Shown: positions 1 through 64,000 of the stretch, piece by piece | How positions within the stretch are numbered: position 1 is the first letter of the stretch | Layout: each line of letters starts with the position of its first letter | NCBI RefSeq assembly: GCF_029919115.1 | Contig: NZ_CP123990.1 | Span: 5,172,501 to 5,236,500, forward strand | Reading direction: 5' to 3' | Source: Variovorax paradoxus | Lineage (GTDB): Bacteria; Pseudomonadota; Gammaproteobacteria; Burkholderiales; Burkholderiaceae_C | DNA: 64,000 nt | Notes under the pieces: model-generated | The model's input: the letters and a program-made list of their open reading frames with translations, nothing else | Databases searched by the model: none | Told to the model about the DNA's origin: nothing | Made by a program: the position numbers and the translations under genes

Positions 1-2702
1 ATCTGCAAATGCAAGGCAGCGGTACGCGCGAACAGGGCGTGGTGCTGGTTGCTGCAGCCGACGAGCTGCGCCGCCTGCTGCACCAGTTTGCCGTCGGCTT
101 CCTGCGCGAACCATCCGAAGGAACGCTGCAGGCGCTGCGCGACATTGCCGCCGCACCCATGCCGGCCGAGGCAGCTGCCCGCGCCGACGTGCGGCCGCTG
201 CAGCACATGGTGGCGACCGACAGCGTTGCCGACGTGTCGCTGGACGACTCCGAAGATGCCATCGACGTGGCCGATGCGGTCGACGTCGACCTGTTCCCGA
301 TCTTCGAGGAAGAAGCCGCGGAACTGCTGCCCCAGCTCGGCCAGGCGCTGCGCCAGTGGGCTCACCACCCCGACGACAACGCGCCTCGCGCATCGGTGCT
401 GCGCACGCTGCACACGCTCAAGGGCAGCGCCCGGCTGGCCGGCGCCATGCGCCTTGGCGAGCGGGCGCACCGCATGGAGTCGGAGATCGAAGTCCTGGGT
501 ACCCAGGGCGGTGCCGACCGGGCGGAAATCGAAAAGCTGCTCACGCGTCTCGACGCACTGCAGTCCACCTTCGACGCACTGCGCGCGGCGGACGATGCCA
601 CCCAGGCCGAAGTGGCCCAGCTCGTGGTGGCGGCAACTGCTGCCCAGCCGGGCGTTCAGCTGGTGCAGGTTGCCGCCGAAGCTGGCGTGCCCGCCAACGA
701 CGAGATTGCTGCTGGCGGCGACCAGAACGCCGATGCCGTGGAAACGGCCGCCGTGCCGTCGCTCCTGCCGCGTCCCGCTCCGGCGCTGCTCGCTCCTTTG
801 CGCACTGCGTCCACCCAGGCCGTTCGCATTCGCACCCAGCTGCTCGACCGCCTGGTGGCGCAGACCGGCGAGGTCATCATCACGCGTTCGCGTCTCGAAG
901 CCGAACTCGGCCAGTTGCGCGGTTCGCTCTCCGACCTGACGGGCAACCTCGACCGCCTGCGCCAGCAGCTGCGCGACATCGAAGTGCAGGCCGAAAGCCA
1001 GATGCAGTCCCGCCTGGCGCAAGCCAAGGACTCGCAGCAAAGCTTCGACCCGCTCGAGTTCGACCGCTTCACACGCGTGCAGGAACTCACGCGCATGATG
1101 GCCGAGTCGGTGAACGACGTGGCCACCGTGCAGCGCACGCTGCAAAAGACGGTGCAGGCAACAGAAGACGACCTGAGCGTCCAGGCACGCCAGACGCGTG
1201 AACTGCAGCGCGGCCTGCTGCGCACGCGCATGGTGGAGTTCGAAGGCATTTCGGACCGCCTCTACCGCGTGGTGCGCCAGGCATCGAAAGACACCGGCAA
1301 GCAGGTGCGGCTGGACATCGTCGGCGGCTCCATCGAAATGGACCGCGGCGTGCTCGACCGCATGACGCCCGCCTTCGAGCACCTGCTGCGCAATTGCGTG
1401 GCGCACGGCATCGAAGACCCGGCCGCGCGCGAAAAGGCCGGCAAGGACGCCAACGGCCTGATCGTGATCGACCTGCACCACGAGGGCAACGACGTCTCGG
1501 TGAGCTTCCGCGACGACGGCGCCGGCCTGGACCACAAGCGCATTGCCGAACGTGCCCGCACGCTGGGCCTGCTCGAGCCGGGCCAGGAACTGTCGCCCGA
1601 AGAAGCCACCGAGCTGATCTTCAAGCCCGGCTTTTCCACGGCGGGGCAGGTGTCCGAACTGGCTGGCCGCGGCATCGGCATGGACGTGGTGCGCGCGCAG
1701 ATCGCCGCGCTCGGCGGCCGTATCGAAACGCACAGCACCGCCGGACACGGCACCACCTTCAAGCTGGTGCTGCCGCTCACCACCGCGGTGACGCACGTGG
1801 TGATGCTGCGCGCCGGCGAGGTGTCGATCGGCGTGCCGTCCAACCTGGTGGAACTGGTCCAGCGCGTGAGCAGCACCGAGCTCGAAGCCGCCTACCTGCA
1901 CAACAGCCATCCGTTCGGCAGCGAACAGGTGCCGTTCTACTGGGCCGGCGCGTTGCTGCAGGCCTCGGCGCGCAGCGACCATCCCGCCGGCAAGAACAAC
2001 ACCGTCGTGATCGTGCGAAGCGCGGCACAGCGCGTGGGCCTGCACGTGGACGAAGTGCTGGGCAACCAGGAAGTCGTGGTCAAGAACCTCGGGCCGCAAC
2101 TCGCGCGCCTGCCGGGTCTGGCCGGCATCTCGGTGCTGGCTTCCGGCGCGGTGGCGCTCATCTACAACCCGGTGGCGCTGGCCGCGGTGCACGGCGAACA
2201 GGCGCGCATGCGCCAGGCCGCCGCGCTGGCCGTGTCCGCGCAGGCCGGATCGGCAGAGGCCGACCACGGCGCGCCGCAGGAGCCGCTGCCGATGCTGGCT
2301 CCGCCGGTGCCGCAGGTTCCGCTGGTGCTGGTGGTCGACGACTCGATTACCGTGCGCCGCGTGACGCAGCGCCTGCTGCAGCGCGAAGGCTACCGCGTGT
2401 CGCTCGCGGCCGACGGCCTGCAAGCGCTCGAGCGGCTCCAGCAGGAGCGGCCGGCGGTGGTGCTGTCCGACATCGAGATGCCGCGCATGGACGGCTTCGA
2501 CCTGGCCCGCAACATCCGTGCGGACGAGTCGATGGCTGGCCTGCCGATCATCATGATCACCTCGCGCATCGCCGAGAAACACCGCGACTACGCCCGCACG
2601 CTGGGCGTGAACCACTACCTGGGCAAGCCTTACTCGGAAGACGAACTGCTGCGCCTGGTGCGTGCGTACACGAGCGAACCGGCATTGGCCGCAGCGGCCT
2701 GA
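1..2702 (+). CDS. ChpA/PilL-type hybrid chemotaxis histidine kinase, 3' part
   Basis: The frame is open to the left edge, so the first ATG (position 9) is probably internal and the protein is cut at its N-terminus. Visible domains, counted from that ATG: an Hpt domain with the phosphorylatable His near residue 135 (HTLKGSARLAG); a dimerisation/coiled region; a GHKL ATPase with N-box HLLRNCVAHG near 457, DDGAG near 501 and GRGIGMD near 553; a CheW-like domain at about 590-740; and a C-terminal receiver with LSDIEMPRMDG near 820. The order Hpt-ATPase-CheW-receiver is that of ChpA/PilL, the kinase controlling type IV pilus twitching and surface sensing. The pilGHIJ-type partners would lie upstream, outside the window. 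Family assignment is firm; the pilus role is inferred. Confidence 0.9.
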   Translation, partial: LQMQGSGTREQGVVLVAAADELRRLLHQFAVGFLREPSEGTLQALRDIAAAPMPAEAAARADVRPLQHMVATDSVADVSLDDSEDAIDVADAVDVDLFPIFEEEAAELLPQLGQALRQWAHHPDDNAPRASVLRTLHTLKGSARLAGAMRLGERAHRMESEIEVLGTQGGADRAEIEKLLTRLDALQSTFDALRAADDATQAEVAQLVVAATAAQPGVQLVQVAAEAGVPANDEIAAGGDQNADAVETAAVPSLLPRPAPALLAPLRTASTQAVRIRTQLLDRLVAQTGEVIITRSRLEAELGQLRGSLSDLTGNLDRLRQQLRDIEVQAESQMQSRLAQAKDSQQSFDPLEFDRFTRVQELTRMMAESVNDVATVQRTLQKTVQATEDDLSVQARQTRELQRGLLRTRMVEFEGISDRLYRVVRQASKDTGKQVRLDIVGGSIEMDRGVLDRMTPAFEHLLRNCVAHGIEDPAAREKAGKDANGLIVIDLHHEGNDVSVSFRDDGAGLDHKRIAERARTLGLLEPGQELSPEEATELIFKPGFSTAGQVSELAGRGIGMDVVRAQIAALGGRIETHSTAGHGTTFKLVLPLTTAVTHVVMLRAGEVSIGVPSNLVELVQRVSSTELEAAYLHNSHPFGSEQVPFYWAGALLQASARSDHPAGKNNTVVIVRSAAQRVGLHVDEVLGNQEVVVKNLGPQLARLPGLAGISVLASGAVALIYNPVALAAVHGEQARMRQAAALAVSAQAGSAEADHGAPQEPLPMLAPPVPQVPLVLVVDDSITVRRVTQRLLQREGYRVSLAADGLQALERLQQERPAVVLSDIEMPRMDGFDLARNIRADESMAGLPIIMITSRIAEKHRDYARTLGVNHYLGKPYSEDELLRLVRAYTSEPALAAAA

Positions 2703-2725
2703 CGCGCTCTCCAGCGCTCGACCAG

Positions 2726-2755
2726 TAAAGGGGCCCGCCGGGCCCCTTTATTTTT
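2726..2755 (+). terminator. Rho-independent terminator shared by two converging genes
   Basis: A GC-rich hairpin (TAAAGGGGCCC, 3-base loop, GGGCCCCTTTA) is followed by a run of T. It lies 24 bases after the kinase stop codon. Its right arm contains the stop codon of the leftward photolyase gene, so the two converging genes share it. Confidence 0.85.
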
Positions 2756-4247
2756 GCAGCGCCTTCGCCCGCGCCACGCCGTAGCGCTGCAGTGTTTTCT
2801 CACGTGCCTCGGCGTGGTCGACCACCGGCTTTGGGTAGGTCTCGCCAAGCTTGATGCCTGCCGCTTCCAGCTCCACCGGCGAGGCTGTCCAGGGCGAATG
2901 GATCGCGGCATTCGAAAGGCCCGCCAGTTGCGGCAGGTAGCGGCGGATGAACTTGCCTTCGGGGTCGAAACGCTCGCTCTGCGTCACGGGGTTGAAGATG
3001 CGGAAGTACGGCTGCGCGTCGCAGCCGCTGGAGCTTGCCCATTGCCAGCCCCCGTTGTTCGAGGCCAGCTCGAAGTCGTTCAGGTGCAACGCAAAGTAGC
3101 GCTCGCCGCGCCGCCAGTCCAGCCCCAGGTCCTTGCACAGAAAACTCGCCGTCACCATGCGCAGACGGTTGTGCATGTAGCCGCTCTGGTTGATCTGCAA
3201 CATCGCCGCGTCTATCAGCGGGTAGCCCGTGCGGCCCTGGCACCAGGCATCGAACAGCTGGTCGGCATGCTTGCCGTGGTGCCACTGGATCTTGTCGTAC
3301 TCGGGGCGGAAGCTCTTCGATTCGCCGCCCGAATGCACGTGCGGAAAATGCGCGAGGATCTGGAAGTAGAACTCCCGCCAGATCAGCTCGCTGAGCCAGG
3401 TGGCCGCTCCCGTGTCGCCCTGCAGCGAAAGCTGGTGCGCCACCCCCGCCACCTGCCGGATCGACACGGTGCCGAAGCGCAAGTGCACACCCAGGTAGCT
3501 GGGGCCCCGCACTGCCGGAAAATTGCGCGCCGCGTCGTAGCGGTCGATGCGCTGAAAAAAGTCTTCGAACAGCGCCGCCGCCCCTTGGGTGCCCGTGGGA
3601 ATCTCGAGCTCTGAAAGATTGGTTTGCTGAAAGCCGATTTCCTCGAGCGTGGGCACCGGCGCGCGCCAGGTCTCGGGCGGGGCGGCCAGCGCGTCGGCAT
3701 AGGCCCGAACCGGATACGACTTGAGAAAGAACGAATCCACCTTGGCCAGCCAGGCCCGCTTGTAGGGCGTGAATACCGTGTAGGGCTGGCCGGTCTTGGT
3801 CATCACCTCGTCGCGGTCGAAGACGGTCGAATCCTTGTAGGTGTGAAAAGCCACGCCCGCATTGGCCAAGGCTCCGAGCACCTGGGCATCGCGCGCCAGC
3901 GCGTCGGGCTCGTCGTCCCGGTTGGCGAACACGGCCTGCACGTCCAGCGCGTGCGCCAGCGCCGGAAGCTCGTCGACCGCGGCGGCATGGCGCACGATCA
4001 GCCCGCCGCTCAGGTCGCGCAGCTCGGCATCGAGCTCCACCAGCGACTCCCGGATGAACTCCACACGCCGGTCGGCCCGGGGCAGGGGGTCCAGAATGGC
4101 CCGGTCGAACACGAAAACGCACACCACCTGGCGGCAGGCCCGCAGGGCGTGGTAGAGCGCCGCGTTGTCGTCCACGCGCAGGTCGCGGCGAAACCACATG
4201 AGCCCTTTGGGATAGGTCTTGTCGACGGCCAGTAAAATCGGCGGCAT
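2748..4247 (-). CDS. phrB: Deoxyribodipyrimidine photolyase
   Basis: This 499-residue protein is a class I CPD photolyase/cryptochrome family member. It uses FAD and an antenna cofactor to split UV-induced pyrimidine dimers with light. Family hallmarks are visible: GLMWFRRDLRVDDNAAL at the N-terminus (Rossmann antenna domain), and in the FAD-binding helical domain WREFYFQIL, GYPLIDAAMLQINQSGYMHNRLRM, and the C-terminal block with FNPVTQSERFDPEGKFIRRYLP. The open frame extends upstream to 4994, but that part is antisense to yqgE. I chose the ATG at 4247 (GGAAG lies just upstream on this strand). An ATG at 4199 would give 483 residues, closer to the E. coli length of 472. The 4247 start codon abuts the divergent yqgE ATG with no bases between them. 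Confidence 0.93.
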   Translation of the reverse strand: MPPILLAVDKTYPKGLMWFRRDLRVDDNAALYHALRACRQVVCVFVFDRAILDPLPRADRRVEFIRESLVELDAELRDLSGGLIVRHAAAVDELPALAHALDVQAVFANRDDEPDALARDAQVLGALANAGVAFHTYKDSTVFDRDEVMTKTGQPYTVFTPYKRAWLAKVDSFFLKSYPVRAYADALAAPPETWRAPVPTLEEIGFQQTNLSELEIPTGTQGAAALFEDFFQRIDRYDAARNFPAVRGPSYLGVHLRFGTVSIRQVAGVAHQLSLQGDTGAATWLSELIWREFYFQILAHFPHVHSGGESKSFRPEYDKIQWHHGKHADQLFDAWCQGRTGYPLIDAAMLQINQSGYMHNRLRMVTASFLCKDLGLDWRRGERYFALHLNDFELASNNGGWQWASSSGCDAQPYFRIFNPVTQSERFDPEGKFIRRYLPQLAGLSNAAIHSPWTASPVELEAAGIKLGETYPKPVVDHAEAREKTLQRYGVARAKALQK

Positions 4248-4847
4248 ATGGCTTCCGATTCTGCCCCGATGAACCTCACGCATCACTTTTTGATAGCGAT
4301 GCCGGGGATGGAAGATAAAACTTTCAACCGCAGCGTCGTCTACCTCTGCGAACACAGCGAGCGCGGTGCGCTCGGCCTTGTGATCAACAAGCCCAGCGAC
4401 ATCAACCTCAAGGTGCTGTTCGAGAAGATCGAGCTGCACCTGGCGCGCCCCGAACTCGGCGACGCCCCGGTTTTCCAGGGCGGCCCGGTGCAAACCGAGC
4501 GCGGCTTCGTGCTGCACGAGCCGGTTTTCTCCCATGCCGAAAAGCCTGAAGAATCGGTCTACGCCTCGACCATGACCATTCCGGGCGGCCTTGAAATGAC
4601 CACCTCCAAGGACGTGCTGGAGGCCCTGGCCACGGGCGCGGGGCCGCGCAAGGTGCTGGTTTCGCTCGGCTACTCGGCCTGGGGCGAGGGCCAGCTCGAA
4701 TCGGAACTGGCTGAAAACAGCTGGCTCACCGTGAGCGCCGATCCGGCCGTGATCTTCGACACCCCCATCGAGCAGCGCTACGACAAGGCGCTGATGCTGC
4801 TGGGCCTGGAAGCCTGGAAACTGTCGCCGGAAGCGGGACACGCGTGA
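4248..4847 (+). CDS. yqgE: YqgE/AlgH family protein (DUF179)
   Basis: The 199-residue product matches the UPF0301/DUF179 family: NLTHHFLIAMPGMEDKTFNRSVVYLCEHSERGALGLVINKP at the start and FQGGPVQTERGFVLHE centrally. Its molecular function is not established; in Pseudomonas the AlgH name comes from an alginate-regulation phenotype. It is the first gene of a tight run with ruvX and pyrR, an order common in proteobacteria. The stop overlaps the ruvX start (TGATG). E. coli YqgE starts at the equivalent of the second Met here (ATG 4269, MNLTHHFL), so the true start may be there. Neither start has a strong ribosome-binding site. Confidence 0.93.
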   Translation: MASDSAPMNLTHHFLIAMPGMEDKTFNRSVVYLCEHSERGALGLVINKPSDINLKVLFEKIELHLARPELGDAPVFQGGPVQTERGFVLHEPVFSHAEKPEESVYASTMTIPGGLEMTTSKDVLEALATGAGPRKVLVSLGYSAWGEGQLESELAENSWLTVSADPAVIFDTPIEQRYDKALMLLGLEAWKLSPEAGHA

Positions 4848-5296
4848 TGGCCGCTGCCATGCCAGACGCTCCCGTTCCCTCCGTTTCTCCTGTTCCCGTT
4901 GCCGTTCCTTCCCATTTTCAGAGCTTCCTGGCCTTCGACTTCGGCCTGAAGCGAACCGGCGTCGCAAGCGGCAACCGCCTGCTCGGCGCCGCAACCCCGC
5001 AGGCCACCATCAAGGCCGAGGGCGATGCCCGCTTTGCCCAAGTCGAGGCGCGCATCAAGGAATGGCAGCCCGACGCGTTGATTGTGGGTGTGCCGTATCA
5101 CCCCGACGGCGCCCCCCACGAGAACACCCGCCGGGCGCAGAAGTTTGCGCGCCAGCTGCGCGGCCGTTTCAATCTCCAGGTGTTCGAGGTCGACGAGCGC
5201 TACAGCACCACCGAGGCACTCGCTTCGGGCGCCCGCGATGCCGACGCGGCCTCCGCCTGCATCATCCTGGAACAATTTTTGAGGAGCCTCCCTTGA
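4847..5296 (+). CDS. ruvX: Putative pre-16S rRNA nuclease RuvX/YqgF
   Basis: This is a 149-residue RNase H-fold protein of the YqgF family, thought to trim the 5' end of 16S rRNA. Visible motifs are [16 protein letters not shown], containing the first catalytic Asp, a central [16 protein letters not shown], and a C-terminal [10 protein letters not shown] followed by [15 protein letters not shown], containing the last acidic residues. A Pro/Val-rich leader of about 20 residues precedes the fold. The start overlaps the yqgE stop; a GTG at 4844 is an alternative. The gene runs directly into pyrR, whose TTG start lies inside its last codons, suggesting translational coupling. Confidence 0.92.
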
Positions 5297-5790
5297 GTTC
5301 AATACCCGACGCCGAAGCGCTGTACAAGGAGTTGCTGAACGGCGTGAAAGCGCTGATGCGCACAGAAACGAAGCTGGTGGGCATTACCTCCGGCGGCGCC
5401 TGGCTCGTGGAGCGGCTGCAAAAAGACCTGGGCCTTGCCGGCGCGCCCGGCGTCATTTCGTCGGCCATGCACCGCGACGACTTCGCGCGCCGGGGCTTGT
5501 CAGCCAGCGCGCAGACCGCGCTCCCCTTCGACGTGAACGGCGCCGACGTGCTGCTGCTGGACGACGTGCTCTACACCGGCCGCACCATTCGCGCGGTGCT
5601 CAACGAGCTGTTCGACTTCGGCCGCCCGGCCTGCGTGCGGCTGGCGGTGCTGGTCGACCGCGGCGGGCGCGAACTGCCGGTGGCGGCCGATTTTGCCGCC
5701 GCGAAACTCACGCTGCCCGATACGCAGTTGCTCGCACTGGCCCGCGCGGACGACGGCGCCTTCAGCCTCAAGGTCGAGGAGAACAGCTGA
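5293..5790 (+). CDS. pyrR: PyrR bifunctional pyrimidine regulator / uracil phosphoribosyltransferase
   Basis: This 165-residue type I phosphoribosyltransferase carries the PRPP-binding signature [16 protein letters not shown]. PyrR makes UMP from uracil and PRPP, and in some bacteria also controls pyr mRNA. The start is taken as TTG 5293 (protein begins [15 protein letters not shown]) because GAGGAG stands 6 bases upstream and the codon overlaps the ruvX end. A longer in-frame reading from 5062 would be antisense-like over ruvX and has no support. It overlaps pyrB by one base (TGATG). No RNA attenuator was recognised upstream, so a regulatory role here is not shown. Confidence 0.93.
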
Positions 5791-6752
5791 TGCTCTACAA
5801 GCGAAATCCGCAGCTCAACAAGAACGGCGAACTGATTCACCTGCTGTCGATCGAGGGCCTGCCCAAGGACATCGTGACGCACATCCTCGACACCGCCGCC
5901 AACTTCACGAGCGTGAGCGACCGCGAGGTGAAGAAGGTGCCGCTCCTGCGCGGCAAGAGCGTGTTCAACCTGTTCTTCGAGAACAGCACGCGCACCCGCA
6001 CCACCTTCGAGATTGCGGCCAAGCGCCTGTCGGCCGACGTCATCAACCTCGACATTGCGCGCTCGTCGGCCACCAAGGGCGAGTCGCTGCTCGACACCAT
6101 CGCCAACCTGAGCGCCATGGCCGCCGACCTGTTCGTGGTGCGCCACAGCGAGTCGGGCGCGCCCTACCTCATCGCGCAGCATGTGGCACCGCATGTGCAC
6201 GTGGTGAACGCCGGCGACGGCCGCCACGCGCACCCCACGCAGGGGCTGCTCGACATGTACACGATCCGCCACTACAAGAAAGACTTCTCGAACCTCACGG
6301 TCGCCATCGTCGGCGACGTGCTGCATTCGCGCGTGGCGCGCTCCGACATCCATGCGCTCACCACGCTGGGCTGCGCCGAAGTGCGCGTGGTCGGCCCCAA
6401 GACGCTGGTGCCCGGCGACATGGCCGGCATGGGTGTGCGCGTGTGCCACACGCTCGAAGAGGGCATCAAGGACTGCGACGTCATCATCATGCTGCGCCTG
6501 CAGAACGAGCGCATGAGCGGCGCGCTGCTGCCCTCGTCGCAGGAGTTCTTCAAGACCTACGGCCTCACGCCCGAGAAGCTGCAGCTGGCCAAGCCGGATG
6601 CCATCGTGATGCACCCGGGGCCCATCAACCGCGGAGTCGAAATCGACTCCGCCGTGGTCGACGGCAAGCAGAGCGTGATCCTTCCGCAGGTCACTTTTGG
6701 AATCGCCGTGCGTATGGCGGTCATGAGCATCGTGGCGGGTAACGAAGCATGA
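5790..6752 (+). CDS. pyrB: Aspartate carbamoyltransferase catalytic chain
   Basis: The 320-residue protein catalyses carbamoyl phosphate plus aspartate to carbamoyl-aspartate, the committed step of pyrimidine synthesis. The carbamoyl-phosphate loop is [13 protein letters not shown]. Further motifs include [12 protein letters not shown], the [12 protein letters not shown] loop and [12 protein letters not shown]. It overlaps pyrR upstream and the dihydroorotase-like gene downstream (ATGA), and there is no pyrI. This pyrB-pyrC' pairing is the arrangement of class A ATCases such as that of Pseudomonas, where the adjacent inactive dihydroorotase is a structural subunit. Confidence 0.96.
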
Positions 6753-8032
6753 ACACACTGATCATCAACGGCCGCGTGGTTGATCCCGCTTCGGGCACCG
6801 ACAAGAAGGCCGACATCGCCATCGCCGATGGCAAGATCGCCAGCATCGGCAGCGCGCCGGCCAGCTTCAAGGCCGAGCGCACCATCGATGCCGCGGGCTG
6901 CATCGTCGCCCCCGGCCTCGTCGACCTGGCCGCGCGCCTGCGCGAGCCCGGCTACGAGCACGAGGGCATGCTCGAAAGCGAAATGGCCGCCGCCATTGCG
7001 GGCGGTGTAACCAGCCTCGTGTGCCCGCCAGACACCGACCCCGTGCTCGACGAGCCCGGCCTGGTCGAAATGCTCAAGTTCCGCGCAGAGAAGCTGCAGG
7101 GTGCACGCCTGTTTCCGCTGGGTGCGCTGACGCGCAGCCTGGCCGGCGGCGTGCTCACTGAAATGGCCGAGCTCACCGAAGCCGGATGCATCGGCTTCAG
7201 CCAGGCCGACGTGCCGCTGGCAGACACCCAGGTGCTGCAGCGCGCGTTGCTCTACGCAAGCACCTTCGGCTACACCGTGTGGCTGCGCCCGCAGGACCGC
7301 GATCTGGGCAAGGGCGTGGCCGCCAGCGGCCCGCTTGCCACGCGGCTCGGCCTGTCCGGTGTGCCCGTGTCGGCCGAATCCATCGCCATCTTCACCATCA
7401 TCGAGCTCATGAAGAGCACCGGTGCGCGTGTGCACCTGTGCCGCATCTCCAGCGCCCGAGGCGTGGCTCTGGTGCGCGAAGCCAAGGCCCAGGGGCTGCC
7501 GCTCACCTGCGACGTGAGCATCAATTCGCTGCACCTGGCCGACACGGACATCGGCTTTTTTGACAGCCGCGCGCGCCTGAACCCGCCGCTTCGCCAGCAG
7601 GGCGACCGCGACGCGCTTTCGGCCGCGCTGGCCGATGGCACCATCGACGCGCTGGTGTCCGACCACACGCCGGTCGAGGCCGACGCCAAGACGCTGCCTT
7701 TTGCCGAAGCCGAACCCGGCGCGACGGGGCTCGAGCTGCTGCTGCCGCTGGCGTTGCGATGGGGCGAGCGCAGCGGCGCCGGCATTGCCCGCGCGCTGGA
7801 GGTCGTTACCTCTGCCCCTGCGCGGCTGCTGGCCGCCGCCGATGCGGGCACCGGCATCGGCCGCCTGTCCGAGGGCGGCGTGGCCGACCTCTGCGTGTTC
7901 GATCCGGCGCTCGAGTGGCAAGTGCAGCCCGACGCGCTCAAGAGCCAGGGCAAGCACACGCCGTTCGCTGGCTATCCGCTCCAGGGGCGTGCGCGCCACA
8001 CCCTGGTCGCGGGCCGCGTGGTTCATGGCTGA
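6749..8032 (+). CDS. pyrX: Dihydroorotase-like protein PyrC' (PyrX), probably non-catalytic
   Basis: This 427-residue protein has the amidohydrolase fold of dihydroorotase, with an N-terminal beta domain, PGLVDL and VNPPLR-like RLNPPLR motifs, and a [11 protein letters not shown] segment. The metal-binding HxH expected after PGLVDL is replaced: the sequence reads [14 protein letters not shown]. The downstream His residues of TPHHLLL-type motifs are also missing ([12 protein letters not shown]). Loss of these ligands marks the non-catalytic PyrC' subunit that, in Pseudomonas, holds the ATCase dodecamer together. Its overlap with pyrB supports that role. The active dihydroorotase would then be encoded elsewhere. 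Confidence 0.9.
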
Positions 8033-8804
8033 TGAGAAGAAGAGGGCGCACGTCTCGATGATCCGTTCGCTGAAGGCCTGCTGGCGCCTGCTGCATGCGG
8101 TGGGGCACGCACTCGGCGGATGGTGGACGATCCGCTTCGCCTTTCCGGGGCTTTCGGAGGAAGAGCGCCACCTGCGGGTGCAGCAATGGTCGCGGCGCCT
8201 GCTCGAGATCATGGGCGTCACGCTCAAGGTGCAGGGCACGCCGCCCGCAAAGGGGCCGGTGCTGGTCATTTGCAACCATCTCTCGTGGCTGGATATTTCC
8301 ACCATCCACGCAGCGTGCCACGTGCGTTTTGTCTCGAAGGCGGGCGTGAAGCGCTGGCCGGTGATCGGCACGCTTTCCACCGGCGCGGGGTCGCTCTATA
8401 TCGAGCGCGAACGCCGCCGCGATGCAATGCGCGTGGTGCATCACATGACCGAGGCTTTGCAAGGCGGGGACCGCATCGGCGTGTTTCCCGAAGGCACGAC
8501 AAGCGACGGGCAAGGGTTGCTGCCCTTTCATGCCAACCTGCTGCAGGCCGCCATCTCGTCGGGCGCCCCGGTGCTGCCCGCCGCCCTGCGCTTTGCCGAC
8601 GCGGCCACTGGAGAGACCAGCCAGGCGCCGCGCTACATCGACGACGACAACCTGCTGACCTCGCTCTGGAACACGCTGCGCGCACCGCCCCTGTTGGCCA
8701 TCGTGCGCTTCGGCGAGCCGCAGCCTTCGCAGGGCCGCGAGCGCCGCGCCTGGGCTCAGTCGCTGCATGAAGACGTGCAGCAATTGCGCCGCGAAACACA
8801 CTGA
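8025..8804 (+). CDS. 1-acyl-sn-glycerol-3-phosphate acyltransferase (PlsC family)
   Basis: The 259-residue protein belongs to the PlsC/LPLAT family, which acylates lysophosphatidic acid or related acceptors in membrane lipid synthesis. The catalytic HX4D motif is visible as NHLSWLD, and the substrate-binding motif as FPEGTTSDGQGLLPFHANLL. A hydrophobic N-terminal stretch probably anchors it to the inner membrane. The start ATG at 8025 lies inside the end of the dihydroorotase-like gene, so it is likely translationally coupled; ATG 8058 is an alternative. Being last in the pyrimidine run, it may be co-transcribed without a metabolic link. Confidence 0.88.
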   Translation: MADEKKRAHVSMIRSLKACWRLLHAVGHALGGWWTIRFAFPGLSEEERHLRVQQWSRRLLEIMGVTLKVQGTPPAKGPVLVICNHLSWLDISTIHAACHVRFVSKAGVKRWPVIGTLSTGAGSLYIERERRRDAMRVVHHMTEALQGGDRIGVFPEGTTSDGQGLLPFHANLLQAAISSGAPVLPAALRFADAATGETSQAPRYIDDDNLLTSLWNTLRAPPLLAIVRFGEPQPSQGRERRAWAQSLHEDVQQLRRETH

Positions 8805-8820
8805 ATGAAACACGCCACCT

Positions 8821-8847
8821 AAAAAAAGCGCTCCCGAGGGAGCGCTT
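8821..8847 (-). terminator. Rho-independent terminator, oriented leftward
   Basis: A 10-bp-arm hairpin (AAGCGCTCCC / GGGAGCGCTT) has its T-run on the minus strand (seven A on the plus strand before it). It fits the end of the leftward GGDEF/EAL transcript, about 200 bases after that gene's stop. It may also act on the acyltransferase gene. Confidence 0.75.
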
Positions 8848-9029
8848 AACGACGCACGAATGCGCCGTGAGGAGGAACCGCAATGTGAAGCCGCACAAGG
8901 GAGGAGCCCCTTGCGAGCTTGACTGCAGGTTGAACGCTTCGGCGGCCGCGGCTTGCGGGAGAAGTCAGTTCATGCGCGTGGGCGAGTGCCTACATACGTA
9001 GGCCGGGCAGTCTGGGGCCGTTGCGGAGC

Positions 9030-9061
9030 GGGCGGGCAGCCGGCTTTCAGTCGGCCCGCCC
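9030..9061. repeat. Inverted repeat at the 3' end of the GGDEF/EAL gene
   Basis: GGGCGGGC (9030-9037) and GCCCGCCC (9054-9061) form a perfect 8-bp stem spanning the stop codon of the leftward gene. There is no T-run, so it is more likely an mRNA-stabilising stem than a terminator. Confidence 0.4.
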
Positions 9062-11314
9062 CTGGCCTTCGCCCTTGCTGCGCTCGCTCTGTTCCATGGT
9101 GCCCGAGCGCAGAAGGTCGCCCGCCTCGTTGGCGACCACTGCCTCGCTGAAGTAATAGCCTTGTGCAAGGGTCGTGGAGCCCGTCGAGTGGAGGAATGCA
9201 CGCTGCGCTTCCGTCTCCAGGCCCTCGACGATGATGCCGATGCGTGCCTCTCGTGCCAGGTTCATGATGGCGCGCACGGTGGCTGCGCTGTCCGGGTCGT
9301 CAATGGCCCGCTTGAGCATCGACTGCGCGATCTTCAGGTGGTTGACCCGGTAGGTCCGCAGGTATTCGAACGACGAGTATTCAGTGCCGAAGTCGTCGAT
9401 GGCAATCCGCACGCCGAGCGCCCTGAGCTGCGGCAGCACTTCGTTGTGGCTCCACGTCATCTGGGCCAGCGTCGACTCCGTCACGTCGAACTCCAGGTCG
9501 GAAGGGTTGAGTTGCCATTTGGCCAGGCACTCGACCACGTCGCGAACCAGCTCGGCGCCTTTTCTGAGCTGCCCGAGCGACAGGTTGATGGCCACCACGG
9601 GCGGCGCCACGCCCTGTTCGCGCCAGAGGCTCATTTGCTTGCACGCTTCGTTCAGCGCCCAGCGGCCGAGCATGACGATGCCGCCGGTTCGTTCTGCAAT
9701 GGGTACGAAGGCGCTTGCGTCGAGAAGGCCCCGCTCCGGATGGTTCCAGCGCAGAAGCGCTTCCACGCCCACGATTTTTCCGGAAGACAGCTCGACCTGC
9801 GGTTGGTAGTAGAGCTCCAGCTGCTCGCGTTCGATCGCCTTCTTCAGGTCTTCGCCGAGTGCCACGCGGTCGCGCACCTCGTGGTCGATTTCTTCGGAAT
9901 GAAAGTGGAACTGGTTGCGTCCCTCTTCCTTCGACCGGTAGAGCGCCACATCTGCTTGCACGAGCATTTCGTCCGGGCTTGCGCTGCCCGCAATGTACGG
10001 GCAGATGCCGATGCTGACGGACACATGCACTTCGTTGCCGCCCAGCATGTAGGGGCGTGCCAGCTCCGCCTGGATTTTTGCGGCCAGCGCACCGGCGGCT
10101 GCGAGTTCGCCCATCTCGCTTTGCAGCACCGCGAACTCGTCGCCGCCCAGCCGGGCCACCACGTCGGTTTCGCGCGTGCATTTCTTCAGGCGCTGGGCCA
10201 CTTCGCGAAGCAGCAGGTCGCCCGTTGGATGGCCGAACATGTCGTTCACCGGCTTGAAATGATCCAGGTCGAGATAGTGGAGCGCAAAGGGCATGGAGCC
10301 TCGGCGTGCGGCGGCATGGGCCTGGTGAAGGCGCTCGGTCAGCGTGGCGCGGTTTGCAAGGCCGGTGAGACTGTCGGTGCGCGCCAGCCGCGCAAGCTGT
10401 TCTTCGGCCGCCTTGCGCTCGGTAACGTCGATGACGATGCCCTCGACCTCGATGAGCCGGCCCTCCTTGTCGCGGACCGGAACATAGCGGTTCTCCACCC
10501 AGCGCCGCGTGCCGTCGCCTGTACACAGGCGGTATTCGATGGAGGCGCCTTCCGCGTCTTTCTCCAGCACGCGGGCCATGGCGTCGGCAACGCCGGCCCG
10601 GTCGGCCGGGTCGATCAGCACGTCTGCCCATTCCGGGTTGGCCAGGAGGCCGGCCGGATCGTGGCCGAACTTGGTGATGTTGTGCGAGATGTAGATCAGC
10701 GGAAACGTGGGCTCGCCGCGCAGCCGGTACAGGATGGTCGGGCTGTTCTGCACGATGATGTTGGCGTCCGACAGCTCCCGGGTGCGCTCTTCGACGGCCT
10801 GCTCGAGCATGTTCATCTTGAAGGCGGCGTCTTGCGTCATTTGCCACTTCATCGTGAGCGCACTGGCCAGCTGGCGCACCTCGATCGGGTCGAACGGCTT
10901 CTTGAGCACCAGCAGGCGGTCGCGCGCATCCAGGCGCTCGAACACCTCCACCCACGACTGATCCGCATAGGCGGTGCAGATCACGATCTGCAGGCGCGGA
11001 TCCACCAGCCACAGCTGCTCGATCGTCTCTACGCCGTCCCAGCCCGGGGGCATGCGCATGTCGATGAAGGCCATGGCATAGGGCTCGTCCGCGTCCAGTG
11101 CCTCGCGCACCTTGGCAAGCGCTTCCTGTCCCTGGTAGGCGCTGTGCAGCACAAAGCCGGCCGAGGCCTGCGTGGCCGAGGTGCCGAACAGGGCCGCCTC
11201 CATGTCGTCCAGATCCGATGCTGCCGGCCGGGGCAGAAGAATCTTGCGGAAGTCTTCGTGAATCGCAGGCGTGTCGTCCGCCAGGAGAATGCGCCGGTTT
11301 TGCTCTTTGCTCAT
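9047..11314 (-). CDS. Receiver-PAS-GGDEF-EAL response regulator (c-di-GMP metabolism)
   Basis: This 755-residue cytoplasmic protein has four modules. Residues about 8-160 are a receiver (LLADDTPAIHEDF; acceptor Asp in FIDMRMPPGWDG near 81). A coiled linker leads to a PAS/PAC at about 200-310. A GGDEF domain has an intact RLGGDEFAVLQ near 388, so it may make c-di-GMP. An EAL domain at about 495-745 has GVEALLRW near 516 and NLSLGQLR, IDDFGTEYSSFEYL, so it may degrade c-di-GMP. Both active sites look intact; the net activity cannot be told. I start at ATG 11314 (MSKEQNRRILLADD); upstream in-frame codons precede the fold. No histidine kinase partner is adjacent. Confidence 0.92.
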   Translation of the reverse strand: MSKEQNRRILLADDTPAIHEDFRKILLPRPAASDLDDMEAALFGTSATQASAGFVLHSAYQGQEALAKVREALDADEPYAMAFIDMRMPPGWDGVETIEQLWLVDPRLQIVICTAYADQSWVEVFERLDARDRLLVLKKPFDPIEVRQLASALTMKWQMTQDAAFKMNMLEQAVEERTRELSDANIIVQNSPTILYRLRGEPTFPLIYISHNITKFGHDPAGLLANPEWADVLIDPADRAGVADAMARVLEKDAEGASIEYRLCTGDGTRRWVENRYVPVRDKEGRLIEVEGIVIDVTERKAAEEQLARLARTDSLTGLANRATLTERLHQAHAAARRGSMPFALHYLDLDHFKPVNDMFGHPTGDLLLREVAQRLKKCTRETDVVARLGGDEFAVLQSEMGELAAAGALAAKIQAELARPYMLGGNEVHVSVSIGICPYIAGSASPDEMLVQADVALYRSKEEGRNQFHFHSEEIDHEVRDRVALGEDLKKAIEREQLELYYQPQVELSSGKIVGVEALLRWNHPERGLLDASAFVPIAERTGGIVMLGRWALNEACKQMSLWREQGVAPPVVAINLSLGQLRKGAELVRDVVECLAKWQLNPSDLEFDVTESTLAQMTWSHNEVLPQLRALGVRIAIDDFGTEYSSFEYLRTYRVNHLKIAQSMLKRAIDDPDSAATVRAIMNLAREARIGIIVEGLETEAQRAFLHSTGSTTLAQGYYFSEAVVANEAGDLLRSGTMEQSERSKGEGQGRAD

Positions 11315-11715
11315 CGGGCTTCTTCTGCCTTCCTGGTTGCAAGTCGGGGCGTGATTGCTGCGCATGTGCGAACCAAATGCCTCATGTAGCGGCTCCTTGC
11401 ATGATCGATGCATTAGACACTTCGAAGTGTCATTTCGCTTGGGTTCAATGCCTATTCAAGGCCGTGCCGGTGGCCGCGAAGAAACATGCCTGTGCATTGG
11501 CCGCCGCGGGCGCAAATGCGGCAGTCCGCAGCCTCGGTTTGCCAATGGCAGTAGCATCCGCCTCTTCAAGCCGGCGGACCGCCCGCCGGCGCTGCTCGTC
11601 GACCAGCGCAATGACCTTCCTTTCGGAATCAATCGCCGTGAACAAGAAAATGCATGAGCCAAGCACGCAGAGGCGCCCGAGACCGCCTGTACGCACCACC
11701 GTCAAGGACGCAATG
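11315..11715. other. Gene-free stretch with palindromes between divergent genes
   Basis: About 400 bases hold no convincing gene. A perfect 16-bp palindrome GACACTTCGAAGTGTC lies at 11416-11431, and just before it is TGCAT-GATCG-ATGCA (11398-11412). Both sit 84-117 bases upstream of the GGDEF/EAL start and could be an operator. Open frames across 11460-11700 lack ribosome-binding sites and a convincing codon pattern. Confidence 0.5.
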
Positions 11716-12018
11716 ATGAAGCGCGACACCGATGTCGATACAGCGACATCGGCGCTCAGGGCCGCTGCCGACGACGTTACCGCCAGCGTTGCCGAACTGA
11801 TGCACCTCATTGGCCCGAAAGCAGCTTCCACTCCCCTGGAGTGGCGAAGCGGCGGCGCCGATCGCATCGACGCCTGCAAGCAGTTCGGCCTTGTTGGCGA
11901 GATTCACGACGTGACCTTTCAGTTGCGTGCACTGCAACGGGCGGCCGAGTTGGCCGCACGTCGCGCACGCCGCCGCGCCGCCGAAGAGATCGCCCGGCGC
12001 GAAGGCTCCGGCAGCTGA
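11716..12018 (+). CDS. Small hypothetical protein, basic helical C-terminus
   Basis: A 100-residue product with an AAGGA site (11704-11708) correctly spaced before the ATG pair at 11713/11716. The sequence is probably all helical. The first half (TSALRAAADDVTASVAELM) is amphipathic and the last 35 residues are an Ala/Arg/Glu-rich helix with RRARRRAAEEIARRE. I do not recognise a family. It stands alone between the GGDEF/EAL gene and the TetR locus. Nucleic-acid binding or a coiled coil are possible from the basic tail, but there is no direct evidence. Confidence 0.5.
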   Translation: MKRDTDVDTATSALRAAADDVTASVAELMHLIGPKAASTPLEWRSGGADRIDACKQFGLVGEIHDVTFQLRALQRAAELAARRARRRAAEEIARREGSGS

Positions 12019-12040
12019 AAAGCACAGCAACACCCAGCAA

Positions 12041-12065
12041 CACTACTGCCCGCGGGGCTGTAGTG
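12041..12065. repeat. Hairpin after the small hypothetical gene
   Basis: CACTAC (12041-12046) and GTAGTG (12060-12065) enclose a GC-rich core that pairs further (GCC/GGC). No T-run follows, so its role as a terminator is uncertain. Confidence 0.3.
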
Positions 12066-12187
12066 GCGTGCCGGCACAAGGCGCCCATAATCCGCCTGCG
12101 GCCACGCCAGAGGTCGCATTGAGCCGAAGACTGCGCTCCGATCAAGGCGAGCCAGCCACCTTCTTTCTGGCCTCACGGGATGACATC

Positions 12188-12403
12188 ATGAGCGTATTGC
12201 AGATGTTTCTACCGGCCTCGGAACCAGCGCGCAGCGAGGCGCTGGAGCAGTTCAGAAAAACACACCACCTGCCGCGCCACCTCGTACGTGGCATCGGGCG
12301 CAAGACCCCGGGCGCGCCCGGCCCGATCGCGTTCGTCGGGCCGATGCAAAGCCAGCAACAGGCGTCGTCACCGGCCTTGCGTACCCCGGCTGCGCCGGAA
12401 TAG
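12188..12403 (+). CDS. Small hypothetical protein (uncertain)
   Basis: A possible 71-residue product beginning MSVLQMFLPASEPARSEALEQF, with a weak GGGA upstream. The C-terminal half is Pro/Gly/Ala-rich and low in complexity. It converges on the TetR gene with a 9-base gap. No family is recognised. It is listed because it fills an otherwise empty stretch and its first 40 residues look protein-like, but it may not be expressed. Confidence 0.3.
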   Translation: MSVLQMFLPASEPARSEALEQFRKTHHLPRHLVRGIGRKTPGAPGPIAFVGPMQSQQQASSPALRTPAAPE

Positions 12404-12412
12404 GCGTCCAGG

Positions 12413-13000
12413 TCAACTACGCGCCGGAGGCGGCGACAGCCTGGCCAGCACCGACGCACGGCAGACATCCAGGATTTCGTCGGCAAGGGGCGAATCGTCC
12501 GGGCACGCGCGCGACAGCACGATCGCGCCGATCACTTGCGCAATGACGTCGATCTGCCTGGCGCGCGCGTCGCCTGCCTGGCCGCGTTTCTCCGCATCGC
12601 CAGACCGGTTTCCCAGGGTCGCGAGCATGTCTTCCAGGCCGGCCGCAAAAGCCGTCCTGACTGCCTCCGGCTGACGCGCAGCGTCTCCGCACAGCGCAGC
12701 CATCGTGCAACCTTCGCCCGGGGCATCGCGGTGCGCGCGGGACAGGTAGTGATCGACGAAATCTCTTGCAGCAACGCCTTCGGCCTTTGCTGCAGTCTGC
12801 GCAAACCCGCAAGTGGCTGCTTCCGCCATCAGGTCGGTCTTGGAGCCGAAGTGCTTGTAGAACCCGCCGTGGGTAAAGCCTGCCTCCGCCATCAAGTCTG
12901 CAATCCCCACCCCGTCGTAGCCGCGCTCGCGAAACAGCGTGGAGGCCGTCTCGACGATGTGCGCCCGGTTGGCCTGCGCCTGCGCCTTGGTGACCTTCAT
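12413..13000 (-). CDS. TetR-family transcriptional repressor
   Basis: The 195-residue protein has the TetR N-terminal helix-turn-helix: RAHIVETASTLFRERGYDGVGIADLMAEAGFTHGGFYKHFGSKTDLM. A divergent C-terminal ligand-binding domain follows. The start is set at ATG 13000 (MKVTKAQAQANR); the frame extends 16 codons further into the operator. It is divergent from the old-yellow-enzyme operon, with a large inverted repeat between them, so it probably represses that operon and itself. The inducer is likely an electrophile or aromatic substrate of those enzymes, by inference from context only. Confidence 0.9.
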   Translation of the reverse strand: MKVTKAQAQANRAHIVETASTLFRERGYDGVGIADLMAEAGFTHGGFYKHFGSKTDLMAEAATCGFAQTAAKAEGVAARDFVDHYLSRAHRDAPGEGCTMAALCGDAARQPEAVRTAFAAGLEDMLATLGNRSGDAEKRGQAGDARARQIDVIAQVIGAIVLSRACPDDSPLADEILDVCRASVLARLSPPPARS

Positions 13001-13048
13001 GTCCAGGATCTCTCTCGGTGTGCCATCAGCGAAGCCATGAATATACAT

Positions 13049-13100
13049 TGATGTCGATCATCATCAAAGCTCTTGACATTAAAGATGATGATCGACATCA
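13049..13100. promoter_or_regulatory. TetR operator (17-bp inverted repeat) and operon promoter
   Basis: TGATGTCGATCATCATC (13049-13065) and GATGATGATCGACATCA (13084-13100) are perfect inverted copies separated by 18 bases. They lie in the 127-base gap between the divergent TetR and old-yellow-enzyme genes. A TTGACA (13073-13078) sits between the arms as a candidate -35, which would put the -10 inside the right arm. Bound repressor would then occlude the promoter. Confidence 0.75.
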
Positions 13101-13127
13101 TTGCGTCACTTGGCACAGCAAACGAAC

Positions 13128-14219
13128 ATGACCGACAAAACGCTTTTCGAGCCCTACGACCTCGGCCCCATCAGACTTGCGAACCGCATCGTGATGGCAC
13201 CACTGACGCGCAACCGCGCCGGCACGGGCCTGATGCCCGGCGAGTACGCCGCCACCTACTACGGCCAACGCGCCTCGGCCGGCCTGATCATCACCGAGGC
13301 CACGCAGATCTCGGCCGATGCCCAGGGCTACCAGGACACCCCCGGCCTTTACACGCAGCAGCAGATCGAAGGTTGGCGCAAGGTGACCGACGCGGTTCAC
13401 GCCAGGGGCGGGCGCATCTTCGTCCAGCTGTGGCACGTGGGCCGCATCTCCCATGTCGACCTCCGTCCCGGAGGGACGGCGCCAGTGGCGCCCTCTGCGA
13501 TCCGCGCCGCGGCCAAGACCTTCGTCAACAATGGTTTTCATGACGTATCGGAGCCGCGTGCGTTGGCCTTGGATGAGATACCGGGAATCGTCGAGGACTT
13601 CCGCCGGGCGGCGGCCAACGCGATGGCCGTCGGGTTCGACGGCGTCGAGGTCCACGGTGCCAACGGCTACCTGCTGGAGCAATTCATCAAGGACGGCGCA
13701 AATACCCGAACCGACGCCTACGGCGGCTCCATAGAGAACCGCGCGCGCCTGCTGCTCGAAGTCACGGCCGCAGTGGCGAAGGAAACCGGTGCCGAACGCA
13801 CGGGCGTGCGTCTCTCGCCAGTGTCTTCGGCCGGTGCCATTTCGTGCAGCGATCCGCAGCCGCAGTACGACTACATCGCCGAGCAGCTCAGTGCCCTGGG
13901 CGTCGTCTACCTGCATGTGGTCGAAGGCGCCACCGGTGGTCCTCGCGATTCCGCGCCATTCGATTTCGATTCGTTGCGCAGCCGCTTCAAGAACACCTAC
14001 CTTGCCAACAACGGGTATGACCTCGAACTGGCCAATGCCCGGTTGAGCGAGGGCAAGGCCGACCTGTTCGCCTTCGGCCGCCCCTTCATCAGCAACCCCG
14101 ATCTGGTCGAAAGACTGGAGACCGGTGCACCCCTCAACGCGCTGGATCCCGCCACGCTCTATGGCGGCGGCGCCAAGGGCTATATCGACTATCCAGCCCT
14201 CGCCAATTCCAACGCCTGA
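13128..14219 (+). CDS. Old yellow enzyme family alkene reductase (NemA-like)
   Basis: The 363-residue FMN TIM-barrel protein resembles NemA/OYE, which reduces activated C=C bonds or nitro compounds with NAD(P)H. Visible are FEPYDLGPIRLANRIVMAPLTRNRA at the start, GRIFVQLWHVGRISH, a GFDGVEVHGANGYLLEQFIKDGANTRTDAYGGSIENRARLL block carrying the FMN and substrate His/Asn region, and ADLFAFGRPFISNPDL. Length is typical. It is the first gene after the TetR operator and is followed by three more enzymes on the same strand. Together they suggest a detoxification or enone-degradation operon. Confidence 0.93.
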   Translation: MTDKTLFEPYDLGPIRLANRIVMAPLTRNRAGTGLMPGEYAATYYGQRASAGLIITEATQISADAQGYQDTPGLYTQQQIEGWRKVTDAVHARGGRIFVQLWHVGRISHVDLRPGGTAPVAPSAIRAAAKTFVNNGFHDVSEPRALALDEIPGIVEDFRRAAANAMAVGFDGVEVHGANGYLLEQFIKDGANTRTDAYGGSIENRARLLLEVTAAVAKETGAERTGVRLSPVSSAGAISCSDPQPQYDYIAEQLSALGVVYLHVVEGATGGPRDSAPFDFDSLRSRFKNTYLANNGYDLELANARLSEGKADLFAFGRPFISNPDLVERLETGAPLNALDPATLYGGGAKGYIDYPALANSNA

Positions 14220-14246
14220 CAGCCGTTCTTCAAAAAGAGGCAACAC

Positions 14247-15233
14247 ATGACATTCAAGGCACTGCTCGCCAGCAAGACGGGCGACACCATTTCAACCAGC
14301 CTCGTCGACTTCGAAGACGTGGACCTGATGCCGGGCGATGTCACCGTCGCGGTCGAGTACTCCACCGTGAACTACAAGGACGCGATGGCCCTCGGCGGCC
14401 GTTCCCCGGTCATCCGCCAGTTTCCGCTGATTCCGGGAATCGACTTTGCCGGCGTGGTCGAGTCTTCGACCTATCCGGGACTCGCCGCCGGCGACCGTGT
14501 GCTGGCGACCGGCTGGGGACTGAGCCAGACGCACCACGGCGGCTTCGCGCAGAAGGCGCGGGTGAACGGCGATTGGCTGGTCAAGGTCCCGGAGGTCTTT
14601 TCGACCCGCGACGCCATGGCCATTGGCACCGCCGGTTTCACCGCCATGTTGTCCGTGCTCGCCCTGGAGCATGGCGGCCTCGCGCCCGAGCGCGGCGATG
14701 TGCTGGTGACCGGCGCCAATGGCGGTGCGGGCTCCGTGGCAATTGCGCTGCTGTCGGGCCTTGGCTATCGCGTGATCGCCTCGACCGGGCGGCTGGAGGA
14801 AGCCGAGTACTTGCGCACGCTGGGCGCGGCAGACGTCATCGACCGCCACACCTTGTCCGAACCCGGCGCACCGATCGCCAAGGAGCGATGGGCCGGGGCC
14901 ATCGACTCGGTCGGCAGCCATACATTGGCAAACGTCCTGGCGCAGACCCGGTACCGCGGCGTGGTCGCGGCCTTCGGCCTCGCGCAGGGCGCGGACCTGC
15001 CGGCCTCCGTCCTGCCCTTCATCCTGCGCAACGTCACCCTGGCCGGCATCGACTCGGTGAATGCACCGCAGCCGGCGCGGCTGCAGGCCTGGTCGCGCCT
15101 TGCCAGCGACCTAGACCTGCAAAAGCTTGGACGGACAACCAAGGTGATTGGCCTGGCCCAAGTGCCTGAAGTGGCCAGCCAGGTACTCGCAGGAAAAGTC
15201 CAGGGCCGCACCATTGTCGATGTGCGTGCGTGA
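14247..15233 (+). CDS. MDR-family NADPH oxidoreductase (AcuI/YhdH-like)
   Basis: A 328-residue medium-chain dehydrogenase/reductase without zinc ligands. It matches the YhdH/AcuI branch (acrylyl-CoA or quinone-type reductases): VEYSTVNYKDAMALGG, PLIPGIDFAGVVE, GWGLSQTHHGGFAQKARV and the nucleotide-binding VTGANGGAGSVAIALLSGLGYRVIASTGR. An AGAGG site precedes the ATG. It is 27 bases after the old yellow enzyme in the TetR-controlled set. The substrate is probably an alpha,beta-unsaturated carbonyl compound or acyl-CoA, which the sequence cannot decide. Confidence 0.9.
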   Translation: MTFKALLASKTGDTISTSLVDFEDVDLMPGDVTVAVEYSTVNYKDAMALGGRSPVIRQFPLIPGIDFAGVVESSTYPGLAAGDRVLATGWGLSQTHHGGFAQKARVNGDWLVKVPEVFSTRDAMAIGTAGFTAMLSVLALEHGGLAPERGDVLVTGANGGAGSVAIALLSGLGYRVIASTGRLEEAEYLRTLGAADVIDRHTLSEPGAPIAKERWAGAIDSVGSHTLANVLAQTRYRGVVAAFGLAQGADLPASVLPFILRNVTLAGIDSVNAPQPARLQAWSRLASDLDLQKLGRTTKVIGLAQVPEVASQVLAGKVQGRTIVDVRA

Positions 15234-15261
15234 CCGGCCGCGGTCGACATCCAGGACCGGC

Positions 15262-16092
15262 ATGCCGTACATCAACACCCCCACGCGATCCATCGATGTC
15301 GGGGGCACCGCCTTTGCGTACCGGGACTTGGGGCCGCAAAGCGGCGTGCCGCTGGTCCTGCTCAACCAGTGGGGCGCCGTGCTCGACAATTTCGATCCGC
15401 GGATCGTCGATGGACTTGCGCGCGGGCATCGCGTCATTGCTACCGACTACCGGGGGATCGGCGCTTCTGGCGGCACGGCACCCGTGACCGTCGATGCCAT
15501 GGCACGGGATGCGATTGCATTGATCCATGCGCTGGGCTTCGAGAAGGTCGACCTGCTCGGTTTCTCCCTCGGAGGCTTCGTGGCGCAGGACATCGTGCTG
15601 AGAGCGCCCGACCTCGTACGCCGGCTCATCCTGACCGGTACCGGGCCGGCAGGCGGCACGGGCATCGATGAAGTCGGAGCGGTCTCTTGGCCGCTGATGG
15701 CCAAGGGACTGTTGACGCTGCGCGATCCGAAGACCTACCTGTTCTTCACCTCCACTGCCAATGGCCGGCAGGCGGCGAAAGCCTTCCTGGAGCGCTTGAA
15801 GGAGCGCAAGGCGGGCCGCGACAAGGCGCCGACGCCCGGTGCCTTCCTGCGCCAACTGAAGGCTATACAGGCCTGGGGCAGGGAGGCGCCGCAGGATCTC
15901 GGCCGCATCCGCATTCCGGTGCTGATTGCCAACGGCGACAACGACATCATGGTGCCCACCGTGAACAGCCATGACATGGCGCGGCGCATCGCCGGCTCGC
16001 AACTGGTGATCTACAAGGACGCCGGGCATGGCGGCATATTTCAGTACCACGGCGAGTTCGTGCCCAAGGCGCTGGCCTTCCTCGGCGACTGA
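15262..16092 (+). CDS. Alpha/beta hydrolase
   Basis: The 276-residue alpha/beta-hydrolase fold protein has an oxyanion region LLNQWGAVLDNFDP, nucleophile elbow GFSLGG (Ser), a likely acid in IANGDNDIMVP and the catalytic His in DAGHGGIFQ. I start at ATG 15262 (MPYINTPTRSIDVGG), which has AGGA upstream; the frame extends into the preceding gene. It is the third gene of the TetR-linked operon. Family members include haloperoxidase-like esterases and ring-cleavage hydrolases. The substrate is unknown. Confidence 0.88.
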   Translation: MPYINTPTRSIDVGGTAFAYRDLGPQSGVPLVLLNQWGAVLDNFDPRIVDGLARGHRVIATDYRGIGASGGTAPVTVDAMARDAIALIHALGFEKVDLLGFSLGGFVAQDIVLRAPDLVRRLILTGTGPAGGTGIDEVGAVSWPLMAKGLLTLRDPKTYLFFTSTANGRQAAKAFLERLKERKAGRDKAPTPGAFLRQLKAIQAWGREAPQDLGRIRIPVLIANGDNDIMVPTVNSHDMARRIAGSQLVIYKDAGHGGIFQYHGEFVPKALAFLGD

Positions 16093-16116
16093 GACGATCA
16101 ACGACAGGAGAGCGGC

Positions 16117-16944
16117 TTGAATACACACACAACCGTCAACGTCGCAGGCAAGCGCGCGCTGGTGACCGGCGCATCCAGCGGCATCGGCGCGGCAATTGCG
16201 CGTGAGCTGGCGGCGCTCGGCGTCGACCTGGTGTTGACAGCGCGGCGCCGCGACGCGCTCGAAGCGGTCGCGGCAACCTGCAGGGGCGTAAACGTCGAGA
16301 TCGTCACCGCAGATCTCGGCAAGCCCGATGCCGCGCGCGCGTTGTGGAACGAGGCAATCGCCGGCGGCCCGATAGACATCCTGGTCAACAACGCCGGCTT
16401 CGGCTACTTCCGCCGCTTCGACGAGGTCGACTGGGCGCGAGACGCAGAACTCATCCAGCTCAACATGACTTCGCTCGTCGCGCTCGCGCGATGCTTCGTC
16501 GATGCACACAAGACAAGCACCGCACCTGCGCACATGGTGAACATCGCATCGACCGGTGCATACCAGTCAGTGCCGAACATGGCGCTGTACGCCGCGTCGA
16601 AGGCGTTTGTCCGCAACTTCAGCGAGGGCCTCCATGACGAGCACCGCGGCACCTCGCTGTCGGTGACCTGCATCTGCCCCGGCGGTACTGACACCGCCTT
16701 CCATGCCGCATCCGGCGGGGGCGACTACTCGTGGCTCGCAAACGCATCGACGAAGAGCGCGGAGTTTGTGGCGCACGCCGCAATCCGCGCAATGCTGCAA
16801 GGCAAGCGCACGGTGGTGCCGGGCCTGTTCAACAAGCTGTCGTGCTTTGGTGTGCGCTTCCTGACGCGGAGGTTCGCATCGCGGGTGGCGACGCGAGTGC
16901 TCGGCAAGCCGCGGTTCGTGCTGCCGATGCGAAGAGAGGCTTGA
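16117..16944 (+). CDS. Short-chain dehydrogenase/reductase
   Basis: This 275-residue classical SDR has the cofactor motif VTGASSGIGAAIA, NNAGFGYF, the catalytic Ser in NIASTGAYQS and the YAASK catalytic Tyr/Lys. The start is a TTG at 16117 with a strong AGGAGAG site at 16106-16112. It is the last gene of the TetR-linked enzyme set, ahead of a tRNA gene on the other strand. The substrate is unknown; many relatives act on ketones or lipids. Confidence 0.88.
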   Translation: MNTHTTVNVAGKRALVTGASSGIGAAIARELAALGVDLVLTARRRDALEAVAATCRGVNVEIVTADLGKPDAARALWNEAIAGGPIDILVNNAGFGYFRRFDEVDWARDAELIQLNMTSLVALARCFVDAHKTSTAPAHMVNIASTGAYQSVPNMALYAASKAFVRNFSEGLHDEHRGTSLSVTCICPGGTDTAFHAASGGGDYSWLANASTKSAEFVAHAAIRAMLQGKRTVVPGLFNKLSCFGVRFLTRRFASRVATRVLGKPRFVLPMRREA

Positions 16945-17004
16945 GGAGAAGCGGGCAGCTATCGGCGGGAATTCGTGCCGTGCCGTGCCGCGATGACGGT
17001 GCCG

Positions 17005-17079
17005 TGGTGCCTTCGACAGGAATCGAACCTGTATCTGAGTCTTAGGAGGACCCCGTTCTATCCATTGAACTACGAAGAC
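17005..17079 (-). tRNA. tRNA-Arg (anticodon CCU)
   Basis: A complete cloverleaf is visible on the minus strand. The acceptor stem is GTCTTCG/CGAAGGC, the anticodon stem GGGTC/GACTC encloses loop CTCCTAA with anticodon CCT, the T-arm is CAGG-TTCGATT-CCTG, and the 3' CCA is encoded. It decodes the rare AGG codon. Confidence 0.95.
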
Positions 17080-17134
17080 GGTGGACGGCCCGAACTTTAC
17101 CAGTTCGGTCGTGCTTCGAACCGCCCGGTGGGGC

Positions 17135-17374
17135 TCAGCGCAGGCCGACGCGCGAGGCGTGCCAGCGCAACACCGCCGCTCGGGCGGGGTCGGAGGCTTC
17201 GATGCGGTCGGCACGCGTTTGCAGGGCGCGCATTTCCTCGACCTCGCCGATGATCTTGCCTGGGCTCAGCAACGCCTGAACGAGCACGCTTGCTTCTTCT
17301 GCAAGCGCCTTGAGCGCGCCAGCCAAGCCACTGCCGAATGTGCTCGCGCTGGACGATCGGTCAAGGGTAGACAT
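17135..17374 (-). CDS. Small helical protein, paralog of the one at 34773-35009
   Basis: The 79-residue product starts at ATG 17374 after an AGGAG site. Its core, LAGALKALAEEASVLVQALLSPGKIIGEVEEMRALQTRADRIEASDPARAAVLRWHASRVGLR, is closely related to the small protein at 34773-35009. Both share LLSP(G/N)KII(G/S)EVE(E/Q)MR(A/S)LQ, IEA(S/T)DPA(R/Q)A, VLR and the C-terminal R(V/I)GLR. The family is unknown to me. It is probably two helices with a conserved LLSPxKII turn, with no signal peptide or membrane segment. It lies just downstream of the tRNA gene on the same strand. Confidence 0.75.
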   Translation of the reverse strand: MSTLDRSSSASTFGSGLAGALKALAEEASVLVQALLSPGKIIGEVEEMRALQTRADRIEASDPARAAVLRWHASRVGLR

Positions 17375-17553
17375 AAAGGGGACTCCTGGATCTGGTGAAT
17401 GGGGTGACCCCTCTATTCTAGGGTTTACCCGAATACACCCCGGAGCGGGGGAAATGGCCCGAGCCGAGCCAGGAGCCCATCCTGCGCATGCCTGTGAGCT
17501 CGCTCGTCCAACCACACGGCGCGGGCTAACCCCAAGACAAAATCTTTGAAAAG

Positions 17554-17567
17554 TTGACCATGGTCAA
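17554..17567. promoter_or_regulatory. Crp/Fnr-type operator upstream of tctC
   Basis: TTGACCATGGTCAA is a perfect 14-bp palindrome with TTGA/TCAA half-sites, 95 bases before the tctC start. The same architecture, with the same AAAG prefix, recurs at 22441-22454 before oxc. The Crp/Fnr protein encoded between the two operons is the likely ligand. No other feature is evident in the 288-base gap from 17375 to 17662. Confidence 0.75.
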
Positions 17568-17662
17568 GCAAGCGACGTTCGTGCTGCGCGCACCATCTGC
17601 CCTGTTCGCATCTCGGCTCAGATTCTTTAAAAAATAGAGCGCACCCTTACACAGGAGACAAC

Positions 17663-18688
17663 ATGATGAAGAACTTCTTTTCGCGTGCCCACGCTTGCCG
17701 GGCCAAAGTCCTTACCGCCGCCATACTGGCACTTGCAGCCGCCACACCGGCTGCCGCATGGGAACCCGCCAAGCCGGTGGAGTTCGTGATTCCCGCGGGC
17801 ACCGGCGGAGGCGCCGACCAGATGGGCCGATTGCTGCAAGGCATCGTCATCAAGTACAAGCTCATGAAGGAGCCGCTGATCGTCGTCAACAAGTCGGGCG
17901 GTGCCGGCGCCGAGGGCTTCCTGGCGGTGAAGGAAGCCAAGGGCGATCCGCACAAGATCATCATCTCGCTGTCCAACCTGTTCACCACGCCCATGGCCAC
18001 CGGCGTGCCCTTCAACTGGAAGGACATGACGCCGGTTGCCATGATGGCGCTCGACCAGTTCGTGCTGTGGACCAATGCCGAGCAGCCCTACAAGAACGCT
18101 TCGGAGTACATCGCAGCAGCCAAGGCGGCGGGCCCGAACAAGTTCAAGATGGCCGGCACCGGCTCCAAGCAAGAGGACCAGATCATTACCGTGGCGCTCG
18201 AGAAGGCCACGGGCACCAAGTTCATCTACGTGCCGTTCAAGGGCGGCGGCGAGGTGGCGGTGCAGCTGGTGGGCGGCCATGTGCAGTCGACCGTCAACAA
18301 CCCGATCGAAGCCGTGGCCCAGTGGCGTGCAGGCAAGCTGCGCGCGCTGTGCGTGTTCGACGACGAGCGCATGCCGTTCAAGGCCAAGGTGACCGACACG
18401 CAGTCGTGGAACGACATTCCCACCTGCAAGGAAGCCGGTGTTCCCACCAAGTACACGATGCTGCGCGGCATCTTCATGGCCCCGGGCGTCACGCCCGAGC
18501 AGCGCGCGTTCTACGTCGACCTGCTGACCAAGATCGCGGCCACGCCCGACTGGAAGGAATACATGGAGAAGGGCGCGTTCAACCCGACGTTCATGACGGG
18601 CGACGCCTTCACCAAGTGGCTCACCGAGGCAGAGGCCACGCACCGCACGCTGATGAGCGAAGCCGGCTTCCTGGCGAGCAGCAAGTAG
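17663..18688 (+). CDS. tctC: Tripartite tricarboxylate transporter substrate-binding protein (TctC)
   Basis: The 341-residue periplasmic binding protein has a signal peptide ending in ATPAAA. The mature part starts EPAKPVEFVIPAGTGGGADQMGRLL, typical of Bug/TctC receptors that bind carboxylates. It is the first gene of tctC-tctB-tctA and has the Crp/Fnr-like palindrome upstream. The closest experimentally known family ligands are citrate and other di/tricarboxylates. With oxalate-degrading genes following, oxalate or a related small acid is an attractive but unproven substrate. An AGGAGA site precedes the ATG. Confidence 0.92.
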   Translation: MMKNFFSRAHACRAKVLTAAILALAAATPAAAWEPAKPVEFVIPAGTGGGADQMGRLLQGIVIKYKLMKEPLIVVNKSGGAGAEGFLAVKEAKGDPHKIIISLSNLFTTPMATGVPFNWKDMTPVAMMALDQFVLWTNAEQPYKNASEYIAAAKAAGPNKFKMAGTGSKQEDQIITVALEKATGTKFIYVPFKGGGEVAVQLVGGHVQSTVNNPIEAVAQWRAGKLRALCVFDDERMPFKAKVTDTQSWNDIPTCKEAGVPTKYTMLRGIFMAPGVTPEQRAFYVDLLTKIAATPDWKEYMEKGAFNPTFMTGDAFTKWLTEAEATHRTLMSEAGFLASSK

Positions 18689-18697
18689 CAGCAATCG

Positions 18698-18786
18698 AGC
18701 GCCCTGCAGCGCTTTCTTGCCTGACGACGCGGCCGCTGGCTGTGGGCGGCGGGGCAGGGCGCTGCACTCTCGTTTTTTTCCCGGTA
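18698..18786 (+). terminator. Hairpin/attenuator between tctC and tctB
   Basis: AGCGCCCTGC (18698-18707) pairs with GCAGGGCGCT (18754-18763), and a run of seven T follows at about 18774. In this position it could stop much of the transcription after the binding-protein gene or protect its mRNA end. That would give more TctC than membrane subunits. Confidence 0.5.
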
Positions 18787-18811
18787 CATACACACGAACG
18801 ATGAGGACTCC

Positions 18812-19333
18812 ATGGAGCACGACGAGAATTCCGAAGGCGCGGCACGCACTGGCGTAGCGACCAACGTGGTCGAGGCGGTGGTGGCGGTGGTCCTGCTGGT
18901 CATAGGCCTCGTGGTCATCGTCGAGAGCCAGAGGCTGGGCTCCGGCTGGACCAGCGACGGCCCCGGCGCGGGCTATTTCCCCTTCTACATCGGCGCGATC
19001 ATCGCGATTTCCGGCGCCGGCATCCTGTACCAGGCGCTGCTGGGCAAGGACAAGAAGACCGAGGTCTTCGTCGACTCCGTGCAGCTCAAGCGCGTGCTGT
19101 CGGTGCTGCTGCCGGCCACGGTCTATGTGCTCGCGATTTCGCTGCTGGGCCTGTACGTGGCATCGGCGATCTACATCGCGCTGTTCATGGTGTTTCTTGG
19201 CAAGTACTCGTGGGTGAAGAGCGTCATTGCGGCGTTGATCGTCAACACGGTTTTCTTCTTCATGTTCGAGGTGTGGTTCAAGGTGCCGCTGTTCAAGGGC
19301 GCACTCGATCCCCTCCGATTCCTCGGCTACTGA
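18812..19333 (+). CDS. tctB: Tripartite tricarboxylate transporter small membrane subunit TctB
   Basis: The 173-residue integral membrane protein has four predicted helices: VVEAVVAVVLLVIGLVVIV, FPFYIGAIIAISGAGILY, VLSVLLPATVYVLAI and onwards, and a paired region near SVIAALIVNTVFFFMFEVWF. The GxGYFPF-type motif (GPGAGYFPFYIG) is characteristic of TctB. It pairs with TctA in the inner membrane to move the TctC-delivered solute with cation symport. It is 21 bases ahead of tctA. Confidence 0.9.
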   Translation: MEHDENSEGAARTGVATNVVEAVVAVVLLVIGLVVIVESQRLGSGWTSDGPGAGYFPFYIGAIIAISGAGILYQALLGKDKKTEVFVDSVQLKRVLSVLLPATVYVLAISLLGLYVASAIYIALFMVFLGKYSWVKSVIAALIVNTVFFFMFEVWFKVPLFKGALDPLRFLGY

Positions 19334-19354
19334 ATTTCACGGAGCAAACGCGAA

Positions 19355-20884
19355 ATGGAAGAAATCAGCGCCCTGCTGCAGGGCTTCTCGGTGATCCTTA
19401 CCCCCATGAACATCGGCCTGATGTTCGTCGGCATCATCCTGGGGGTGCTGATTGGCGTGCTCCCGGGCCTGGGCGGCGCCAATGGCGTGGCCATCCTGCT
19501 GCCCCTCACGTTCACGATGTCGCCCACCTCGGCGATCATCATGCTGTCGTGCATCTACTGGGGGGCGCTGTTCGGCGGGGCCATTACCTCCATCCTGTTC
19601 AACATACCGGGTGAACCATGGTCGGTGGCCACCACCTTCGACGGCTACCCGATGGCGCAGCAGGGCAACGCGGGTGCGGCACTGACCACGGCGTTCACCT
19701 CGTCGTTCGTCGGCGCGCTGCTGGCGGTGATCATGATCACCTTCCTGGCGCCGCTGGTGGCCAAGTTTGCGCTCAAGTTCGGCTCGCCCGAATTCTTTGC
19801 GGTGTACCTGCTCACCTTCTGCAGCTTCGTGGGCATGGGCAAGGGGTCTCCGTTCAAGATCCTGGCGTCGATGGCGCTCGGCTTTGCGTTGGCCAGCGTG
19901 GGCATGGACACGGTCACGGGCCAGCTGCGGCTCACCTTCGGCCAGCCCGAGCTGATGCGCGGCTTCGACTTTCTGATTGCGGTGATCGGCCTGTTCGGCA
20001 TCGGCGAAATCCTGCTGTCGATGGAAGAGGGCCTGAAGTTCTCGGGCAAGACCGCGAAGATCGATCCGAAGGTGGTGCTGCAAACCTGGAAGCAGCTGCC
20101 GCAATACTGGGTGACCTCGCTGCGCAGTTCGCTCATCGGCATCTGGATGGGCATCACGCCCGGCGGCGCCACACCGGCTTCGTTCATGGCCTACGGCCTG
20201 GCCAAGAAAATGTCCAAGCGCGGTTCCAAGTTCGGCACCGGGCAAATGGAAGGCGTGGTCGCGCCCGAAACGGCGGCGCACGCCGCAGGCACCAGTGCGT
20301 TGCTGCCGATGCTGGCCCTCGGCATTCCGGGTTCGCCCACGGCCGCGGTGCTGCTGGGCGGCCTGCTGATCTGGGGCTTGCAGCCCGGGCCGCTGCTCTT
20401 CGTGGAGCAGAAGGACTTTGTCTGGGGGCTCATCGCCAGCATGTACCTGGGCAACATCGTCGGCCTCATCGTCGTGCTGAGCACGGTGCCGCTGTTCGCT
20501 TCGATCCTGCGCATTCCGTTCTCGATCATTGCGCCGGTGATCATCGTGATCTGTGCCATTGGTGCGTACACGGTGCACAACGCCATGCTCGACATCTGGT
20601 TCATGCTCGGCTTCGGCGTGGTGGGGTATCTGTTCAAGAAGCTCGACTTTCCGTTGGCGCCGCTGGTGCTGGCGCTGGTGCTCGGCGACAAGGCCGAAGA
20701 CTCGTTCCGCCAGGCCATGCTGGTTTCGCAGGGCGACGTGACGATCATGTTCTCCAACGCGCTGGTCGGCGGCATCACCACCCTGGCGCTGGTGCTGCTG
20801 TTCTGGCCGCTGATCTCCAAGGTGCTGGCCTTCATCAAGCCGAAGAAGCCCGATGAGTTTGCCGTCGAACGGCCCGTGGACTGA
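19355..20884 (+). CDS. tctA: Tripartite tricarboxylate transporter large membrane subunit TctA
   Basis: The 509-residue protein has about twelve hydrophobic segments and the two duplicated TctA signatures: GVLPGLGGANGVAILLPLTF near the N-terminus, and GITPGGATPASFMAYGLAKK with GVVAPETAAHAAGTSALLPMLALGIPGSPTAAVLLGGL in the second half. Length is normal for the family. It is the channel-forming subunit of the transporter with TctB and TctC. The kinase-like/BON gene follows after 16 bases and is probably in the same operon. Confidence 0.95.
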   Translation: MEEISALLQGFSVILTPMNIGLMFVGIILGVLIGVLPGLGGANGVAILLPLTFTMSPTSAIIMLSCIYWGALFGGAITSILFNIPGEPWSVATTFDGYPMAQQGNAGAALTTAFTSSFVGALLAVIMITFLAPLVAKFALKFGSPEFFAVYLLTFCSFVGMGKGSPFKILASMALGFALASVGMDTVTGQLRLTFGQPELMRGFDFLIAVIGLFGIGEILLSMEEGLKFSGKTAKIDPKVVLQTWKQLPQYWVTSLRSSLIGIWMGITPGGATPASFMAYGLAKKMSKRGSKFGTGQMEGVVAPETAAHAAGTSALLPMLALGIPGSPTAAVLLGGLLIWGLQPGPLLFVEQKDFVWGLIASMYLGNIVGLIVVLSTVPLFASILRIPFSIIAPVIIVICAIGAYTVHNAMLDIWFMLGFGVVGYLFKKLDFPLAPLVLALVLGDKAEDSFRQAMLVSQGDVTIMFSNALVGGITTLALVLLFWPLISKVLAFIKPKKPDEFAVERPVD

Positions 20885-20900
20885 CCGGAGAACAACGAAC

Positions 20901-21737
20901 ATGCCAGTCATCGCACTCACCCAGGAGATGGGTTCGCTTGCCAAGGACGTTTCGCAGCGCCTTGCAGAGCAGCTCGGCCTCGAGATCATGCGGCACGAAA
21001 CCATCGAGCGCGTGGCCGACCGCATGCAGGTGCCCACCAGCTTCATCGGCCGCCTGCGCGACGGCAAGGCCGGTTTTGTCGAACGGCTCACCGCCGACAA
21101 GCGCAGCCTTGCGCTCTATACGGCCGAAGAACTCTTTGCGCTGGCAGACCGCGGCAACGTGGTGCTGCGCGGCTGGGGCGCCACCTGCCTGCTGCGGCCC
21201 GTGCCGCACGTGGTGTGCGTGCGCATCACGCGTTCGATGAAGAAGCGGGTCGAATGGCTGATGGCGCACCTGGAGACCGACGACGCGGAGTTTGCCGAAG
21301 CCGAGATCCGGCGCAGCGACGACGCGCACGCGGCGCGCATGCATGCGCAGTTCGGCGTGACATGGGGCGACCCGGTGCTGTACGACCTGGTGCTCAACAC
21401 CGACCGGCTCTCGGTCGATAGCTGCGTGGCGCAGATCCGCGCCCTGGTAGAGCGCCCCGAGTTTGCCGAAACACCGGCCTCGCGTGCGCTGCTGGCGAAC
21501 ATGGCGCTCGCGGCGCGGGTCAAGTCGGCGCTGAAGGACAACGAGGCGACCAGAGACATCCGCGTGACCGTGGAGGCCGACCAGGGCAAGGTCAAGCTGA
21601 GCGGCATCGTTCTCAATGCGGAAGAACGCGCGCTCACGGAAGATGTGGCTTCCAAGGTCAACGGCGTGAGCGGCGTGGACAACGCGCTGCGCCTGATGAC
21701 CGTTCCGCGCCGCTTCGCGTCGGCCAAGCAGACCTGA
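20901..21737 (+). CDS. Cytidylate-kinase-like protein fused to a BON domain
   Basis: The 278-residue protein has two parts. Residues 1 to about 190 resemble the cytidylate-kinase-like family: MPVIALTQEMGSLAKDVSQRLAEQLGLEIMRHE, in which the usual GSGGR P-loop reads GSLAKD, so nucleotide binding is doubtful. Residues about 205-270 form a BON-like domain (VKSALKDNEATRDIRVTVEADQGKVKLSGIVLNAEERALTEDVASKVNGVSGVDNAL), usually found in periplasmic or lipid-associated proteins. No signal peptide is seen. It follows tctA closely, which suggests a role linked to transport or its regulation. The function is not known. Confidence 0.8.
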   Translation: MPVIALTQEMGSLAKDVSQRLAEQLGLEIMRHETIERVADRMQVPTSFIGRLRDGKAGFVERLTADKRSLALYTAEELFALADRGNVVLRGWGATCLLRPVPHVVCVRITRSMKKRVEWLMAHLETDDAEFAEAEIRRSDDAHAARMHAQFGVTWGDPVLYDLVLNTDRLSVDSCVAQIRALVERPEFAETPASRALLANMALAARVKSALKDNEATRDIRVTVEADQGKVKLSGIVLNAEERALTEDVASKVNGVSGVDNALRLMTVPRRFASAKQT

Positions 21738-21762
21738 ACACCGCGCGTGCCTGTACGGCTGC

Positions 21763-22371
21763 CTAGATCTTTCCGCGTTTTCGAAGCCGGCTAAGGGTTT
21801 CTGCGGAGAGGTTGAGATACGACGCAAGCTCCTTGCTGGGAATGCGGTCTTCCAGCTCGGGGTGCTTGCGCATGAACCGGTGCACGCGCCCCGGTGCGTC
21901 GAGCAGGTGCAGCGTGATGGTGTGCGCCATGATTTCGCTCATGCCGCGCATCACGCAGTATTCGAACAGCTCCTTCGTCTCCGGGTGGCGGTTCAGGAAC
22001 GCGATCCACTCCTTCAGCGGCAGGCTGGCCACGCGGGCCTTGGTGACGCACACGATGCCGTAGGGCGTGGGCGTGCCCAGCCGCAGGGCCGCATAGCTCG
22101 TTTCCATGTCGTGCGCATCGGCAAAGCGCAGGATCATTTCCTTGCCCTCGGGGTTGCTCACCACCCGCTTGAGGATGCCGTCGAGGATGAAGTACTGCTC
22201 CATCTCTCGCACGCCCTGGTGCAGCAGAAAGTCGCCCTTGTTGCCGTCCACGATGACGAGATGGGTTTCCAGCTCGGCGCGTTCGCTTTCGCTCAGGTCC
22301 TTGAGAAGGATGTTCTGCCGCAGCTGCGCGCGAATGATGTTTTTCTCCGGATGGTTTTCCAACAAAGTCAT
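21763..22371 (-). CDS. Crp/Fnr-family transcriptional regulator
   Basis: The 202-residue protein has a cyclic-nucleotide-binding-like beta barrel (residues about 15-130) and a winged HTH at the C-terminus: SKELASYLNLSAETLSRLRKRGKI. The recognition helix carries E-T-L-S-R, the FNR-type E-x-x-S-R signature that reads TTGA half-sites. There is no N-terminal cysteine cluster, so it is not an iron-sulfur FNR. It is divergent from oxc. A TTGACCGCGGTCAA palindrome lies 69 bases from its start, and an equivalent one precedes tctC. It probably controls transport and oxalate degradation, and perhaps itself. Confidence 0.9.
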   Translation of the reverse strand: MTLLENHPEKNIIRAQLRQNILLKDLSESERAELETHLVIVDGNKGDFLLHQGVREMEQYFILDGILKRVVSNPEGKEMILRFADAHDMETSYAALRLGTPTPYGIVCVTKARVASLPLKEWIAFLNRHPETKELFEYCVMRGMSEIMAHTITLHLLDAPGRVHRFMRKHPELEDRIPSKELASYLNLSAETLSRLRKRGKI

Positions 22372-22440
22372 GGGTCCCGTCTTGCTCGAATTCGCAACAA
22401 CAACTTCTGGTTCATCTGGCCGCTGCCGTTTTCCGGAAAG

Positions 22441-22454
22441 TTGACCGCGGTCAA
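22441..22454. promoter_or_regulatory. Crp/Fnr-type operator between the regulator gene and oxc
   Basis: TTGACCGCGGTCAA is a perfect palindrome, matching the 17554-17567 site in 12 of 14 positions with only the two central bases different. It is 73 bases before the oxc start and 69 before the divergent Crp/Fnr gene, so it could serve both directions. Confidence 0.75.
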
Positions 22455-22527
22455 CGTCCGAAAGACATGCCCCGAATCATAGTCCCGGCTCGGGCCTCGG
22501 CCATTCACCCAAGCAAGAAGGAGAGAC

Positions 22528-24348
22528 ATGTCTTCAGTAAGAACGGATAAAGAGGCATCCACGACCCTCGACGACGCCCTCAAGCCAAAGAACAAGGCTG
22601 CCGAAGGCGACGCGGTCGTGCTCGCACTCAAGCAACCCCCGGAGGAAGCGCACGACAACACGATCGACGGCTTCCACCTGGTCATCGATGCGCTGAAGCT
22701 GAACGACATCGACACGATCTTCGGCTTGCCGGGCATTCCAATCACCGACCTGACGCGCATGGCGCAGGCAGAGGGCCTGCGCGTCATTTCTTTCCGCCAC
22801 GAGCAGCACGCGGGCAATGCCGCGGCCGCTGCCGGCTTTCTCACGCAGAAGCCGGGCATCTGCCTCACGGTATCGGCGCCGGGCTTCCTGAACGGCCTCA
22901 CGGCACTGGCCAACGCCACCACCAACTGCTTCCCGATGATTCTCATCAGCGGCTCGAGCGAGCGCGAGATCGTCGACCTGCAGCAGGGCGACTACGAAGA
23001 GATGGACCAGCTGGCCATCGCCAAGCCGCTGTGCAAGGCCGCGTTCCGCGTGCTGCACGCCGAAGACATCGGCGTGGGCATTGCGCGGGCCATCCGCTCG
23101 GCCGTGTCGGGCCGTCCGGGCGGCGTGTACCTCGACCTGCCGGCCAAGCTGTTCGCACAGACCATGGACGCCGAAGCCGGCCGCAGGTCGCTCATCAAGG
23201 TGGTCGATCCGGCCCCGCGCCAGATTCCGGCCCCCGATGCAGTGAAGCGCGCGCTCGACCTGCTCAAGGGCGCGAAGAAGCCGCTCATCCTGCTCGGCAA
23301 GGGTGCAGCCTATGCACAGGCCGACGCCGACATTCGCGCGCTGATCGAGAAGACCGGCATTCCGTACCTGCCGATGTCGATGGCCAAGGGCCTGTTGCCC
23401 GACACGCATGCGCAGTCGGCCGCTGCGGCGCGCTCCTATGTGCTGCAAGAGGCCGACGTGGTGATGCTGGTGGGCGCGCGCCTCAACTGGCTGCTCTCGC
23501 ACGGCAAGGGCAAGACCTGGGGCCAGGAGAAGGGTGCCAAGCAGTTCATCCAGATCGACATCGCACCGACCGAGATCGACAGCAACGTGGCCATTGCCGC
23601 GCCGGTGATCGGCGACATCGGCTCCTGCGTGGCCGCGCTGCTCGCGGGCGTCGATGCCAAGTGGGCCAAGCCGCCGGCCGAATGGACCGGCGCCATTGCC
23701 GAGCGCAAGGACAAGAATTTGTCGAAGATGGCCGTGACGCTGGCTGCGCGGCCCTCGCCGATGAACTTCCACAGCGCGTTGAGCGTGATCCGAGACCAGG
23801 TGAAGGCCCGGCCCGACGCCATCGTGGTGAACGAGGGCGCCAACACGCTCGACTTCGCGCGCAGCATCGTCGACATGTACGAGCCGCGCAAGCGCCTGGA
23901 CGTGGGCACGTGGGGAATCATGGGCATCGGCATGGGCTTTGCCGTGGCGGCTGCGGTGGTCACCGACAAACCGGTGATCGCCATCGAAGGCGACAGCGCC
24001 TTCGGCTTCAGCGGCATGGAGGTGGAAACCATCTGCCGCTACAACCTGCCGATCTGCATCGTGGTGTTCAACAACAACGGCGTCTACCGCGGCACCGACG
24101 TGAACGCGAGCGGCACGCCCGACGTGGCGCCCACCGTGTTCGTGAAGAACGCGCGCTACGACAAGCTGATGGAAGCCTTCGGCGGCGTGGGCGTCAACGC
24201 CACCACCGCGGACGAACTGCAGAAGGCGCTGGCCGAAGCCGTGGCTTCCCGCCGCCCCACGCTCATCAACGCCGTGATCGACGAGACCGCCGGCACGGAG
24301 AGCGGCCGCATCACCAGCCTCAATCCGGCCACGGCCAAGAAGAAGTAA
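22528..24348 (+). CDS. oxc: Oxalyl-CoA decarboxylase
   Basis: The 606-residue thiamine-diphosphate enzyme converts oxalyl-CoA to formyl-CoA and CO2. Visible are the cofactor-activating Glu region ([16 protein letters not shown]), GQ-type segments in [17 protein letters not shown], and the ThDP/Mg motif from [11 protein letters not shown] to [10 protein letters not shown]. It has an N-terminal extension of about 45 residues ([14 protein letters not shown]) compared with typical members. The AAGGAGAGA site is clear before ATG 22528. It is followed 29 bases later by formyl-CoA transferase, the enzyme supplying its substrate, so the pair forms a complete oxalate-degrading cycle. Confidence 0.95.
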
Positions 24349-24377
24349 TCCGTTCATTCAATCAGGAGATCGCAGCA

Positions 24378-25655
24378 ATGAGCAGCAACAACAAACCCCT
24401 CAACGGCATCAAGATCATCGACTTCACGCACGTGCAAGCCGGTCCGGCATGCACGCAGATGCTGGCCTGGTTCGGCGCCGACGTGATCAAGGTCGAGCGC
24501 CCGGGCGCCGGCGACGTCACGCGCAGCCAGCTGCGCGACATCCCGAATGTCGATGCGCTGTACTTCACCATGCTCAACAGCAACAAGCGCTCGATCACGC
24601 TGGACACCAAGAAGCCCGAGGGCAAGGCGGTGCTGGAAAAGCTGATCCGCGAATCCGACGTGCTGGTGGAAAACTTCGGCCCCGGCGCGCTCGACCGCAT
24701 GGGCTTTACCTGGGCGCGCATCCAGGAACTGAACCCCAAGATGATCGTCGCCTCGGTCAAGGGCTTCAGCGACGGCCACCACTACGAAGACCTGAAGGTG
24801 TACGAGAACGTGGCGCAGTGCGCCGGCGGCGCGGCCTCCACCACCGGCTGGTGGAAGGGCGAAAACTCGGTGCCCACCATCTCGGCGGCCGCACTGGGCG
24901 ATTCCAACACCGGCATGCACCTGGCCATCGGCATCCTGACGGCCATCATCGGCCGCCAGCAAACGGGCAAGGGCCAGAAGGTGGCCTGCTCGATGCAGGA
25001 CGCCGTGCTCAACCTGTGCCGCGTGAAGATGCGCGACCAGCAGCGCCTGGACAGCGTGGGCTACCTGGAGGAATATCCGCAGTACCCGCACGAGATGGAC
25101 GCCTTCAAGGACAAGGTGGTGCCGCGCGGCGGCAATGCCGGCGGCGGCGGCCAGCCGGGCTGGATTTTGAAGTGCAAGGGCTGGCAGACCGACCCCAATG
25201 CCTACATCTACTTCACGGTGCAGGGCCATGCCTGGGACCCGATCTGCGACGCGCTCGGCAAGCCCGAGTGGAAAACCGACCCGGACTACATGACCCCCAA
25301 GGCCCGTCAGCCGCACATCGACCAGATCTTCGCCACCATCGAGGACTTCATCAAGGACAAGACCAAGTTCGAGGCGGTGGACATCTTCCGCAAGCACGAC
25401 ATTCCTTGCGCTCCGGTGCTGTCGATGAAGGAACTGCTGCACGACGAGTCGCTGCGCAAGAGCGGCTCCATCGTCGAAGTGCCGCACAAGGAGCGCGGCA
25501 GCTACTGGACCATCGGCAGCCCGATCAAGTTCTCGGACCTCAAGCCCGAGGTCACCGCCTCGCCGCTCCTGGGCGAGCACACTGAAGAGGTGCTGGCGGA
25601 ACTGGGCTACACCAAGGAACAGATCGACAATCTCAAGGAATCGAAAGCCGTGTAG
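24378..25655 (+). CDS. frc: Formyl-CoA:oxalate CoA-transferase
   Basis: The 425-residue class III CoA-transferase moves CoA from formyl-CoA to oxalate. The start is ATG 24378 after AGGAG. Visible are [26 protein letters not shown], the catalytic Asp in [13 protein letters not shown], and the glycine loop GGGGQPG that closes over the active site in the Oxalobacter enzyme. Length matches that enzyme (428). It lies directly after oxc. A second, shorter paralog follows at 26164. Confidence 0.94.
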
Positions 25656-25726
25656 CGGCTCCCCCGGTTTCGCCCGCTCCCACGGCGGGCGAAGCCGGGA
25701 ATCGACATGAAGCGCCAGAGGTAAAC

Positions 25727-26164
25727 ATGCAAGCGAACGTTGATTTCAAGCAGCTCGTCGAAGGCGCCGGCGACGCGATCATGGTGTGCGATGCGAAAGG
25801 AGCGATCACGCTCTGGAACCGCGCCGCCGAGCGGATCTTCGGCTTTACCGAAGCCGAGGCACTGGGCCAGTCGCTCGACATGATCATTCCCCAGCGGCAG
25901 CGCCAGCGCCACTGGGACGGTTACCACAAGACCATGGAAACCGGCATCACCAAGTACGGAGCCGACCTGCTGCGCGTACCCGCGCTGCACAAGGACGGGC
26001 ACACGCTGTCGATCGCCTTCACGGTATCGATGCTGTTCTCGGAGGATCGCGAGGTCACGGGCATCGTTGCCATCGTGCGAGACGAAACCGCCCGCTTTGC
26101 CGAAGAGCGTAAATTGCGCGCTCGACTGCAAGAAGCAGAGACCACGATCAAAGGAGACAGCTGA
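25727..26164 (+). CDS. Stand-alone PAS-domain protein, possibly haem-binding
   Basis: The 145-residue protein is essentially one PAS domain (about residues 5-120: [32 protein letters not shown]) plus a short helical tail ([17 protein letters not shown]). It has no output domain. The segment [18 protein letters not shown] resembles the FixL/Dos helix with the haem-ligating His (RHDxY), so an oxygen, NO or redox sensor is possible. It sits between the two CoA-transferase genes and overlaps the second by one base (TGATG), so expression is coupled. The partner is unknown. Confidence 0.85.
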
Positions 26165-27411
26165 TGAGCAAGGCACTTGAGGGCGTTCGCATTCTTGACT
26201 TCACCCATGTCCAGTCCGGTCCCACCTGCACCCAGCTGCTGGCGTGGTTCGGCGCCGACGTGATCAAGGTGGAGCGTGCCGGCGAAGGCGACGCAACGCG
26301 CGGGCAGCTGCGCGACATTCCCGGCGTGGACAGCCTCTACTTCACGATGCTGAACCACAACAAGCGCTCGATCACGCTGGACACCAAGAAGCCCAAGGGC
26401 AAGCAGGTGCTCGACTCGCTGATCAAGACCTGCGACGTGCTGGTGGAGAACTTCGCGCCCGGCGCGCTCGACCGCATGGGCATTACCTGGGCTCACATCC
26501 AGGAGCTGAACCCCCGCATGATCGTGGCGTCGGTCAAGGGCTTCGGCCCCGGCAAGTACGAGCATTGCAAGGTGTACGAGAACGTGGCGCAATGCGCCGG
26601 CGGCGCGGCGTCGACCACCGGCTTCGAAGACGGCCCGCCGGTCGTCACGGGCGCGCAGATCGGCGACAGCGGCACCGGCCTGCACCTGGCGCTGGGCATC
26701 GTGGCGGCGCTCTACCAGCGCAACAACACGGGCCGCGGCCAGCAGGTGCTCGCGCCCATGCAGGACGCGGTGCTGAACCTCTGCCGCGTGAAGATGCGCG
26801 ACCAGCAGCGTCTGGAGCGCACCGGCACCATGCACGAGTACCCGCAGTACCCCGACGGCAAGTTCGGCGACGCGGTGCCGCGCGCGGGCAATGCATCGGG
26901 CGGCGGCCAGCCGGGCTCCATTCTCAAGTGCAAGGGCTGGGAGACCGACCCCAACGCGTACATCTACTTCATCACGCAGGGTGCGGTGTGGCCGGCTGTG
27001 TGCAAGGTCATCGGCGAAGAAGGCTGGATCACCGACGAGGCCTATGCCACGCCGGCGGCGCGCCTGCTGCACCTGAAGCCGATCTTCGCGCGCATCGAGC
27101 AATGGACCATGACCAAGGACAAGTTCGAGGCCATGGACATCCTCAACCAGTACGACATTCCGTGCGGCCCGATTCTTTCGATGAAGGAAATCGCCGCCGA
27201 CGAGTCGCTGCGCGAGACCGGAACCATCGTCGAGGTGGACCACCCCACCCGCGGCAAATACCTGACGGTGGGCAACCCGATCAAGATGTCCGACAGCCCG
27301 ACCGAAGTGACGCGCTCGCCGCTTCTCGGCGAGCACACCGAAGAAGTGCTGACGCAGCTCGGCTACACGGCGGGCGACGTTGCGGCGCTGCGCGCCGAAG
27401 GCGTGATTTGA
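26164..27411 (+). CDS. Second CoA-transferase paralog (class III, Frc-like)
   Basis: The 415-residue protein is highly similar to the upstream Frc ([50 protein letters not shown], catalytic Asp in [13 protein letters not shown]). Differences include a glycine loop beginning Ser (SGGGQPG rather than GGGGQPG) and a shorter insert after the QYP motif. Such changes may alter the CoA donor. With sucCD encoded downstream, a succinyl-CoA:oxalate transferase is a reasonable guess, analogous to acetyl-CoA-using YfdE of E. coli. That is inference only. Confidence 0.88.
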
Positions 27412-27479
27412 GCCTGAACTGAAGAAACGCTGTTTTTGAAGGCCGGGGAAATCGCGGGTGCGAATTCACCCGCAGTGGA

Positions 27480-27620
27480 AATTCACGGCCACCTATGTAT
27501 AACTTATCGCAAATGCATTCAATAAAATAGTTTAACTATTATTTATCGATCACTGAATCTACATTTTGATCATGCCGACACGCAAAACATTTGCCGCACG
27601 GCGTTCAATTTCTAGGAGAA
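27480..27620. promoter_or_regulatory. AT-rich promoter/operator region before the sucCD operon
   Basis: About 100 bases are strikingly AT-rich for this genome. They contain AATAGTT-T-AACTATT (27526-27540), an inverted repeat inside a longer near-palindrome. The strong TAGGAGAA ribosome-binding site at 27612-27619 belongs to the next gene. This is the likely promoter region of the small-protein-sucC-sucD transcript. Confidence 0.5.
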
Positions 27621-27625
27621 ACTTC

Positions 27626-27955
27626 ATGATCGATGATTTGCCGGTTCAATATTGGAGCAGTGAAACGGAGCGCAACGCCTACAACGCAGCGTTCTACGAA
27701 TTGGGGTTCCGCTGGCATTGGGATCGCGAAATCTACTGCCAGCTGCTGCGCCAGAGCCAGGACGGCATCGAGCGCGTGTGCAATTACCTGACCGACCACC
27801 AGCCGCATCTTCTGCGCGCCTACGACGCCAAATTTTTGGCCGAAGTGATCGAGCAGAAGAAGGAAGAGCATCAAAAGCGGGAGCTCGAAGCCGGCGCCAT
27901 GAAAAAGCGCTATTTCAATTGGGCCGAAAGCCGCGGCGCCGAACTCGGCGCCTGA
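27626..27955 (+). CDS. Conserved-looking small protein of unknown function
   Basis: The 109-residue product starts at ATG 27626 after a strong TAGGAGAA. The sequence is soluble and rich in aromatics at the front ([36 protein letters not shown]), with a charged helical tail ([30 protein letters not shown]). I do not recognise a family. It ends 7 bases before sucC, so it is probably co-translated with succinyl-CoA synthetase and may be an accessory to the organic-acid pathway. Confidence 0.8.
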
Positions 27956-27962
27956 AATTGCC

Positions 27963-29135
<1,173 letters not shown>

Positions 29136-29183
29136 AGGGTCGCTGCTTGATTTGCCGGGTCGTGCGTTCAGGGCGGCGCACCC

Positions 29184-29371
29184 GCCGACGGGGTACCTTT
29201 CTCCGCGAATGTCCCCCGGGGCTGCGCCCCTCCTCCTTTATTCGGTACACCAGCAGCGTGCCCAGTGCACAGGGCATCGGGTGCTCCCCGCAGCGAAATA
29301 AAGGAGGAGGCCGCAGGCCGGGGGACATTCGCGCCCGGGGGACATTCGCGGAGGGGAGTACCCGGTGGCCT
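29184..29371. repeat. Long nested inverted-repeat element between sucC and sucD
   Basis: The left arm 29204-29242 (CGCGAATGTCCCCCGG to CTCCTCCTTTATT) is matched by an inverted right arm at 29297-29333. A second inverted copy of the outer half (GGGGGACATTCGCGGAG) at about 29337-29371 pairs with 29184-29220, including the GGTACC-like ends. The core holds GCCC-AGTGCACA-GGGC. It has no coding capacity I can support. It resembles a non-autonomous, REP- or MITE-like intergenic element. Confidence 0.7.
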
Positions 29372-29377
29372 TTGCAC

Positions 29378-29511
29378 CCGCCCTGAACAACAGCGCTAAA
29401 GAACAACAGCCGCCCCAAGAACAAGAGACGGAGAGCTGAGACATCCGCCCTGAACAACAGCGCTAAAGAACAACAGCCGCCCCAAGAACAAGAGACGGAG
29501 AGCTGAGACAT
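29378..29511 (+). repeat. Exact 67-bp tandem duplication ending at the sucD start codon
   Basis: Bases 29378-29444 and 29445-29511 are identical. The unit starts CCGCCCTGAACAACAGCG and ends GAGAGCTGAGACAT, so each copy carries the ribosome-binding region. The last bases of the second copy are the first two of the sucD ATG. Perfect identity suggests a recent duplication. Confidence 0.9.
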
Positions 29512-30409
29512 GTCGATCCTGATCAACAAGCACACCCGCGTGATCACCCAAGGTATCACCGGCAAGACAGGACAGTTCCACACCGCCATGTGCCGCGACT
29601 ACGGCCACGGCCAGAAGTGCTTCGTCGCCGGAGTCAACCCCAACAAGGCCGGCAAGACCTTCGACGGCATTCCCGTGTTCGGCACCGTGAAAGAAGCCAA
29701 GGCCGAGACCGGCGCCACCGTATCCGTCATCTACGTGCCGCCGCCCTTTGCCGCCGCAGCCATCGACGAGGCTGTCGATGCCGGGCTCGATCTTGTCGTG
29801 TGCATTACCGAAGGCATTCCGGTGCGCGACATGATCCGCACACGCCACCGCATGGAAGGCAGCAAGACCTTGCTGCTCGGCCCCAATTGCCCCGGCCTCA
29901 TCACGCCCGACGAAATCAAGATCGGGATCATGCCCGGCCACATTCACCAGAAGGGCCGCATCGGCGTGGTCTCACGCTCGGGCACGCTCACCTACGAGGC
30001 CGCGAGCCAGCTTGCGAGCTTTGGCATCGGGCAGTCGACCGTCGTCGGCATCGGCGGCGATCCGGTCGGCGGGCTGCGGCACATCGATGTGCTCAAGATG
30101 TTCAACGACGATCCTCGCACCGACGCCGTGATCATGGTCGGCGAGATCGGCGGCAACGACGAAGAGATTTGCGCGCGCTGGATCAAGGACCACATGCAGA
30201 AGCCCGTGGTCGGCTTCATTGCCGGTGCCAGCGCACCGCCCGGCAAGCGCATGGGCCATGCGGGCGCCATCGTCTCCGGTGGCAAGGGCACCGCGCAGGA
30301 AAAGCTCGCGGTCATGAAGGAGTGCGGCATTCACGTGACCGACAACCCTGCCGAGATGGGCAAGCTGCTCGCGTCGCTCGTGGTCCCCGACTACCTGCCT
30401 TTCGACTGA
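29510..30409 (+). CDS. sucD: Succinate-CoA ligase alpha subunit
   Basis: The 299-residue protein has the CoA-binding Rossmann domain ([25 protein letters not shown]) and the phospho-His loop ([31 protein letters not shown], with His in GHAGAI). Length is slightly above E. coli SucD (289). It is separated from sucC by 374 bases filled with an inverted-repeat element and a 67-bp tandem duplication, an unusual break for a gene pair normally a few bases apart. Both remain on one strand and are probably still one operon or have a new internal promoter. Confidence 0.94.
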
Positions 30410-30452
30410 GCCCTGAAGCAACCATTCCAACAGAAACCAAGGAAGGCACGAC

Positions 30453-31241
30453 ATGCAGCAGCAAGCACAGCAGCAACAGCAGCGATGGGTCCGTTTCGAG
30501 CACGGCGGTGAAACCGGCTTCGGCGCGCTCGAAGGCGACACCGTGCACGAGCACCGCGGCAACATGTTCGAGCGCCCCGAGCCCACCGGCCGCGTGTTCG
30601 TGCTCTCCGGCGTGCGGCTGCTTACGCCCACCGAGCCCACCAAGGTCATCGCGCTGTGGAACAACTTTCACGCGCTCGGCGAAAAGCTGCAATTGCCGGT
30701 GCCGGCGGAACCGCTGTATCTGCTGAAGTCGCCCAACTCCTATCTCTCGCCCGGCGCGGACATCCGCAAGCCCTTGTGCGACGGCAAGGTCGTGTTCGAG
30801 GGTGAACTCGGCATCGTCATCGGCAAGACCTGCACCGCGGTACCCGAGGCCGAAGCGCTCGGCCATGTGTTCGGCTACACCTGCGCCAATGACGTGACGG
30901 TGGCCGACATACTGAACCGCGATGCTTCCTTCGCGCAGTGGGTGCGCGCCAAGGGCTTCGACACCTTCTGCCCGATGGGCCCGGTGGTGGCCACCGGCCT
31001 CGACCCCGCCACGCTGACCGTGACCACGCTGCTCAACGGCGAGGTGCGCCAGAACTACCCGATCAGCGACATGCGCTTTTCGGTCCAGCAACTCGTGAGC
31101 CTGATCTCCCTCGACATGACGCTGTACCCCGGCGACGTGATCCTGTGCGGCACTTCCATCGGCGTCGGTTCGATGAAGCCCGGCAGCCTTGTCGAGGTGG
31201 AGATCGGCGGTATCGGCAGGCTCGGCAACCGCTTCGGCTGA
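30453..31241 (+). CDS. Fumarylacetoacetate hydrolase family protein
   Basis: The 262-residue protein has the FAH catalytic fold: FVLSGVRLLTPTEPTKVIALWNNFH, LKSPNSYLSPGADI, metal-binding Glu residues in FEGELGIVIGKT, FGYTCANDVTVAD and CGTSIGVGSMKPGSLVEVEIGGIGRLGN. Members hydrolyse or decarboxylate C-C bonds of acylpyruvates, oxaloacetate or hydroxyhexenedioates. An unusual Gln-rich start (QQQAQQQQQ) precedes the fold. Its place between sucD and a ketopantoate-reductase-like gene suggests organic-acid catabolism, but the substrate cannot be read from sequence. Confidence 0.88.
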   Translation: MQQQAQQQQQRWVRFEHGGETGFGALEGDTVHEHRGNMFERPEPTGRVFVLSGVRLLTPTEPTKVIALWNNFHALGEKLQLPVPAEPLYLLKSPNSYLSPGADIRKPLCDGKVVFEGELGIVIGKTCTAVPEAEALGHVFGYTCANDVTVADILNRDASFAQWVRAKGFDTFCPMGPVVATGLDPATLTVTTLLNGEVRQNYPISDMRFSVQQLVSLISLDMTLYPGDVILCGTSIGVGSMKPGSLVEVEIGGIGRLGNRFG

Positions 31242-31282
31242 AGCCTGCCCGCGCGCAAAGAATCAACAACTTGGGGATCGAC

Positions 31283-32296
31283 ATGAAGATAGCAGTCATC
31301 GGAGCGGGCGCCATCGGCGGCCTGGTGGGCGCCAAGCTCGCCCTGGCCGGCGAGGACGTGACGTTCATCGTGCGCGGAAAAAATCTCGACGCCATTGCCA
31401 CCAACGGCTTCAAGCTCATCGGAGCCGATGGCACCGAGCAGGTCGCGCTCAATGCAAAAGCCACCGACCGCTACGACCAGACGGGTCCGCAGGACATCGT
31501 CATCCTGGCGATGAAGGCGCACCAGGTCGAGGCCGTCGCGAACGATGTGCCCAAGCTCTTCGGGCCCGAGACCGTCGTGGTCACGATGCAGAACGGCATT
31601 CCCTTCTGGTACTTCCACAACCATGGCGGGGCATTGGCGGGCACGCCCGTGCGCAGTGTCGACCCCACCGGCGTGGTAGCCGCAAAGATTCCGGCCGAGC
31701 GCGTGATCGGCTGCGTGGTGTACCCGGCGTCGGAACTGATTGCACCGGGCGTGGTGAAGCACATCGAGGGCGACCGCTTTCCCGTCGGCGAGCTCGACGG
31801 CTCTTCGAGCGAGCGCGTCAGCCGCGTTTCGGCCTGCCTTACCGCAGCCGGCTTCAAGGCGCCGGTGCTCGACAACATCCGCGCTGAAATCTGGCTCAAG
31901 CTCTGGGGCAACCTGACCTTCAACCCGATCAGCAGCCTCTCGCATTCCACGCTGGTCGACATCTGCCAGTACCCGCCGTCACGCGAACTGGCCACGGCAA
32001 TGATGCAAGAGGCGCAAGCGGTGGCCCACAAGCTCGGCATCGAGTTCCGCGTGACGCTCGACAAGCGCATTGCCGGCGCCGAGAAGGTGGGCAAGCACAA
32101 GACATCGATGCTGCAAGACGTCGAAGCCGGGCGTGCGCCCGAGATCGATGCGTTGGTAGGCGCGGTGGTCGAACTGGCGCGGCTCACCGAAACCCCCACG
32201 CCGCACATCGACACCGTGTATGCGCTCGTCAAATTGCTGGCGCGTACCATGGAAGAGCAGCGCGGCCGGGTTTGCCTTCAAGAGATGGCCGGCTAG
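31283..32296 (+). CDS. Ketopantoate reductase family protein (PanE/ApbA-like)
   Basis: The 337-residue protein begins MKIAVIGAGAIGGLVGAKLALAGEDVTFIVRG, a classic NADP Rossmann motif. The C-terminal catalytic region has AEIWLKLWGNLTFNPISSLSH (Lys and Asn typical of PanE) and GKHKTSMLQDVEAGRAPEID. Family members reduce 2-dehydropantoate or other 2-keto acids. In this catabolic setting it may act on another 2-oxo acid rather than serve pantothenate synthesis. It is followed closely by pyruvate kinase. Confidence 0.88.
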   Translation: MKIAVIGAGAIGGLVGAKLALAGEDVTFIVRGKNLDAIATNGFKLIGADGTEQVALNAKATDRYDQTGPQDIVILAMKAHQVEAVANDVPKLFGPETVVVTMQNGIPFWYFHNHGGALAGTPVRSVDPTGVVAAKIPAERVIGCVVYPASELIAPGVVKHIEGDRFPVGELDGSSSERVSRVSACLTAAGFKAPVLDNIRAEIWLKLWGNLTFNPISSLSHSTLVDICQYPPSRELATAMMQEAQAVAHKLGIEFRVTLDKRIAGAEKVGKHKTSMLQDVEAGRAPEIDALVGAVVELARLTETPTPHIDTVYALVKLLARTMEEQRGRVCLQEMAG

Positions 32297-32358
32297 CACC
32301 ACTCGGGCTGGGCGATTTTGCGCAGCATGTGTGCGCTGTGATCAATGAAATGGAACGG

Positions 32359-33777
32359 ATGATGCGACGTACACGCAGCGCGAAGATCGTGGCCACGCTG
32401 GGCCCCGCCACCACCGACGAGCCGGCCATTCGTGCCCTGTTCGAACGCGGTGTGGATGTGTTCCGGCTCAACTTCAGCCACGGCACGCAGCACGACCATG
32501 CGCGGCGGCTCGACACCATCCGCCGGCTCGAGAAGGAATTCGGCAGGCCCATCGGCGTGCTGCTCGACCTGCAGGGGCCCAAGCTGCGGCTGGGCACTTT
32601 CGAAGGCGGGCGCGCGCAGCTCGATGCGGGCGCGCGCTTCCGCCTCGACATGGACAGGACCAGCGGCAACGCAGGCCGCGCACCGCTGCTGCATCCCGAG
32701 ATCTTCGCGGCGCTGCAGGTCGGCACCGAACTGCTGCTCGACGACGGCAAGCTGCGGCTGCGCGTGGACAGCTACGGCGCCGACTTTGCCGAGACCACGG
32801 TGCTCGTCGGCGGACCCATCTCGGACCGCAAGGGCGTCAACGTGCCGAGCGTGCTGCTGCCGATTTCGCCGCTCACGCCCAAGGACCTGGACGACCTGGC
32901 CTGCGGCCTGGCAATGGGCGTGGACTGGGTGGCGCTTTCGTTCGTGCAGCGCCCTGAAGACATCGAAGAGGCGCGCGCCATCATCGGCAACCGCGCATGG
33001 ATCATGGCCAAGCTCGAGAAGCCCGCGGCCATCGATCACCTGGACGCCATCGTCGACCTGTGCGACGGCGTCATGGTGGCGCGCGGCGACCTGGGCGTGG
33101 AGCTGCCGCCAGAGCGCGTGCCCGAGCTGCAGCGCCTCATCGTGCGCGCCTGCCGCAAGCGCGGCAAGCCGGTGGTGGTGGCCACGCAAATGCTCGAGTC
33201 GATGATTGCCGCGCCGGTGCCCACGCGCGCCGAGGTGTCCGACGTTGCAACGGCGGTCTACGACGGTGTGGACGCGGTGATGCTCTCGGCCGAATCCGCC
33301 TCGGGCAAATACCCGCTCGAGGCCGTGGCCATGATGGACCGCATCATCTCGCGCGTGGAGGCCGATGCGTCCTACCGAATCGGTATCGACGCCACGCATG
33401 AAGCCTCGCTCTCGACCACGGCCGATGCGGTGTGCGCGTCCATGCGCCAGGTGGCCGCGCTGCTGGCGCCTGCCGCCACCGTGACCTACACCTCGTCGGG
33501 CTTTACCAGCCTGCGCGCCGCGCGCGAGCGGCCGGCTGTTCCCATCCTTAGCCTCACGCCCGACATTGCCACGGCCCGGCGCATGGCGATGGTGTGGGGC
33601 GTGCATGCGGTGCAGGTCGAGGACGTGCACGACGTGGCCGAGATGATCGAGTGCGCCTGCCGCGTGGCGTGCACCGAAGGCTTTGCGAACACGGGCAGCG
33701 ACGTCGTGGTCGTGGCCGGTTTGCCGTTCGGGCTTTCGGGAACGACGAACCTGCTGCACGTCGCGCGAATACCGTAG
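32359..33777 (+). CDS. pyk: Pyruvate kinase
   Basis: The 472-residue glycolytic enzyme converts phosphoenolpyruvate and ADP to pyruvate and ATP. Visible are RSAKIVATLGPATTDEPAIRALFERGVDVFRLNFSHG, the substrate/metal region IMAKLEKPAAIDHLDAIVDLCDGVMVARGDLGVELPPERVP, VATQMLESMI and DAVMLSAESASGKYPLEAV. The start is one of ATG 32359 or 32362 (GGAACGG upstream); ATG 32350 is also in frame. It begins about 60 bases after the PanE-like gene on the same strand. Confidence 0.94.
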   Translation: MMRRTRSAKIVATLGPATTDEPAIRALFERGVDVFRLNFSHGTQHDHARRLDTIRRLEKEFGRPIGVLLDLQGPKLRLGTFEGGRAQLDAGARFRLDMDRTSGNAGRAPLLHPEIFAALQVGTELLLDDGKLRLRVDSYGADFAETTVLVGGPISDRKGVNVPSVLLPISPLTPKDLDDLACGLAMGVDWVALSFVQRPEDIEEARAIIGNRAWIMAKLEKPAAIDHLDAIVDLCDGVMVARGDLGVELPPERVPELQRLIVRACRKRGKPVVVATQMLESMIAAPVPTRAEVSDVATAVYDGVDAVMLSAESASGKYPLEAVAMMDRIISRVEADASYRIGIDATHEASLSTTADAVCASMRQVAALLAPAATVTYTSSGFTSLRAARERPAVPILSLTPDIATARRMAMVWGVHAVQVEDVHDVAEMIECACRVACTEGFANTGSDVVVVAGLPFGLSGTTNLLHVARIP

Positions 33778-33803
33778 GCGTGTCGTCCAACGTTCTTTTC
33801 TGA

Positions 33804-34751
33804 ATGAAGCACGCGACCCTGCGCCAGTTGAAAGTCTTCGAAGCGGTAGCGCGCCTGCTGAGCTTTTCGCGCGCCGCGGAAGAGCTGCACCTCACGCAGC
33901 CGGCCGTTTCCACGCAGGTGCGCAAGCTCGAGGAACACGCGGGCAACGCGCTCTTCGAGCAGTTCGGCAAGAAGATCTACCTGACCCCCGCGGGCACCGA
34001 ACTGCTGCAGATCAGCCGGGCGATCATCCAGCAGTTCGAGGCGGCCGAAAACGCCATGCTGCAGTTCAACGGCGTCTCGGGCGGCAAGCTCAACGTGGGC
34101 GTGATCAGCGCGGGCGACTATTTCTTTCCGCGGCTGCTGGTGGAGTTTGCGAGCCGGCACCGCGGCGTGACGCTCAACTTCACGGTGCACAACCGCGAAG
34201 GGCTCATGACCCACATCGCCGAGAACCTGACCGACCTCGCAATCATGGTGCGGCCTCCGACCGACCTGGACACGGTCAACCAGCCGTTCGCGCCGCACCC
34301 CTACGTGATTGTTGCGGCGCCCAACCATCCGCTGGTGGGCGTGCCCGGAATCCCGCTGGACCGGCTGATGCGCGAGCCTTTCGTGGTGCGCGAAAAGGCC
34401 TCGGACACCTGGCATTCGATGGAAGAGGGCTTTGGCGGCGATCTGAGCGGCATCAACATTGCCATGGAAATACGCAGCACCGAAACCATCAAGCAGGCGG
34501 TGATCGCGGGCATGGGCGTGAGCTTTGTGTCGGCCCACACCATCAGCCAGGAGACCCGCGCGGGCAGCCTGCGCGTGCTCGATGTGCAGGGCTTTCCGCT
34601 GATGCTCAACTGGTACGTGGTGCACCGGCGCGCCAAGCGCCTGCCGCCGGTGGCGCAAGCCTTCAAGGACTTTCTGCTCGCCGACGGGCCCACGCTCATC
34701 TCGCAGATCGTGCCATTCGAGTCGGCCTCGCAGGACGCGCGGCCTGCCTGA
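33804..34751 (+). CDS. LysR-family regulator, CbbR-like
   Basis: The 315-residue protein has the LysR HTH (LRQLKVFEAVARLLSFSRAAEELHLTQPAVSTQVRKLEEHAGNALFEQFGKKIYLTPAG) and a type 2 periplasmic-binding-like effector domain (GVISAGDYFFPRLLVEFASRHRGV). The HTH and linker resemble the CbbR group of LysR proteins. It follows pyruvate kinase by 26 bases in the same direction, which is atypical of a LysR protein controlling its divergent neighbour. Its targets may be the carbon-metabolism genes upstream. Confidence 0.9.
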   Translation: MKHATLRQLKVFEAVARLLSFSRAAEELHLTQPAVSTQVRKLEEHAGNALFEQFGKKIYLTPAGTELLQISRAIIQQFEAAENAMLQFNGVSGGKLNVGVISAGDYFFPRLLVEFASRHRGVTLNFTVHNREGLMTHIAENLTDLAIMVRPPTDLDTVNQPFAPHPYVIVAAPNHPLVGVPGIPLDRLMREPFVVREKASDTWHSMEEGFGGDLSGINIAMEIRSTETIKQAVIAGMGVSFVSAHTISQETRAGSLRVLDVQGFPLMLNWYVVHRRAKRLPPVAQAFKDFLLADGPTLISQIVPFESASQDARPA

Positions 34752-34772
34752 GGCCGTGCAGCCACTGGCGGG

Positions 34773-35009
34773 CTAGCGCAGGCCGATGCGCGAGGCGCGC
34801 GAGCGCAGCACCTCGGCTTGCGCGGGATCGGTGGCTTCGATGTTGTCAGCCGCAACTTGCAGCGAACGCATCTGCTCCACCTCGCTGATGATCTTGTTCG
34901 GGCTCAGCAGGGCCTCGGCGAGCATCAGTGCTTCGTCGACAAGCGCCTTGAATGCATCGGCAAAGCTCTCGGAAGAAGCGGCATGGAACGGTTGGCGAAG
35001 GGTCGGCAT
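34773..35009 (-). CDS. Small helical protein, paralog of the one at 17135-17374
   Basis: The 78-residue product begins MPTLRQPFHAASSES with GGAGC upstream. Its core, ALVDEALMLAEALLSPNKIISEVEQMRSLQVAADNIEATDPAQAEVLRSRASRIGLR, aligns along its whole length with the product of 17135-17374. No known domain is recognised. It lies between two LysR genes and is divergent from the second. Confidence 0.75.
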   Translation of the reverse strand: MPTLRQPFHAASSESFADAFKALVDEALMLAEALLSPNKIISEVEQMRSLQVAADNIEATDPAQAEVLRSRASRIGLR

Positions 35010-35091
35010 TCGGAAGCTCCTTGGTTGCTTTTGAATGCCTCGATCTTCCGGCTGCGTTCGCATTAAGTAAAACGAGATTAATTGCCATTTG

Positions 35092-35110
35092 AATGCAAAA
35101 ATAATGCATT
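35092..35110. promoter_or_regulatory. Candidate LysR operator between divergent genes
   Basis: AATGCA (35092-35097) and TGCATT (35105-35110) are inverted around AAAATAA in an AT-rich stretch just before the LysR gene at 35129. The size and placement fit an autoregulatory LysR site. Confidence 0.45.
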
Positions 35111-35128
35111 GAAACTGGAGGCGCCGAG

Positions 35129-35989
35129 ATGGACATCAACCTGGCCCGAACCTTCCTCGCGATCGTCGACACCCGCAGCTTCCAGCGCGCCGCAGAGCGG
35201 CTGCACGTAACGCAAACCTCGGTGAGCGCGCGCGTGCGCACGCTCGAAGATCTGCTGGGCCGGCCCCTCTTCGTGCGCAACAAGGCCGGCGCGGTGCTCA
35301 CTGCGGCAGGCGAGCAGTTCCTGCCGCATGCCACCACGCTGGTGCAGGTGTGGGAGCGCGCGCGCCACCAGGTGGCGGTGCCGAGCGGCAGCCGCGCCGT
35401 GCTTGCCATCGGATGCGAGATCAGCCTGTGGGACCCGCTGCTGCTGCAGTGGCTGCTCTGGATGCGCACCGCCGCGCCGCAACTGGCCATTCGCACCGAG
35501 GTCGGTTTTCCGCACGACCTGCTCGACAAGGTGGCGGCCGGCGTGCTCGACATTGCCATTGCCTATGCACCGCAGCAGCGGCCCGGCCTGCGCGTGGAGC
35601 TGCTCATCGAAGAGAAGCTGGTCATGGTCACCACCGCGCAGCGCCCGCGCGTGCCCAAGGCTGCGGACTATGTGTACGTGGATTGGGGGCCCGAGTTCGC
35701 GGCGCAGCACGGCCTTGCGTTTCCGGAGCTATCGAATGCAGCGGTGATGGCGGGGCTGGGGCCGCTCGGCCGCGAGTACCTGCTGGCTGCGGGCGGCACG
35801 GGCTACTTCAGGCACGACGTGGTGCGCAGCCATCTCGAGTCGGGTCGGCTGCGCCGTGTGCCCAACACGCCGGAGTTTCTGTACCCGGCCTATGCGGTGT
35901 ATGCGGTGGGCGCAGATGCCGCCATTGTCGAACCCGCGCTGCAGGGCCTCAGGCAGGTGGTGAAGACCAAGCCCGCCAATGCAGACTAG
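35129..35989 (+). CDS. LysR-family transcriptional regulator
   Basis: The 286-residue protein has a standard N-terminal HTH (INLARTFLAIVDTRSFQRAAERLHVTQTSVSARVRTLEDLLGRPLFVRNKAGAVLTAAG) and an effector domain with short, Trp-rich segments (SLWDPLLLQWLLWMRTAAPQLAIRTEVGFPHDLLDKVAAGVLDIAIAY). It is divergent from the small paralogous protein gene, with a palindromic candidate operator between them. The effector and regulon are unknown. Its stop overlaps the last codon of the leftward membrane-protein gene. Confidence 0.88.
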   Translation: MDINLARTFLAIVDTRSFQRAAERLHVTQTSVSARVRTLEDLLGRPLFVRNKAGAVLTAAGEQFLPHATTLVQVWERARHQVAVPSGSRAVLAIGCEISLWDPLLLQWLLWMRTAAPQLAIRTEVGFPHDLLDKVAAGVLDIAIAYAPQQRPGLRVELLIEEKLVMVTTAQRPRVPKAADYVYVDWGPEFAAQHGLAFPELSNAAVMAGLGPLGREYLLAAGGTGYFRHDVVRSHLESGRLRRVPNTPEFLYPAYAVYAVGADAAIVEPALQGLRQVVKTKPANAD

Positions 35990-36291
35990 GTGGGCGTCAG
36001 CGTGTGCCTTGCATGCTCCACGCGCTCCTGGTGCGACTGGAGCAGCGACTCGTAGTAGAGGCACAGCGGCATTGCGATGAACACCATGCCCGCCACGTAG
36101 ACGATCAGGCCCATCAGCGGAAAGTCATCGCCGCCCCAGTAGGGAACGGACGCCGCCGCGGCGCCCGCCGCAATGGCGGCAATCACGCAGCGAAGTGCGT
36201 TGTGCAAGAACGTGGTTCGCGAGTACCCCGGGGGGTCGTACTTCTGACGGTCCAGCCGGGAACACTCGCCCTTGTCTCCATCATCGTGCAT
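35986..36291 (-). CDS. Small membrane protein of unknown function
   Basis: The 101-residue product starts at ATG 36291 after AAGGA. A charged N-terminal third (DDGDKGECSRLDRQKYD) precedes two hydrophobic segments, RCVIAAIAAGAAAASVPYW and LMGLIVYVAGMVFIAMPLCLYY, then a short cytoplasmic-like tail. No family is recognised. It is downstream of tamB on the same strand, 78 bases away. Confidence 0.7.
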   Translation of the reverse strand: MHDDGDKGECSRLDRQKYDPPGYSRTTFLHNALRCVIAAIAAGAAAASVPYWGGDDFPLMGLIVYVAGMVFIAMPLCLYYESLLQSHQERVEHARHTLTPT

Positions 36292-36368
36292 CGTCGTTCC
36301 TTGTATTGGAGGGCGCAGATGATTCTTATCCCTGGCGATTGCCGCGGTCAAGGCGGCAGACCCGGACC

Positions 36369-39300
36369 TCAGTCGTACTTCAGCGTGTAGATCAGGTCGA
36401 GCCCGCTCGTCTGGCCGGCCTGCCCGCGCAATGTGAGCCGCTGCGTCAGGTCGTAGAAGATGAAGAGGGTGCCGAAGGTGCCGCCCACGCTGCGCTCGTA
36501 GGTGAGGTAGAAATCCTTCGAGAGCCGCTTGCCGAGCGTCACGGCCGATTCGCGCAGGTCGCCGCCGTTGCCCGGCCCCTTGAACCCGAGTTCGTCCAGG
36601 CCGAAGCGGCTGGCCAGGCTGCCGCCGCTGCCGCTCTTGCTGACATGGCCGATCAGTGCAAGAGCCGCCTGCTGCAGCAGCGCCGATTCGCCGCCGCTGG
36701 TGGCGGAGGCGCGGCCCAGCACCACCCACGAAAGCGTTTCCGCATCCGACAGGGCGGGCTCGGAATAGAGCTTGACGCGCGGCGACTGCGCGGTGCCCGT
36801 GATCTGCACGCCGGCGCGCTGCGAGATGTTGGGCCGAATGGCGAGGATGTCGAGCGACGGATTGTCGAACGGGCCGTTGAAGCGCGCGAGGCCTGTTTCC
36901 ACATCGAGCTGCTGTCCGTAGGCGCGGTATTGGCCCTTGACGGTCCTGACCTCGCCGGTGATGCGCGGCGGCGCATTGAGCCGGTTGCTTCTGATTTCCA
37001 GATCGCCTTCGAGCCGCGTCGTGATGCCGCGGCCCTGGACCGCAAAGTCGTCGCCCAGGTCGAAGTTCACCACGATGTCGGGCGGCTTTGCCGTTTGCGG
37101 CTTGGCGGCCTGCGCCTCGTTGCGCGCCGCATCGCGCTGGGCTTGTTCGGCCGCCTCGCGGTCCTTGGCCGCGGAGCGCACGACCACGTCGGAGCCCAGG
37201 CTGGGCGCGGTCTCGTCGGGCAGGATGATCACGGCGCGGTCGGTCTTGAGCTTGCCGCGCACGTTGAACTGGCCGTTGTCGAGCCGCGCCTGCAGGTTGC
37301 CCGAGAGCGTGACTTGCCGGTCGGTGCGCACCAGCACGCGCAGCGCGCGCAGGTCGGCCTGCAGGGCCATGCGGATGCCCGTGCTCGACGAACTGGCCGC
37401 GCCCCAGCCGATGTCGCCGCGCGCGGTGAGCGAGCCGCCGTCGGTGCCAGCTTCGCTGGCCGCCGTGCTGCGGTTGCCGCTCTGGCCCGCAATGCGCGCG
37501 GTGCTGCCGGCGCCGCCCTTCAGCGTGAATTCGGTGATCTCGATGCGTTCGCCCGTGAGCGAGGCGCGCAGGCGGCCGTCGCGCAGGTCCAGCCCTTCGA
37601 CCGGCGCGCGCAGCGCAAGCTTGTCGGCGCCGAGCGTGCCGTTCCAGCGCGGTGCCGCGCGGTTGCCCGCCAGGACGGCGTCTGCATCCAGGGTGCCGGC
37701 CACGCGCCAGCCGGGCGGCGCGAGCATCGACCACACGCCCAGGTTGGGCAGCGTCGCCTTGATGTTGCCGGCCAGCGGCGCATCGGGCGCCCATTGCCAG
37801 CCGTCCGCGCGTTGCTGCATGCGCGTGTTCAGCTCGGCATTGATCTTTCCGGCGCGCTCGCTGTCCCATGCCAGCGAGGCGCGCACGGCCTGGCCTTGCG
37901 CATCCAGCCGCAGCTCGGCCTGGCGCAGGCCGGCGGGCGTGCTGGGTGCCTCCGCGCCGGCCGTGGCGGAGTTCATGGTGCGCTCGCTGGCCGTGCCGGT
38001 GCCGCGGCTGGTGATGCGCGTGACCAAGGCCGCTTCGCCCGCCTGCACCCGGATGTCGCCGCTCTGGCGCGCAAGCCGCGCATTGGCACGCAGCGTGTCG
38101 CCGGCATCGATGTCCCAATCGCCGTCGAACATCAGGTCGCCGCTCACGCCCAGTTCATTGAAGGTGGTGCTGGCACCGAAAGCCTCGGCCCAAGCCATCG
38201 GCAGGCCCTGCAGCTTGCCCTTCGACTGCACGCGAAAAGCCTGGTTGGGCGCGGCGCCGCTGCGGGTGAAGCGCAGCGGCTGCCATTCGATGCGAACGGT
38301 GCCGGGCGCCGGCCCGCGCAAGGTGGCCGTGGCGGCGGAGGCTTCCAGGTCGAGCCGGCTGGTGGCCCCGCTTCCGCTGGTCTTGATGGTGGCGGCGACT
38401 TCGCGGCCGAGCTCCAGCGTCCACGGCGCCGCGGCAGCGCCCGCAGCAGCCGTGCTGGCCCGCGCGGTGTCTTGTGCTTGCACGCGCAGGCTGGCGAGTG
38501 TGGCGCGCCATTGGTTCGGCCCGGCAAGGCCACCGTTCGCGCGGGTGTCGAGCGTGAGCTTTTGCGTGCCGGTAGTGGCCTCGCCCTGCAGCGCGAGCGT
38601 GGCCTGGGCCAGGCTGCCATCGAGGTTGGCACGCAAGTCCTTCAATTGAACCGTGGTGGCCGCCGCACCGGCATTGGCAGCCGGCATGCGCAGGTCGAGG
38701 CGCGGCACGCCGAGCGTCGCCTTGACGCTGGGCTCCATCGCGCCGCGCTGGGCCGGGGCACCGGGGTTCTCGAGGCGTCGCTGGATGGTCTGCCAGCCGC
38801 CTTGCCAGCTGGCGTCCAGCCGCGCGGAGCCCTTGGCCGTCTTGCCGGCGAACACGTTCGCCATTTCGGGCAGGCCCTCGATCCAGCGCTGCACCGCGTC
38901 GGCGTCGTCGATGCGTGCCTTGATGTCGCCGCCGCCTTGCGACGGCGCGATGCGGCCATCGAGCTCCGCAGCGCCTCCAGGCAGCGCCAGGTCGAGCTTG
39001 CCGCTTGCGGCCTGCTCGGCCACGCGCACCTGCAGCTTGCCTGAGATGCTGGCGCCCTCGGCCTCCAGGCGCAGCGTGCGCAGGTCGAGCACCTGGTTTT
39101 TCCATTGGCCCTGCGCAACCGCGCGGTCCAGGCCAAAGCCGGGCATCGCCTTGCTGCCGGCCCCGCCTTCGGCCCGCAAGGCCAGGTCGAAGCCGATGGT
39201 GTCTTCGCGCTGCTGCGCCGTGGCCGTGCCGCTGATGGGCGCGCCAGACAGTTCGCTGTGCAGCAGGCCGGCGCGCACGCCGCGCACCGTGGCGCGCACT

Positions 39301-40466
39301 TGCCATGGCGCGGGGGCGGGGCTCCAACGGCCCTCTGCTTCGATGCGGCCGCCGCCCGCGCGCACCACGGCTTCGGGAATGGTCCAGCTGGTGCCGTCGA
39401 AGCCAACGCGTGCCTCCACCTGCTCGAGCGGCAGCGCGCCCTTGTCCCAGGGCCCGGGCACCGCATTGCGGATGCTGGCCGAGGCCTGCCAGGCCGATGC
39501 GCCGGTGGCCGCGTCGGGCTGCAGTTCGACCGTGCCGGTCAGTCGCGTGCGTGGCGCGCCCGGCCACAGGGCGGCCGCATCCACGTTGCGCAGGTCGGCC
39601 TTGGCATCGATGACGGGCTGCGGCAGCCAAGGTGCACTGTTGGCCTGCAGCTTCGCTTCCATCGGGTCTTCCGCGGCGGGCTCGGCCGGCTTCAGTTCGG
39701 CGGCGATCTGCAGCCGCGCATCGGTGCCGGCAAGCGTGCCCTTGATGGCCGCTTGCGCCAGCACGTCGATGCTGCGTCCTTCTGCCAATGGTGCCTTCAC
39801 GCGGCCATTCAGCGTGGCGTCGATCGCCATGGGCGCCGGGCCCTGCAGCTTCACGCGCGCGCTGTAGTGGCCTTCGGCAATGTCGACGCCCTTCACCTCC
39901 AGCTGATGCTCGGTGCCGGTGTAGCGATAGGTGCCGGCGAGCTGGTTGGCCTGGAGCGCGGGCGGACCGGTCCACTGCAGCTGGTCGATGCGAAACGGCA
40001 CATCGACCTCGATGGGCAGCGCGAGCTGCTCGAGCGGCTCGGTGGGCGTGTCGCTCGGCGGACCGCGCTTTTCGATGAGGAGCCGCGCCGCGTGCACTTC
40101 GCCGAGTTGCAGCTTGCGCTTGAACAGCGGTGCGAGTTGCCAGCCGATGTCCGCCTCGTGCACCTCCACCGCCAGCTTCTCGCTTTGCCAGCGCAGCCAC
40201 CCGATGCGCCCGCCCGTTCGCAGAGAGCCCGTGACGTCGCGGCTTTCGAGCGTCTGGCCGGCGGGCAGGTAGCGTGCGGCCTTGGCAAGCGCGAACGCCA
40301 GCGACTGGTTGGAGCCGAGCCACCACCAGGTTCCCGCGCCGAGCACGAGCACCAGCGCAAGCAGGCCCGCGGCAGTCCAGCCAAGAGCGCGCAGCACCCG
40401 CCGCGTGCGTGAGCGCCGAGCGCGCGGCTGTGCCTTCTCGGGCTGGTGTTCGGCGTCAGTCTGCAT
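36369..40466 (-). CDS. tamB: TamB: translocation and assembly module inner-membrane component
   Basis: The 1365-residue protein has an N-terminal membrane anchor (VLRALGWTAAGLLALVLVLGAGTWWWLG) and a very long beta-rich periplasmic region. The C-terminal DUF490/TamB domain includes VVNFDLGDDFAVQGRGITTRLEGDLEIRS, GEVRTVKGQYRAYGQQLDVETGLARFNGPFDNPSLDI and SLASRFGLDELGFKGPGNGGDLRESAVTLGKRLSKDFYLTYERSVGG. TamB spans the periplasm and works with TamA in outer-membrane protein assembly and lipid transport. The open frame extends upstream to 41861, but that part is antisense to tamA. The ATG at 40466 lies 14 bases after the tamA stop. Confidence 0.93.
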   Translation of the reverse strand: MQTDAEHQPEKAQPRARRSRTRRVLRALGWTAAGLLALVLVLGAGTWWWLGSNQSLAFALAKAARYLPAGQTLESRDVTGSLRTGGRIGWLRWQSEKLAVEVHEADIGWQLAPLFKRKLQLGEVHAARLLIEKRGPPSDTPTEPLEQLALPIEVDVPFRIDQLQWTGPPALQANQLAGTYRYTGTEHQLEVKGVDIAEGHYSARVKLQGPAPMAIDATLNGRVKAPLAEGRSIDVLAQAAIKGTLAGTDARLQIAAELKPAEPAAEDPMEAKLQANSAPWLPQPVIDAKADLRNVDAAALWPGAPRTRLTGTVELQPDAATGASAWQASASIRNAVPGPWDKGALPLEQVEARVGFDGTSWTIPEAVVRAGGGRIEAEGRWSPAPAPWQVRATVRGVRAGLLHSELSGAPISGTATAQQREDTIGFDLALRAEGGAGSKAMPGFGLDRAVAQGQWKNQVLDLRTLRLEAEGASISGKLQVRVAEQAASGKLDLALPGGAAELDGRIAPSQGGGDIKARIDDADAVQRWIEGLPEMANVFAGKTAKGSARLDASWQGGWQTIQRRLENPGAPAQRGAMEPSVKATLGVPRLDLRMPAANAGAAATTVQLKDLRANLDGSLAQATLALQGEATTGTQKLTLDTRANGGLAGPNQWRATLASLRVQAQDTARASTAAAGAAAAPWTLELGREVAATIKTSGSGATSRLDLEASAATATLRGPAPGTVRIEWQPLRFTRSGAAPNQAFRVQSKGKLQGLPMAWAEAFGASTTFNELGVSGDLMFDGDWDIDAGDTLRANARLARQSGDIRVQAGEAALVTRITSRGTGTASERTMNSATAGAEAPSTPAGLRQAELRLDAQGQAVRASLAWDSERAGKINAELNTRMQQRADGWQWAPDAPLAGNIKATLPNLGVWSMLAPPGWRVAGTLDADAVLAGNRAAPRWNGTLGADKLALRAPVEGLDLRDGRLRASLTGERIEITEFTLKGGAGSTARIAGQSGNRSTAASEAGTDGGSLTARGDIGWGAASSSSTGIRMALQADLRALRVLVRTDRQVTLSGNLQARLDNGQFNVRGKLKTDRAVIILPDETAPSLGSDVVVRSAAKDREAAEQAQRDAARNEAQAAKPQTAKPPDIVVNFDLGDDFAVQGRGITTRLEGDLEIRSNRLNAPPRITGEVRTVKGQYRAYGQQLDVETGLARFNGPFDNPSLDILAIRPNISQRAGVQITGTAQSPRVKLYSEPALSDAETLSWVVLGRASATSGGESALLQQAALALIGHVSKSGSGGSLASRFGLDELGFKGPGNGGDLRESAVTLGKRLSKDFYLTYERSVGGTFGTLFIFYDLTQRLTLRGQAGQTSGLDLIYTLKYD

Positions 40467-40480
40467 CGATGCGCGTTTTG

Positions 40481-42418
40481 TCAGAAGGTGAAGCCCAGGC
40501 GGAAATGAAGACGGAACTTCTTCGTGTCCACGCCGTAGGCAAGGTCGGCCTGCACCGGCCCGACCGGGCTGCGCCAGCGCGCGCCCACGCCCACGCCAAC
40601 CTTCGGCTTGAGTTCTTCGGGCTTGTCGGCCACCGCACCCGCGTCGACGAAGACGGTGCTTTCCCACTCGGTGAGCTTGTCGTTGTAGACAAAGGGCCGC
40701 TGCCATTCGAGGCTCATCACGCCGAGGTAGCGGCCCGCCACGACCTGGCCGTCGCTGCGCACGGTGCCGATCTGGCGGTAGCTGTAGCCGCGCACCGTGG
40801 TGTCGCCGCCGGTCAGGAACATCAGCGTGGAAGGGATCTGGGCGCTCTCCTTGGCGCTCACCGCGCCGGCTTCGGCCCGCAGCTGAAGCCGGCTGCGGCG
40901 TGCGAGCGTGGCGGCGTCCTGTCCGTTTCCAAAGCCCAGCGGCAGCACGCCCAGCCAGCGCGCATAGGTGCGCGTGAAAGGCACTTGTTCGCCGGTCAGC
41001 GTGTAGCCCGCTGCAAGCTCGAGCGCCAGGCCGTAGCCGCGCGTGGGCGCGGCGTTGTCGTCGAAGTAGCGGCCGGTCCAGCCCCAGTTGGCGGTGACGG
41101 CAGAGGCAGAGGGCGGGGCGTTGGTGCCGCGGTTCTGCGCGTAGTCGTATTGCAGGAAGTAGCTGCGGTCGATGTGGCCGCTCGACTTGTTGCGTCCGCT
41201 GCGCACGCGGCCGCTGTCGACCACATAACTGCCCGAGGTTTCGCTCTTGAGTTCGGCGCCCGCAAACCAGCGCCAGCCGGTGTCGTCGGGAATCGCGTTC
41301 CACTCCGTGCCCAGCGACTTGATGTCCCGGTCGACCGACAGGCGCGACACGGCGCGCCAGCCGAGCAGCGGCAGGCGGTTGTGGATGTGGTCGACCGACA
41401 GCCGCGGCCCGTTGTCGGTGGTGAAGCCGGCGCCCAGCACCACCTTCTGCATGGGGGCTTCGCGCAACTGCGCGATCACGGGAGCGGCCAGCGGCGTGCC
41501 GCTTTCCGTGTCGAGCGTGAGGAACACCGAGTCGTAATAACCGCTGCTGGCCAGGCGCTGCTGGGCATCGAGCAGCTTCTGCTGGTCGTAGTCGGTGCCG
41601 GTGGGAAGCTGCGCGATGCGTCGCGCGCCGTCCGCGTCGTAACGCTCGACGCCGCGCAGCACGAGCGGGCCGAAGCGGTAGGCGGGGCCCGATTGGTAGG
41701 TGACGCTGAGCCGTACCTCCTGCCGGTCTGCATCGACCTCGGCGCGGCTCACCTCGATGCTCCCGGTGGGAAAGCGCTTGGCGGTGAGGCTGCGCAAGGC
41801 GGTGTTCTTGGCGTTGTCCCAGCCCTGCTGCGTGAAGGGTTGGCCGGCCCGCAGCGCCCACGCGGTGCGGATCGAATCGCGCTGGGCCTCGGCGGTTGGG
41901 TCGCTGGCAATCTGGCCGCCGTAGCTGATCTGCACGGTGCTCACGCGGGTGAGCTCGCCGGGCTCCACGGTAATGACGATCTCGCGCGGGGCCTTGGTGC
42001 TGGCCGGCGTTTCGTTGAGCTCCAGCGTGAGCGTGGGCGTGAAGTAGCCCAGCGTGCCGAGCAGCTCGCGGGCATTGGCTTCGGCCGCCACCATGAGCCG
42101 CGAGATCTCGGTGGCGCCCAGGTCGTCGAGCGTGCGGTAGCGCTGGATGTCCAGGTGCAGCGTGAGGTATTCGCGCACCGCGGCAGGGCCGCGAACATCT
42201 ACCGTGAAGGCATCGCGCCGGCCGCGCTTCTCGCCTTCCTTGGCGCTTTCGTCATCGCTTGCGGGCGCGGTGTCGCCGTTGCGCACCAGCACGGGGGAGG
42301 GCGCGTCCTTGGCCACGTCTTTCTTGGGCAGCAGGCTGCACCCCTGCAAAAGCAGGACGCCGCAAAAAAGCAAAGCCGGCAACCATGCCGGCGCAAAGAC
42401 TGGGACCACCCTGAACAT
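40481..42418 (-). CDS. tamA: TamA: outer-membrane BamA-family assembly protein
   Basis: The 645-residue protein has an N-terminal hydrophobic segment ending in the lipobox-like LLLQGCS, so it may be lipidated, POTRA-like domains and a C-terminal 16-strand barrel (about residues 300-645). VRGYSYRQIGT is the lid-lock motif (VRGY), and the protein ends in RLHFRLGFTF with the C-terminal Phe needed for BAM recognition. I start at ATG 42418 (MFRVVPVFAP). It is immediately upstream of tamB in the transcription direction. Confidence 0.93.
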   Translation of the reverse strand: MFRVVPVFAPAWLPALLFCGVLLLQGCSLLPKKDVAKDAPSPVLVRNGDTAPASDDESAKEGEKRGRRDAFTVDVRGPAAVREYLTLHLDIQRYRTLDDLGATEISRLMVAAEANARELLGTLGYFTPTLTLELNETPASTKAPREIVITVEPGELTRVSTVQISYGGQIASDPTAEAQRDSIRTAWALRAGQPFTQQGWDNAKNTALRSLTAKRFPTGSIEVSRAEVDADRQEVRLSVTYQSGPAYRFGPLVLRGVERYDADGARRIAQLPTGTDYDQQKLLDAQQRLASSGYYDSVFLTLDTESGTPLAAPVIAQLREAPMQKVVLGAGFTTDNGPRLSVDHIHNRLPLLGWRAVSRLSVDRDIKSLGTEWNAIPDDTGWRWFAGAELKSETSGSYVVDSGRVRSGRNKSSGHIDRSYFLQYDYAQNRGTNAPPSASAVTANWGWTGRYFDDNAAPTRGYGLALELAAGYTLTGEQVPFTRTYARWLGVLPLGFGNGQDAATLARRSRLQLRAEAGAVSAKESAQIPSTLMFLTGGDTTVRGYSYRQIGTVRSDGQVVAGRYLGVMSLEWQRPFVYNDKLTEWESTVFVDAGAVADKPEELKPKVGVGVGARWRSPVGPVQADLAYGVDTKKFRLHFRLGFTF

Positions 42419-42490
42419 GGGCGGATTTTGACAGCAAGGCGAGCGCGCTCCGGAAGCATCCGGAAACAGGTTCGCCCCACCCACTCCCGC

Positions 42491-43678
42491 TTACTTCGAA
42501 AGCATTCGCATGGCTTCTTCGAGGCCGCGCAGCGTCAGCGGGTACATGCGGTTGGACATGAGCTGCTGCATGACGGCGATGCTCTGGCGGTACTGCCATA
42601 CGCCCTGCGGCTCGGGGTTGATCCAGGCGAACTTCGGAAACGCATGCGTCAGGCGCTGGATCCACTCGGCGCCGGCTTCCTCGTTGTTGTATTCGACGCT
42701 GCCGCCGGGCTGCAGGATTTCGTAGGGGCTCATGGTCGCGTCGCCGACGAAGATGAGCTTGTAGTCCTTGTTGTACTTGCGCAGGATGTCCCAGGTTGCG
42801 AACTTCTCGGAGAAGCGGCGCTTGTTGTTCTTCCACATGAAGTCGTACACGCAGTTGTGGAAGTAATAGAACTCCAGGTGCTTGAACTCGGTCTTCACGG
42901 CCGAGAACAGCTCTTCCACCCGCTGGATGTGCTCGTCCATGGTGCCGCCCACGTCCATCAGCAGCAGCACCTTCACGTTGTTGTGGCGCTCCGGCCGCAT
43001 CTTGATGTCGAGGTAGCCGGCATTGGCCGCTGTGGAGTGGATGGTGTCGTCCAGGTCCAGCTCTTCGTCGTGGCCTTCGCGCGCAAACTTGCGCAGCCGG
43101 CGCAGCGCCACCTTGATGTTGCGCGTGCCCAGCTCCTGGCTGTCGTCGTAGTCCTTATAGGCGCGCTGGTCCCACACCTTCACGGCGCTCTTGTTCTTGC
43201 CCGCGCCGCCGATGCGAATGCCCTGCGGGTTGTAGCCGCCGTGGCCGAAGGGCGAGGTGCCGCCCGTGCCGATCCACTTGTTGCCGCCCTCATGGCGCTC
43301 CTTCTGCTCTTCGAAGCGCTTCTTGAGCGTTTCCATGAGCTCGTCCCAGCCCATCTTCTCGATCTTGGCTTTTTCCTCGGCGGTGAACTCGCGCTCCAGC
43401 GTCTTGCGCAGCCAGTCGAGCGGCACTTCCTTGGTGAAGTCGGCCAGCATTTCCACGCCCTTGAAGTAGGCGGCGAAGGCGCGGTCGAACTTGTCGTAGT
43501 GCTTCTCGTCCTTGACGAGCGCGGTGCGCGAGAGATAGTAGAAGTCGTCCAGGCCAAAGGCGCCGTCGGAGTTGGGCCCCACCACATCGGCCTGCAGCGC
43601 CTCGAGCAGCGTGAGGTATTCCTTGACCGAGACCGGCAGCTTGGCCGAGCGCAGGGTGTAAAAGAAATCGATCAGCAT
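42491..43678 (-). CDS. VWA-domain protein, CoxE-like
   Basis: The 395-residue protein has a charged N-terminal helical region and a C-terminal von Willebrand A-like domain (VKVLLLMDVGGTMDEHIQRVEELFSAV near residue 241). The MIDAS motif, usually DxSxS, reads DVGGT here. A MoxR ATPase is encoded about 2 kb upstream on the same strand. MoxR-VWA pairs act in metal insertion or complex maturation (for example CoxD/CoxE), so the two probably work together even though three genes lie between them. Confidence 0.88.
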   Translation of the reverse strand: MLIDFFYTLRSAKLPVSVKEYLTLLEALQADVVGPNSDGAFGLDDFYYLSRTALVKDEKHYDKFDRAFAAYFKGVEMLADFTKEVPLDWLRKTLEREFTAEEKAKIEKMGWDELMETLKKRFEEQKERHEGGNKWIGTGGTSPFGHGGYNPQGIRIGGAGKNKSAVKVWDQRAYKDYDDSQELGTRNIKVALRRLRKFAREGHDEELDLDDTIHSTAANAGYLDIKMRPERHNNVKVLLLMDVGGTMDEHIQRVEELFSAVKTEFKHLEFYYFHNCVYDFMWKNNKRRFSEKFATWDILRKYNKDYKLIFVGDATMSPYEILQPGGSVEYNNEEAGAEWIQRLTHAFPKFAWINPEPQGVWQYRQSIAVMQQLMSNRMYPLTLRGLEEAMRMLSK

Positions 43679-43723
43679 GGCGGGCTTCCTAATTTCGGCT
43701 TCGAAGTTGAGTTGGAGCGCAAG

Positions 43724-44590
43724 TCAACGCTGGAGGCTCATTTGCGCCAGCACAGGATTCTGAAGATGTCTCATGCATGGAAAGATGTAGGCGCCTATAA
43801 CGGATGCATCATCCCAGCTCGACCAACGAAACGGGCCGAGCTTCGCATCGGCATCTTTGATGACTGCAAGTTTTCTTGAATCGATCTTCGACTCAATCAG
43901 CGTGACTGTCGTTTCGTCAATGGCGGCGCCTTGTTTTCTGGCACCTAGCAACCAGTAATAGACGGCGATGAACTCGTCCTCGGTAGATGCTTTGCGGAGC
44001 AGTCGTTCGGCGAGTTGCAACTGCGATTTTTGATGACCATGTGCCGCAGCAAACTCTAGCCACCACGAATTCTTCGATTCAGACTTGGGTATTCCAAGGC
44101 CCTTGTCGTACATCTCTGCTACCAGCTTGACTGCATGAGGGTTTCCTCGCCGGGCGGACAGTTCCAGCCACGGCAGGCTTTTCTCGTAGCTTTGCGGAAC
44201 GCTATCGCCAAAATAGTAAGCAATTCCGATGAGCCACGGCGCAGGAGCAGACCCTAGTTCGCTCAACTGGTGCAGCAACTCGAATGCGCGCTGCGTATCT
44301 TTTGGACGCTCATCGCCGCAATACAAAAGCATGGCGAGATTGCCAATGGCTTCCCTGTTCCCTTTTTTCGCAGCCTTTTCATACCACGCTTCTTTTTTCG
44401 CGATATTCGGAGTGGTCGCGGCGTTCAGGAATTCACTGTCCGCGATGCCCGCGTTTCCCATGATCTGATGGTAATTTCCGAAAATATCAGGAGATGGGCT
44501 CTGTGCAAGTGCATGCTGTGAAAACACCCAGCCACAAGCGAACATCAAAAAGAATCGCTTGAGATTGGCGTAGCTGGATGAGTTCAGCAT
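43724..44590 (-). CDS. Sel1-repeat protein, exported
   Basis: The 288-residue protein has a signal peptide (FFLMFACGWVFSQHALAQ). Tandem Sel1-type TPR repeats include AWYEKAAKKGNREAIGNLAMLLYCG, PWLELSARRGNPHAVKLVAEMYDKGLGI and WWLEFAAAHGHQKSQLQLAERLLRKA. Its base composition is visibly richer in A/T than the flanking genes, with codons seldom used by them. It sits between the VWA and MoxR genes, a pair that is usually adjacent, so it may be a later insertion. The partner or substrate is unknown. Confidence 0.85.
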   Translation of the reverse strand: MLNSSSYANLKRFFLMFACGWVFSQHALAQSPSPDIFGNYHQIMGNAGIADSEFLNAATTPNIAKKEAWYEKAAKKGNREAIGNLAMLLYCGDERPKDTQRAFELLHQLSELGSAPAPWLIGIAYYFGDSVPQSYEKSLPWLELSARRGNPHAVKLVAEMYDKGLGIPKSESKNSWWLEFAAAHGHQKSQLQLAERLLRKASTEDEFIAVYYWLLGARKQGAAIDETTVTLIESKIDSRKLAVIKDADAKLGPFRWSSWDDASVIGAYIFPCMRHLQNPVLAQMSLQR

Positions 44591-44664
44591 GAAGACGATA
44601 GTGCGGAGAATCAGCGGAGCCGAATTGTTATTGATTGAAGCGCCTCCAGACGAGCCGCGTTTCT

Positions 44665-45261
44665 TCAACTGCGCGGCTTGTCGAGTAGGTAAAGCAACTG
44701 CGCCTTCACCTCGGGCCACTCGCCTGAGCGCAGGCTGTACATCACCGTGTCGCGGATCGTGCCGTCTCGGCGCATGGCATGTCCGCGAATCACGCCGTCT
44801 TTCTTGGCGCCGAGCCGCTCGATGGCCTGCTGCGAAGCGAAGTTGAAATTGTCGGTGCGCCAGCCCACCACGTTGCAGCCGAGGGTATCGAAGGCATGCG
44901 TCAGCATGAGCAGCTTGCAGGTGGTGTTGACGTGCGTGCGCTGGCAGCGCCTGGCGTACCACGTGTAGCCGATCTCCACCCGCTTCACGGCCGGCAGGAT
45001 GTCGTGAAAGCTCGTGCTGCCGAGCACCGTGCCGGTTTCGGCCTCGGTCACGGCAAAGGCAAAGCGGTGGCCGGCTTCGCGCCCCTGCAAGGCGGCTTCG
45101 ATGTAGGCGCGGGTTTCGTGCGGCTCGGGCACGGAGGTGATGCGCAGCTTCCAGAGTTCGCCGTCGGCCGCGGCGGCACGCAGGCCCTCTTCATGGTCGA
45201 GCGACAGCGGCACCAGGGCCAGGTCGCGCGCCTTCAGCGTGACAGGTTCGACGAACGCCAT
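44665..45261 (-). CDS. GNAT-family N-acetyltransferase
   Basis: The 198-residue protein resembles RimJ/RimL-type GNAT enzymes: TLKARDLALVPLSLDHEEGLRAAA at the start, FAVTEAETGTVLGSTSFHD, VEIGYTWYARRCQRTHVNTTCKLLMLTHAFDTLGCNVVGWRTDNFNFASQQAIERLGAKKDGV. The acetyl-CoA binding region is less canonical (RCQRTHVNT in place of RGxGxG). The acceptor is unknown; N-terminal protein or small-molecule acetylation are both possible. Confidence 0.88.
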   Translation of the reverse strand: MAFVEPVTLKARDLALVPLSLDHEEGLRAAAADGELWKLRITSVPEPHETRAYIEAALQGREAGHRFAFAVTEAETGTVLGSTSFHDILPAVKRVEIGYTWYARRCQRTHVNTTCKLLMLTHAFDTLGCNVVGWRTDNFNFASQQAIERLGAKKDGVIRGHAMRRDGTIRDTVMYSLRSGEWPEVKAQLLYLLDKPRS

Positions 45262-45285
45262 CTTCGAGACACCTTTTTCAAATTT

Positions 45286-45537
45286 TCAGCGCTGCGGCTT
45301 GCCGTACTTGCGGTCATACCAGGCGCGCGCCAGTTGCACGCCGCCGCCGCCACCCAGGCCGATCAGCAGAATGCCGAAGATCTCCCGGTTGCCGTAGCCG
45401 TTGGCGCCGAAGGCATCGAGCCCCAGTTGCAGGCCGATCCAGCGGCCGAGCAGTGCACCGGCCACGAACAGCACGGCCTGCGCAACGCCCAGCTTGAGCA
45501 ATTGGCCCACGGGATGCGGCGCCGGTTGCCGGCTCAC
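45286..45537 (-). CDS. Small membrane protein
   Basis: The 83-residue product has two hydrophobic segments (LLKLGVAQAVLFVAGALLGRWIGLQLG and REIFGILLIGLGGGGGVQLARAWY) and a basic C-terminus (DRKYGKPQR). No family is recognised. It is 24 bases upstream of the GNAT gene in transcription order and downstream of the MoxR gene. Confidence 0.7.
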   Translation of the reverse strand: MSRQPAPHPVGQLLKLGVAQAVLFVAGALLGRWIGLQLGLDAFGANGYGNREIFGILLIGLGGGGGVQLARAWYDRKYGKPQR

Positions 45538-45598
45538 AAGGAAACCTCCGTGCTTCGCACTGCGGCGCGAGTCCCCTTCGGAGCGGCCGGGCGGGGAC

Positions 45599-46453
45599 TC
45601 ATCGGTTGTTGCGCTGCATGAAGACGAGCTTCTCGAACAGCGTCACGTCTTGCTCGTTCTTGAGCAGGGCGCCCACCAGCGGCGGCACCGCAACCTTGTC
45701 GTCCTTGCTCTGCAGGGCTTCGAGCGGAATGTCCTCGGCCACCAGCAGCTTGAGCCAGTCGAGCAGCTCGGAGGTGGAGGGCTTCTTCTTCAGGCCGGGC
45801 AGGTTGCGCACGTCGTAGAAGGTCTTCATTGCGGCCGTGAGCAGCTCTTGCTTCAGGCCGGGAAAGTGCACCGCGACGATGTGCTTCATCGTCTCGGCGT
45901 CGGGAAACTTGATGTAGTGGAAGAAGCAGCGGCGCAAAAAGGCGTCGGGCAGCTCCTTCTCGTTGTTGGAGGTGATGAACACCACCGGCCGGTGCTTGGC
46001 GCGGATGAGTTCGCGCGTTTCGTAGCAGTAGAACTCCATGCGGTCGATTTCGCGCAGCAGGTCGTTCGGAAACTCGATGTCGGCCTTATCGATCTCGTCG
46101 ATCAGAAGCGCCACCGGCTGGTCGGCCGTGAAGGCCTGCCAGAGCACGCCCTTGACGATGTAGTTCTGGATGTCCTTGACGCGTTCGCCGCCGTCCACGT
46201 CCTTGAGCTGCGAGTCGCGCAGGCGGCTCACCGCGTCGTATTCATACAGGCCCTGCTGCGCCTTGGTGGTCGACTTGATGTGCCACTGCAGGAGCGGCAA
46301 CCCGAGCGATTCGGCCACTTCCTCCGCCAGCATGGTCTTGCCGGTGCCGGGCTCGCCCTTGACGAGCAGCGGGCGCTTGAGGGTGATGGCGGCATTGACT
46401 GCCAGCATCAGGTCCTGAGTGGCAACGTAGTTGTCTGAGCCCTTGAATTTCAT
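45599..46453 (-). CDS. MoxR-family AAA+ ATPase
   Basis: The 284-residue protein has Walker A GEPGTGKT (residues 33-40), Walker B VALLIDEIDK, sensor 1 in PVVFITSNNEKELPDAFLRRCFFHYIKFP and the arginine-finger region. I start at ATG 46453 (MKFKGSDNYVATQDLM); the open frame extends upstream antisense to the cytochrome gene. MoxR ATPases act as chaperones with VWA partners such as the product of 42491-43678. It is the first gene of the leftward block. Confidence 0.92.
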   Translation of the reverse strand: MKFKGSDNYVATQDLMLAVNAAITLKRPLLVKGEPGTGKTMLAEEVAESLGLPLLQWHIKSTTKAQQGLYEYDAVSRLRDSQLKDVDGGERVKDIQNYIVKGVLWQAFTADQPVALLIDEIDKADIEFPNDLLREIDRMEFYCYETRELIRAKHRPVVFITSNNEKELPDAFLRRCFFHYIKFPDAETMKHIVAVHFPGLKQELLTAAMKTFYDVRNLPGLKKKPSTSELLDWLKLLVAEDIPLEALQSKDDKVAVPPLVGALLKNEQDVTLFEKLVFMQRNNR

Positions 46454-46561
46454 GAGTGGACAGGAAGCAGGTGGAGAAGGCAGGGTGGAGAAAAGAACAC
46501 ACTCGATCCGGTTCACGCAACCTCTTGGGCGGCTTGCCGGGGGTCTTGCAAGACCCTTGCA

Positions 46562-46567
46562 TATAAT
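46562..46567 (+). promoter_or_regulatory. Candidate -10 box of the cytochrome gene
   Basis: A perfect TATAAT stands 49 bases before the cytochrome ATG. No consensus -35 at 17 bases is apparent; TTGC lies just before the box. Confidence 0.45.
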
Positions 46568-46615
46568 CGAATGTTGATTCGAAAAACTGTATCTCCACGA
46601 GATTGTGCGCGCAAA

Positions 46616-47311
46616 ATGAACAAGTTGTTGACCACGATGTTTGCCTTCGCTGTCGCTTGCGTGACGGTCTCGGCGCAAGCCCAGCAAGTCACGGGCAAGG
46701 CCCAGGACGGTTCCAAGAAGGTGGCAATGTGCGTGGGCTGCCACGGCATCATCGGCTACCAGGCCAGCTTTCCGGAGATCCACAAGGTTCCGATGATTGC
46801 CGGCCAGAGCGCCAGCTACATCACCGCAGCGCTCACCGCCTACAAGGGCGGCGACCGCAAGCACCCCACCATGCGCGCCATTGCCGACAGCCTCAGCGAG
46901 CAGGACATTGCCGACGTGGCCGCCTACTACAGCCAGCTGGGCCTGAAGGAAGGCGACGCGCCCCCGGCCACCATGGCCAAGCCCATGCCTGAGAACATCC
47001 AGGCCCTCGTCTCGCGCGACAAGGACAACAGCTGCACCAAGTGCCACGGCGCCAACTTCAACACGCCGAACGACGGCACGGTGCCCAAGCTGGCCGGCCA
47101 GCATGCCGACTACCTCTTCGTTGCGCTCAAGTCGTACCGCGTCAAGAACAACCTGCACCTGGGCCGTTCGAACGCGGTCATGGCGCAGCAGGTCGAGCCC
47201 AAGAAGTTCACCAACGCCGAACTCAAGACGCTCGCCAACTACATCAGCACGCTGCCGGGCGAACTCAAGACGGTGCCTGAATCGCGCCTGCACCGCAGCG
47301 GCGGCGAGTAA
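46616..47311 (+). CDS. Di-haem cytochrome c, c4-like
   Basis: The 231-residue periplasmic protein has a signal peptide (LLTTMFAFAVACVTVSAQAQ) and two haem sites, CVGCH and CTKCH, one in each of two homologous halves. Distal Met candidates lie in HKVPMIAGQ and after each haem. Cytochromes c4 carry electrons to terminal oxidases. I start at ATG 46616 (MNKLLTTM). It stands alone, followed by a strong terminator. Confidence 0.9.
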   Translation: MNKLLTTMFAFAVACVTVSAQAQQVTGKAQDGSKKVAMCVGCHGIIGYQASFPEIHKVPMIAGQSASYITAALTAYKGGDRKHPTMRAIADSLSEQDIADVAAYYSQLGLKEGDAPPATMAKPMPENIQALVSRDKDNSCTKCHGANFNTPNDGTVPKLAGQHADYLFVALKSYRVKNNLHLGRSNAVMAQQVEPKKFTNAELKTLANYISTLPGELKTVPESRLHRSGGE

Positions 47312-47358
47312 CCAGCCAAGGCCCCGGCAGCAACGCAGAGTTGCCTGCCGCGCACGAG

Positions 47359-47386
47359 AAAAAGCCCGCTTCGAGCGGGCTTTTTT
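47359..47386 (+). terminator. Bidirectional rho-independent terminator
   Basis: AAAAAGCCCGCT-TCG-AGCGGGCTTTTTT is a hairpin with A- and T-runs on both sides. It can serve both the cytochrome gene and the converging pcaHG transcript. Confidence 0.92.
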
Positions 47387-47408
47387 GTGCCTGCGGGTTT
47401 CCCCGCAG

Positions 47409-48020
47409 TCAGACGTCGAAGAACACCGTTTCGTCGGCGCCCTGCATGCGGATGTCGATGCGGTAACTTACCGCGCCGCCGCGCTCCACGCGCTCGGCAA
47501 CCAGCGTGTGGCGGCGCTCGGCCGGCACGCTGGCCAGCACCGCGTCTTTTGCGTTCGCCTCGGCCTCGTCGCTGAAATACACGCGCGTGAACGCATGCAG
47601 CAGCAGGCCGCGCATCAGCACGATCACGTTGATGTGCGGGGCTTCGCCCGGCGTTTCAGCGCCCGGCTTCACCGTGTGGAACACGAAGCGGTTCTGCGGA
47701 TCGGTGCCTGTGCCGGCGCGTCCGAAGGCGCGAAAGCCCATTTCGCGCGCCTCGGCCGGGGTTTGCGGGTAGCGGCCTTCGCCGTCCGCCTGGCTGATTT
47801 CGACCAGCGCGTCGCCGATCGGGTTGCCGTCGCCGTCGAGCACGCGGCCTTCAAGGCGAATGCGCTCGCCCGCGGCATTGTCCAGCGCCACGGCGGCGTC
47901 GAAGGGCTGGTTGAAGTCGTAGCCGTACTGCGTGGCGGTGAGGCCGTAGGCGAAGTAGGGGCCCACGGTCTGGGAGGGGGTCTGGCCGAAGTCGGCTTCC
48001 AAGGCGGTCATCAATGGCAT
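47409..48020 (-). CDS. pcaG: Protocatechuate 3,4-dioxygenase alpha subunit
   Basis: The 203-residue intradiol dioxygenase subunit starts at ATG 48020 (AGGA upstream). It shows SQTVGPYFAYGLT, EGRVLDGDGNPIGDALVEISQADGEGRYP and GEAPHINVIVLMRGLLLHAFTRVYF. With PcaH it cleaves protocatechuate to beta-carboxy-cis,cis-muconate. Like other alpha subunits it lacks the full iron-ligand set, which is in PcaH. It lies 11 bases after pcaH. Confidence 0.95.
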   Translation of the reverse strand: MPLMTALEADFGQTPSQTVGPYFAYGLTATQYGYDFNQPFDAAVALDNAAGERIRLEGRVLDGDGNPIGDALVEISQADGEGRYPQTPAEAREMGFRAFGRAGTGTDPQNRFVFHTVKPGAETPGEAPHINVIVLMRGLLLHAFTRVYFSDEAEANAKDAVLASVPAERRHTLVAERVERGGAVSYRIDIRMQGADETVFFDV

Positions 48021-48031
48021 GGGAAATCCTT

Positions 48032-48757
48032 TCAGCGGTTCTCGAACGGCGTTTCGTCGGCGCCGCGCAGCACGATGTCGAACTGGTAGCCCAGCGCGTA
48101 GCCCTCTTCGGTGATGTCGAGGCTGAAATCGGCAATCAGCCGGTTGCGGTAGCGCTCGGGCGTGCCGGTGACCATGGGGTCGTACTGCAGCAGCGGATCG
48201 CCGGGAAAGTACATCTGCGTGACCAGGCGGCTCGCAAAGCTCTGGCCGAACAGCGACAGGTGGATGTGCTGCGGACGCCAGGCGTTCGGATGGTTGCCCC
48301 AGGGGTACGCCCCGGGCTTGATGGTGAGAAAGCGGTAGCGGCCCTCGCTGTCGGTCAGGCAGCGGCCCGCGCCCAGAAAGTTGGGGTCGAGCGGCGCGTC
48401 GTGCTGGTCGACCTTGTGCACGTAGCGGCCCGAGGCGTTGGCCTGCCACAGCTCCACCAGCGTGTTGGCCACAGGGCGGCGGCGCTCGTCGAGCACCTGG
48501 CCGGTCAGGATCATGCGTTCGCCCAGCGGCTCGCCGTTCTTGCGCGCGTTGCGCGTCAGGTCGTGGTCGAACTCGCCGATGCTGTCGTGGCCATAAACCG
48601 GCTGCTGCAGTTCGCCCAGCGACGCCTTCAGCGGCACCAGCGGCTTTTGCGGACCGCGCTTCACGGTGGACTTGTAGCCGGGGTAGACATAAGAGGGGTG
48701 GGCCTCCCAGTCGCGCGGCGTGAGGATGGCCGAGGGGGCCTTCGTTTTGGTCAACAT
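48032..48757 (-). CDS. pcaH: Protocatechuate 3,4-dioxygenase beta subunit
   Basis: The 241-residue subunit carries the non-haem ferric iron site. Visible are the intradiol signature from LTGQVLDERRRPVANTLVELWQANASGRYVHK, a ligand Tyr region in GRYRFLTIKPGAYPWGNHPNAWRPQHIHLSLFG (Tyr, His, His), and TQMYFPGDPLLQYDP. It starts the ring-cleavage pair and is divergent from a LysR gene of the PcaQ type. An AGGAGACAACG site precedes the ATG. Confidence 0.96.
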   Translation of the reverse strand: MLTKTKAPSAILTPRDWEAHPSYVYPGYKSTVKRGPQKPLVPLKASLGELQQPVYGHDSIGEFDHDLTRNARKNGEPLGERMILTGQVLDERRRPVANTLVELWQANASGRYVHKVDQHDAPLDPNFLGAGRCLTDSEGRYRFLTIKPGAYPWGNHPNAWRPQHIHLSLFGQSFASRLVTQMYFPGDPLLQYDPMVTGTPERYRNRLIADFSLDITEEGYALGYQFDIVLRGADETPFENR

Positions 48758-48849
48758 GTCGTTGTCTCCTGTTGGGGACGGATCGAATCCGGAACCCGGA
48801 CTTTAGAAGTCTCGTCTGATGATGTAAATTGAAGATTGATTCGTTTTGA

Positions 48850-48863
48850 ATAACCAGCGGTAA
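48850..48863. promoter_or_regulatory. Candidate PcaQ site
   Basis: ATAACC-AGC-GGTAA lies in the gap between divergent pcaH and the LysR gene. It resembles the ATAACC-N-GGTTAA type described for PcaQ in rhizobia, with one mismatch and a shorter spacer. It abuts the assumed TTG start. Confidence 0.4.
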
Positions 48864-49862
48864 TTGAAAAACACAGCCGATCTTCGCCAGGACTTTGTGC
48901 GCACCGTGCAGCTGCGCCACCTGCGTTGCCTTGTCGCCGTGGCGCAGGAGCGCCATCTGGCGCGCGCCGCCGAGCGGCTTTCGCTGAGCCAGCCGGCGGT
49001 TTCCAAGACGCTTTCAGAACTCGAATCCATCGTCGGGGCTCGCCTGGTGGAGCGGAGCAAGGCCGGCCGGCGCGGCGTACAAGGGCTGGCACCCGCCGGC
49101 GAGCAGTTGCTGGGCCATGCGCTGCGCGTGCTCGAGGCGCTCGACGCCAGCGCCGAGGCCGTGGCGCCTGCCTCGGGTGAGCGGGTCGAGCGGCTGCGTA
49201 TCGGCGCGCTGCCGAGCGTGGCGCCGGCCTTGCTGCCTGTGGCGCTCGCGCGCTTTCGCGACCGCTGGCCGGCAGTGCAGGTGGTGGTGAAGAGTGCGGC
49301 CAACCCGGTGCTGCTCGACGAACTGCGCGCCGGCGAACTCGACCTGGTGGTCGGCCGCATGAGCGACCCGCGCCTGATGGGCGGGCTCAGCTTCGAGCTG
49401 CTCTACACCGAGCCGCTGGTGTTTGCCGTGCGTGCCGGCCATCCGCTCGCGGCGCGGCCCGCCCGGGCGGTGTCGGTGCAGGCGGTGCTCGGCTATCCGC
49501 TGGTGGTGTACGGAGAGGGCACGATTCCCCGCCACAACACCGAAAGTTTCTTGTCCGCGCGCGGCCTGGCGCTGCCCGCCAATGCGATGCAGACGCTCGA
49601 CGTCGCCGTCGCGCGCGGTCTGCTGGCGGTTTCCGATGCGGTCTGGATCACTCCCCTGGGCGCCGCGCGCGGTGAGTTGGCCGACGAGCGCCTGGTCAGG
49701 CTGCGCATCGAAACCGCCGGCACCGACGAGCCCGTGGGGCTGCTGCTGCGCAGCGAGGCCGAGCCCTCCGCCCTGCGAGGCGCCATGGCCGCCCTGCTGC
49801 GCGAGGGCGCGAAGCAGCAGGGGGCGCTTCCAGCCCGATCCTTGAAAAAGCCACAGGCTTGA
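48864..49862 (+). CDS. pcaQ: LysR-family regulator, PcaQ-like
   Basis: The 332-residue protein has the LysR HTH (LRHLRCLVAVAQERHLARAAERLSLSQPAVSKTLSELESIVGARLVERSKAGRRGVQGLAPAG). The effector domain resembles PcaQ: LRIGALPSVAPALLPVALARFRDRWPAVQV, VVGRMSDPRLMGGLSFELLYTEPLVFAVRAGHPLA. It is divergent from pcaHG and most likely activates them in response to a protocatechuate metabolite. The start is uncertain: TTG 48864 or GTG 48897, with no clear ribosome-binding site. Confidence 0.88.
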   Translation: MKNTADLRQDFVRTVQLRHLRCLVAVAQERHLARAAERLSLSQPAVSKTLSELESIVGARLVERSKAGRRGVQGLAPAGEQLLGHALRVLEALDASAEAVAPASGERVERLRIGALPSVAPALLPVALARFRDRWPAVQVVVKSAANPVLLDELRAGELDLVVGRMSDPRLMGGLSFELLYTEPLVFAVRAGHPLAARPARAVSVQAVLGYPLVVYGEGTIPRHNTESFLSARGLALPANAMQTLDVAVARGLLAVSDAVWITPLGAARGELADERLVRLRIETAGTDEPVGLLLRSEAEPSALRGAMAALLREGAKQQGALPARSLKKPQA

Positions 49863-49873
49863 TTCATTCGCGA

Positions 49874-49910
49874 AACACCGTGGAACCGGCTTCGCCGGGC
49901 CACAGGTGTT
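49874..49910. repeat. Long intergenic hairpin, REP-like
   Basis: Stacked inverted blocks (AACACC, GTGG, CCGGC-TTC-GCCGG, CCAC, GGTGTT) form one long imperfect stem. A GC-rich tail continues to about 49965. It lies between two convergent genes and lacks a T-run. It looks like a genome-wide repetitive element, which one window cannot show. Confidence 0.55.
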
Positions 49911-49966
49911 GCGCCCGGTAGGGGTGGGAGTAGCGACACGAAGTGCGCGAAGCCTGGGGGCGAGCC

Positions 49967-50398
49967 TTATTTTGTCGCGCGGCGCTGCACGCAGGCCACA
50001 TAGCCATCGCCGTCGGGCGGGCGGCCGGCGCGCTGGCTCTCCCACATCATCTGCCCGAGGCATTCCATGGCCTCGTGGTGCGCATCGAGCAGCGAGCCGC
50101 GCCGCGCGGCCAGCAACTCGACGGCCTGGCGGATGCCGCGCGGCTGGTCGATCGAGCATTGCTCGCTGATCGAAAGATGCATCGACAGGTGCAGGAACGG
50201 GTTCTCGCGCCCGTTCGAGCCGTCGTACACGCGCGCCACCGCCGCGTCGGCATCGGCCAGGTCCTCGTGGTATTCGGGGTGCGCGTCGATCCATCCTGCG
50301 GCAATCGTCTCGAGGGCTTCCATCGGCAGGCCTTGCCGGTGCTTCGCATACACGTCGCAGAAAAAGCGGCGCACGTCTTCCTGGGAGGGATTGAACAT
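49967..50398 (-). CDS. DUF1841 family protein
   Basis: The 143-residue product starts at ATG 50398 with MFNPSQEDVRRFFCDVYAKHRQGLPMEALE, the typical opening of DUF1841. It continues with GWIDAHPEYHEDL, LHLSMHLSISEQCSIDQPRGI and AHHEAMECLGQMMWE. His-rich motifs (HLSMHLSI and AHHEAME) suggest metal binding. The function is unknown. It is divergent from the large repetitive protein gene. TCCCTCC-like bases give a good GGAGGGA site upstream. Confidence 0.9.
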   Translation of the reverse strand: MFNPSQEDVRRFFCDVYAKHRQGLPMEALETIAAGWIDAHPEYHEDLADADAAVARVYDGSNGRENPFLHLSMHLSISEQCSIDQPRGIRQAVELLAARRGSLLDAHHEAMECLGQMMWESQRAGRPPDGDGYVACVQRRATK

Positions 50399-50459
50399 AT
50401 CTATATGAGGAGCCGAGGAGGAGAAGAAAAAAGGTGGGGAGATCCGCGTGTGGAGGGCC

Positions 50460-50546
50460 CCGGAACACGCCGGATGTTCCGGTAGCACGACGTTACATCG
50501 TTACGTAACGAACGGCTGAAAGACCCCCGCCGACAGTGTTTTCAGC
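50460..50546. promoter_or_regulatory. Three palindromes upstream of the sigma-54 promoter (possible enhancer)
   Basis: CCGGAACA-N7-TGTTCCGG (50460-50482), CGTTACGTAACG (50499-50510) and GCTGAAA-N18-TTTCAGC (50515-50546) lie 90-180 bases upstream of the -24 element. That is the usual distance for sigma-54 activator binding sites. Which, if any, is bound is unknown. Confidence 0.5.
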
Positions 50547-50585
50547 ACAGGGCCTCGCCTCTCGAACTAAAAAAATATCTATATA

Positions 50586-50598
50586 AATCAATGGCTTG
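50586..50598 (+). promoter_or_regulatory. IHF consensus site
   Basis: AATCAATGGCTTG matches WATCAANNNNTTR at every position and has an A/T-tract just upstream (AAAAAAATATCTATATAA). It lies between the palindromes and the sigma-54 promoter, the position where IHF bends DNA to bring activator and polymerase together. Confidence 0.65.
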
Positions 50599-50637
50599 CC
50601 TCGATCTCGGTGCGGCAGCGAACAACTGTTAACGATT

Positions 50638-50652
50638 TGGCACGCCTGTTGC
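50638..50652 (+). promoter_or_regulatory. Sigma-54 (-24/-12) promoter
   Basis: TGGCACG-N4-TTGC matches the sigma-54 consensus exactly, with GG and GC separated by the required 10 bases. Transcription would start near 50664, about 24 bases before the ATG of the repetitive protein gene. Confidence 0.85.
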
Positions 50653-50687
50653 CCCTGTACATGCATCTTTTGTCACAGAGGCCCACC

Positions 50688-53441
50688 ATGAACGCAACCC
50701 AAGCATCGACCAATTCGACCGAAGGACTCGCCGCAAGTGGCGTGGCTCCCGTGGTCATCGCCCAAGCCAACAGCATGCCGCTCGGCGCTCCCGCCGCAGC
50801 CAGCTCGATGGCGCCCACCGCAACCGCGGCGCCTGCCGGCGTTGGCACATTGTCCAATGCTACGCCGGGCGTTGCCGTGATGCGCGAGGGTGTCCGCATT
50901 CCGGTGGAGGGCAACCAGACGTTGATGGCGGGCGACCGGGTGATCGTTCCCGAAGGCGGCCAAGCCAACGTGCTGTTCCCCGGCTCGGCCACCAACAAGG
51001 CGCCGCTGGCCGGCGTCTTCACCGGCGGCACCGACGCCACCATCGGCTCGACCAAGCTGCCCGGCGGCCTTGAACAAGTGAACGTGGATGTCGCCTCGGG
51101 CGACTTGCAGGTGACCCCGCCTGACAGCGATGCCGATGCGGCCGCACTGGCCGTGACGAAGAAGGTCGCCGCGGGTGGCGGCCTCGGTCTGGGCGAATTC
51201 GCACTCGGCGCTTTGGGGGCTGCCGGCCTGGGCGCCGCACTCGGCGGTGGTGGCGGCGGCGACGGCGGAACGATTCCGTTCTTCGTCGGCGGCGGCGACA
51301 CGGATGCCGATGCGGATGCCGACGCTGACGCTGACGCAGATGCGGACGGCGATGCTGACGCTGACGCTGACGCTGACGCTGACGCTGACGCTGACGCCGA
51401 TGCCGATGCCGATGCCGATGCCGATGCCGATGCCGATGCTGACGCTGACGCTGACGCCGATGCCGATGCCGACGCCGACGCCGACGCCGATGCCGATGCC
51501 GACGCAGACGCAGATGCAGATGCAGATGCCGACGCTGACGGCGACGCACTCCTGAACCCGGGCGACAACCTCATTGGCGGCGTGGTCGACTCGACGGACG
51601 GCAACCTCGGCCTGGGCGATTCACTCGATCCCGCCACCGGCCTTGTCGACGGCACGACCGACCTGATCGACGACCTCGTTGCACCGGTGCTCGGCGCCGA
51701 CTTCACACGCGACGACCCGAACCAGTTCGACCCCGTGGACAACGTCGCCGAGACGGTGATCGACAGCGTCGGTGGTGCGATCAGCCCCGCGCTCGACGGC
51801 CTGCTCGGCGAAGGCGCCACCGATTCGCTGGTCGGCCAGGTCGACCATCTGACCGACGCGCTGCAGAACGGCCTGGACAACCTCGTGGGCGACAACGGCA
51901 TCCTGATTGGCGCGACCACCGCGCTGGGTCTGGACGGCGTCATCGACGACCTCGTGGGCGACGGTGGCGTGGTCGAGAACGTGGTCGACGGCCTGCTTGG
52001 CGACAACAGCCTGGTGGCCGGCTTGGTAAGCGAAGAAGGCCTCGTGGGCGGCTTGCTGGCGGAAGACGGCGCAGTGGGCGCACTGCTTGCTGAAGACGGT
52101 GTCGTCGGCGGCCTGCTCGGCGGCGCAATGAGCGGCGATGGCCTGGTCGGCGGGCTCCTGGGCGACGAAGGCGTGCTGGGTGGCCTGCTTGGCGGTCCCC
52201 TGGGCGAAGAAGGTCTTCTGGGCGGCCTGCTCGGAGACGATGGCGCACTCGGTGGGCTGGTCGGCGGCGATGGCCTTGTGGGCGGCCTGATCGGCGGCGA
52301 CGGCGCACTCGCCGGCGTACTGGGCAGCGAAGGCCTCACCGGCGGCCTGTTGGGCCAGGACGGCTTGGTGGACAACCTGCTGGGCGATGGCGGCGTCGTA
52401 GGCGGCCTGCTGGCTGACAGCCCGCTGGGTGGCTTGCTCGGCGGCGAAGACGCCCTGCTGGGCGGTGCGCTCGATGGCGTGCTGGGCGACGAAGGCCTTC
52501 TGGGCGGCGTGCTCGGCGACGACGGTCTGGGCGGTGGCCTGCTGGGTGACAGCGGCCTTTTGAGCAACGAAGGTCCGGTCGGCAGCCTGCTGGGCGGCGA
52601 CCTCCTCGGCGGCGACTTGCTCGGCGGTGACCTGCTGAGTGGCGTGCTCGGTGAGGACGGCATCGTCGGCGGCCTGGTCGGCGGCGACCTCCTCGGCGGT
52701 GACCTGCTGGGTGGCGTGCTCGGTGAAGACGGCATCGTCGGCGGCCTGGTCGGCGGCGATCTCCTCGGCGGCGACTTGCTCGGTGAGGACGGCATCGTCG
52801 GCGGCGTGGTCGGCGGCGACCTGCTGGGTGGTGTGCTCGGCGAAGACGGCATCGTCGGCGGCCTGGTCGGCGGCGATCTGCTCGGCGGCGACCTGCTGGG
52901 TGGCGTGCTCGGCGAGGACGGCATCGTCGGCGGCCTGGTTGGTGGCGATCTGCTCGGCGGTGACCTGCTGGGCGGTGTTCTCGGCGAAGACGGCGTCGTC
53001 GGCGGTTTGCTCGGCGGCGACCTCCTCGGCGGCGACCTCCTGGGAGGCGACCTCCTCAGCGGTGTTGTCGGCGACGACGGCCTGGTCGGAAGCCTGCTGG
53101 GCAACGGCGGCCTGCTCGGCGGCGTGCTGGGCGACAGCAGCCCGGTTGCCAACATCCTTGACCCGGTGCTCGACACCGCAGGCTCGGTTGGCGAGGTGCT
53201 CGAGCCGGTGATTGCCGCCGTCTCCGAGGTGGCCGAACCCGTCACCGACATCCTGGCCGGCGCGGCCCCGACGCTTGAGCCGGTTGTCGAAACAGTCGCC
53301 AGCTTGGTCGACACCGTCGAACAAGCCGCTCCGATCGCGGCCGACGTCGTAACCCCGATCACCAGCCTGGTCGACCAGGCGGCCGGCACCGGCAGCGTTC
53401 TGACTCCGGTCACGAACATCCTGCACGGCTTGCTGGGCTAA
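50688..53441 (+). CDS. Giant repetitive secreted protein with Asp-Ala tract (putative T1SS surface protein)
   Basis: The 917-residue acidic protein starts at ATG 50688 after AGAGG. Residues about 60-125 look like the retention module of LapA/RTX-type adhesins ([39 protein letters not shown]). V160-A-A-G is a possible LapG-type cleavage site, followed by a Gly/Ala-rich helix. Residues 206-287 are almost pure Asp-Ala repeats broken by two Gly. Residues about 400-840 are Gly/Leu/Asp repeats, including nearly exact 24-residue units ([20 protein letters not shown] and so on). The end is helical and Val/Pro-rich. No classic GGxGxDxxx RTX repeat or signal peptide is present. The downstream type I system is the likely exporter. 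Automated pipelines may call it collagen-like. Confidence 0.75.
51303..51548 (+). repeat. Hexanucleotide repeat coding for poly(Asp-Ala)
   Basis: About 40 copies of a 6-base GAYGCN unit lie in tandem, with homogeneous blocks of GCTGAC and of GCCGAT. Six-base slippage would lengthen or shorten the tract without shifting the frame. Confidence 0.95.
52600..53060 (+). repeat. Tandem repeats of about 72 bases in the repetitive protein gene
   Basis: Five to six near-identical units encode [17 protein letters not shown] plus GGDLLGG variants, one of them shortened. High nucleotide identity between units points to recent expansion or recombination. Confidence 0.9.
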
Positions 53442-53522
53442 GGAACAAGGGCAGCAGTAGGAGAAGAAAAACAAGGCAAGGGGCAGGCCTCGCCGGCCTG
53501 CCCCGCGCGAAAAGGACCGAAC

Positions 53523-54026
53523 ATGAAAAACACATCCCGGATACTGGCCGTCGTCGCACTGGGGGCAAGCCTTGCCGCCTGCGGAACAGGACCCAAGAGC
53601 GGACGCGAAGACGCGACCTACTACTACTCGAACAAGGCCGTCCCGGTGGCCAAGGTAGAGCCGCCTCCGCCCGCGCCGCCGGTGCAGGAGAGCCCCGCCG
53701 CGGCAAGGATCGTGTACTTCGATTTCGACAGGTACGACATCAAGGCGCAGTACCGCAGCGTGGTGGAAGCGCATGCGAACTTCCTGCGGAATCGGCCTGC
53801 CAGCAAGGTGACGATCGAGGGCCACACCGACTTGCGCGGCGGCCGCGAATACAACCTCGCACTGGGCCAGCGCCGGGCCGAATCCGTGCAACGCGCGCTC
53901 ACGCAACTCGGCGTGCCGGCCGAGCGCATCGAAGCCGTGAGCTGGGGCCTCGAAAAACCGGCGTCGACCGAGGCCACCGAGGAGGGCCATCAGCTCAATC
54001 GCCGAGCCGAGTTCAGCTACCGCTGA
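53523..54026 (+). CDS. OmpA-family lipoprotein
   Basis: The 167-residue protein has a lipoprotein signal (ILAVVALGASLAACG, Cys as lipid site), a Pro-rich linker (VEPPPPAPPVQE) and an OmpA-like peptidoglycan-binding domain (IVYFDFDRYDIKAQYRSVVEAHANFLRNRPASKVTIEGHTDLRGGREYNLALGQRRAESVQRALTQLGV). It anchors to the outer membrane and binds the wall. It follows the repetitive protein gene by 81 bases with AAAGGA upstream. OmpA-like genes often accompany type I secreted adhesin operons. Confidence 0.92.
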   Translation: MKNTSRILAVVALGASLAACGTGPKSGREDATYYYSNKAVPVAKVEPPPPAPPVQESPAAARIVYFDFDRYDIKAQYRSVVEAHANFLRNRPASKVTIEGHTDLRGGREYNLALGQRRAESVQRALTQLGVPAERIEAVSWGLEKPASTEATEEGHQLNRRAEFSYR

Positions 54027-54132
54027 AATCCGGAGAACGCGATGCCTTCGAGGGGAGTTTCCGGTCCGCTGCGTCAAAAAAGCAAGAGCACATGACGGGC
54101 GCGATCGGTCTCCCGTATTCGATCGAGGCCGA

Positions 54133-57100
54133 ATGATGTCCTTCTCCAACCAGCTCCACGCCTGCCACGAGCGCCTGGTGCCGGTGTGCGCGGCACTACC
54201 GGCGCCTTATCCGGCATTCACGCTTTTCTTCTCGGTGAGCGACGGATCGCAGCGTGCGCACGTGGTGCACGCGCGTGCGGCCGAATTCGAGGACGCATGG
54301 CACGAAGGCGCCAAAGCCATGACCCGCTGGGTACGCGAAAACGGCATCGTGTCGCCCTGGCTGCGCATCGACTGGGTCGAGGGCGCGAGCCCGATCGACT
54401 GGGCGCAGTTCAAGGCCCAGCTTGCCGCCGTCAAGCGCAACTACTTCCGGCTCGGGCTGGCGTTCGACAAAGATTTCGAGACGGCATTCACCGAGCAGGA
54501 GCTCAACGCCAATGCCATGCTCTGCGCCGATTCGAACATTGCGCATGCGGTGGTGAATACGCGCAACTTCGAGATCTACGCCCAGGCGCGCTTCGCACGG
54601 ACTCTTGCGCTCGAACTGCCGGCGGACCGGCCGGTCTACCTGCTTGCCACGGCGGGTGTTTTCTGCCAACCCGACTGTGTGGTGCACAAGCTGGTGGGCA
54701 CGGGGCTCGATGCGGGGCGGCGCCAGGCGCCTGCGCTCAACCCGCAATCGGCACTCGACCTCGTGCGCAGCGGCGCGTCCTATCTCGCGCGCCAGGTGGA
54801 GGGAGACGGGCGGGTTGTCTACGGCTGCTTTCCGTGCTTCGACCGCCGCATTCCGACCGGCGACGCCACGCGCCACGCGAGCGTGCTCCACGCCATGATC
54901 GAAGCGTGGGAGCTCACGCGCGGCGACCCGTTGCGAGCCGCCATCGACCGCGCCCTCGGCCATCTGGCGAGCTGGCTCATACGCGGCTACACGCTCGCAG
55001 ACGGCAGCGAAGCCGCGTTTCTGGTCGATGCCGGTGAAGAGATCAAGCTGAGCGGCAATGCGTCATGCGTGCTCGCACTGGTGAAATACTGCGAGGCGAC
55101 CGACACGCGCCAATGGCTGCCCTTGCTTGAAAAGCTGGCGCAGGGCATCGTGTGGATGCAGGACGCCGCCACCGGCCGCTTCAACCACGTTCTGCACGCC
55201 GGCAACCTGCAGGTGAAGCAGGCCTCGCGCGCCGTTTACTACGACGGCGAGGCCGCTTTGGGCCTCATGCGCCTGTATGGGCTCACGCGCGATGCGCGCT
55301 GGCTCGCAGCGGTGGAAAAGGCGTTCGAGCATTTCATCGCAAGCCAGCACTGGCAGTCGCACGACCATGGCTTGAGCTGCTGCGTGAACGAGCTCACGCG
55401 CTGGAGCCCGCAAGAAAAGTACTTTCGCTTCGGCCTTCAGAACGTGGCCGGCTACCTGGACTTCGTGCTCGACCGCAAGACCACGTATCCGACGCTGCTC
55501 GCGCTCATGCTTGCTGCGCAGCAGATGCTCCAACGGCTTGAGGGAATGCCCGCCATGCGGCACCTGCTCGAAGAACTGGACACCGAAAAGTTCTACCGCG
55601 CGCTCGAATACCGCGCCCACTACCTGCTCAACGGCTTCTTCTGGCCCGAAATGGCAATGTACTTTCAGCGGCCGTCCACCGTTGCCGGGTCGTTCTTCAT
55701 CCGGCACCACGCGTTCCGCGTGCGAGTGGACGACGTGGCGCAGTATGTGTCGGGCTTTGTGGCCTACCACCACTACCTGCTCGAGCGCCGCGCGGTGCCG
55801 GCCGGCGCCGGCGGCAGCGCAAGGGACGACGGCGCCGCGTGGACCGCGAACGAGATGGCGCGCGTGACCGGCGGCAAATGGGTTGTTCGCCCGGAGGAGG
55901 GCTGGCGCGCCACCGGTGTGACGCAGCGCTCTTTCTTGCGCAAGGGCCGCGTGGTGTTCGAGCACCAGGCGCGCACTTCGAAGACGCCCCTGGCGGCGGT
56001 CGCGCTCAAGGGCGTGCTGCAGCCCGCGGCCGCCGTGTTGTGCACCGACCCTGCGCCGCACCTGGACAAACGCGTGCCCGTGCTCCAGGTGCCCGACGTG
56101 CTGCAGGCCGTGCTGGATCTGGGCGCGCATGCGCGCACCGAGTTCGGCGGCCGGGTCTGCGGGGTGCTGGGCAGCGGCATCGGCAGCAACACCGTGGCCG
56201 CAATGCTCGCCGATGCGCTGACTGTCTGGGGCGAAGTGGCCCGGCCCGAAGGCAATGTGAGCCTGCCCTCAGGCATTGCCTGGAACCTCACCTGCATGCC
56301 GCGGCATGCCGCGTATTGGGTGCTCGAGATGGGCTCGCCGCACATGCTGGCTTCGGCGCAGCTGGTGCGCCCCATGCTGGCGGTGGTCACGGGGCTTTCG
56401 GCGGCTTCGCAAAAAACGCGCGGCCCATCGGAGGCCGCGGCGCGCCTGGACAGCCGCGTTTTCCAGGGCATGGCGCCAGGCGACAGCGCCGTCCTGAACC
56501 GCGACATTCCCGAGTTTGCGACCTTCGCGGAGGCCGCAATGGCGCAGCAGCTGCAGATCGTGACCTACGGCGAGCACAAGGACGCCGACGTGCGGCTGCT
56601 CGCATTCGGCCACGGCGAGGTCCAGGCGTCGGTCTGCGGAGAACCGTTCCAGCTGCGGCTCAACGCACCTGGACGCCACATGGGCGCGAGCGCCGTGGCC
56701 GTACTCGCGGCGCTGCATGCCATGCGCCTGAAGCTGGCTGCCGCCGTGGAGCCCTTTGCCCACTTCGAGCCGCCAAGCGGACGCGGCGCGCTGCACACCA
56801 TCCACATCGGCGGCGGCAGCTTCAAGCTGATCGACGAAACCTACGACGCAAACCCCCGCTCGATGCGTGCCGCGCTCGAACTGCTGTCGCAGGCGCCTTG
56901 CGAACCGGCTCGGCGCGTCGCAATCCTCGGCGACATGCAGGAACTCGGCCCCGCCGCACAGCGCCATCACCTCGACCTGGAGCCGGAACTGCTCGCATCG
57001 CAGCCCGACCGCGTGCTGCTGTGCGGCCCACTCATGCGCGCGTTGCATGCGCGCATTCGCACCAAGGTGCGCTCGCACTGGTTCGTCGATGTGTCCGATC

Positions 57101-57210
57101 TGTCGACCGCACTCGGAGGCCTGCTGCAGCCGGGCGACTGGGTGCTGGCCAAGAGTTCCGCAGGCGTCGGCCTGTCCCGGCTCGCCCGGGTTTTGAAAGC
57201 ACTGCCATGA
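54133..57210 (+). CDS. Fusion protein: alpha-helical toroid-like region plus degenerate MurF-like ligase domain
   Basis: The 1025-residue protein has no signal peptide. Residues 1 to about 200 form an unrecognised alpha/beta domain (FTLFFSVSDGSQRAHVVHAR). Residues about 210-560 are helical and repetitive, like an alpha/alpha toroid (DATRHASVLHAMIEAWELTRGD, FNHVLHAGNLQVKQASRAVYYDGEAALGLMRLYGLT). Residues about 640-1025 match Mur ligases of the MurF type: ARPEGNVSLPSGIAWNL, AAYWVLEMGSPHMLASAQLVRPMLAVVTGLS, DETYDANPRSMRAALELL (from 901) and RRVAILGDMQELGP. The P-loop reads GSGIGSNT (680-687), lacking the GKT Lys, so ATP use is doubtful. It lies between the OmpA gene and the type I secretion genes. 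Confidence 0.8.
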   Translation: MMSFSNQLHACHERLVPVCAALPAPYPAFTLFFSVSDGSQRAHVVHARAAEFEDAWHEGAKAMTRWVRENGIVSPWLRIDWVEGASPIDWAQFKAQLAAVKRNYFRLGLAFDKDFETAFTEQELNANAMLCADSNIAHAVVNTRNFEIYAQARFARTLALELPADRPVYLLATAGVFCQPDCVVHKLVGTGLDAGRRQAPALNPQSALDLVRSGASYLARQVEGDGRVVYGCFPCFDRRIPTGDATRHASVLHAMIEAWELTRGDPLRAAIDRALGHLASWLIRGYTLADGSEAAFLVDAGEEIKLSGNASCVLALVKYCEATDTRQWLPLLEKLAQGIVWMQDAATGRFNHVLHAGNLQVKQASRAVYYDGEAALGLMRLYGLTRDARWLAAVEKAFEHFIASQHWQSHDHGLSCCVNELTRWSPQEKYFRFGLQNVAGYLDFVLDRKTTYPTLLALMLAAQQMLQRLEGMPAMRHLLEELDTEKFYRALEYRAHYLLNGFFWPEMAMYFQRPSTVAGSFFIRHHAFRVRVDDVAQYVSGFVAYHHYLLERRAVPAGAGGSARDDGAAWTANEMARVTGGKWVVRPEEGWRATGVTQRSFLRKGRVVFEHQARTSKTPLAAVALKGVLQPAAAVLCTDPAPHLDKRVPVLQVPDVLQAVLDLGAHARTEFGGRVCGVLGSGIGSNTVAAMLADALTVWGEVARPEGNVSLPSGIAWNLTCMPRHAAYWVLEMGSPHMLASAQLVRPMLAVVTGLSAASQKTRGPSEAAARLDSRVFQGMAPGDSAVLNRDIPEFATFAEAAMAQQLQIVTYGEHKDADVRLLAFGHGEVQASVCGEPFQLRLNAPGRHMGASAVAVLAALHAMRLKLAAAVEPFAHFEPPSGRGALHTIHIGGGSFKLIDETYDANPRSMRAALELLSQAPCEPARRVAILGDMQELGPAAQRHHLDLEPELLASQPDRVLLCGPLMRALHARIRTKVRSHWFVDVSDLSTALGGLLQPGDWVLAKSSAGVGLSRLARVLKALP

Positions 57211-57509
57211 AGTTCAGCGCGTACCCGCCTTTGCACTATCAACGCCATCCGGCAGGGGCAGCGCCCGCGCGCCGCTGGTGGCTCGGCTGGCTGCAGCTGC
57301 TTGGCGCCTGGCTCCTTTGCATGTTGCTGTGCGCGAATGTCGCGCTGGCGTTGGCCAAGGGGCTGCCGACCGACGAGGCCCGTCCGGCTGCCAGAAAAAC
57401 CACGGGCTGCTTGCAGGCGGAGCGCGGTAACAAAGCTGTCGCCAGGCCCGACGGATCGGCCGTGAAGGAATACACACCAACGCCGCGCTGCCTCGGCATA
57501 CAAGGGTAG
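57207..57509 (+). CDS. Small membrane protein coupled to the MurF-like fusion
   Basis: The 100-residue product starts in an ATGA overlap with the upstream stop. One hydrophobic segment (WWLGWLQLLGAWLLCMLLCANVALALA) is followed by a basic, probably periplasmic, tail containing two Cys (TTGCLQ and PRCLG). It could be an uncleaved anchor or a signal peptide ending ALA. No family is recognised. It ends 73 bases before the ABC transporter gene. Confidence 0.65.
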   Translation: MKFSAYPPLHYQRHPAGAAPARRWWLGWLQLLGAWLLCMLLCANVALALAKGLPTDEARPAARKTTGCLQAERGNKAVARPDGSAVKEYTPTPRCLGIQG

Positions 57510-57582
57510 ATATTGCTTGTAACAGAAGGGTAACAGTTGATAATCTTCGAGGCGTCACTGCCCGACGGATCGGCCATTCCCC

Positions 57583-59430
57583 ATGATCAAGTTTCTCTTG
57601 CCCAGTCAGTTGGTTGCCGATGTGCCCGAAGAGTCGGGTGCCAGTCCGTATGCGGGCGCGCTGAACGCGGCTTTCCGCGACGCTTACCCGCTGGTCAAGA
57701 GCGCGGCGTGGCGCTCGCTGCCCATCAGCCTCTTCGGTTTGCTGCCGTCGATCTTCCTGCTCCAGGTGTATGACCGCGTGCTGTCGCGCAGCGGCATCTC
57801 GACGCTGGCTGCGCTGGTGTGCGGCATTCTGTTTTTCCTGTGCATCGAGTTCTGGATGCGCTCGCGGCGTTCGCGCCTGCTGCGCAATGCGGGCGCCATC
57901 ATCGACCACGGCGTGTCGGGTGCGTTGCTGAACTCGATGCTGAACCGCCCGCTGCGTGCGCTCGAGGCGCGCCCCGCCTCGGTATGGCACCAGTTCTTTC
58001 GCGACGTGGCTTCGGTGCGCGGCACGGTCACCGGCGGCCTGGCGCAATCGATCTTCGATCTGCCGATGGCGATCTTCGCGCTGGTGGTGATCGGCATCGT
58101 GGCATTGCCGGTGTTGCCGGTGGTGGCCTTGTTCCTTGGCGTGATGGCCTTTCTGGCGTGGTGGTGGGCCGACGAGGTGCGCAGCGGCCGGGTCGAAGAA
58201 GTGCAGCGTGGCCGCGGCCTCGACCGCATGACCTCGGAGATCTGCAATGCACGCGAAACGCTCAAGACGCAATCGAACGACGGCCCCACCATCGAAATGT
58301 GGCGACAGACCTACAACGCCTGGCTGAGCGAAAGCTTCAGCAAGAACGGCCAGATCGAATCCGCACGCGACGGCACCACGGTGCTGTTGACGGTGTTCTC
58401 GGTCATCGTGGTGACGGTGGGCGCTGTTTCGGTCATGGAGCAGTGGATGACGGTCGGCGGCCTGGTCGCCTCGAACATGCTGGCCCTCAAGGCATTGCAG
58501 CCGGTCGCCGGCCTGGTCTCGAGCTGGCGTTCGCTGGCCGCCGCCAAGGAGGCCGCCAAGCGGCTCGAGAAAGTGCTTGCCGAGCCGGTCGAAAAACCGC
58601 CGAGCGGCATGACGCTGCCGCAGCCGCTGGGCCGTGTCACGCTCAAGGACGTGAGCTTCAGCTTCACCGAAGCCGCGCAGAAGCCGGTGCTCGAAAACGT
58701 CGATCTCGACATCGGGCCCGGCGGCCTGCATGTGATCGTCGGGCGCAATGGCGCCGGCAAGTCGACGCTGGTCAAGCTGCTGTCGGGCCTGTACACGCCC
58801 ACGCGCGGCATCATCAGCATCGGCGAATACGACCTGTCGCAGTTCGGCCGCGAAGAGCTCTCGCGCTGGATCAGCTATCTCTCGCAAGAGGTGTACTGGT
58901 TTGGCGGGCCGCTGATCGACACCATGCGCCGCACGGCCCCGGGGCAAAGCGACGAGCAAGTGGTGGCGGCCTGCAAGCTCTCGGGCGCGCACGACTTCAT
59001 CTCGAAGCTGCCCGACGGCTACCGCACCGTGGTGGGAGAAGGCGGCACCGGCTTTTCGGTGGGCGAGCGGCGCAAGCTGGCGCTGGCCATGAGCTTCTTG
59101 CGCAAGCCCTCGGTGCTGGTGCTCGACGAGCCGAGCAACGACCTCGACTTTCAGAGCGAGCGAACCCTGCTGGCCACGCTGCTTGCGGTGGCCAAGGTGC
59201 GCACCGTGGTGGTGGTCACGCATTCGCTGCGCATCGTGTCGGCCGCCACGGTGGTCTATCACGTCACGGGGCAAGGCAATGTCGAACAGGGAACGGCCGC
59301 GGTGATGGTGCCGAAGCTCTTCGGCGTGAAGAAGGCGCTGGTGGCGCTGACCGATCCGGCTACCGGAGACGGCGACGCCGATACGCATTCGCAGGGCGCC
59401 GCGGCACCCGCGACCCGTTCGATGGCTTGA
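57583..59430 (+). CDS. Type I secretion ABC transporter (permease/ATPase)
   Basis: The 615-residue protein has an N-terminal membrane domain (six helices, starting SLPISLFGLLPSIFLLQVYDRVLSRSGISTLAAL) and an ATPase domain with Walker A GRNGAGKS, signature FSVGERRKL (a variant of LSGGQ), Walker B VLVLDEPSNDLD and H-loop VTHS. The N-terminus is short (PrtD-like), without a C39 peptidase. It energises export of unfolded protein, most likely the repetitive protein at 50688. It is the first of three secretion genes in a row, with 45- and minus-4-base junctions. Confidence 0.92.
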   Translation: MIKFLLPSQLVADVPEESGASPYAGALNAAFRDAYPLVKSAAWRSLPISLFGLLPSIFLLQVYDRVLSRSGISTLAALVCGILFFLCIEFWMRSRRSRLLRNAGAIIDHGVSGALLNSMLNRPLRALEARPASVWHQFFRDVASVRGTVTGGLAQSIFDLPMAIFALVVIGIVALPVLPVVALFLGVMAFLAWWWADEVRSGRVEEVQRGRGLDRMTSEICNARETLKTQSNDGPTIEMWRQTYNAWLSESFSKNGQIESARDGTTVLLTVFSVIVVTVGAVSVMEQWMTVGGLVASNMLALKALQPVAGLVSSWRSLAAAKEAAKRLEKVLAEPVEKPPSGMTLPQPLGRVTLKDVSFSFTEAAQKPVLENVDLDIGPGGLHVIVGRNGAGKSTLVKLLSGLYTPTRGIISIGEYDLSQFGREELSRWISYLSQEVYWFGGPLIDTMRRTAPGQSDEQVVAACKLSGAHDFISKLPDGYRTVVGEGGTGFSVGERRKLALAMSFLRKPSVLVLDEPSNDLDFQSERTLLATLLAVAKVRTVVVVTHSLRIVSAATVVYHVTGQGNVEQGTAAVMVPKLFGVKKALVALTDPATGDGDADTHSQGAAAPATRSMA

Positions 59431-59475
59431 GCCGGGCAATAGAAGAGAAGCGCAATTGCAATTGGGAGCCGCGAC

Positions 59476-60792
59476 TTGAAATCAGATCTGCCGCAGATAC
59501 TGCAGGACGAAGAGCACAAGCGCGCGGCGCATGCCTCGCCCGAGGGCCGGCGCCGCCAGTGGGTGATTGGCAGCGTGGTGGCCGTGCTCGCCGTCGTCGG
59601 CCTGGGCTTCCCTATGGAAACAGTGGTGGTGGCACCCGGCCGCGTGATTCCGTCGGACCGCGTCAAGTCCATCCAGCACCTGGAAGGCGGCATCGTCAGC
59701 AATGTGCTGGTGAAAGAAGGCGACCGCGTGAAGCAGGGGCAGTCGCTGGTGGAGATCGACCTGGGCGGCAGCGGCCTCAACTTTGAAGAGCTCACCGCGC
59801 GCTACGCCGCCACGCAGGCCACCCGCATCCGCTTGATTGCGGAGAGCCGCGGCAAGCCGCTCAGGCGCGAGAGTTTTGCGGCGGACATCGACGAGAGCGT
59901 GCTCGACGGCGAAACCGGCGCCTATGAAGCACGCGCGCTCGAGCAGCGCGGCGTGATGGCTGGCGCGGTGTCGGGGCTCGAACAGGCGCGCAGCAAGGAG
60001 CTCGAGCAGCAGGCCAAGGTCAAGGGCCTGAACGACCGGCTGGCGCTGATGCAGAAAGAACTCGAGATATCGGAGCAACTGCTGTCCGAAAAATTGGTGG
60101 GACAGGTCGAGGTGCTCGAAAAACGCCGGTTGGTCGAGGGTGTGCGAAGCGAGCTCGCGGTGGCACGCCAGGGCGCCATATCCGCCAGCGCCGCCATTGC
60201 CGAGGCGCAGGCCAAGATGGCCGAAGCCGAAGGGCGCTTCCGGCGCCGCGCCTCCGACGAGCTGGCCACGGTGGAGCGCCAGTTCGCAAGCCTGAGCGAA
60301 GACCTTGCGCGCGCGCGCACCCAGCGCTCGCGCACCATCGTCAAGGCCCCGGCCGACGGCATCGTCAAGGGGCTGCGCAGCGCCAGCCCGGGCTGGGTCA
60401 TCAAGCCCGGCGAAGCCATCATGGAAGTCGTGCCCGACAAGGACGAGGTCATGATCGAGGCGCGGCTGAACCCCAACGACCGCGGCTTTGTCGAAGTGGG
60501 CCAGGCGGCGCGCGTCAAGATCACCGCCTACGACTACCTGCGCTACGGCGCCATCGACGGCAAGGTCACGCTGGTGGCCGCCGATGCCGACCGCGATCCG
60601 GCCGTTGCCAATGCGGCGCCCTACTACCGCATCCTGGTCGGCACCGGGCAGGCCTATGTGGGGCACCAGGACAACCGCGTCACCGCGGGCATGGAGTCGG
60701 AGGTCGACCTGAAAGTGGGGACCGATCCGTTCATCTGGTACATCCTTCGGCCCGTGCTCAAGCTGCGGCGCGAAGCCTTTCGCGAACCATGA
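59476..60792 (+). CDS. HlyD-family membrane fusion protein of the type I system
   Basis: The 438-residue protein has one N-terminal membrane helix (WVIGSVVAVLAVVGLGFP), a lipoyl-like beta domain (VKSIQHLEGGIVSNVLVKEGDRVKQGQSLVEID), long coiled-coil hairpins (about 110-300), the second lipoyl half (TIVKAPADGIVKGLRSASPGWVIKPGE) and a C-terminal beta barrel. It connects the ABC pump to the TolC-like channel. It overlaps the next gene by four bases (ATGA). Confidence 0.93.
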   Translation: MKSDLPQILQDEEHKRAAHASPEGRRRQWVIGSVVAVLAVVGLGFPMETVVVAPGRVIPSDRVKSIQHLEGGIVSNVLVKEGDRVKQGQSLVEIDLGGSGLNFEELTARYAATQATRIRLIAESRGKPLRRESFAADIDESVLDGETGAYEARALEQRGVMAGAVSGLEQARSKELEQQAKVKGLNDRLALMQKELEISEQLLSEKLVGQVEVLEKRRLVEGVRSELAVARQGAISASAAIAEAQAKMAEAEGRFRRRASDELATVERQFASLSEDLARARTQRSRTIVKAPADGIVKGLRSASPGWVIKPGEAIMEVVPDKDEVMIEARLNPNDRGFVEVGQAARVKITAYDYLRYGAIDGKVTLVAADADRDPAVANAAPYYRILVGTGQAYVGHQDNRVTAGMESEVDLKVGTDPFIWYILRPVLKLRREAFREP

Positions 60793-62345
60793 GGGCGAGC
60801 AAATCGGCAGGCCGGCGCCGCTTGGGCCGCAGCGCTCTTTGTGCAGCACTGTGCGCCGGGTTTGCACTCCCTCCGGGCGCGGCCATCGCGCAGGAACAGC
60901 CCGCGCAGCTTGTGCCTGCGCGCCGCCTTTCCACTCCGTCGATCGGTGCCGCAAGCTATGCCCAGCGCGTGAAGCAGGCGCTTGTCGCGCTGTCGCAGGA
61001 ATACCCTGAGGTGCAGTCTGCGCAAGCGGCGGCCAACACCAGCAGCTTCGGCGTCGATGCAGCCAAGAAGGCGCGTTTTCCGCGCTTCAAGATGGGCACC
61101 GCCTCCGGCAACTACAACAGCGGCGCGGCCAACGCCAAGACGGAGAACTACACCGTGCTCACAGCCGAGGCGCGGGTGAGCCTGATCGACGGCGGCGCCA
61201 TGAGCGCGGCGGTGCGCGCGGCCGAGGCCGGCAACCAGGCCGACGACGAGGCGGTGGTGACCACGTCGCAGAAGGTGGTGCTCGATGCGCTGACCGCCTA
61301 CCTGCAGGTGCAGCGCTTCGACCTGAAGAAGCAGATCGCGCGCAAGTCCACCGAGGTGGTGGCCGAGTTGTCGAAGGCCGAGGCACGGCGTGTTGCGCTT
61401 GGCGCCGCCGGCGAGAACGACCTGAACATGGCGGCTGCGCGCCGTGCCAGCGTGGCCGCGCGCGAATCCGACTTTCAGGCGCAGCGCGACGAGGCGCTCG
61501 CCAAGTTCAACACCTATTTCAAGTTCACGCCCGCCACCGATTCGCTGCCCGTGCTCGCCGCGCCCACGTTCTGGCGCATTGCGTCGCAAGAAGAAGCGCT
61601 GCGCCGCGCCGAAGAGCGCAGCACTGAAATTGCCGAGGCCAAGGGTCGTGTTGCCAAGGCCCAGGCGCTTGTCGACCAGCAGGAAGCCAGCATCTACCCC
61701 ACCGTGGATGCGGTGCTGGTCAAGAGCAAGGACCCGCGCGGCGTGTCGCCGCAAGACCCGACGCGCGCCGCCTTCGAGCTGAACTGGAACTTCGGCAACG
61801 GCTTCGATCGCCAGTTGCGCCTGAAGTCCGCACTGGCCGAGGTTGCCAACCAAGAAGCCAAGCTCGAAGGCGTGAAGCTCAATCTGCTGGAGCTCACATC
61901 GGCTTCATGGGCTCGCACGGTTTCGGGCCGCGAGCGCGAGCGACAGCTGATGGAAGCCGTCAGCACTTCGGGCCAGGCCTTTCGCGGACGGCGCCGCCTG
62001 ATGGAGTTCGGACGCGAGACCCTGCCCGCCGTGCTCGATGCGCAGCTGGACTATTACAACCTGCTGTTCGACTATGTCGACGCCGTGTTCGACCTGCGCA
62101 TTTCGGAGCTGCGCCTGGCGCGTACCACCGGAGAACTGCGCATCGACCCCGACGCAAGCAACGCATGGATCGATCGCATCTTCGGCCCACCCAGCCGGCC
62201 CGCCCTGAGCGAGGACGGCCTGCTCACCGCGCTGTGCATCTCGAGCAACGCAAGCTGCGCGAGCGAACCGGTGGTCGATCGCGGCGCAGCGGCGGTGGCA
62301 TCGAATCCGCCGCTGCGCCGGTCCACACGCCTGGCGGAGCGCTGA
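60789..62345 (+). CDS. TolC-family outer-membrane channel of the type I system
   Basis: The 518-residue protein has a signal peptide (LCAALCAGFALPPGAAIA) and the duplicated OEP/TolC helical repeats (VKQALVALSQEYPEVQSAQAAAN, QKVVLDALTAYLQVQRFDL, and ARTVSGRERERQLMEAVSTSGQAFRGRRRLMEFGRETLPAVLDAQLDYYNLLFDYVDAVFDLRISELRLARTTGEL). A C-terminal extension of about 60 residues follows. It forms the outer-membrane exit duct with the HlyD and ABC proteins. Confidence 0.92.
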   Translation: MRASKSAGRRRLGRSALCAALCAGFALPPGAAIAQEQPAQLVPARRLSTPSIGAASYAQRVKQALVALSQEYPEVQSAQAAANTSSFGVDAAKKARFPRFKMGTASGNYNSGAANAKTENYTVLTAEARVSLIDGGAMSAAVRAAEAGNQADDEAVVTTSQKVVLDALTAYLQVQRFDLKKQIARKSTEVVAELSKAEARRVALGAAGENDLNMAAARRASVAARESDFQAQRDEALAKFNTYFKFTPATDSLPVLAAPTFWRIASQEEALRRAEERSTEIAEAKGRVAKAQALVDQQEASIYPTVDAVLVKSKDPRGVSPQDPTRAAFELNWNFGNGFDRQLRLKSALAEVANQEAKLEGVKLNLLELTSASWARTVSGRERERQLMEAVSTSGQAFRGRRRLMEFGRETLPAVLDAQLDYYNLLFDYVDAVFDLRISELRLARTTGELRIDPDASNAWIDRIFGPPSRPALSEDGLLTALCISSNASCASEPVVDRGAAAVASNPPLRRSTRLAER

Positions 62346-62358
62346 GCAGGCGAAGGGC

Positions 62359-63786
62359 TCAGGCGTCTTCGGGGATGCCCGGCTCTCCGTCCAGAATTTG
62401 GTACTTGCGCATCTTTTCCCACAGCACCTTGCGGCTGATGCCCAGGTGCTGGGCGGTGTCCTGGCGCTTCCAGTCGTTGATCTCCAGCGCCGCGATGATG
62501 CGGTTGCGCTCGCTGCCGTTCCATCCCTTGCGCTCGCCATTGGCATCGAGCGCCACGCCGTTGGCGCTTGCGCCGTACCCGTTTCTTTCGGCCGGATTTG
62601 CAGAAGGCGTCGGTGTGCCGCGCGTGAGTGCAATGGCACGCTGAATCAGGTTCTGGTCCCATGAATGCAGCTGCCGCGCAATCACGCCCACCCGCTCTGC
62701 CAGGTTGCGCAGCTGCCGCACGTTGCCGGGAAAGTACGTTTCCGCCACCGCATCGCTCAGCCAGTGCGGCGTTTCACCCAGGGTTTCGAGTTCGTCGCCC
62801 AGCACATTGGCCAGCAACGCCTTGAAGATCGCGATCTTGTCGATCTCGCCACGCTCCTCGAGGCTGGGCACATGCAGCTCGATGACCGCGAGCCGGTAGA
62901 ACAGGTCGGCGCGAAACTCGCCGTTGGCCACCATTTCGCGCAGGTTGCGGTTGGTGGCGGCCACCAGCCGAAAGTCGACCCGGACCGGCGCCGTGGCGCC
63001 GAGGCGTGTGACCGCGTTGTCTTCGAGCACGCGCAGCAGCTTGACCTGCTGGTACTTGGGAAGGTCGCCGATCTCGTCGAGAAACAGCGTGCCGCCCGTC
63101 GCCTGTTCGAAATAGCCGCGATGCGCATGCACCGCGCCGGTGAACGAGCCCTTGGTATGGCCGAAGAAAAGCGACTCGAACAGGCCGTCGGGAATCGCGC
63201 CGCAGTTCACCGCCACAAATGCGCCCTTGCTGTAATGCTGGTGCCCCAGGTGCAGCTGCTGCGCAATCCGCTCCTTGCCCACGCCCGTTTCGCCGCGCAC
63301 CAGCACGCTGTGGTTGCAGTCGGCAAAGGCGGACACTTCGGCAAGCAGCGATTTCATCGCGTCCGAATGCGCCACCAGCACATCGGGCGCCTGGGGCGCC
63401 ACGTCGCGCGCCCGCAGCTGCCGCACCAGCTTGGCCACCATGGTGCGCAATTCGGCGCAGGTGAAGTCATACGGCAGAACGTGCAGGTATTCGGGCGGAT
63501 AGGTTCGCGAGTCGCGCTCGCGCGAAGCCGCCGCCACCCAGATCACCGGCATGCCCTGCAGCAACTCGGTCGCATGCGCCAGCCCCCCGCCGTCGATGAC
63601 CGTGACGCTGATGATGGCAACCGACGGCCGAAGGGCAGTGCCGCGCTCCTGCTGCGGCGCCGGCATGCCGTCGGCGCGAATCACCTCCACGTCGAAGCTC
63701 GCCATGCACCGCGCGATACGGTCGAGGATGTCGGCCTTGCCTTCCCAGACAAAGAGGTCGAGTTCGTCGAAGTTGGGAGCGCTCAT
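62359..63786 (-). CDS. Sigma-54-dependent activator with degenerate receiver domain (VpsR-like)
   Basis: The 475-residue protein has an N-terminal receiver-like domain (1 to about 130). The expected phospho-acceptor Asp is missing: the beta-3 strand reads [14 protein letters not shown] near residue 58. The AAA+ domain has Walker A GETGVGKE near 163, the sigma-54 loop GSFTGA near 212 and Walker [15 protein letters not shown]-terminal Fis-type HTH is present ([35 protein letters not shown]). The arrangement recalls VpsR/FleQ-type activators controlled by c-di-GMP. It converges on the type I operon and is the obvious candidate to activate the sigma-54 promoter at 50638. The start is ATG 63786. 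Confidence 0.92.
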
Positions 63787-63805
63787 GGGAAAAATAGCTT
63801 GAGTG

Positions 63806-64000
63806 TTAGTACACCAACTCCGCGCCCGCCTTGCACGAAAGACGGGCGCCGACTTCGGCATCGGCAAGATCAATGCCCAGGTTGTTCAGCAACGACCCCA
63901 CGAGCGAATTGACAACCGAGGAGATGAGAGGCGCGATCAGGGTCTTGAGCAACGTAAACACCGCGGTGGCGGCTGCATCCGTCGTACTCAGTATGGCGCC
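63806..64000 (-). CDS. C-terminal end of a TadG-like pilus-associated protein (partial)
   Basis: An open frame of 64 codons plus TAA enters from the right edge. It encodes an end with [48 protein letters not shown]. It resembles the tail of TadG-like proteins of Tad/Flp pilus loci, with a hydrophobic amphipathic stretch and a terminal Cys-containing beta motif. The start is outside the window. It lies 19 bases upstream of the activator gene and in the same direction, so the activator may be at the end of a Tad locus. Confidence 0.6.

Follow-up and report, generated by a model that had tools for sequence, protein, structure and literature searches.

A sigma-54 promoter predicted to couple an adhesin operon to the Tad pilus locus of Variovorax paradoxus

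Which regulator turns on the repetitive, adhesin-like protein encoded at 50688..53441 (plus strand) of the Variovorax paradoxus DNA analysed here, and does the sequence ahead of its gene point to that regulator? The whole stretch, hereafter the window, comprises 64,000 nucleotides (C1:5172501-5236500) of a genome consisting of one contig of 5,810,675 bases (5.81 Mb). The reading that we favour, with a probability of roughly 85%, is that positions 50460-50690 form an enhancer-dependent sigma-54 promoter of the adhesin operon, run by the activator encoded in the Tad locus through GTTACGTAAC and an IHF site, and coupled to Tad pili.

The adhesin operon and its sigma-54 promoter elements

The adhesin-like protein (917 amino acids, ATG at 50688) contains DADADA and GGLLGGD repeats, is probably secreted to the surface and has no Pfam match. 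The first-pass annotation rightly termed it repetitive, whereas "giant" holds only in a relative sense at this length. When the DADADA repeat was checked for an RTX/LapA-type assignment, the NCBIfam rows scored far under their cut-offs. Downstream on the same strand are genes encoding an OmpA/Pal-like lipoprotein (53523..54026; PF00691, E=1.7e-24), a 1025-amino-acid fusion of an alpha/alpha toroid (residues about 200-555) and a MurF-like ligase (about 563-1025) at 54133..57210, an ABC transporter of type I secretion type (57583..59430; PF00005, PF00664), a HlyD-type periplasmic adaptor (59476..60792; TIGR01843 above cut-off) and a TolC-type outer-membrane channel (60789..62345; PF02321). The best NCBIfam rows for the ABC transporter are type I secretion subfamilies, under their cut-offs. 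Since the ABC, HlyD and TolC parts adjoin the repetitive protein, we consider the cluster a type I secretion (T1SS) adhesin operon, in which secretion is predicted. A search of the window for RNA families returned a tRNA alone.

Four elements upstream of the adhesin had been proposed to form a complete sigma-54 promoter architecture, and all four are found in place: palindromes (50460-50546), an IHF consensus (50586-50598), a -24/-12 box (50638-50652) and the ATG. The box, TGGCACGCCTGTTGC (plus strand), carries its GG at 50639-50640 and its GC at 50651-50652. Assuming the usual sigma-54 geometry, transcription would start 12 bases past the box, at 50664 on the plus strand, leaving a 24-base leader before the ATG. 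This leader is conserved and contains AGAGG (50677..50681, plus strand), read in the sequence as a likely ribosome-binding site. Although the box is the sole match in the window at one mismatch or fewer, shuffled sequences average 3.6 such matches; the box alone is consequently weak evidence, and by itself was rejected as proof of a promoter. Exact matches number 10 in the genome versus 4 for the reversed control.

As the box alone proves little, the real test is its conservation among related loci. A search of genome contigs with the 1025-amino-acid protein of the operon yielded 43 loci, the nearest 29 of which (81-90% identity) are Variovorax records. The cluster is carried by 34 loci, and the 26 with an adhesin start were used (25 Variovorax and 1 Hydrogenophaga); the other eight (L025, L028, L032, L033, L036, L041, L047, L060) were dropped since their contigs stop short of the beginning of the gene. 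The start codon of the Hydrogenophaga locus (L061) is provisional and that of L059 was placed a few bases off; both rows align nonetheless. The adhesin N-terminus was recovered in the relatives.

YGGCACGC-N2-GTTGC is present in the window and in 25/25 Variovorax relatives, while the Hydrogenophaga locus lacks it and has GGGCATAGCGCTTGC at that place. The claim of an exact -24/-12 box is thus borne out as regards a conserved box, GG-N10-GC in consensus context as expected of a sigma-54 promoter, but not as regards its exact -24 T: TGGCACG occurs only in the window and in L023, and the other 24 Variovorax loci have CGGCACG. Two rpoN genes, each with an RpoN box, are found in the genome.

Between enhancer and promoter, the IHF site AATCAATGGCTTG (50586..50598, plus strand) matches the consensus exactly, as first annotated, and WATCAA-N4-TTR is kept in the window and in 26/26 relatives, which agrees with an IHF-assisted promoter. 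Exact IHF matches number 2 in the window, versus 0.23 expected. The genome gives five matches to IhfA/HU-type genes, the best at 113.7 bits and all below the TIGR00987 cut-off of 120.25. A paralogous toroid region (L130) lies at 4.13 Mb, and its 20 kb contain two weak promoter-like matches and no strict IHF match.

It could be argued that a housekeeping promoter accounts for most adhesin expression and that the sigma-54 elements play a minor part. A scan of 50380-64000 for sigma-70-like consensus sequences gave one match, at 57517, where 1.0 was expected, and none upstream of the adhesin. GC-rich bacteria often have degenerate housekeeping promoters, which such a scan could miss. The best-conserved blocks of the intergenic region are nevertheless the enhancer region, the leader and the -12 region, and we regard this explanation as highly improbable.

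The middle palindrome and the activator of the Tad locus

All three palindromes of the region, CCGGAACA/TGTTCCGG (50460-50482), TCGTTAC/GTAACGA (50498-50511) and GCTGAAA/TTTCAGC (50515-50546), had been offered as possible enhancers, and only the middle one is retained as a candidate. Its CGTTACGTAACG (50499..50510) ranks first among all 12-mers of the 288-bp intergenic region, with a mean identity of 0.97 over the 26 loci. Within its core, GTTACGTAAC at 50500-50509, GTWACGTAAC is found in 26/26 loci, 20 with exact GTTACGTAAC and 6 with GTAACGTAAC. The adjoining half-site CGTTAC (50491..50496) has an identity of 1.00 in the 22 near relatives and 0.42 in the 4 distant ones. The outer palindromes were rejected as enhancers because their identities lie near the intergenic mean (0.59 in the 22 near relatives): 0.53 for the left arm of the first (50460-50467), and 0.64 and 0.53 for the arms of the third. 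The exception is the arm TGTTCCGG (50475..50482), possibly an accessory site, with an identity of 0.91 in the same 22 relatives. Based on conservation, rarity and co-occurrence, CGTTACGTAACG is the predicted upstream activator site.

The predicted activator is encoded at 62359..63786 on the minus strand. It is a bacterial enhancer-binding protein (bEBP) with an AAA+ domain (PF00158, E=2e-62), the GSFTGA motif and an HTH_8 domain (PF02954, Fis-type HTH). This gene had been described as closing the same cluster; a bEBP is indeed encoded there, but it ends a convergent Tad run rather than the adhesin operon. On the minus strand, the genes from flp to the activator encode CpaB, a secretin, TadA, TadE-like and TadG-like proteins, and the last gene of the run, that of the activator, follows the TadG-like gene at a distance of 20 bp and is convergent with the adhesin operon.

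Exactly two copies of GTTACGTAAC are present in the 5.81-Mb genome, where 0.21 would be expected from the dinucleotide frequencies of 124 kb of genome DNA, and both are located at operons of one locus: one at the adhesin promoter, the other at the front of the pilin gene. This second copy (C1:5248846) lies beyond the window edge, about 300 bp ahead of a gene that we take, from its GATAIEYG motif, to encode the Flp pilin; an A24 prepilin peptidase gene is found downstream of it. The activator therefore probably switches the locus that encodes it, linking Tad pili with the adhesin, and positive feedback is likely because the run that includes its gene has an enhancer copy. Sigma-54 control of flp is less sure. 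The region upstream of flp was compared in four Variovorax genomes; it retains TTACGTAAC, extended to GTTACGTAAC in two while the palindrome is without its first G in the other two, together with several half-sites. It also contains a weak GCTGGCCGC-N2-TC-N-TGCT box beside a conserved TTGATA/TATAAC stretch, and the pilus promoter may thus be dual.

We propose that the activator would bind GTTACGTAAC at 50500-50509, perhaps aided by the GTTAC half-site, while IHF at 50586-50598 would bend the DNA and thereby bring the AAA+ ring into contact with sigma-54 RNA polymerase at 50638-50652, and transcription of the adhesin operon would begin near 50664. Through its second site at flp, the activator would activate its own locus, and the adhesin and Tad pili would probably be turned on together. 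We infer binding, bending, activation, autoregulation and silence without a signal from the arrangement of these sites. A 10-base site present twice in a genome here points to an activator, to two target operons and to a testable geometry, a kind of assignment that usually takes slow bench work, and it predicts one dedicated switch common to a bacterial pilus and an adhesin.

A tad/flp locus of the same genus, Varpa_5148-5160 of V. paradoxus EPS, is presumed to be the same locus; in the parts of its account considered here (PMC7494200), three transcripts are predicted, the flp/peptidase transcript being separately regulated, and neither a sigma-54 activator nor a T1SS adhesin is mentioned. The same parts describe a flp transcript strongly reduced in static biofilm and a pilin locus required for swarming (PMC7494200). 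If the loci are the same, the role of the adhesin may lie in surface motility or early attachment and not in the mature biofilm.

Co-occurrence of the activator and the promoter unit

The combination of enhancer and promoter, hereafter the unit, was sought in Variovorax as GTWACGTAAC-N112-142-YGGCAYR-N4-TTGC, a pattern whose reversed control gave 0 matches, and the activator was called at E <= 1e-100. Among 101 Variovorax genomes, 53 have the activator, 52 the unit and 51 both, the unit being present in 51/53 activator genomes versus 1/48 others (Fisher p 3e-25, uncorrected for relatedness; the 51 genomes are not independent because most inherit one ancestral locus). The exceptions are G743 and G762, with the activator and without the unit, and G716, in which the adhesin promoter retains the unit but no activator was detected; within 20 kb of that unit the adhesin is present and no other cluster gene among those tested. 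In G780 the sole unit precedes a kinase gene, so a counted unit need not be that of the adhesin.

The association extends to the order. Across 399 of its genomes, the activator was detected in 12, and the strict unit in 4 of these 12 and nowhere else (hypergeometric p 5e-7; 6e-4 without the two Variovorax). The strict pattern fails in the other 8 of these 12. When one enhancer mismatch was allowed, a unit was found within 40 kb around the activator in 8 of the 10 non-Variovorax genomes, versus a mean of 0.24 and a maximum of 2 of the 10 for 59 permuted palindromes; without a mismatch the count was 4/10, versus 0 for the permuted palindromes. The remaining 2 of the 10 have, by eye, a unit with ATGC at -12.

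Gene neighbourhoods in these 10 genomes resemble the Tad side of the window: homologues of CpaB, the secretin and TadA lie beside the activator in 10/10 and of TadG in 9/10. In Cupriavidus metallidurans and Caballeronia insecticola, too, the activator follows Tad genes. Homologues of the type I secretion genes of the cluster were found only in G128, plus a weak ABC match in G500. The units are mostly located ahead of collagen-like or other repetitive surface proteins. The gene next after the unit encodes a collagen-like PF15984 lipoprotein in G547, G576, G415, G305, G604, G453, G500 and G529, and a PF15984 gene likewise follows the Cupriavidus unit, while in G417 the first gene encodes a GGDEF protein and the second a PF15984 protein. 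In G128, a member of the family of the window, genes for the adhesin, lipoprotein, fusion ligase, type I secretion, Tad proteins and activator are co-directional and the unit precedes the adhesin. The Caballeronia locus L066 has a single GTTACGTAAC beyond the activator, with no strict box near.

These data bear on whether GTTACGTAAC might instead be bound by some other regulator, either a repressor or another bEBP, at a promoter that is truly of the sigma-54 type, with the neighbouring activator serving Tad only. The genome does carry eight further matches to the activator protein, and in G716 the unit is present although no activator was detected. Against this stand the co-occurrence in Variovorax, the finding that in other families, too, the site lies near this very activator and in the company of Tad and collagen-like genes, and an HTH stretch of 14 residues identical in 17/17 activators compared (one from the window, 14 from among the 33 cluster loci that gave an activator match and two from large plasmids). 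We consequently judge a different regulator improbable and retain the neighbouring activator as the likely regulator of the adhesin, as first annotated; the palindrome is tied to it by footprint conservation, genome-wide site count and co-occurrence, binding itself being predicted. Among phage records, the activator DNA has no near match.

Unit geometry is compatible with activation through a DNA loop, which needs spacing steps of one helical turn. The 67 units of the 52 Variovorax genomes fall into two length classes one helical turn apart, 13 at 141-144 bp and 54 at 151-154 bp, with none between (137-167 bp allowed), although independent cases are few because many copies are orthologous. Fifteen further units were examined: the sole one of G780 and 14 that are the second or third in their genome, drawn from 13 Variovorax genomes. 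The IHF element is found in 15/15, once exactly and 14 times with one mismatch, and it begins 75-76 bp after the enhancer start in 13/15 and 85-86 bp after it in 2/15 (86 bp in the window). The next gene encodes a paralogous adhesin in 12, a protein with repeats of the same kind in 1 and a hybrid histidine kinase in 2.

Signal input and relation to known systems

Residues 1-137 of the activator have no Pfam match, receiver domain included, and the protein accordingly does not class as an NtrC-type response regulator; with no recognisable receiver at the N-terminus, regulation by phosphorylation is unlikely. The AlphaFold model, with a mean pLDDT of 54, is not taken as proof. The one near full-length PDB match of the activator is a sigma-54 dependent regulator (7vbs/7vbw; residues 3-472, E=3e-189) with the same HTH stretch, for which a literature search by entry code gave no paper.

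FleQ of Pseudomonas aeruginosa, a bEBP with AAA+ and HTH domains that acts on surface genes, and other PDB proteins match the AAA+ part of the activator, the FleQ alignment covering residues 91-369 only. The activator might be switched by c-di-GMP in the manner of FleQ or BerB, the operon then answering a motile-sessile signal, an option that is compatible with our preferred reading and that we consider rather unlikely. The residues that we take to be the c-di-GMP contacts of FleQ (LFRS; R185, N186) are not conserved in the activator, the R and N standing opposite Q and Q in the alignment. The GGDEF domain encoded by the first gene after the unit in G417 would fit such a signal, as would BerB of Burkholderia cenocepacia, which is described as RpoN-dependent and c-di-GMP-binding in the parts of PMC5552954 considered. 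At berA, a bEBP and a TGGCACG-type promoter likewise drive a surface or biofilm gene (PMC5552954); the target of BerB is an exopolysaccharide regulator, unlike the adhesin here, and its resemblance to the activator is one of description. The fall of the EPS flp transcript in biofilm (PMC7494200) speaks against a c-di-GMP switch.

Sigma-54 control of surface structures is already known in general, according to the parts of PMC3162934 and PMC5552954 considered. In the portions considered, PMC3162934, on sigma-54 and the bacterial exterior, mentions neither Flp nor adhesin nor type I secretion, and a paper on BP2158 of Bordetella pertussis (PMC11722255) mentions neither Tad nor pilus nor lipoprotein. 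Nine papers containing the letters GTTACGTAAC appear unrelated, judging by title. The pairing of this activator with this site, and the predicted Tad/adhesin regulon, were not found described in the titles and abstract beginnings of open papers, a coverage outside which most subscription journals fall. We tentatively suggest, as a proposal slightly less probable than its opposite, that these elements represent an undescribed, Burkholderiales-wide family of Tad-locus sigma-54 activators. Through a helically phased GTTACGTAAC, its members would govern a small set of genes for repetitive surface proteins, namely T1SS adhesins, orphan adhesins and collagen-like lipoproteins; they would receive their signal through a non-phosphorylated pseudo-receiver, and the Variovorax version would act as a self-amplifying switch for Tad and adhesin. 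The motif could be used for tracing the same regulon across Burkholderiales, and one more orphan adhesin was observed in G122.

Rarity of the site and a second toroid gene in the same genome

Even when one mismatch is allowed, CGTTACGTAACG, a 12-mer, finds no further match anywhere in the genome of the window, as against 48 for the reversed control, so selection may be acting against this site in the rest of the genome. The toroid half of the toroid-ligase fusion has another relative in this genome, the second one (G000:C1:4133598-4135214, locus L130), which is 50% identical and contains a single in-frame TGA; no copy of the enhancer (the palindrome at 50499-50510 in the window) was found near this gene.

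A possible basal supply of the activator, and a genome with no activator match

A stretch TTGATACACGGAGTTACGCTGTATAACAT, located immediately upstream of flp (G000:C1, about 5248500-5248620), the first gene of the Tad-pilus run that the predicted sigma-54 activator closes, is conserved across four Variovorax genomes, with small differences in one of them. It is perhaps a housekeeping promoter providing a basal supply of activator. The Variovorax genome G716 retains the adhesin gene and its promoter (L139:907-1612); no activator match at E <= 1e-100 was detected in the whole of this genome, and the 20 kb around enhancer and promoter contained no match to any other gene of the cluster that was looked for.

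Enhancer and promoter in other gene contexts

In two Variovorax genomes, the gene downstream of the same enhancer and promoter codes for a hybrid histidine kinase that combines PAS, receiver and Hpt domains (L145:376-4062 and L149:1114-4833). The first gene behind enhancer and promoter in G417, a genome from outside Variovorax, encodes a GGDEF protein (L116:2992-4101), making a link to c-di-GMP possible. The Hydrogenophaga locus L061 harbors an additional GTTACGTAAC (5103-5112), approximately 800 bp upstream of the footprint copy, and an IHF match begins 52 bases after it.
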